From a virus: 21,529 nt of DNA. A model generated the notes under the pieces. That model made no database searches and was not told the origin of the DNA. It was given only the letters and a program-made list of their open reading frames with translations. Each line of letters begins with the position of its first letter. The stretch's first letter is position 1. The DNA lies in IMG/VR virus record IMGVR_UViG_3300046529_000425, positions 1-21,529 of that record. One strand, given 5' to 3'. The translations under genes were made by a program, and so were the position numbers. Below, one piece after another: positions 1-21,529 of this stretch.

Positions 1-2027
1 TTGCCCAACGTGTCCAGGACAATCGCAGAGCCGCCATAGGTCACATCAGACGGGTTGACCGCCTTGAGCGAAACCGTCGCATTGTAGGAATCTGCCGCTT
101 TCCAAGCGTGCAAAAATAAGGTATCGCTGTGGTTCGCCGGGACGGAAATGTCCTTCGCCGCCGCCACACTCGCCGCCGGATTGCCGATGCGGCTATCGAC
201 ATTCGGCCACCAGGCGATGACGGAATGCGCGCCAAAGATGGCGTTGGGATCTGTGACGTTGTTGTATTCAAGCGCCAGCCCGTCATCATCCATGACCGTT
301 TCGGCGGTTCGCACCATGCCGTGCAGATAGGCATTGTCACTATAGAGGCCGTAGCCGGTCGGGTTGAGGGCGGCATCAGCAATGCCATCCAAGCGCCCGA
401 TCTGCGTGCGAATCTGCGTGTTGCCCGCCGTGAAGGGGTCGGAGCCGCTCCATGTGCCAATGCGGAACCACGGCCCATTGGCATCGCCAAGCGTGGACAA
501 ATAGACGTAGCCCTGCCCGCTGACGCCATAGTCAATGGCCACGTTGCCCTTCTTGATGAGCGTGCTGAAGTCGCCGTGGCGCATGGTGAATGTCCAGCGT
601 TGGTAGCCGCGGCGATCGGCGTCTAGGCCCATATCGGTATAGGCCGTGACTTGGCCCCAGACCGAACCATAGGCAAACGTAGCGGCATTGTTGAGATAGC
701 GCAAGAGCACCCAATCGTTATTGCTAAAGAGCGCGCCGGTTAGGATCGGGCTATTCTCAAAGTAAACAGGAACCGTGCCGCCGATGGCCGCAGGCGTAGT
801 AAAGTCGTCGTGGACGATACCCATCGACTTGCCCCAGCGTTCCTCGCCGATGTCAATGCGAACGCCGTCGGCCACAAAGAGGCGCGTATGCAGCGAATCG
901 GATTTAATCGTGTTGATCGTTAGCTGGCGGTCGTTGGCCGAATTGATCAGTAGACCAAAGCCGGCAATCGGGATGTCGTCGAGGAAATCGGCGCTGCGGA
1001 AGCGTTTGGGCGAAGCTAGAATCAGATCGCCCGGCGTGCCGCTTGTCCCCAAATCCCAAGTTATATCGATGCCGGCATCGCTTGTAATCGTGCGATCTGC
1101 CGTGACAAAGGTCAGATTTGTATTAAACGTCGCCAGGGCGTTAAAGCGCGTCGGGTTGTTAAAGACGGCGTTGTTGTTAAAGGTTGTCGCTCCGCCAATC
1201 GTCAGCGTGTCCAAGCTGGTATCAACGGCGAAGGTTGTGCCGTCAATCGTCACCTGATGCGTGCTGGGCGTGACGACGAACATGCCGCCGCCAATCGTGA
1301 TGGCCCCGCTCGGATCGGTGCGGAGGATGGCCGCCGCTGAACCAGGATTGCTTGAGGGCGTTAGTAAGCCCAGCGTATTGGTCGCCGTGGCGCCGACAAG
1401 CTGGAAGGCGCTGCCGGTAACGAAATGATCGCCGCCAACGATGTCATGGTGTTGAGCGTGATGCTGATCGGGCGTGATACTGGAAGGGGCTAGATCGCCA
1501 TGCGAAGGGACGGCGTTAATCCATTGGCTGCTGCCGCTGTTGTAGATCAGGTAATTGAGATTGGCGACCGAGGAGAGCGTCACATCGGTCAGGGCGTTGA
1601 GGTTGCTTGCCCCCGCACCCCCTGCCGGCACGACGTTGACCCACTTGCTGGCGCTGGCGCTGTACTGTAAAGTGTTGCCGTCGGCCAGGCTGGTCAGTGA
1701 CACGTCAAAGAGGCCGGCCAGGGTATTGCTACCGGAGCCAGAGCCGCCGGCGAGCTGCTCCGCCTCCCGGATGACCAGATGCCCATACTCACGGCGCATC
1801 TTGACGCGCTGGTTGGCAACGGCGGCCACGCCAATACGATCAATGGCCGTGACTAAGCCCTCCGTCCCCTCGGATCCCTTCATGACATATTTGTAGCCGG
1901 GCTGCCCCGGTACGTCATAGAGCGTACCGCTGCCGTTGGGGCGGCCCAAGCGCCCGTATATCCAGTTGCGCTCCGATGACTTGGCCCATAAGGCGTCAAA
2001 GGCGTTGGCGATGGAAGATTCAATCAT
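1..2027 (-). CDS. Tail fibre-like / receptor-binding structural protein, C-terminus cut by window edge
   Basis: The frame is open from the ATG at 2027 to the left edge, 675 codons without a stop, so the gene is partial at its 3' end. Its start overlaps the previous stop as ATGA (2024-2027). Residues 1-90 form a distinct N-terminal module that could attach to the tail. Residues about 103-134 and 143-174 are two copies of a module containing DVSLTSLADGN...LQYSAS..KWVNVVP and DVTLSSVANLN...LIYNSG..QWINAVP, 40 residues apart. Such repeats are common in phage fibre shafts. The rest is rich in G, T, N, S and D with beta-strand-like stretches, as in fibre and adhesin proteins. Last position in the tail cluster, after a hub-like protein, fits a distal fibre. 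I recognise no enzymatic motif, and the receptor is unknown. The fibre role is inferred from composition, repeats and position. Confidence 0.72.
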   Translation of the reverse strand, partial: MIESSIANAFDALWAKSSERNWIYGRLGRPNGSGTLYDVPGQPGYKYVMKGSEGTEGLVTAIDRIGVAAVANQRVKMRREYGHLVIREAEQLAGGSGSGSNTLAGLFDVSLTSLADGNTLQYSASASKWVNVVPAGGAGASNLNALTDVTLSSVANLNYLIYNSGSSQWINAVPSHGDLAPSSITPDQHHAQHHDIVGGDHFVTGSAFQLVGATATNTLGLLTPSSNPGSAAAILRTDPSGAITIGGGMFVVTPSTHQVTIDGTTFAVDTSLDTLTIGGATTFNNNAVFNNPTRFNALATFNTNLTFVTADRTITSDAGIDITWDLGTSGTPGDLILASPKRFRSADFLDDIPIAGFGLLINSANDRQLTINTIKSDSLHTRLFVADGVRIDIGEERWGKSMGIVHDDFTTPAAIGGTVPVYFENSPILTGALFSNNDWVLLRYLNNAATFAYGSVWGQVTAYTDMGLDADRRGYQRWTFTMRHGDFSTLIKKGNVAIDYGVSGQGYVYLSTLGDANGPWFRIGTWSGSDPFTAGNTQIRTQIGRLDGIADAALNPTGYGLYSDNAYLHGMVRTAETVMDDDGLALEYNNVTDPNAIFGAHSVIAWWPNVDSRIGNPAASVAAAKDISVPANHSDTLFLHAWKAADSYNATVSLKAVNPSDVTYGGSAIVLDTLG
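1506..1721 (-). repeat. Two tandem ~30-residue shaft-type repeats within the fibre-like protein
   Basis: Residues 103-134 and 143-174 of the fibre-like protein align with each other. Each starts with L-x-x-L-x-D-V-[ST]-L-[ST]-S and ends with a [KQ]-W-[VI]-N-x-V-P motif. The start-to-start spacing is 40 residues. The shared ending is typical of structural repeats in phage fibres, where each copy adds a beta-rich segment to a trimeric shaft. Only two copies are seen. Confidence 0.6.
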
Positions 2028-4108
2028 GGGTGATCCCCCGGATTTAGCACAACCGTGACCGCCGGCAGCCCGCTCGTTTCCTCTTGCCATTGCAGCGTCG
2101 CCGTCGTGACTGTGCCGGTTAAGGTCACGTCATACTGAACCGCTATCTCCGTCACATTGCCGCGTAGCGTCGTGGTCGGCGGCGGCCCATAGAGGCGCGG
2201 CGTCGTGGGCGCAACGAAGCCGACATAGGCAAGCGTGGCGGGGTCAAGCAAATCCTGAATCAGTGGCCACGGGATCGTCAGGCTCACCGGCCCCTTGCGG
2301 TCATTGAGTTTGGCGTAGCGGTTGCCTTCGCAGAGGTTGAGGTCGGTTTGGGTTTCGGCATAGCGGCGTGAGGTTTCGATAAACTGTGCGCCCTGCCCCT
2401 CGCCGCCGCCCGGCAGCCCCGGCGCTATGCACTTGATTGACACGGCGCTCAAATGGTCGGCCACGACCGCCCACGTTATGAGCTTGCCCACTTTCGGCGG
2501 TCGCTCATCCTTGAAACTGACGCTTAGGTAGTAGTTCTCATTGAGATTGACGGTCGGGTCGACGCGGTCGGAGAGCGCCACCAAATTGGGGTCAGCCACC
2601 AAGAGCATTTGGCCGGCGCGGTTGCAGTTAAATTGATAGTCGGGTGTGACAATCGAGGCCATATCGGCGACTTGGCGGTAGAGCGTATCCTGGTCGCTTG
2701 ACATCGTGAGAAATTGAAAAAAGGCCAGGATGGCATCGCCCGGCAGCAGGAGGTCTGCGACCTCTAGCGCCGTCGAGTGCCAATACAGCAGATACCACGC
2801 ATAATAAAGCTGCGTCGGGTAGTCGGTCGTATACCAATCATGCGCCGCCCCTACATAAATGGCGCTATCCGGCGTTGGGCCGCTGCCTACGAGCGCAATC
2901 GTGACGGGATTGGTCGTGATGCTGGTCGAACCCATTTCACCGCCGGCCAAAACCGTGTTGAGCTTGCCGCCGCCAAAGTCCAAGACTACACCGTTGGGGA
3001 TCGGCGCCGTCAAGCTCTGCACGGGCAGATGGAAAAAGCCAATCGCCACATCGGCGGTCATTACCACCTTGACGGTGGAAGAGGCGAGCTGTTGCGTGAA
3101 GCCCGGTAATAGCTGCAAGCGCCCCACCACATCCACGCACGAAAGCACGCTGTCCCGCAGCGTGCCGGTCGCCTGGGCGCTCGTATCGTTCTGGTCTGAC
3201 TGATGCCAGCCGACAAAGATCATGCGTGACTTTTCGGCATTGACAGAGGCCGCCACATCTTCCCAAATCATCACCAATGTGCCGTCCGGGTAGGTTGCAC
3301 GCGGCAAGGCGATTAGCGTCTTGATGCCTATCTCCTGCCCCCCGGGCGTGATGCGATGGCTTGTGATTTGATGCGGTATGCATACGTCCGCGGCCGGGTC
3401 ACGCGCAAAGACCGGCGTGACGGCTGTGTGGCTCTTGCCGTCCACGTTGGTCACGGTCAAGCGCACCCAGCGAAAGCCCGCCGGGAAGGTCACGGTGATG
3501 TCGGCGCTGGTGCTGGTGCCGACCGTGATCGTGCCGTCCACTACGTCCCACAGATAGCTCGTTACCGTACTGACCGGCGTCACTGTCGATTTACGCAATT
3601 GGAAACTAACATCGGCGTCCCAGGAATGGGTGATGCGAAGGCTCACGGGGTCAATCGTGGCGGCAAAGCCAGGCCCGGCATTGGCGACCGGCGGCGCGCT
3701 CTCGACATTGCCCGTCGGCAGAGCGTAGCCGTCTTTGCGTATGGTGGTGGTCGTGCCGCTGGTTTGGATGCTCGGAATCTTGGCCCACACGCGGTAATCG
3801 TCCAGCACTTCGATATACGTTCCCGCCGCCAAGTTAACCTCGCCGTCGTGCGTGCCTTGCGAGCTGGCGCCAAAGAAGATCGATCCCGTGGTCGAGCTGC
3901 CGGCGTTGACCGGCTGGTTGATGCGCTGGCGCCCACAGTCATCTAGCCCAGCGGCGCTGCCAAAACGTACCGTCATGCCGGTATGCACGGCTGAGGCGCT
4001 GCCCACGGTCAAGGTGTCATAGTTGACAACGTTCATTGGGTACGGCACCGGCAGGGAGGCCACGCGCGCCCGAAAGACGACGCGCGGCGAAAGCAGAAAG
4101 ACGTTCAT
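2024..4108 (-). CDS. Large tail/baseplate hub-like protein with a PKD-like domain
   Basis: This 694-residue protein overlaps both neighbours by ATGA (2024-2027 and 4105-4108), so the three are translationally coupled. Residues about 138-236 look like a PKD/Ig-like domain: it opens with APPVANAG, has a central SYLWDVVDG strand, and closes with WVRLTVTNVDGKS. The C-terminal half (about 465-694) has features of tail hub or Tal-like proteins: a region with QFNCNRAGQMLLVADPN, then RYAKLNDRKGPVSLTIPWPL and a conserved-looking end on metal-free beta structure. The gene lies between the tape measure region and the fibre-like gene, where the hub or tail tip proteins of siphoviruses usually lie. PKD domains in tail proteins are generally thought to mediate reversible contact with host-surface glycans. 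The hub assignment is inference; the PKD call is from visible motifs. Confidence 0.6.
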   Translation of the reverse strand: MNVFLLSPRVVFRARVASLPVPYPMNVVNYDTLTVGSASAVHTGMTVRFGSAAGLDDCGRQRINQPVNAGSSTTGSIFFGASSQGTHDGEVNLAAGTYIEVLDDYRVWAKIPSIQTSGTTTTIRKDGYALPTGNVESAPPVANAGPGFAATIDPVSLRITHSWDADVSFQLRKSTVTPVSTVTSYLWDVVDGTITVGTSTSADITVTFPAGFRWVRLTVTNVDGKSHTAVTPVFARDPAADVCIPHQITSHRITPGGQEIGIKTLIALPRATYPDGTLVMIWEDVAASVNAEKSRMIFVGWHQSDQNDTSAQATGTLRDSVLSCVDVVGRLQLLPGFTQQLASSTVKVVMTADVAIGFFHLPVQSLTAPIPNGVVLDFGGGKLNTVLAGGEMGSTSITTNPVTIALVGSGPTPDSAIYVGAAHDWYTTDYPTQLYYAWYLLYWHSTALEVADLLLPGDAILAFFQFLTMSSDQDTLYRQVADMASIVTPDYQFNCNRAGQMLLVADPNLVALSDRVDPTVNLNENYYLSVSFKDERPPKVGKLITWAVVADHLSAVSIKCIAPGLPGGGEGQGAQFIETSRRYAETQTDLNLCEGNRYAKLNDRKGPVSLTIPWPLIQDLLDPATLAYVGFVAPTTPRLYGPPPTTTLRGNVTEIAVQYDVTLTGTVTTATLQWQEETSGLPAVTVVLNPGDHP

Positions 4109-4500
4109 GCGGAGGGAACCAAATCACGTACCAAAACGGTGAGGTTGCGAACACGAAAATCTTGCCAGGAGGCGACCGGCGCAATCGCATGGCCGTTATA
4201 ACGATTGTAGGTATAGGTGGCGTCCCGGCAATAGACCGTCACCGGCAGCATCAACGCGCCGTTGAAAGTGGGCGTCGGCCCGCTGGCGAAACCTAGCGTG
4301 ACCATGACCGCATTAAAGGCTTTCTGCGATAGTACCGGCCACACTAACTCGACATACAGCCCCTGGTCGATCACGGCGCCGTTCTGGCTCACATCCCGCC
4401 GCGTGGCCTTGATGCCTGGGCTTTGGCATTGCGGCGCAAAGCTCACCAGCGACCCCAGCGGCGTATCCCAAGCCGGGTAAACCTTATATTGGCTTGCCAT
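4105..4500 (-). CDS. Small tail protein of unknown family (possible distal tail component)
   Basis: A 131-residue protein directly downstream of the tape measure gene. Its ATG at 4500 overlaps the upstream TAA as TAATG, and a perfect GGAGG at 4506-4510 lies 5 nt upstream, which fixes the start. It overlaps the next gene by ATGA. The sequence is beta-rich with many aromatic residues and has no signal peptide or membrane segment. I do not recognise a family. The position right after the tape measure is where siphoviruses place the distal tail (Dit-like) protein that forms the tail-tip ring, so that role is possible but based on synteny only. Confidence 0.6.
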   Translation of the reverse strand: MASQYKVYPAWDTPLGSLVSFAPQCQSPGIKATRRDVSQNGAVIDQGLYVELVWPVLSQKAFNAVMVTLGFASGPTPTFNGALMLPVTVYCRDATYTYNRYNGHAIAPVASWQDFRVRNLTVLVRDLVPSA

Positions 4501-6998
4501 TACAACCTCCCCGCTGCCGTCTGCACGACGCTTAGAATGCGCTGGTCGATGATGCTGGCCAATGCCTCGACCGATTGCCCCGGCGCGCCATAGACTTGCA
4601 CGGCGCCCTGAGCGAAGGTCACGCTGAGGCTACGCCCGCCGCCGGCAGCGGGTAGGGTTGTCGTGCTAACGAGCGCCGCGCCGCCCAGCGAGCTTATTGA
4701 CGCCGGAACGACCACATCCGCCGGCGCTTTGCCAATCAGGTCATTGATGTCCTTCGTAATCTCGCCCAGCTTCGTATTAAAGCCGGTGATGGCCGTTTGC
4801 AGTGTGCCAATATCGGCCCCAGGTTGTAAGAGTTGCGCCGTCATTTGGATGATTTGTGCATCTAAAAAGGCTTTGAGTTCCTGGTCGTAAAAGAGCTTAT
4901 GTTGCCGTAACGCCTCAGCATCATGGTCGGCTTGCGCCTTATCAATCGCCTGATTGCTGTCGCCCAACTGCTTCATTTGCTTATTATGTTCCTGATCCAG
5001 TTGGTCGCGTTCAGCTTTGGCGTGGTCGATGATTTGGCCGACGCGCGCATTATGCTCGGTGTCAAACTGCGTCATCTCCTCGGTGTGATGGTTCGCCATC
5101 TGCGTCATGCGGTCGGATTGGTCGGCATCCTCACGCTGCTTTTGCAAGGTGAAGGCGGCATCCATATCGGTCAGGCGCTGGGCGTCGGCGTCGTGGGCAT
5201 CGCTGAGCTGCTGGGCATAGGCGGCGTTGGCGTCGTCAATGCGCTGCTGGAGCGCCGCCTTTTCATCGGCGACCTGGTGGTCGTGGGCCTCCTGCGCCTG
5301 GCTGATGGACTTCTCAAGTGACGCTTGCTCATCCTTGACCTTTTGGTCATAGGCGTTGTTAACGTTATCAATCGACTGTTGCAGTTTGTCGTTTTCGGCG
5401 CTGATGGCTTCGCTGTGGCTCTTGGCGGCGCTGTCCTGCTCCTGGGCATAGCGGCGCTGCTCCATGAAGAGGGCGCGGCCATCGGCCTGGGCGGTTGCGT
5501 CGAAAATGGCGTTGCTGTGGCTGAGCGCCGCTTGCTCCCGCTGGTCGTCGTAATTCTTCTCAATCTGGAGTAGGCGGTCGGCGCTATCCTTGCGGTCTTG
5601 CTCGATCGTCTTGTCACGGTCAGTCGCAAAGCCGCCGAGGCGGTCGGCGCTATTGGCGCGCTGGTCGGCAATCGTGCGGTTGAGGTCATCATTGAGCTTG
5701 CCGATACGCTGGGCGCTGTCGCGCTGCATGGTGGCGATTTGCTCGGCCTGGTCACGCGCCATGAGGGCGTCACGCTGCTGGGCGGCGCGCTGAATGTCGC
5801 TGATGGCGCGCTCGTAATCCTCCTGTTGGCGCATCCGCTGTTTGGCAAAGCTGGCGGCGCTTTCGGTCACTTGCTCCTGATAGTTGCGCTCGGAGTCGGC
5901 GCGCTGCTGTTCGTAGCGGGTGGTTTCGTCGTTGAGCGATTGGCCGAGCTTGGTTTCGAGGTCTTGGCGCTTTGCCCACCAGTCGGAGATTGCCGTTTGC
6001 TGGTCAGTGGTGGGGCCAGTGTCAACCGGCGTTGATGTCCCGCCCCCACCGTGCCGAGCCTGATCGGATGCGGCTCGATCCTGGACAAAACGATCCGTTT
6101 GCAGCGATGGCAACTGGCGGTTGATGACGCCCACCACCTGACCCATTTCAAAAAGAAAATCCAAAGTCTTTTGTAGATCGTCATTGGCTCGTTTGAGCCA
6201 ATTGGACATTGCCAACGACACAAAATCAACCGCCGGCGCTAAGTCCTGGCTCAAGGTCAAAGCGGTATTCTTGGAGGTCTTTTGTAATTGCTCAAGCCCC
6301 GTTACGGCTCCTACGGTACTCTTGGCGAGGCCGCCAAACTTCGCTTGTGCCTCATCCAAAACGGCGTTCTGATAGGCTTGTGCTTGCGTGAGGTTGCTAT
6401 CGGCTTGCATCAGTTCATCGGTACGCGCCTTGACGTTGGCCGATTCTAGGCCAAGCTCACGCAAGGCTTGGCTGCGTTGCGTCGTGATCGCCGCCTGCAA
6501 TTGGCCCTCGACCGCCGCCTGTGATCCGCCGCCAAAACCGGCCAGGGAGATGCCACGGGCGGCGCTGGCAAACTTGCTTAGTTCGCTGGTGCTGTCGGCA
6601 AAACCCAAGCTAATATCTTTGGTGACATTGGCGAGCGCCGTCGCCTTATCCACAGCGCCGCCGGTCGCCTTATCATAAGCGTCCAACAGATCATTGAGTT
6701 TGGATTGCGAACCAGCAAGCGCCTCGGCAGCTACTGTCTGACGGGCGAAGGCGGTCGCCATCTGATCCGCCGCCACCGCCGCCTCGGTCAATTGCTTGAT
6801 GCCAAGACCGATACCAAACACGCGCGCTAGTTGTCCTAGACTGTCGCCGGCCTTTGTCGTGGACGCGCCGACCGATGCCATTTGTTGCTGCGTCTGCTGG
6901 CTAAAGGCGGCCACTTGCGCGGCGGCTTGGTCTAGCTGCGTCTCGATTGTGATAACGCCAATTGCTTGGCCTGCTGAGGTTCCCCCACCATCGGGCAT
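4500..6998 (-). CDS. Tail tape measure protein
   Basis: At 832 residues this is the largest complete protein of the window. Residues 1-250 are Ala/Gln/Ser-rich with a helical N-terminus and a small hydrophobic glycine-rich patch near 58-70 (VFGIGLGIKQL), as in tape measure proteins. Residues about 338-715 form a long coiled coil rich in D, E, Q, R and A. Within it, about 13 units of 22 residues follow one another, with hydrophobic residues spaced 3-4-4 (hendecads). The C-terminal about 100 residues are Gly/Ala/Thr/Val-rich. In tailed phages this protein spans the tail tube lumen and sets tail length. With the rule of thumb of about 0.15 nm per residue, a tail near 125 nm would be expected. 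The ATG at 6998 follows GAGG with suitable spacing. Location downstream of tail tube and chaperone genes supports the call, although a plus-strand gene separates them. Confidence 0.85.
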   Translation of the reverse strand: MPDGGGTSAGQAIGVITIETQLDQAAAQVAAFSQQTQQQMASVGASTTKAGDSLGQLARVFGIGLGIKQLTEAAVAADQMATAFARQTVAAEALAGSQSKLNDLLDAYDKATGGAVDKATALANVTKDISLGFADSTSELSKFASAARGISLAGFGGGSQAAVEGQLQAAITTQRSQALRELGLESANVKARTDELMQADSNLTQAQAYQNAVLDEAQAKFGGLAKSTVGAVTGLEQLQKTSKNTALTLSQDLAPAVDFVSLAMSNWLKRANDDLQKTLDFLFEMGQVVGVINRQLPSLQTDRFVQDRAASDQARHGGGGTSTPVDTGPTTDQQTAISDWWAKRQDLETKLGQSLNDETTRYEQQRADSERNYQEQVTESAASFAKQRMRQQEDYERAISDIQRAAQQRDALMARDQAEQIATMQRDSAQRIGKLNDDLNRTIADQRANSADRLGGFATDRDKTIEQDRKDSADRLLQIEKNYDDQREQAALSHSNAIFDATAQADGRALFMEQRRYAQEQDSAAKSHSEAISAENDKLQQSIDNVNNAYDQKVKDEQASLEKSISQAQEAHDHQVADEKAALQQRIDDANAAYAQQLSDAHDADAQRLTDMDAAFTLQKQREDADQSDRMTQMANHHTEEMTQFDTEHNARVGQIIDHAKAERDQLDQEHNKQMKQLGDSNQAIDKAQADHDAEALRQHKLFYDQELKAFLDAQIIQMTAQLLQPGADIGTLQTAITGFNTKLGEITKDINDLIGKAPADVVVPASISSLGGAALVSTTTLPAAGGGRSLSVTFAQGAVQVYGAPGQSVEALASIIDQRILSVVQTAAGRL
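4914..5774 (-). repeat. 22-residue (66-bp) hendecad repeat array in the tape measure coiled coil
   Basis: Residues about 409-695 divide into consecutive 22-residue units. Seven successive units at 542-695 begin SIDNV, SISQA, RIDDA, RLTDM, RMTQM, RVGQI and QMKQL. Earlier units begin RIGKL, RLGGF and RLLQI. Hydrophobic or Ala residues recur at positions 2, 5, 9, 13, 16 and 20, a 3-4-4 spacing diagnostic of hendecads. One 23-residue unit near 519-541 shifts the register by one. Confidence 0.75.
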
Positions 6999-7061
6999 AA
7001 ATTCCTCAATCTGTAAGATAGCTGAAAGTATGGCAAGCCAAAGTGCGTGCTATGATTCGAC

Positions 7062-7146
7062 TTGCTTAGGATGCAAAATTGACGGACAGACGATAATTTT
7101 ATAAGGTTTTTTGGCCTTCTTTCGCCGCGTTTAGCATCCTAAGCAA
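7062..7146. repeat. 13-bp perfect inverted repeat flanking the cargo-gene promoter region
   Basis: TTGCTTAGGATGC at 7062-7074 is repeated in perfect inverse orientation at 7134-7146, with 59 bp between the arms. The candidate promoter of the 7202 gene sits between them. The right arm lies inside the loop of a second inverted repeat (7114-7173), so the two are interleaved. Possible roles are paired operator sites that bend or loop DNA, or the left-over ends of an insertion. The function is not known. Confidence 0.7.
7079..7105 (+). promoter_or_regulatory. Candidate sigma70-type promoter for the plus-strand cargo gene
   Basis: A -35-like TTGACG (7079-7084) is followed after 15 bp by a -10-like TATAAG (7100-7105). 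The spacer is short by 2 bp, which lowers confidence. Transcription would start near 7111, just before the inverted repeat at 7114-7173, leaving a leader of about 90 nt before the GTG at 7202. A separate promoter is expected because the gene runs opposite to all surrounding structural genes. Confidence 0.35.
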
Positions 7147-7180
7147 ATGTCTACGCCGCCGGCGAAAGAAGGCTGTTTTT
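7114..7180 (+). terminator. 14-bp perfect hairpin with T-tract in the leader of the cargo gene (attenuator-like)
   Basis: GCCTTCTTTCGCCG (7114-7127) pairs perfectly with 7160-7173. The right arm is followed by TG and TTTTT (7176-7180), so in plus-strand RNA it has the form of an intrinsic terminator, though its 32-nt loop is long. It lies between the candidate promoter and the GTG start, which suggests attenuation or 5' protection of the mRNA rather than plain gene-end termination. On the minus strand no T-tract follows the stem, so it should not stop the late operon. Confidence 0.5.
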
Positions 7181-7201
7181 ATTTCAATAAGGAATTTATA
7201 A

Positions 7202-8026
7202 GTGAATCGCAAGTTGAATCAAGTCTCTTTGGAGCCTTATGGCTTTAAGGAATCGCAACCAGTACAGCGGCAATCTCGGCTATCACGCAATCTCTTGACG
7301 TATCTCGCCCTCGCTGTGGTCGTCGTCGCCGTGGGTTGCCTCTATTGGGCTTTCCCGCCTTCGCTACAGAACGTCGCCTCATCTCCCGCCAACAACGATC
7401 CCATGTATGTCGCCCGCCGCAATGCTATTGTGCCTGCACCATCGGTTAGCCATGCCTCGACTTACCACGATGTTGTCTACAAAGTAGCTACCAATCGCAC
7501 CGATTATGGCAGCTGGCATTGCTTTAACTTTGATGCAACCTACGAAATGCCAAGTGGCACGGCTCAACGCCCTGCGGCTATTTGCGATGGTGATCGAAGT
7601 GCTATCGTCGATCATCGCACGGCCAATCTTGGTGACTCTGTTTACCTGTCCGTTCAAAATGATGAGTATTACGCGGTCATCTCATGTGAAATCTGGATTG
7701 ACGGCGCCCTCGCATTCCAAACATACTCAGAAGGCCAGTACAAGATCGCGAGTTGTAGCGGTAGCGTTGATGAGTCAAACGCGAAGGATGACTTTCAGCC
7801 GACTCCAGTTCCCACGCCGCGCCCATCCTTTGCAGCTCAGACTAGCAGCGTAGCGACCGCCTATCGAAAGCCAACTACGGATTCCAGCCTCATATTTATT
7901 AACGACACGTCGATTCGAGTAGTGGGCCGTAGTGCGGATAACCAATGGATTCAGCTAGATAATGGCTATTGGATTGAGCGCACGGAAATCTTCTCCGAAT
8001 TGCCGGCTTTGCCCATTACGAATTAG
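7202..8026 (+). CDS. Membrane-anchored MmpS-like / SH3-domain protein (phage cargo gene)
   Basis: This 274-residue protein is encoded against the direction of the tail genes. A basic N-terminus of about 30 residues is followed by one membrane segment (31-51), so the rest should be outside the cytoplasm. Residues about 90-187 resemble the MmpS-like domain: VVYKV at the start, GDSVYLSVQN in the middle, then a CEIWIDGAL...Y-x-IASCSG end with the family's paired cysteines (C162, C185). A PTPVPTPRPS linker (200-209) leads to a C-terminal bacterial SH3-like domain (about 214-264, ending DNGYWIERTEI). The GTG at 7202 follows AAGGA. The stop overlaps the convergent minus-strand stop by 4 bp (8023-8026). 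The region looks less G+C-rich than its neighbours. Its independent promoter, opposite strand and host-type domains mark it as a moron, likely acting on the host envelope in the infected or lysogenic cell. Its exact function is unknown. Confidence 0.75.
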   Translation: MNRKLNQVSLEPYGFKESQPVQRQSRLSRNLLTYLALAVVVVAVGCLYWAFPPSLQNVASSPANNDPMYVARRNAIVPAPSVSHASTYHDVVYKVATNRTDYGSWHCFNFDATYEMPSGTAQRPAAICDGDRSAIVDHRTANLGDSVYLSVQNDEYYAVISCEIWIDGALAFQTYSEGQYKIASCSGSVDESNAKDDFQPTPVPTPRPSFAAQTSSVATAYRKPTTDSSLIFINDTSIRVVGRSADNQWIQLDNGYWIERTEIFSELPALPITN

Positions 8027-8400
8027 CCAAAAGTCGCCAATTTCAGGTTGACGATCCCTTGCATATCCTTCATCAGCCGCGGCCCCCAATAGTCAACGCT
8101 CTTGGAGATGATCCCATAGCGGCCACCGTTACTCAGCTCTAACCAAATTCCGGGTTCCGGCTCGCCATAGGCAAATGTCAGTTCGGCCAGAACGGCGGGA
8201 GCTTGCGTCACATCTACATGTAAGCCCCTGCGCGTGTTCCCTGTACGGTCAGTCCACGGAGCCGATGCCTTCATCCACGCTTCCGCCTCGACAGCACGCG
8301 CATCGGCCACCCGCCGCCCCGTGACAAATAGCTGCTGCGTGTACTTTTTATAGGCTTGGGGAAATACTTCCGACGGCGGCACGACCCACTTAAATCCCAT
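8023..8400 (-). CDS. HK97 gp10-like tail/connector protein
   Basis: A 125-residue protein with the pattern EAWMKASAPWTDRTGNTRRG around residues 40-60, which matches the HK97-gp10-like family (motif A-P-x-D-x-T-G followed by R-x-G-L). The later ELSNGGRYGII segment also fits. These proteins are small virion factors acting at or near the head-tail junction. I chose the ATG at 8400, because GAGG lies 7 nt upstream and the stop of the preceding frame overlaps it as TGATG; a GTG at 8403 is the alternative. It is placed after the tail-chaperone genes rather than among the head-tail connectors, which is unusual. Its stop overlaps that of the convergent cargo gene. Confidence 0.7.
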   Translation of the reverse strand: MGFKWVVPPSEVFPQAYKKYTQQLFVTGRRVADARAVEAEAWMKASAPWTDRTGNTRRGLHVDVTQAPAVLAELTFAYGEPEPGIWLELSNGGRYGIISKSVDYWGPRLMKDMQGIVNLKLATFG

Positions 8401-8756
8401 CACGTCACCTCGTCCATAATCAGCCCAGCCACCGGCCCATAGCTCTCTAGCTCATCCGTTTCACTCACCGGCCTCGGCAACGTAAACGCCGGGTCAAGCA
8501 ACTGCGTCAACGTGTAGCGGCTCACGGACTGCTTATGCTGGCCGCTACCAATCTCGTCACGCTCCAGCAGCGCGTTCTCGACAATCGTGCCAAAGGTCAG
8601 CACAAGATTGTCAAGCGACCAAGCCGCCAACGGATCGTTCTCCCTCAGCACTTGGCTCGGCAACAGATGGAACGTCGTCGCCTTGCGCCACACTTGCCAC
8701 ATCCGGCGGCGGTTTGTACTCAAATTCGACCAGGAGTTCGCTGCTTCCAAGTGCAA
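8400..8756 (-). CDS. Tail assembly chaperone, downstream frame (gpT-like extension, probably made by frameshift)
   Basis: This frame is open from 8786 to the TGA at 8400 and overlaps the end of the upstream chaperone ORF. The first possible starts are a TTG at 8756 and an ATG at 8702. Neither has a Shine-Dalgarno sequence, which argues against independent initiation. The region with MWQVWRKATTFHLLPSQVL and the Trp-rich helix pattern resembles the C-terminal half of lambda gpGT-type chaperones. Relative to the upstream ORF the frame is +1 (equivalently -2), not the common -1. A candidate slip site is TTTC at 8763-8760, where tRNA-Phe could move from UUU to UUC. That would give a fusion of about 261 residues. 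The protein would bind the tape measure and recruit tail tube protein during tail assembly. The role is inferred from synteny and architecture. Confidence 0.6.
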   Translation of the reverse strand: MHLEAANSWSNLSTNRRRMWQVWRKATTFHLLPSQVLRENDPLAAWSLDNLVLTFGTIVENALLERDEIGSGQHKQSVSRYTLTQLLDPAFTLPRPVSETDELESYGPVAGLIMDEVT

Positions 8757-9186
8757 AGCGAAAGACCAGCCGCTTTTCGGCCAGCGTTAGCTCCTCGACT
8801 TTCGTGCCGTCACAGATCGACTTGGCGCAAATCAGATTGAGCATCTCGACGTAGGCGAAGGCATCCTCTTTGGTGCCAAACGGCTGATCCATGAATTCCT
8901 TGACCGCTGTGTTGCGGTCGTCGCCGTAGAGGCTCCGCAAGAGCAGCGGCGTCAGTACGTCGGGGATGTCGCCATCCTTCAGCAGCATATCCGGCTCAAG
9001 CGTGCGTAACCGTACGCGGCGGCCTGTGCTAAAGGTCTGCTCCCAGCCCTGTTCGCGCATAAGGCGAATGCGCTCGTAGACCGGCATGTCTGCGGGCGGG
9101 TCTGTGGGCGCGGGCTTGTCCGGGTGCCCATTGGGCGCGTTGCCGTTATGACCGTTATTGATCGCCATGTTCTTCGAACCACTCAT
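8611..9186 (-). CDS. Tail assembly chaperone, upstream frame (gpG-like)
   Basis: A 191-residue protein between the tail tube protein and the second chaperone frame. After a Pro/Asn/Gly-rich N-terminus of about 30 residues comes a helical domain: VYERIRLMREQGWE, then RVRLRTLEPDMLLKDGDIPD, and LCAK-like and LAEKRLVFRFAL helices. Proteins with an 'RLRTLEPDxLL..G.IPD' segment at this place are tail assembly chaperones. The last 30 residues (DDVPSVAEPSAEGERSVGG) are low-complexity, as expected if they are translated only when frameshifting fails. I chose the ATG at 9186, with GGTGG 7 nt upstream. A TTG at 9192 is also possible and would overlap the tail tube stop. Confidence 0.7.
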   Translation of the reverse strand: MSGSKNMAINNGHNGNAPNGHPDKPAPTDPPADMPVYERIRLMREQGWEQTFSTGRRVRLRTLEPDMLLKDGDIPDVLTPLLLRSLYGDDRNTAVKEFMDQPFGTKEDAFAYVEMLNLICAKSICDGTKVEELTLAEKRLVFRFALGSSELLVEFEYKPPPDVASVAQGDDVPSVAEPSAEGERSVGGLVA

Positions 9187-9188
9187 GA

Positions 9189-9743
9189 TCAACCACCGCC
9201 GCCTGTGGTCGCCAGCGGAATCGTCAGCGCCGTCGGCACGGAGAATTGGCGGACACGCAACATGCCGTTGATCAGGCCTTCGTTAACGCCGTGAACGTCC
9301 CATTGCGGGATCAAGTAGTTGTCCACCTGTGCATTGAGTTGCAAGTTGCTGGCTAATTTACATTTGGGCAAGAGGAAATGTATATCCTTGCCGCCCGAAC
9401 CCGACACGCGCCCGGCAATGCCGACATAGGGCACGTCAACGGCGCTTTGGATGTAGAAATCGTAGTAGGCGGCTGTTGAAGTCAAGACGCCACCCAAGAG
9501 CATATTAAAGACGGTCAGATCGATGCTACCGTTCTGGATGGTCAGTGTCGCCGACGCCAAATTGGTAAAGACATCTACGTCTACGTCATCGCCGCGTAAC
9601 GTATCGGTCGAAACGACCCATTGCAGATTGGCCCCGCGCCCGGCGTAGATATCGTAGCCGGGGCCAGTCCACGTATTTTCCGCTGTCCAAAGGGCTATTT
9701 TGATATCCTTGATACCCCTTAAAACCGAAGGTGTTGTTGCCAT
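9189..9743 (-). CDS. Major tail tube protein
   Basis: A 184-residue beta-rich protein that starts MATTPSVLRGIKDIKIALW and contains a central SATLTIQNGSIDLTVFNMLLGG segment. This is the pattern of siphovirus tail tube proteins: a small protein of alternating beta strands with one helix. It would polymerise in hexameric rings around the tape measure. The ATG at 9743 has a strong GAGGAG just upstream. It precedes the chaperone pair, the standard order. It ends in TTGGGG-like glycine residues without an added Ig domain. The call rests on synteny plus composition; no sheath gene is adjacent, in keeping with a non-contractile tail. Confidence 0.75.
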   Translation of the reverse strand: MATTPSVLRGIKDIKIALWTAENTWTGPGYDIYAGRGANLQWVVSTDTLRGDDVDVDVFTNLASATLTIQNGSIDLTVFNMLLGGVLTSTAAYYDFYIQSAVDVPYVGIAGRVSGSGGKDIHFLLPKCKLASNLQLNAQVDNYLIPQWDVHGVNEGLINGMLRVRQFSVPTALTIPLATTGGGG

Positions 9744-9772
9744 TTTTTTCTCCTCACTTTTGGAAAGTCGAT

Positions 9773-10237
9773 TTATCCCACCGCTGTCAAAATCCGGTAT
9801 ACAGCAAAATCAAGCCGCACGAGCGACGCATTGGCGAGCGCCCCACCGTCACGCCCACGGCTCACCACATGCGCCAGGTCAAGCTCGTAGCTATACGGCA
9901 GCGGCTTGCCCTGCAAGAGCGCGTAGATGAGGCTCGTAGCGGCGTCAATCACGTCATAGAGCGGCGCATCCTGATAGAGCCAAACCTCGACCACTTGGTT
10001 GCTGCTCTTGATCTGGGCGATGTAGTCCAAAACCTCTGAGGTCGGAATCAAATCTCGTTGGCGTACCAAACAGCACGGCAGCAAATAGCGATCGCTATCA
10101 AAGGCGTTGGGTGTGGTTTCACGCGTGATGCCCTCGACGCCCACGAGCGACGATTGGTAGACGCCGCCGGTTAGCATGGCCGTGATGGCCGTGTTAGCTG
10201 CGATCAGGGCGGCGATGTCCGCCTCTGGGATGTTCAT
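9773..10237 (-). CDS. Tail terminator/completion protein candidate
   Basis: A 154-residue protein immediately upstream of the tail tube gene and overlapping the previous gene by ATGA (10234-10237). It opens MNIPEADIAALIAANTAITAML, a helix, then an alternation of strands including VVEVWLYQDAP and a helix YDVIDAATSLIYALLQGK. This helix-strand order (a long central helix after a VEVW strand) is typical of tail terminator proteins such as lambda gpU-like or DUF3168-like folds. These cap the tail tube and join it to the head. The family cannot be assigned with certainty. Confidence 0.6.
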   Translation of the reverse strand: MNIPEADIAALIAANTAITAMLTGGVYQSSLVGVEGITRETTPNAFDSDRYLLPCCLVRQRDLIPTSEVLDYIAQIKSSNQVVEVWLYQDAPLYDVIDAATSLIYALLQGKPLPYSYELDLAHVVSRGRDGGALANASLVRLDFAVYRILTAVG

Positions 10238-10587
10238 CCGGTGCGTACCCCCGTTCCCTGTATCTCGCCAAAGGTCAAAATCACGTCCTCGATCCGGTAT
10301 TCGTCGCCGCCCAGCGTGAATTGATAGCCCTCGGCGATGTCGCTGTCCGGTTGGCTCGGATGGTCACGCCAGCCAAAGACAATCACGCCCAGCCGTGGCG
10401 CGCTACCGGCCGCGCTCGTCGCCATCGATGCCCGGTTGTCCACTTCCACGCGCAAGGTCTGCGCCGGCAATCTCAGCGGGCGATTGGGCGGATTCGGCTT
10501 GCGAAAGACGATAACCGTCGGCTTGTCCTGCACGCGCCGGTAAGCATTCTGGGCGCGTTGGGCTGCGCGCTGCGCTAAGTTCACCAT
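10234..10587 (-). CDS. Head-tail stopper/adaptor-like protein
   Basis: A 117-residue protein. Its start overlaps the previous stop by 7 bp (10581-10587) and its stop overlaps the next start as ATGA. The N-terminus is helical and basic (NLAQRAAQRAQNAYRR). A beta-rich body follows, with RLPAQTLRVEVDNR and a closing GDEYRIEDVILTFGEI. Proteins of this size and place, between the connector and the tail terminator, are usually head-completion or stopper proteins. The closing 'EYRIEDV' pattern also fits that group. This is a synteny-based call. Confidence 0.5.
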   Translation of the reverse strand: MVNLAQRAAQRAQNAYRRVQDKPTVIVFRKPNPPNRPLRLPAQTLRVEVDNRASMATSAAGSAPRLGVIVFGWRDHPSQPDSDIAEGYQFTLGGDEYRIEDVILTFGEIQGTGVRTG

Positions 10588-10967
10588 CGGCCACCCCGCG
10601 GATAGAGCGGGTCAACAAGGCCGAACATGGCCGACCCGCCGCCGGCTGCCACGCCGCTCACGGCATTGCTTAACTTGCCATTCCATAAGTCGAGTAGCAG
10701 CTTGTAATGGTCAAAAAGCTGGCTGGCTGATTCCTGGCTGTTGTTCTGGCGGTAGTCGGTGCTGGTGACGGCGGCGGCGTATAGCTGCTCAATCGTAATG
10801 ACACGCGTATAGGCATCCTGCGCGCCGAGCGGGTTGGCCGGGTCGGGATAGGGGACGGCTGCGCGTGTGAAATTGTCCTCGGCTTGGGCATCCGGTAGCG
10901 TTACGATGTCGTCAGGCGCAAGGCCAACGTCAGTCCGCAGCCATTGGTATTGTTGCTGTGTCGCCAA
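10581..10967 (-). CDS. Head-tail connector-like protein
   Basis: I start this 128-residue protein at the TTG at 10967, because GGGAGGG (10976-10982) lies 8 nt upstream. A longer reading to 11108 would overlap the glycosyltransferase by 179 bp and has no better signal. It still overlaps the glycosyltransferase end by 38 bp. The sequence runs TQQQYQWLRTDVGLAPDD, then ITIEQLYAAAVTSTDYRQNN, then a helix with LLDLWNGKLSN, and ends in PLYPRGGRW. Mostly helical connector proteins (HK97 gp6/SPP1 gp15-like) with a GL..DD start and a C-terminal P-x-G-G-R-W tail are typical at this position. They form the ring under the portal. The family assignment is tentative. Confidence 0.6.
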   Translation of the reverse strand: MATQQQYQWLRTDVGLAPDDIVTLPDAQAEDNFTRAAVPYPDPANPLGAQDAYTRVITIEQLYAAAVTSTDYRQNNSQESASQLFDHYKLLLDLWNGKLSNAVSGVAAGGGSAMFGLVDPLYPRGGRW

Positions 10968-11976
10968 CTTGTATGCCCTCCCAAACTGCAAGTACACCGC
11001 TCGCAAACTCGCTCCACGAATAGAGCGCACGCGCCGCCTGAGCCTTACGCGCCAACTGCTCGCTGTACGTCCACCAATGGTCGGCGACGTGGCGTAAGAC
11101 TTTGGCAACCTCTGCCGGGTCTACTTCGGCCCATTCGCCCAAGTCCTGGCTGGCCCAATCTTTGTTCTGCGACCAGGTTGCTTTAGTGAGCGTGTAGGGC
11201 AATGGACAGCCCCATTGCCGCAGCCCGTCCGCCGTGCCGCTCCATGCCGTTGCTAAGGCGAGGCCGCCGGTCGCCGCAAACTCACGCGGCAAGAGGCCAA
11301 AGCCCTCGCCTTTAGATGCGCCAATTAGCACATCGGCGCGGTAGTAGAGTTCCAATAGTTCGGCTTCGTCCATGTCACGCTGGATCACCTCAAAATTCGG
11401 ATTGGTAAAGATAAGGCCGCGTTGCCCAGTTTGATCGGCGGCGCGGCCTTTGAGGATGAGCTTATAGTTCATGTCATCGCCAAAAGCACGTAGAAACGCC
11501 TGTAAGGCCGTTTGGCCGCCCTTGCGCTCCCCTCTATCCAGGAAGGCCAGGAACGTCAAGGGCCGTGGCGTTTGTGGCCTGACACGGTAGCGATACTGTT
11601 CGCCCACGCCGATCGGAATCACATGCAATGGGCTTGTGACTCCGCTTGCGGTAAAGGCATCGGCGCACCACCAACTTGGCACAATCACCGCCGCACAATC
11701 GTTGAGTGGCGCCAGCCACGACGGCGGGATGCGCGACGACTCAAACATACTGATAGCGATGCGCGGCCCGTCGAATAGCCGCGCATCCTGGGCCGCAAAG
11801 CTATAGGGCGGCCCCAAGACGATGCCGCCCGTACCGCATTGCGGCGGCTCCATGCCGGGGCCGTGGGCGATCACGTCTACGCCCAAGCCGCGCAGGTGCT
11901 TAACCAATTGCAGGGCAATCAGGCCATAGCTCTCCCACGGCGTATACGGCACCGGCGAATAGACGGCAATGCTCAT
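10930..11976 (-). CDS. Glycosyltransferase, GT4-like
   Basis: A 348-residue protein starting MSIAVYSPVPYTPWESYG at the ATG at 11976, 1 nt after the previous stop; a longer reading to 12048 is not credible. It has the two-domain GT-B plan. The N-terminal half contains FESSRIPPSWLAPLN and a VIVPSWWCADAF segment. The C-terminal half has the acceptor/donor features FLAFLDRGERKGG (about 143-154) and the GT4 E-x7-E motif EGFGLLPRE (E224, E232), which binds the nucleotide-sugar. It should transfer a sugar from an activated donor; the acceptor is unknown. It sits between the capsid gene cluster and the connector genes in the same transcription unit, so it is made with virion proteins. Possible targets are capsid or tail proteins, or host-surface glycans. 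No truncation is seen. Confidence 0.85.
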   Translation of the reverse strand: MSIAVYSPVPYTPWESYGLIALQLVKHLRGLGVDVIAHGPGMEPPQCGTGGIVLGPPYSFAAQDARLFDGPRIAISMFESSRIPPSWLAPLNDCAAVIVPSWWCADAFTASGVTSPLHVIPIGVGEQYRYRVRPQTPRPLTFLAFLDRGERKGGQTALQAFLRAFGDDMNYKLILKGRAADQTGQRGLIFTNPNFEVIQRDMDEAELLELYYRADVLIGASKGEGFGLLPREFAATGGLALATAWSGTADGLRQWGCPLPYTLTKATWSQNKDWASQDLGEWAEVDPAEVAKVLRHVADHWWTYSEQLARKAQAARALYSWSEFASGVLAVWEGIQVGDTATIPMAAD

Positions 11977-11977
11977 A

Positions 11978-12238
11978 CTAGGCGGGGCGTTTCGGCACAG
12001 CCGGCGCTTGTGGGGTGGCGCTATGATCCGGCGCGTGGTCGAGGCCAACCTGCTCCAGCTTATCCGTGAAACCGGCGGCCTCCTTTTCGGTCAGTTCTAC
12101 CGTGTCACCGGGTTGCAATTCTGGGTTAACGCCCCAGGTCTGCCCCACCTTGACGCGGTAGGTCTTGGTTTCCTCTTCTTTTGGCTGCCCGGCGCTGCTG
12201 CGCGCTATGTGGCGCGGCTTGTTCTCTGACTGTTCCAT
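11978..12238 (-). CDS. Small protein following the major capsid gene, unknown function
   Basis: An 86-residue protein. I take the ATG at 12238, because GGAG lies 8 nt upstream; the ORF can be extended to 12355 but would then overlap the capsid gene. It starts with a basic, polar segment, then has TYRVKVGQTWGVNPEL and GDTVELTEKEAAGF, followed by a Pro/Ala-rich tail ending KRPA. The GDTVELTEKEA pattern with a disordered tail is seen in small proteins encoded next to capsid genes, but I cannot name a family. A role in capsid decoration or a head-tail step is possible. The gene is packed between the capsid and the glycosyltransferase. Confidence 0.6.
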   Translation of the reverse strand: MEQSENKPRHIARSSAGQPKEEETKTYRVKVGQTWGVNPELQPGDTVELTEKEAAGFTDKLEQVGLDHAPDHSATPQAPAVPKRPA

Positions 12239-12240
12239 GA

Positions 12241-13269
12241 TTAGGCTCCTGTGGCGTGGGCCACGCCCAACTTGCTGCCAACTGCCGCTTTGATGATCGG
12301 CGTGTAGACCGCCATCACCTTGAAGCTGTTGAGCATCCCATCGCCGCTTGTCCACTCCCGCGTGGTGCTGGGGAAGTAGCCCGGCACGTAGGCGGCTTGT
12401 ACGGTGTTGCTATCGAGTTGAACCAGCAAGATCGTACCGTCCACCAATTGCGGAATCTGCTCAAAGACGGCAACGTTGGGCATCCGCATAATGCGGTCGC
12501 GCGGCGTGTCGCCGGAGGCGTCGGCGTAGTAGTTGAGGGACGCCGAATTGTATTGGTTGATGGAAGCAAAGACACCGTAAGGGCCATACATGTTTTTCGC
12601 TTGCATGGCGCCAATCATGCCGGCTATGGTCGGTAGAATGTTGGTGATGGTTGTCCAGACGCCGCCGCCAAAGCTGGTCGCTGTGCCGGTAATGCGCGCC
12701 GGATGCGTCGTCAGGCCATAGACGGTACCGCCCTGCATACTGAGGGTCGTGTCGCCGTTGATCAGTAAATCTTCCATCTTCTCGGCGACCACACGGGCGG
12801 CGGCGGCGCCGTTGGCAACGTCAAGGCCGTCACCGAGTAGGCGTGACGCTTGCAGATAGCGTTCGTCCAGCTCAAATTCTTTGGCGATGACCGGCACCGG
12901 CACGCTGGCAATCGTCACGTCAACCAGGTCTTTCTCGACGCTGGCATGGCCGCGGATGGTGGCATTGGCCGGCGTCATTTCGCCGACGGCGTTGTATTGC
13001 GCCACGACGGTGCCGAGGCTGCCCAGCGTGCGCGTGAGGCCACGGCTGATCAGCAGATTGAGCATCCGCAGCGGTGGCACGGCGGCGGCGACCATCTGGC
13101 GGTCAAGCTCTTCCCATTCGTTCTTACGCAGGGCTGAGTTGACGTAGAAGCCGCCAGAGGATTGGATCGTGACTTGGCCGGTGCGCTTGTTGACCACAGG
13201 CCGCCCACCGAGCGTGGCTTGACGCCCGGCGCTTGTGCGAAGGTCGGCAACTTGTAATTGTGTTCCCAT
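12241..13269 (-). CDS. Major capsid protein, HK97-like fold
   Basis: I start this 342-residue protein at the ATG at 13269, because GGGAGG lies 9 nt upstream; the longer frame to 13416 overlaps the preceding gene. The sequence has an N-terminal arm (GTQLQVADLRTSAG), a segment EEWEELDRQM-like helix, then the long spine helix region with VARVVAEKMEDLLINGD, followed by a P-domain loop and a C-terminal A-domain including VVAEKMEDLLINGDTTL and LVQLDSNTVQAAYVPGY. This is the pattern of HK97-fold capsid proteins of the encapsulin-like type: an 'AAR.VA.KMEDLLI.G' helix, a glycine-rich turn and a beta-rich end. Gene order protease/scaffold, decoration, capsid supports it. No separate accessory domain is visible. 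Confidence 0.85.
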   Translation of the reverse strand: MGTQLQVADLRTSAGRQATLGGRPVVNKRTGQVTIQSSGGFYVNSALRKNEWEELDRQMVAAAVPPLRMLNLLISRGLTRTLGSLGTVVAQYNAVGEMTPANATIRGHASVEKDLVDVTIASVPVPVIAKEFELDERYLQASRLLGDGLDVANGAAAARVVAEKMEDLLINGDTTLSMQGGTVYGLTTHPARITGTATSFGGGVWTTITNILPTIAGMIGAMQAKNMYGPYGVFASINQYNSASLNYYADASGDTPRDRIMRMPNVAVFEQIPQLVDGTILLVQLDSNTVQAAYVPGYFPSTTREWTSGDGMLNSFKVMAVYTPIIKAAVGSKLGVAHATGA

Positions 13270-13285
13270 AGTGTTCTGCCTCCCT

Positions 13286-13768
13286 TTAGGCGATACGCAC
13301 GCGGATGCGCGCATCGGAACCAGACGAATTATTGACAGCTTCCTCGGCATAACCGACCAAACTGTCGAGGGCGGTACCGGCGGCGGCTTGCAAGGCCCCG
13401 GTGCCGGCAGACTCAAGCGCCGCGCCTCTGGCGACGTTGGAGCCGGTCTTGATCAGCATATACAGCACGTCCCCCGGCGAGCCGTAGATGTACGGGACGG
13501 TCTCAGCGGCGGCATAGAGGGCGTCAACGGCGAGGCCTGTGCCGGTTGTCGGGTAGACAAAGAGCTTGTCAACGGCAACCTTGCAGCCCTCTTTGTTGCC
13601 GCCGGCAGTAGCGTGCGGCTTGACCGTGCTGGTGGGCGCGCCGACGGCCAAGAGTTGACCGGGGCGGATGGTGGCGGCGGCTTGACAAAGCGACTCAGCG
13701 ACGCGCTGCATCCCGTTGTCACGGTTATTGGAGCGCAGAACAATTGTGCTTGATGCGACGTTTGCCAT
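13286..13768 (-). CDS. Capsid decoration/stabilising protein (DUF2190-like)
   Basis: A 160-residue protein directly before the capsid gene. The ATG at 13768 has GGGAG 8 nt upstream. It is Ala/Gly/Val-rich and contains AATIRPGQLLAVGAPTSTVKPHA, then a segment KLFVYPTTGTGLAVDALYAAAETVPYIYGSPGDVLYMLIKTGSNVARGAALES. 'PGD.vyml...G..v..G..L.s..dG.l' is characteristic of small decoration proteins of the DUF2190 type, which bind the capsid surface and stabilise the expanded head. The protein has no membrane segment or enzymatic motif. Confidence 0.75.
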   Translation of the reverse strand: MANVASSTIVLRSNNRDNGMQRVAESLCQAAATIRPGQLLAVGAPTSTVKPHATAGGNKEGCKVAVDKLFVYPTTGTGLAVDALYAAAETVPYIYGSPGDVLYMLIKTGSNVARGAALESAGTGALQAAAGTALDSLVGYAEEAVNNSSGSDARIRVRIA

Positions 13769-13771
13769 GAG

Positions 13772-14440
13772 TTAGGCTCCCTTCTGCTCAAACATGGGCC
13801 AGTGCATGATCAGCTCTTCCTCTTCCGGGCCAATGTTGCGTAAGGCGCCGGCGTTGGCGGAATAGTCACGCGGTTGATAGCTGCCGTAAACGTTGCGGAG
13901 CTTGTTGGTGTCCCAGCCCTTGACATCGGCCTCGCTCAGGGCACCGCGGCTGTTGGCGGCGATACCGGCGATCAGGCCGGCACGCTCTTCGTTGACGTTG
14001 GCGGTGACGTGGCCCAACATCTCCTCAATGCGTGCCAGGCGCGCCATGAAGTCGGCGCCCAGAGGGCTCCCGGAAGCCATTGGCGGCAATGCGGCTGGAG
14101 TGGCTACCACTTCTGCCGCTGCCTCGCTGGGTGCGGCGTCGGGTACGTCTAGGCTTTCTTGCAGCACTTGCAGGTCGGCTTCGTCCCACGTTGCCAACTT
14201 CTCTTTGGCAAACTTACATTTGGCGTTGGCGGTAAGTGCGCCAATTAACTCGTTCTTGTTCATTGCTGAACTCTCCTCCATTGATAAGTTTGGTTCGATG
14301 GCGATTTGCCCATCCACCGGCTCACAAGAGCATGGCGGATCGGAAACTATGCCCTCGGCATTGCCGATTGGGCTTTGATTTTCAGACTGGCTGCTTTTGA
14401 GCCAGCCGAGGAAACGTTGGATTAGAGTTTGCTCGTCCAT
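13772..14440 (-). CDS. Putative nested scaffold protein, in-frame internal start of the protease gene
   Basis: Two in-frame ATG codons inside the protease/scaffold ORF have strong ribosome binding sites. The ATG at 14440 (residue 191) follows a perfect GGAGG at 14446-14450, 5 nt upstream. The ATG at 14263 (residue 250) follows AGGAG at 14273-14277, 9 nt upstream. The first lies just after the protease domain, so it would release the scaffold domain as its own protein of 222 residues; the second gives 163 residues. Lambda does this with C and Nu3. It is a plausible, untested prediction here; the GGAGG also encodes part of a Leu-Glu-Val segment, so chance cannot be excluded. Confidence 0.45.
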   Translation of the reverse strand: MDEQTLIQRFLGWLKSSQSENQSPIGNAEGIVSDPPCSCEPVDGQIAIEPNLSMEESSAMNKNELIGALTANAKCKFAKEKLATWDEADLQVLQESLDVPDAAPSEAAAEVVATPAALPPMASGSPLGADFMARLARIEEMLGHVTANVNEERAGLIAGIAANSRGALSEADVKGWDTNKLRNVYGSYQPRDYSANAGALRNIGPEEEELIMHWPMFEQKGA

Positions 14441-15010
14441 ATCAACCTCCAGACTATTCACACGCGGCGTACCGCAGCCGTCCGCCCAGCTACACGCGCC
14501 GACCTCATCCGGCAAGAGCGCCAAATGGTCGGGGCGAATGTTGCGCGCCGTGGCGGCATAGGTGGAACCGTTAAACATGCCGGGCGCGGCGTCGATTTCG
14601 GAGAAGTAGCCGGTGCTGACTTCCATTGGCGCGCCCAGGCGTAAGCGATTAACGATGGTCATCGCCTTTGGCCCCATCTGTTGCGCCTTGTCGAGGTCGA
14701 TCCAAATCTCGCCCTTGAGCGCGCCGTCAGCGACGGCCACGTTCCACAGATGGCCCAGCACGTCATTGGCCCAAATGTCGGGTGTATTGGCGCTGGTGTA
14801 GCCGCCTTCGTTCCTGGGATGGCTGATGGGCACGGGACGGCCTTGCCAACTAGAGGCAAACTTGCCAAATTCGGCGGCGGATACGAACACGTTGTTTAAG
14901 ATGCCTTCACGCAAGGCGACGACCGGCGAAACCAGATAGCGCCGCCCACCGTGGCTGATCTCTTTGACTTGGCCTGTCGTGGCGTTGGCGGCCAGTTGGA
15001 GCGTGCTCAT
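13772..15010 (-). CDS. Prohead protease (DUF2213-like) fused to a scaffold domain
   Basis: A 412-residue protein whose ATG overlaps the previous stop (ATGA at 15007-15010). Residues about 1-185 look like the DUF2213-type prohead protease: GRPVPISHP with a candidate catalytic His64, EVSTGYF with Ser132, and RPDHLALLPDEVGACSWADGC near 159-180. From about 190 on the sequence is acidic, Ala/Glu-rich and helical, as in scaffolds (KNELIGALTANAKCKFAKEKL, then a run with LARIEEMLGHVTANVNEER). The protease should cut the scaffold and capsid proteins during head maturation. Two in-frame internal ATGs with good ribosome binding sites (14440 and 14263) would give scaffold-only products. The C-terminus ends LIMHWPMFEQKGA. 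The catalytic residues are suggested by family pattern, not proven. Confidence 0.8.
   Translation of the reverse strand: MSTLQLAANATTGQVKEISHGGRRYLVSPVVALREGILNNVFVSAAEFGKFASSWQGRPVPISHPRNEGGYTSANTPDIWANDVLGHLWNVAVADGALKGEIWIDLDKAQQMGPKAMTIVNRLRLGAPMEVSTGYFSEIDAAPGMFNGSTYAATARNIRPDHLALLPDEVGACSWADGCGTPRVNSLEVDMDEQTLIQRFLGWLKSSQSENQSPIGNAEGIVSDPPCSCEPVDGQIAIEPNLSMEESSAMNKNELIGALTANAKCKFAKEKLATWDEADLQVLQESLDVPDAAPSEAAAEVVATPAALPPMASGSPLGADFMARLARIEEMLGHVTANVNEERAGLIAGIAANSRGALSEADVKGWDTNKLRNVYGSYQPRDYSANAGALRNIGPEEEELIMHWPMFEQKGA
14273..14279 (-). promoter_or_regulatory. Internal ribosome binding site, scaffold start 2
   Basis: GGAGGAG lies 9 nt before the in-frame ATG at 14263, at the beginning of the NKNELIG helix of the scaffold domain. 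Confidence 0.45.
14446..14450 (-). promoter_or_regulatory. Internal ribosome binding site, scaffold start 1
   Basis: GGAGG lies 5 nt before the in-frame ATG at 14440, inside the protease/scaffold ORF and right after the protease domain ends. Confidence 0.45.
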
Positions 15011-15207
15011 GAGGATGTCATGTTGTCCGTGGCCTTGACGGCGGAATTGGCTTGCTTGAAGGCGGCCTGGTCACAGCTTTTGCCGCCGGTCGTTTGGCAG
15101 CGCGCGTAGGCAGCCTGCCAAACGTGCAGCCACATGCGGCGGCGTTTGCCCGATAGCTTCTTCACGTAATCAGGGAGGGTTGGGTCATTCGGCCCTGTGT
15201 ATGGCAT
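15007..15207 (-). CDS. Small ChaB-like protein at the head of the capsid module
   Basis: A 66-residue protein. The ATG at 15207 has GGAG 7 nt upstream, and its stop overlaps the protease start (ATGA). The sequence starts MPYTGPNDPTLPDYVKKLS and continues KRRRMWLHVWQAAYARCQ, GGKSCDQAAFKQANSAVK. The order of an MPY...LP..V..L start, a helix with a conserved Trp/Val pair, an AY motif and a closing 'AF..A...VK' helix resembles the ChaB fold, a small helical protein. Proteins like this often precede DUF2213 proteases in phages. It is the first gene after the terminator at 15231-15271. Its function is unknown. Confidence 0.65.
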   Translation of the reverse strand: MPYTGPNDPTLPDYVKKLSGKRRRMWLHVWQAAYARCQTTGGKSCDQAAFKQANSAVKATDNMTSS

Positions 15208-15230
15208 GGGTCAACTCCAGTTTTGATGCC

Positions 15231-15271
15231 AATAAAAAAACGCCCTACCGCCATTGCTGGCTGGTAGGGCG
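15231..15271 (-). terminator. Intrinsic terminator closing the terminase-portal-MuF transcription unit
   Basis: In minus-strand RNA, CGCCCTACC (15271-15263) pairs perfectly with GGTAGGGCG (15249-15241). Three further pairs follow after a bulge, around a short AGCAAT loop. The stem is followed by TTTTTTTATT (15240-15231). This is a strong leftward intrinsic terminator. It lies about 100 nt after the 15373 gene and just before the 15207 gene, so the capsid module must have its own promoter or depend on read-through or antitermination. Confidence 0.85.
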
Positions 15272-15285
15272 TCTTGCGCCTCTAA

Positions 15286-15291
15286 AGTATA
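15286..15291 (-). promoter_or_regulatory. Weak -10-like box before the terminator
   Basis: TATACT (15291-15286) on the minus strand has the form of a sigma70 -10 box, but no -35 sequence is found at the expected distance, and transcription would run straight into the terminator. It is a possible start for the capsid module only if termination is controlled. Confidence 0.2.
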
Positions 15292-15302
15292 AAATTCACC
15301 CG

Positions 15303-15360
15303 CGACAGGTACGATGCTCCCCCGATGAGCGCCGGTAAAGGCGCGACACCGTACCTGTCG
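15303..15360 (-). ncRNA. Structured inverted-repeat element (candidate RNA structure or operator pair)
   Basis: The perfect 11-bp repeat CGACAGGTACG (15303-15313) / CGTACCTGTCG (15350-15360) encloses 36 nt. In minus-strand RNA four more pairs (two of them G-U) extend it to 15. Inside it, GCGCC and GGCGC form a smaller stem around TTTACC. The element begins 12 bp after the stop of the 15373 gene and ends 32 bp before the terminator hairpin. It may be a regulatory RNA, a processing/protection structure, or two DNA-binding half-sites: both arms carry ACCTGTCG, which also occurs in the terminase upstream region. No known RNA family is recognised. Confidence 0.45.
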
Positions 15361-15372
15361 GTTATGTCTATC

Positions 15373-15573
15373 TTACTCTGATTTTTTTCCAGTGTCTAGC
15401 CCGCGCAGGATTTCGGCCAAATTAAACTGCGCCACTTGTTTGCGGTCGCTGCGGCGAATCTCCAGCACCATGCCATGCGCGTCAAGGCGAGCGCACAGCT
15501 TGCCATTCTCGTCGCGCAAGTCCGTCCACTTTGCCGCGCTATTAGTTTGGATGGTTGGGCTAGGCTTGCTCAT
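15373..15573 (-). CDS. Small protein of unknown function, last gene of the terminase module
   Basis: A 66-residue protein starting at the ATG at 15573, which overlaps the methyltransferase stop as ATGA; a longer reading to 15603 would overlap more of that gene. It begins with a polar SKPSPTIQTNSAAKW stretch, then has DENGKLCARLDAHGMVLEIRR and KQVAQFNLAEILRGL. The second segment looks like a small beta-hairpin followed by a helix. No family is recognised. Coupling to the methyltransferase suggests co-translation. Confidence 0.6.
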   Translation of the reverse strand: MSKPSPTIQTNSAAKWTDLRDENGKLCARLDAHGMVLEIRRSDRKQVAQFNLAEILRGLDTGKKSE

Positions 15574-16196
15574 GTGCCCCACCAGCGCCCCACATCGCCC
15601 CACAGCAGCATGTAGACCGTATTGGCAGCGGGAGATTGGCCGTTATAGGCGAGTGGCGGCCTGTCATCTTCTATCTGCTCCCACAAATGACGTACCGGGT
15701 CAGTCTTATCCATACGCCAACAAGCCGCGGCGTCGTTCTCGCCCAGAACAAAGCGGTCAACCCACGGCCCGCCGCCTACCCAAGCCGGTTGACCATAAGG
15801 AAGCGTCACGAACAATAAACCGCCCGGCGCAAGCCAACGGCGCAGCCCCCGCAAGGCGTCAACAAGCTCTTCCATGTCGTGCAAATGGTCAAGCGTGCTG
15901 ATGCAGATGATCAGGTCGAATTGGTTGCCAGGCTGCCACGTCAGCACATCGGCATTGGTCACGCCGGGATACTCTTCATGTAGATCGATGACCGTGTGGC
16001 CGTCATCAGGCCAGCCCACGCGGTAATGGGGCAGCACGGCGCCCACTTCCAGAACAGAGGCGTCTCCGTTCGTGGCTTGCCCCAATAGGAATAAGCCAAC
16101 CGGCACCTCGACGGCGCGCTCGTTTTGGCGCGTACCGTTATAGTCGCTGACTTGATAGGGAAATGTTCTGCCGGCTAGCGTAAACGTTTCGCTCAT
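15570..16196 (-). CDS. SAM-dependent methyltransferase, class I, surface-glycan type
   Basis: A 208-residue protein with ATGA overlaps at both ends (16193-16196 and 15570-15573). The class I fold is visible: motif I SVLEVGAVLPHY (about 67-78), an acidic VIDLHEEYPG strand end that would bind the ribose of SAM, DLIICISTLDHLHD (about 114-127) as motif IV, and LAPGGLLFVTLPYG as the post-motif strand. The order 'VLEVG.VL.HY', 'IsTLdH' and 'LaPGG.l.vT.P.G' matches a methyltransferase group found in bacterial surface-polysaccharide loci; DNA methylases lack this pattern (no DPPY/NPPY). The predicted substrate is therefore a sugar or another small acceptor. It sits between the MuF-like gene and a small unknown gene, in the head cluster. 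Its partner may be the glycosyltransferase at 10930-11976. Confidence 0.8.
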   Translation of the reverse strand: MSETFTLAGRTFPYQVSDYNGTRQNERAVEVPVGLFLLGQATNGDASVLEVGAVLPHYRVGWPDDGHTVIDLHEEYPGVTNADVLTWQPGNQFDLIICISTLDHLHDMEELVDALRGLRRWLAPGGLLFVTLPYGQPAWVGGGPWVDRFVLGENDAAACWRMDKTDPVRHLWEQIEDDRPPLAYNGQSPAANTVYMLLWGDVGRWWGT

Positions 16197-16924
16197 GCTT
16201 TGGTACCGATGTATTGCGCTTCCGTCCCCGCTTCGACTTCCATGCGAACCAGATTACAAGCGCAATGCCCACCGCACACACTGTCGCTCCCAGGCGGCGG
16301 CAATAGGCCAAACGGCTGCCAGCCCTGGTCGTAGAAGTCCACACAATCCGGGCAGCTTTTGCCGCCCCCGCCCAGCATACGGCGCTCCAGGATCGTCCTA
16401 TTCGGCGCCGATGGCTTGACCGTGGCCCGTTCCGCCGTGTAGAAGTGGCTGCGCGCATGGCCGGCGTACTCGTTGGCGCGCGCCTGGGCTTGGGCCATGC
16501 TAATCTTGCCGTCCGCTATATCCTGCGCCGTGCCGCTAATCTTGGCGTAGAGTTGGCGTAGATCTGCGCCGGCGCGGCCATATTCGGCCTGTGATACCTG
16601 ATCCCAACCGCCACTACCCAGGGCTGTTTGCTGAAGCACTTGGCGCTTGAGTTCGGTACGCATTTCCTCCTGCCAAACCGCCGGGCTGATGCGCCCTTCC
16701 ATCACGGCATTGGTCAAGTCGCCCAAGCGCGCTTCCGTGGCGTTGGATTGCGACTCCAACAGGCCCAGGATGTCACGGCGTGCCACAAAGCGGCCCGTTG
16801 CGCCGCTGCGGTAGCGGCCAACATCGCCCTCCCAGGAATAGCCGGGGAGCGGGTTAGTGCGCGTCGAGAAGGCGTTTATATTTATTGGGAACGGCGTCGC
16901 TCGCATACCAGTCCTGCCTTGCAT
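16193..16924 (-). CDS. MuF-like head morphogenesis protein (SPP1 gp7-like)
   Basis: A 243-residue protein after the portal region. The N-terminal half is helical (LESQSNATEARLGDLTNAVMEG). The C-terminal half contains a cysteine cluster typical of the MuF/gp7 domain: CPDC (191-194), then CGGHCAC (217-223) in front of NLVRMEVE. The cluster can bind zinc. Such proteins are minor head proteins bound to the portal and are ejected with DNA in some phages. It overlaps the upstream 87-aa gene by 71 bp. The ATG at 16924 is preceded by AAGG; the ATG at 16906 with AGGA is an equally good alternative. No toxin domain is fused to the C-terminus, as occurs in polymorphic MuF proteins. Confidence 0.75.
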   Translation of the reverse strand: MQGRTGMRATPFPININAFSTRTNPLPGYSWEGDVGRYRSGATGRFVARRDILGLLESQSNATEARLGDLTNAVMEGRISPAVWQEEMRTELKRQVLQQTALGSGGWDQVSQAEYGRAGADLRQLYAKISGTAQDIADGKISMAQAQARANEYAGHARSHFYTAERATVKPSAPNRTILERRMLGGGGKSCPDCVDFYDQGWQPFGLLPPPGSDSVCGGHCACNLVRMEVEAGTEAQYIGTKA

Positions 16925-17117
16925 CGCTTACGGCCTTGTCGTCTAGCGGTTCGTTCAGCACTTCCGCTGGGAACACATGCGTCCTCGGGTCCGCTCCAGG
17001 CGGCAAATGCAGCATGACCCACGTCACGCTGCGCTCGGCTTCGATGGCGTCAAAGCCGATACTGATCAACGCTTGGATTTGCGATTCGCCCCAGGCGGCT
17101 AGTTGTTCGGGGTTCAT
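16854..17117 (-). CDS. Small protein between portal and MuF genes, unknown
   Basis: An 87-residue protein whose ATG overlaps the portal stop (ATGA, 17114-17117) and whose 3' end overlaps the MuF-like gene. It starts with an amphipathic helix (NPEQLAAWGESQIQALISIG), followed by a strand-rich LPPGADPRTHVFPAEVL and a helical end. Tight overlaps on both sides and a G+C-rich codon pattern like its neighbours show it is real. No family is recognised. The context suggests a minor head or packaging factor. Confidence 0.6.
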   Translation of the reverse strand: MNPEQLAAWGESQIQALISIGFDAIEAERSVTWVMLHLPPGADPRTHVFPAEVLNEPLDDKAVSDARQDWYASDAVPNKYKRLLDAH

Positions 17118-18646
17118 GCGGCCCCGTTGCGTGCGATCAGCCGCGCCGCCGCGTTGACCAGCGCGTAGGCTTCCGGCCCGCTGTAGCCGGCGTTACCCAC
17201 CACATCGGCGACTTGTTGCAGCACGTCCTTGCCGGGTAGGTTAGCGCCGTTGGCGGGGTTGCCGGCGTCTTGCGGATGGCCGCCTTGCCCTGGCGCGCCA
17301 AATTGCATCGGGACGGGTTGCGGCTTGGGCTCGATGGCCGTTGGCGGAATCTCCTCCGGGAAGGGCGTGAAGTCGCCGCGCCACTCTTCGACCGTTAGAG
17401 GCGGCGTGCCATAGACGCTATCGAGCTTTTGCGTCGCATCGGCCCACACCCCCGCAATCGTGGCTTTCTCCATGTCGGTCAGTTCAAACAGCGGATCCCA
17501 AACCACCGTGTAGCCTTGCGGCTGCGGCACCGGCAATGCGCCCCACGTCACCAGGCGGTCAATCAGCGGGCGCAAGATGGTCGGCTCGGCAAAGTTGACT
17601 TGGCGGCTGGCGATATGCCCGGCCCAGTTAGCTACATCTTGCGTACTCGCCAGGTTGCCGCGCTCGGAACCGAGTAGGATACGCTGCGGAATGCTGGTGG
17701 CGGCGGCGATAAGCGAGATCAGCACGTCAAAGGCGCCGGCTGGGTCAACCACTTCGCTGCCGAGGTCGGAAACGGTGACGCCGCGCGTTTTCATAAAGCG
17801 GCGTAGGCCATGCTCGTACTCGTCAAACTCCTCTTGGATGTTGGCGGCATCCTCGGCGCTTAGTTCCGCCGTCGGGTCGATGTTCAGCACGAACCCCTTC
17901 CGCATCAAAAGCCACGACGCCTCCGCCGCCCCGCCCACCAATTTCAGGATGTCGTCGAGCAGGTTAAAGACGCGTTGCAGCCGTGGCATCCCATAGACTT
18001 CGTTCTCCAATAGCCCTTCCGCCACATGGATGACGCGGCTGGCATGGACGCGCATGGTTTGCGATGGCATACTTGCGCCGCCGGCCATGTGGCTATTGGG
18101 GTCGCCGATGCTCAGATTGTAGATGAGCGGCAGCCCAAAGCGCGGGTTGGCCGGGTCGGTCTCAAATTCGGCCACGCTGCACGACGGCTCGCCGTAAGGG
18201 CGCAAATACAGCACCTGGTCAAGCGACGGTACGCGCGTTACCTCCTGCTCCAAATCGCTATCGCCGGCCACGCCAATCAGCAGCACGCCAAAACGGCCAA
18301 TGCCACACAGCGTATCGACGCGCTGGCAATAGTGATAGACGCGCAAGCGCCCGGCAAAGTCGGCCCAGCCCTTCGCAAAAGCCGTATCGTCGGTCGCCTC
18401 CTTGTCACGGCCATCTTTGACCGTCGGCGTATCCCGCCACGTCTCGGCGCAGGGAAACTCGACCAGGCGACCGCCCAACGGGTCACGCTCAAACTTGGCC
18501 CAATAGTCGAGGATACTGAGCACTTTGGCGTAGCCCAGCACGTCGAAATAGTCACGGGCGCCGTTGAAGCTGGTGCCGTAGTTGCCCAGCGCCAGGCGGT
18601 CGCTAAGGATGCTGCGGGCGTTGACGGTGATGCTGCGTTCTACCAT
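17114..18646 (-). CDS. Portal protein (DUF1073-like)
   Basis: A 510-residue protein. I choose the ATG at 18646, because AGGAGG (18651-18656) lies 4 nt upstream and overlaps the terminase stop; the frame could begin at 18661. The sequence begins with an N-terminal SITVNARSILSDRLALG and has the portal landmarks: an early YDVLGY-like helix, a central beta region with VRVHASRVIHVAEGLL, the AEASWLLMRKGF helix, and the ATSIPQRILLGSERGNLASTQD motif that closely resembles DUF1073-type portals (IP...L.G...G.last.D). A Pro/Gly/Gln-rich linker (about 440-475) precedes a helical C-terminus. Portals form the dodecameric ring through which DNA is packaged and leaves. Its place after the large terminase is standard. 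Confidence 0.85.
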   Translation of the reverse strand: MVERSITVNARSILSDRLALGNYGTSFNGARDYFDVLGYAKVLSILDYWAKFERDPLGGRLVEFPCAETWRDTPTVKDGRDKEATDDTAFAKGWADFAGRLRVYHYCQRVDTLCGIGRFGVLLIGVAGDSDLEQEVTRVPSLDQVLYLRPYGEPSCSVAEFETDPANPRFGLPLIYNLSIGDPNSHMAGGASMPSQTMRVHASRVIHVAEGLLENEVYGMPRLQRVFNLLDDILKLVGGAAEASWLLMRKGFVLNIDPTAELSAEDAANIQEEFDEYEHGLRRFMKTRGVTVSDLGSEVVDPAGAFDVLISLIAAATSIPQRILLGSERGNLASTQDVANWAGHIASRQVNFAEPTILRPLIDRLVTWGALPVPQPQGYTVVWDPLFELTDMEKATIAGVWADATQKLDSVYGTPPLTVEEWRGDFTPFPEEIPPTAIEPKPQPVPMQFGAPGQGGHPQDAGNPANGANLPGKDVLQQVADVVGNAGYSGPEAYALVNAAARLIARNGAA

Positions 18647-18654
18647 TTTTCCTC

Positions 18655-20022
18655 CTACCATGTTCCGGCTTTTGGCCCCGGCAAAGCCAGCTTGTTGAAT
18701 GCCAAACTGCTACCATCTACCTGATCGTCATGCGCGCCATAGGGGAAGCTCGCTAGCTCATCCAAATAGGCAGAGTTCCAAGCGCCGCGCACCAGCTTGA
18801 TATTGCGCGCCTCACATTGGGCGGCGAACGGTTGGGCGCGCGTCGCCTTGTCGCCGGTGGATCGTTCCGCCTTGACGCTGTAGCCGGCGAGGGCGCGGAT
18901 GGTAACTTGCACGACGGCCTTACCGCTTGAGCCTGGTTCCTGTTCGAGCCATGTCGTCACGTTGCCGCGGGCGGCGTCGATTTGCGCTGTCTGGGCGATG
19001 ATCTTTTCGGTGGCTAGGTCGCTAAACTGGCCGCGGATCACATCTTCGACATAGAACACGTTGTCGCCGTCCTTTGCCAACAGCGCGCCGACGGTATAGT
19101 CGCCGTCCTTTTCGGTGGCTGCCCGATCCCAAGCGCGGATCCGTGTCGCCTGTGCTGGCGCTGCGCCAACGATGCCAAACCAATCGCGCTGGAACATGCC
19201 GCCGCCGGGTGGGGTCGGGCGCTGCTGATAAAGGCTGGCAAAGAAATAGCTACCAAGCTGCCCGCGCAACTGTTCCAGTCGCTGGACCGGATAGCGTTCG
19301 GGGCAAAGCGCCGCCCCAGGTAAACGCGGATCATCCTCGACAGTGCAAGTAAGCGGAAACGGCTGTGGTTGGTCCGGCTTTAACGCTTCCATACAGACGA
19401 TATGCCACCCTTCGGGCTCGTCATGTTCTTGGGCCAATAGCCAACCGGAAAGATCATCCTCATGCCAACGGGTTTGGATCACAATGATCGCCGCGTCAGG
19501 CGCTTGGCGTGTGGTAAAGACGCTGCGATACCAATCCTTTTGCTTGGCGCGGATCGTTTCGGAGCTGGCCTCCTCGGCATTTTTGAGCGGGTCGTCGATG
19601 ATGCCCAAGTTGAAGCCTTTGCCGGTCGCCGCGCCGCCAACACCCGCTGCCCACATGCCGCCGCCGCCGTAGGTTTCCCATTGGCGCATCCCTTTCGCCT
19701 GGCGCAATTCGCCGCCGGTTGCCACGTAGTTGGTGCGAGCGTTACGACTGAGTGAATAGGCGAGGTCGGCGCCATAGGCCGCCAGGCCCACCCACCGATA
19801 GGGAAATTGCGCCAAATAATAGGCGCTGAACAGTCTTGAAATGGTCTCGCTTTTGAAATGACGTGGCGGCATAAAGACCATCAGCCGCTTGATCGAACCA
19901 TTCAGGACCCGATCCAGCACGCCCAGCAGCCGCAGCACATGCGGATAAAACTCATAGCGCGGATTGGCCTGGCGGATAAAATGGGCGAAGGTGTCAGCCG
20001 TCGCCTGCCGCTGGCGGCTCAT
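18655..20022 (-). CDS. terL: Terminase large subunit
   Basis: A 455-residue protein from the ATG at 20022, chosen because AGGTGG lies 8 nt upstream; the frame is open to 20190, and an ATG at 20064 is an alternative. The ATPase part has the terminase Walker A variant MPPRHFKS (51-58), Walker B LGIIDD (139-144) and a motif III TRWHEDDLSGW. The nuclease part has WDRAATEKDGDYT (Asp299), Glu362 in LEQEPGSSGK and Asp432/Asp433 in GAHDDQVDG, the acidic residues of the RNase H-like fold. The protein powers DNA packaging into the procapsid through the portal and cuts the concatemer. It overlaps the small-subunit gene by 29 bp. All key residues are present. Confidence 0.95.
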   Translation of the reverse strand: MSRQRQATADTFAHFIRQANPRYEFYPHVLRLLGVLDRVLNGSIKRLMVFMPPRHFKSETISRLFSAYYLAQFPYRWVGLAAYGADLAYSLSRNARTNYVATGGELRQAKGMRQWETYGGGGMWAAGVGGAATGKGFNLGIIDDPLKNAEEASSETIRAKQKDWYRSVFTTRQAPDAAIIVIQTRWHEDDLSGWLLAQEHDEPEGWHIVCMEALKPDQPQPFPLTCTVEDDPRLPGAALCPERYPVQRLEQLRGQLGSYFFASLYQQRPTPPGGGMFQRDWFGIVGAAPAQATRIRAWDRAATEKDGDYTVGALLAKDGDNVFYVEDVIRGQFSDLATEKIIAQTAQIDAARGNVTTWLEQEPGSSGKAVVQVTIRALAGYSVKAERSTGDKATRAQPFAAQCEARNIKLVRGAWNSAYLDELASFPYGAHDDQVDGSSLAFNKLALPGPKAGTW

Positions 20023-20419
20023 CAGTAGTTCCACCTGATCGGCTGCCGGCCAGGCGTGAACCATGCGGAGGCTCGGTGGCAGATTGTCCGGTAAGTTGGT
20101 TGAGGAGGCCGGTAAGGTCCAGTTTTGCGCCATCGGTTTCACTCTGAGCGAATTTGAGCCAATCCAACAAGTCTTTCTCGGTCGTGTCACCCAAGTTGCG
20201 GGCGATGCGCTTGGCGATTTTCAGCCGTTCGGTTTTGCGAGCGATGCCGGTCAGGAAAACCAGCCGGTCAACTTCCTCGCTGAATTCCGGCAGCGCCAGC
20301 CAGCGATAGAGAGTGCGTTCGCCAATGCCGGCCATGACAGCCGCCTCTTCGCGTGTATAGCCATCCGCCAGAGCAAAAGCCGCAGTTTGGGCTTTGGTCG
20401 TCCACTGAAAAGCTGCCAT
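19994..20419 (-). CDS. terS: Terminase small subunit
   Basis: A 141-residue protein with an HTH near the N-terminus: AFALADGYTREEAAVMAGIGERTLYRWL (about 14-41). This resembles terminase small subunits, which recognise the packaging site. The middle has helices with ARKTERLKIAKRIARNL, likely used for oligomerisation, and a flexible Gly/Ser/Pro-rich tail (from about 112) that may contact the large subunit. The ATG at 20419 has no strong ribosome binding site. It is the first gene of the leftward packaging operon and overlaps the large subunit gene. Confidence 0.85.
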   Translation of the reverse strand: MAAFQWTTKAQTAAFALADGYTREEAAVMAGIGERTLYRWLALPEFSEEVDRLVFLTGIARKTERLKIAKRIARNLGDTTEKDLLDWLKFAQSETDGAKLDLTGLLNQLTGQSATEPPHGSRLAGSRSGGTTDEPPAAGDG

Positions 20420-20442
20420 TTTCTGCCATCTAGGGCAAGTAT

Positions 20443-20503
20443 CCTGTCGGAACCTGTCGTTTGACAGCTATATCCTCATGCGCACCTGTCAAAATATATC
20501 CTC
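20443..20503. promoter_or_regulatory. Cluster of CCTGTC / TATATCCTC repeats (operator-like) upstream of terS
   Basis: CCTGTCG occurs at 20443-20449 and again at 20453-20459, 10 bp apart (one helical turn). TTTGACAG (20460-20467) and CTGTCAAA (20486-20493) form an inverted pair, and TATATCCTC occurs at 20469-20477 and 20495-20503, 26 bp apart. The sites surround candidate promoter boxes between two divergent genes. Such repeat clusters often bind a repressor or activator. ACCTGTCG also occurs in the inverted repeat at 15303-15360. Confidence 0.5.
20467..20492 (-). promoter_or_regulatory. Candidate promoter for the terminase operon
   Basis: On the minus strand, a perfect TTGACA (20492-20487) is followed by TATAGC (20472-20467). 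The 14-bp spacer is shorter than usual, so it is a weak candidate unless an activator acts on the repeat cluster. Confidence 0.3.
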
Positions 20504-20509
20504 GTCATC

Positions 20510-20538
20510 TTGATCGCACCGAACATATATGCTACATT
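20510..20538 (+). promoter_or_regulatory. Candidate promoter for the 20603 gene
   Basis: TTGATC (20510-20515) and TACATT (20533-20538) with a 17-bp spacer form a reasonable sigma70-like promoter, starting about 55 bp upstream of the gene. Confidence 0.35.
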
Positions 20539-20602
20539 ACGCGCCATAGGGCCACACCAGCAGCTTACACGTTCCTACCCTATCGTTAGACTGGAGAATC
20601 AC

Positions 20603-20929
20603 ATGGAAAACACAATCAGACGCCCGCTCGACCTGTCAGCCCGCCAGTGGGCCGCCCTTGAGCAGATTGCCGATGCGCTGGGCGCTCGCGAGCCGCACGG
20701 CCGCGGTCACAACGTGCGCGTGACCAAATGGCAACTGGTGATCCGCGGCATCGCCACGGGCCAGTACATCGTCACAGAGCGCGAACCGTACCGGCTGCCG
20801 GTTGGCTTGGCTGAGGCTGCCGCGGCGGTCGAAGAGCGGCAACGGGAACACGAGCAGGTAGAAAAGGCACGGCGCAAGCTGCCGGTAAAGATGCAGCAAC
20901 TGAGCATACTCGACCTTGAGCCAGCCTAA
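20603..20929 (+). CDS. Small, possibly DNA-binding protein divergent from the terminase
   Basis: A 108-residue protein. The ATG at 20603 has GGAG 7 nt upstream, so the longer frame to 20510 is rejected. It begins ENTIRRPLDLSARQWAALEQIADALG, then an Arg/His-rich loop (REPHGRGHNVRVTKWQLV) and IRGIATGQYIVTERE; the last 40 residues are a charged helix (EAAAAVEERQREHEQVEKARRKL). A 'DLSxRQWxALExIADxLG' start is reminiscent of ribbon-helix-helix or HTH-type regulators, but I cannot identify the family. It is divergent from the packaging operon across a region with operator-like repeats, so autoregulation is possible. A strong terminator follows. Confidence 0.65.
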   Translation: MENTIRRPLDLSARQWAALEQIADALGAREPHGRGHNVRVTKWQLVIRGIATGQYIVTEREPYRLPVGLAEAAAAVEERQREHEQVEKARRKLPVKMQQLSILDLEPA

Positions 20930-20945
20930 CGGCTGGTTTTTCTTT
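20921..20945 (+). terminator. Intrinsic terminator of the 20603 gene; stop codon in its loop
   Basis: CCAGCC (20921-20926) pairs with GGCTGG (20931-20936) around a TAAC loop, followed by TTTTTCTTT. The TAA stop (20927-20929) is in the loop, so the hairpin starts inside the coding region. In the minus orientation no T-run follows. Confidence 0.85.
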
Positions 20946-21111
20946 AGCGTGCGCCGGCATAGACATAGATCAGCATTCCCACCACGATCACCCACATCAG
21001 CGCAAGACACAGATATTGCGTTGACGCCTCACGCCGTACTTGCAGTTCGGCCAACGCCAAAGCCACCGAGCAGATCAGCAGCGCAACTGCCGCGCGCCCC
21101 GTATCCGTCAT
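20944..21111 (-). CDS. Small two-helix membrane protein (55 aa)
   Basis: A 55-residue protein that starts MTDTGRAAVALLICSVALAL, has a charged middle (ELQVRREAST) and ends in WVIVVGMLIYVYAGAR. Two membrane segments (about 8-22 and 35-52) flank a short basic loop. Its ATG lies 6 nt after the stop of the previous small gene. Gene packing and hydrophobic pattern show it is real although it is below the usual size cut-offs. The membrane topology and pairing with another tiny membrane protein suggest a holin-like or membrane-factor role, with low confidence. Confidence 0.6.
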   Translation of the reverse strand: MTDTGRAAVALLICSVALALAELQVRREASTQYLCLALMWVIVVGMLIYVYAGAR

Positions 21112-21117
21112 GGCGCA

Positions 21118-21264
21118 CTACATGCCGGTGATCACGCCAACACCCAGCACAATCACGGCGGCGCACAGGATCAGCACGATGGCGCTGCCCAGGATGCCGG
21201 CAAGCTGGAAGATCAGCGCCAATACCGCCAAGATGACGCCAAGAAGCGAAATGTATCTGCTCAT
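21118..21264 (-). CDS. Small two-helix membrane protein (48 aa), holin-like candidate
   Basis: A 48-residue protein, almost wholly hydrophobic: it starts MSRYISLLGVILAVLALIFQ and ends in VIVLGVGVITGM, giving two membrane segments (about 5-23 and 27-45). Its ATG overlaps the upstream zinc-ribbon stop as ATGA (21261-21264). With the next gene it forms a coupled pair of small membrane proteins. It could be a holin or a pore-like factor, but no lysin gene is adjacent. Real by packing; function unknown. Confidence 0.6.
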   Translation of the reverse strand: MSRYISLLGVILAVLALIFQLAGILGSAIVLILCAAVIVLGVGVITGM

Positions 21265-21476
21265 TTGGTTTGTCCAGTCTCTAAGTCAACGAATCCTGTG
21301 AAATTCCCCCACTTAGGCAATGTGGTCGCGCCGTCCGTCGTGGTCGGGGGGACAGGGGTCAATTCGATCTTGTTGCTGCTAGATACCCACCTGTGCATCT
21401 GGCAAGCGCAACTGTCGGTCAAAACCGTGTAAATGCGCCCACAGCCAGGGCATTGCCAGGTTGCCAGTCCGGGCAT
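21261..21476 (-). CDS. Zinc-ribbon-like small protein (start may lie beyond the right edge)
   Basis: A 71-residue protein that starts MPGLATWQCPGCGRIYTV and contains C-x2-C (CPGC) followed by SCAC about 15 residues later, a likely zinc-binding ribbon. The rest is polar with GATTLPKWGNFTGF. No ribosome binding site precedes the ATG at 21476, and the frame remains open to the right edge (17 further codons of Pro/Ser/Arg/Glu-rich sequence), so the true start may be outside the window. The stop overlaps the next start as ATGA. It is the first gene of a three-gene mini-operon. Its function is unknown. Confidence 0.55.
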   Translation of the reverse strand: MPGLATWQCPGCGRIYTVLTDSCACQMHRWVSSSNKIELTPVPPTTTDGATTLPKWGNFTGFVDLETGQTK

Positions 21477-21529
21477 TGAGTGCGTCGGTGACTGCGGCTC
21501 TGCCGTGCGCGATGGCTCAGAAGATGGCC

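Follow-up and report, generated by a model that had tools for sequence, protein, structure and literature searches.

The window, by which we mean the whole stretch of 21,529 nucleotides of virus record IMGVR_UViG_3300046529_000425 that was analyzed, carries a glycosyltransferase (GT) gene and a methyltransferase (MT) gene among genes for virion proteins, all on the minus strand. Read along that strand, a MuF-position gene (16193..16924; phrog_24776 in PHROGs) is followed by the gene for P0002, a class I SAM-dependent methyltransferase of the VLEVGAVLPHY type with 208 amino acids (15570..16196), recognized from its open reading frame, profiles, motif, and AF2 model, and then by a small gene, g76 (15373..15573). 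In the DNA, the stop of the MuF-position gene and the start of the MT gene overlap as ATGA, and so do the stop of the MT gene and the start of g76, which bears out the coupling to the MuF-like gene claimed in the earlier note and extends it to the following gene. Next come a small gene (66 aa, 15007..15207) in the slot between the MuF position and the protease, a DUF2213, head maturation protease-like gene (13772..15010; Pfam, and phrog_760 and phrog_12864 in PHROGs), the gene for a head decoration protein (13286..13768; phrog_766 in PHROGs), the gene for the major capsid protein (12241..13269, with a putative start), which is DUF6260/encapsulin-like (PF19774/PF04454, phrog_771), and a small gene, g86 (11978..12238). 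The gene for P0001, a GT4-type glycosyltransferase of 348 amino acids with a GT-B fold (10930..11976; ORF, profiles, AF2 model, and alignment), starts one base past the stop of g86 and is directly followed by the connector-position gene g103 (10581..10892, with a provisional start), which had no match in the libraries, and farther on lies the gene for the major tail protein (9189..9743; phrog_4971/phrog_88 in PHROGs). The GT gene is placed between the capsid gene and the connector genes, as had been claimed. A portal gene was found in the neighborhood by tblastn to annotated portals and TerL by PF17289, and the phage has an integrase and an IrrE/M78-type peptidase; it is probably a temperate tailed phage. 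The portal alignment turned up distant matches at six loci, in genome contigs that belong to different phyla. The TPT-rich linkers may point to a Chloroflexota host. The GC contents of the GT gene (0.604) and the MT gene (0.592) are at the level of the window (0.595).

The reading frame of P0001 is open and the E-x7-E motif ascribed to it is intact as E224/E232. P0001 matched the Pfam family GT4-conflict (PF20706) with 35.4 bits, above the cut-off of 26 (E 8e-9), and the glycosyltransferase family phrog_2170 with E 1.8e-29; the name of the Pfam family points to conflict systems, whereas P0001 sits among virion genes. When P0001 was aligned with 62 relatives, E224, R151, K152, and R178 were conserved in 100% and E232 in 97% of the 63 sequences; among these, E224 and E232 form the E-x7-E, and R151 and K152 correspond to the donor-phosphate R/K residues of such enzymes. 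The AF2 model (pLDDT 93.4), which the earlier note had proposed to obtain, shows the two domains of a GT-B fold along the entire protein, and the nearest folds were MshA (Z 29.1, rmsd 2.6, 307 aligned) and chlorovirus B736L (Z 28.6, rmsd 3.2, 325 aligned), followed by BshA (Z 27.4, rmsd 3.2, 306 aligned) and PimA (Z 26.4, rmsd 3.1, 307 aligned). Neither the GT nor the MT has a transmembrane-like stretch (maximum 19-residue KD of the GT, 1.3). P0001 is a soluble GT-B/GT4 enzyme that is predicted to transfer a sugar with retention.

The MT frame is open as well, and the motifs VLEVGAVLPHY and ISTLDH were found in it as described earlier. P0002 exceeds the cut-offs of PF13489, PF08242, and PF08241, and its AF2 model (pLDDT 93.4) has a Rossmann methyltransferase fold. 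The glycine-rich GxGxG motif I is absent from P0002 and EVG[A/N/H]VLxHY stands in its place; because E50, V51, G52, V54, L55, H57, and Y58 are invariant in 30 sequences of the family, this is a conserved variant of motif I and not decay. The claim that DNA-methylase motifs are lacking held, as (D/N/S)PP(Y/F/W) was absent by eye and no DNA methyltransferase was matched in Pfam, PHROGs, or NCBIfam. A better match to a tRNA-modifying family was not found by sequence, where PHROGs gave 'methyltransferase' at 0.039 and 0.05 and 'tRNA methyltransferase' at 0.082, but the fold is compatible with one (Trm9, Z 12.3). NodS ranked first (Z 12.5, rmsd 3.4, 150 aligned), with 838 of 1000 chains at Z of at least 8, and shares the top tie group with the sugar methyltransferases CalS10 (Z 12.0) and TylM1 (Z 11.8); sugar enzymes are common and sugar N-methyltransferases occur among the ties, but identity to these three is 13-20%, the tie, to within 1 Z, also takes in the non-sugar enzymes Trm9, CgnL, and YunM, and motif I is atypical. 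The MT-family profile found no solved relative among PDB sequences at E 0.001. In our view, P0002 probably methylates sugars. With P0002 alone as query, tblastn found nothing in 50,697 phage records and a scan of genome contigs was likewise empty, and in viral contigs P0001 and P0002 each returned 100% copies only, such single-protein scans reaching close relatives only. In the cluster-representative scan 53 of 78 were taken, P0002 itself among them. Of 46 loci from a motif scan, 43 encode a member of the MT family, two of them being the window's own species; L078, L082, and L110 had no match to the MT gene and were dropped.

GT relatives were collected from viral contigs with six query GTs, all from phage contigs already at hand, five from virion modules and the other from L084; 80 of 142 were kept and 67 remained after identical ones were collapsed. 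With virion-family HMMs that had been iterated inside the same GT loci they then scored, a head/tail-family gene was found within 2 kb of the GT in 64 of the 67 non-redundant loci, and in 51 of them such a gene lies no more than 200 bp away on one or both sides. The GT directly follows the major capsid gene in 24 of the 67, its nearest upstream gene is the tail-completion gene g154 in 15, and its nearest downstream gene is the major tail gene g184 in 15. The earlier note spoke of a head gene cluster, but in relatives the GT often adjoins tail-completion and major-tail genes instead; the location in a virion-building module, predicted to be late, recurs. More than one capsid family accompanies these GTs (phrog_771; PF25209/phrog_3116; phrog_3990). 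The cultured Arthrobacter phage KellEzio has the order annotated tail terminator, GT (HMM E 2.7e-36), gp29, and g184-like gp30 (2.4e-8), and its gp27 had no match to the g154 HMM. In StarPlatinum and Beuffert, both Streptomyces phages, and in Rhodococcus phage Trina, a GT of the family lies ahead of RNR and lysin genes rather than between those for capsid and tail. Plain inheritance of a module could also account for the synteny. Many viruses that are only distantly related have GT relatives in or beside the particle block, in some cases with an MT nearby, which suggests that the particles are decorated by the viruses' own enzymes. It is unlikely, in our judgment, that the GT and MT instead alter a surface glycan of the host, as in serotype conversion or superinfection exclusion. 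Such a role would suit the temperate look given by the integrase and the peptidase and an MT fold like that of small-molecule and sugar methyltransferases, and excerpts of PMC7029224 interpret GTs of pelagimyophages in this way. Against it, the genes are in the virion unit, where the MuF-position gene is coupled to that of the MT, and whatever the capsid family, the GT relatives remain in virion modules. Also, sets for O-antigen conversion consist of GT2 and flippase genes of the membrane type, close to the attachment site, whereas this GT has no membrane-like stretch. Among those ORFs of the window's phage that were scanned, none was found to encode a flippase.

The co-occurrence of the two genes in related phages exceeds that in controls. 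A P0001-like GT is present in 6 of the 7 VGAVLPHY-type MT records searched, two of which, L076 and L104, are near-identical, and the seventh record ends in the MT; it was found in 0 of 35 records with other MT variants. The GT4 domain PF13692 occurs in 20 of 42 MT records and in 4 of 43 controls (Fisher p 9e-5, related records treated as independent; 1,029,793 and 931,908 bases, respectively, by a hand total), and within 2.4 kb of the MT in 15 of the 20. The class I MT domain PF08241 occurs in 18 of 50 GT records and in 2 of 42 controls (Fisher p 2.7e-4, not length-matched and related records treated as independent), L025, one of the four PF13692-positive controls, having been left out here; the nearest match is on the strand of the GT in all 18, and in 12 it is less than 1 kb away. 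The 67 loci supplied the 50 GT records, L130 and L147 being represented by L131 and L148 (shared GT tails). One record in each of the sets of 42, 50, and 67 is from the window's species, and L115, a record of that species whose contig ends before the GT and in which no GT was found, was left out of the MT-record counts. Conversely, an MT-family match was found in 8 of 80 GT loci and a VGAVLPHY-type MT in 4. The link is one-sided. The random occurrence of only one of the genes, which the earlier note named as evidence against a pair, was seen in half: the VGAVLPHY MT comes with the GT in 6 of the 7 records, while the GT is usually without this MT and the closest sister phages show the GT alone or neither.

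Outside the species, the closest relatives of P0001 and P0002 share one phage, L076 (MT 62% and GT 59% identical), where they are neighbors. In sister L025 the GT is present and the MT was not found, and sisters G003, L024, and L026 show neither, so that neither gene is needed for building such a particle; in the MT-less G003 and L024, g76 comes directly after the MuF gene. In L074 the MT is 59% but the GT only about 29% identical, and the GT partner has thus been exchanged. Strict co-evolution of the two genes was rejected on L074 and L025. The same facts, together with the low counts of 4 and 8 in 80 GT loci and the ties of the MT fold to Trm9, CgnL, and YunM, would fit a loose linkage in which the GT alone acts on the virion and the MT methylates protein, a small molecule, or tRNA. 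We regard this as rather improbable, as the contrast between VGAVLPHY and other-variant records, the enrichment of GT4 domains with the whole MT family, and that of other class I MTs beside the GT all speak against it. Both slots recur in other phages, an MT lying between MuF and protease and a GT between capsid and connector: the order is MuF position, GT2-like gene, MT, protease, capsid, and GT4 in L148 and MuF, MT, protease, capsid, and GT4 in L155, the MuF-position protein having no Pfam match in L148 and only PF04233, below cut-off, in L155. In sister L023 the slot of the MT is taken by an ATGA-coupled gene that is GT34-like by a weak match (PF05637, E 9.8e-4, below cut-off) and had none in PDB sequences or PHROGs. 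In L084 this MT forms a fusion with a Methyltransf_24/CmcI-like domain, and GT2-GT4 and GT4 genes lie next to it. L155 also encodes a protein of 232 amino acids (4423-5121) whose likeness to sulfotransferases was seen only by eye; it had no match in Pfam, PHROGs, or PDB sequences.

The earlier observation itself is confirmed and its interpretation is partly supported. The explanation we favor, and hold to be fairly probable, is that the two genes make up an accessory cassette for virion glycosylation, a GT core with exchangeable tailoring enzymes, in a probably temperate tailed phage. In the course of events that we infer, the GT and MT would be made late, alongside head and tail proteins, and the soluble GT4 enzyme would draw on a host NDP-sugar and glycosylate a structural protein, possibly the capsid, decoration, or major tail protein, either directly or onto a sugar already attached. 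A host donor would be needed because no nucleotide-sugar enzyme was found among the 10 further ORFs of G001 scanned. The MT would then O- or N-methylate the added sugar, both enzymes acting on one glycan of a virion protein, and the benefit may be a masking or tuning of the particle surface. The Ser/Thr content of the capsid and decoration proteins did not differ from that in a GT-less sister. Phage GTs can modify DNA, according to excerpts of PMC7029224, but hypermodification, with the GT glycosylating and the MT methylating modified bases, is very improbable, as the MT has no amino-methylase motif by eye and no DNA-methylase family match, the 10 further G001 ORFs include no hydroxymethylase or oxygenase, and the genes are in the virion module. 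More tentatively, and with somewhat less than even confidence, the cassette may belong to a modular system for virion glycans that is widespread among environmental phages and lies hidden in their head/tail operons, with a GT4 core at the capsid-connector or tail-terminator/tail-tube junction across capsid families and tailoring enzymes swapped in the MuF-protease slot and the GT flanks. The swapped enzymes would comprise methyltransferases of several kinds, GT2- or GT34-like transferases and, as single cases, an RGP-like enzyme, families of sugar-nucleotide dehydratase/dehydrogenase and C-methyltransferase, and perhaps a sulfotransferase. With such swapping, related phages would wear different particle glycans, which, if true, would be a surface diversification akin to the antigenic variants of chloroviruses. 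A GT family fixed in head/tail operons of many phages would be a genomic marker for virion glycosylation.

So far, phage virion glycosylation has been reported for a few mycobacteriophages. Che8, Corndog, and Myrna encode GTs and their capsid and tail tube proteins are glycosylated (Freeman et al. 2023, as cited in excerpts of PMC12363180 and PMC11256854). Phage-encoded GTs are common to these and the window's phage, but the P0001-family HMM had no match to the Che8 glycosyltransferases gp108-110 at E up to 10, the Che8 GTs are near the right end of the genome, and the excerpts of those two papers mention no methyltransferase partner. Rhodococcus phage Peregrin has a GT and a methyltransferase in one phage, for which virion glycosylation was suggested by its authors (excerpts of PMC13313380). 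The GTs of Peregrin (tblastn) and Trina (HMM) belong to the P0001 family, but that of Trina lies before RNR and lysin genes, unlike the GT in the window, and its methyltransferase had no match to the MT HMM. In chlorovirus PBCV-1, a GT and class I SAM methyltransferases of the virus build an O-methylated capsid glycan, A064R and A061L being among the enzymes for it (excerpts of PMC9614988), and the window's phage encodes like enzyme types. PBCV-1 is, however, an algal virus, and domain 1 of A064R is GT34-like and domain 2 a new GT family, not GT4; for B736L, which is among the best sequence and fold relatives of P0001, the same excerpts describe the acceptor as unclear and the NY-2A capsid glycans as without mannose. 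In parallel to the chloroviruses, the linkage to methyltransferases leads one to expect that glycans on particles of bacteriophages, too, are tailored by methylation.

The open reading frames read from the window DNA (an IMG/VR virus record of 21,529 bases) placed the GT4-type glycosyltransferase gene (10930-11976, minus strand) and the class I methyltransferase gene (15570-16196, minus strand) where an earlier note on this DNA had put them, and the coupling of the latter to the MuF gene was borne out by the junction, where the overlap is ATGA. The junction between the methyltransferase gene and the next small gene is again an ATGA overlap, and the ATG of the glycosyltransferase gene is one base past the preceding stop codon. 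By profiles and tblastn, the TerL, portal, MuF-position, DUF2213 protease, decoration, capsid, and major tail genes are on the minus strand as are both enzymes. Within the tail genes this series is broken by a 274-aa plus-strand ORF (7202-8026; GC 0.518 versus 0.595) with an N-terminal hydrophobic stretch by eye and no match in a Pfam search, which is possibly a moron. The glycosyltransferase and methyltransferase are identical to those in G001, the 41,679-base record of the window's phage. The first stretch of G001 is repeated at position 41,552 as a terminal direct repeat of about 127 bases (start of stretch L006, end of L008) and G001 therefore looks complete, with a genome of about 41.55 kb. 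This phage is probably temperate because it encodes an integrase, an IrrE-like peptidase, a Clp-like protease, and an M23 lysin.

The glycosyltransferase matches PF20706 and phrog_2170 in profile searches. The nearest folds to its AF2 model (pLDDT 93.4) are MshA (Z 29.1), chlorovirus B736L (28.6), sucrose-phosphate synthase (28.5), BshA (27.4), and PimA (26.4); B736L is also the top PDB match by single sequence (E 0.0038) and ties with 7qsg for first by profile (1.7e-12). For the AF2 model of the methyltransferase (pLDDT 93.4) the nearest fold is NodS (Z 12.5); Trm9, CgnL, YunM, CalS10, CcbJ, and TylM1 come next, the whole set tying to within 1 Z unit. In place of the usual motif I the enzyme has a conserved variant form, EVG[A/N/H]VLxHY, which reads VGAVLPHY in the window.

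When the glycosyltransferase alignment was searched, 142 places matched and 80 were kept, which became 67 after collapsing identical last 250 residues. By virion-gene HMMs, a virion gene lies within 2 kb in 64 of these 67 loci (the exceptions are L159, L177, and L196) and within 200 bp in 51. The glycosyltransferase gene directly follows the capsid gene in 24 loci, 21 of which have the strict order capsid, glycosyltransferase, g103 (connector-position family). The glycosyltransferase and methyltransferase observation of the earlier note is real and more general than could be seen from the window alone. Cultured phages of Streptomyces, Rhodococcus, Arthrobacter, and Microcystis carry the family; the Microcystis phage gene that is matched bears the annotation 'methyltransferase FkbM'. 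The KellEzio copy stands between an annotated tail terminator and a gene like g184 (major tail). In StarPlatinum, Beuffert, and Trina the copies precede RNR and lysin genes and fall outside the capsid-tail core, and this qualifies the virion-module rule. In phage contig L139, a GT2-like gene below the cut-off and a reversibly-glycosylated-polypeptide gene (PF03214, E 5.5e-34) lie at 9778-12111 (plus strand), flanked by connector and tail genes.

The earlier note had also paired the two enzymes, and here the data support an association, with counts above controls, and not an obligate pair. With related records taken as independent, the methyltransferase domain PF08241 was found in 18 of 50 glycosyltransferase records versus 2 of 42 controls (p 2.7e-4), and the GT4 domain PF13692 in 20 of 42 methyltransferase-family records versus 4 of 43 portal-anchored controls (p 9.3e-5). 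The nearest PF08241 match shares the strand of the glycosyltransferase in all 18 records and is within 1 kb in 12; G076 and G082, the two PF08241-positive controls, likewise make up the pair of controls in which PF13692 exceeds its cut-off, about 1 kb away. Conversely, the glycosyltransferase is within 2.4 kb of the methyltransferase motif in 15 of the 20 PF13692-positive records and at 11-12 kb in four; in the window the distance is 4.7 kb. PF00535 was found in 8 of the 42 records, in 2 above its cut-off.

Of the 46 loci found by the motif scan, 43 encode genuine members of the methyltransferase family, and VGAVLPHY is present in 8 records. A P0001-like glycosyltransferase was present in 6 of the 7 VGAVLPHY records searched (the seventh, L103, ends in the methyltransferase) and in 0 of 35 records with other variants; two of the six, L076 and L104, are near-identical in this stretch and hold the nearest relatives of both window enzymes outside its species. 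In L076 the two genes adjoin, after g93 (small protein) and before g154 (tail completion), the position that is occupied in sister phage L025 by the glycosyltransferase alone. L074 has a close methyltransferase (59%) and a distant glycosyltransferase (about 29%) with one gene between. Glycosyltransferase-like-looking genes flank the methyltransferase on both sides in L108, one being so by Pfam, and in L084 it is fused to a Methyltransf_24/CmcI-like domain beside a GT2-GT4 fusion, a second methyltransferase, and a GT4.

The two-slot layout of the window, with a methyltransferase between MuF and protease and a glycosyltransferase between capsid and connector, recurs with other methyltransferase types in L148, which has an extra GT2-like gene, and in L155; in L154 too a methyltransferase match is upstream of the protease, after a MuF-like frame. 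That frame (L154:64-1860, plus strand) has by eye an apparent intein/Hint-like insertion. After the methyltransferase in L155, and still within the MuF-protease slot, the gene at 4423-5121 (plus strand) is sulfotransferase-like by eye with a P-loop-like start, and library searches gave no match. Pfam searches of 53 neighbour representatives, P0002 included, turned up methyltransferases, GT1/GT2, and single cases of an epimerase/GDP-Man-dehydratase type, a UDPG/GDP-Man dehydrogenase, a sugar C-methyltransferase type, and RGP, but HNH, terminase, and other families as well.

Scanning with the portal alignment yielded 47 viral loci. Of the close sisters of the window, G003 (portal 79%; capsid, decoration, protease, and MuF 64-71%) has neither enzyme; its MuF gene is directly followed by the small gene that stands behind the methyltransferase in the window. 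Elsewhere in G003 (29241-30908, in L018) there is a DNA-methyltransferase-like gene with a DPPF motif by eye. Neither enzyme was seen in L024 and L026, with no PF08241 or PF13692 match across both records, and L022 has no methyltransferase, its contig being cut on the glycosyltransferase side. L025 has the glycosyltransferase (56%) in the connector module behind g93 and no methyltransferase between MuF and protease, nor a PF08241 match in its record, G047. In L023 the slot of the methyltransferase is occupied by a 214-aa gene (12364-13005, plus strand), which is ATGA-coupled to MuF by coordinates and matches GT34 weakly (E 9.8e-4, under its cut-off). Since sisters have neither enzyme, the glycosyltransferase alone, or another gene in the slot of the methyltransferase, both enzymes are accessory.

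The location of the two genes in the virion unit argues that they would be co-expressed late with the virion genes and that a virion protein would be the acceptor, as read from the sequence. Since the glycosyltransferase holds its position next to tail genes and with capsids of more than one family, its candidate acceptors take in tail and connector proteins besides the capsid. Judging by the ORFs scanned, the sugar donor would have to be supplied by the host, and the simplest role of the methyltransferase would be to cap the sugar.

In the titles and abstract starts of the open-licence papers that our literature searches listed, we found no conserved capsid-glycosyltransferase-connector order or methyltransferases linked to it. 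Phage glycosyltransferases have been read as acting on the host O-chain (PMC7029224), and those of some mycobacteriophages glycosylate the virion (PMC12363180, PMC11256854). A glycosyltransferase together with a methyltransferase is described for chlorovirus (PMC9614988) and, as a hint of virion glycosylation, for Rhodococcus phage Peregrin (PMC13313380).
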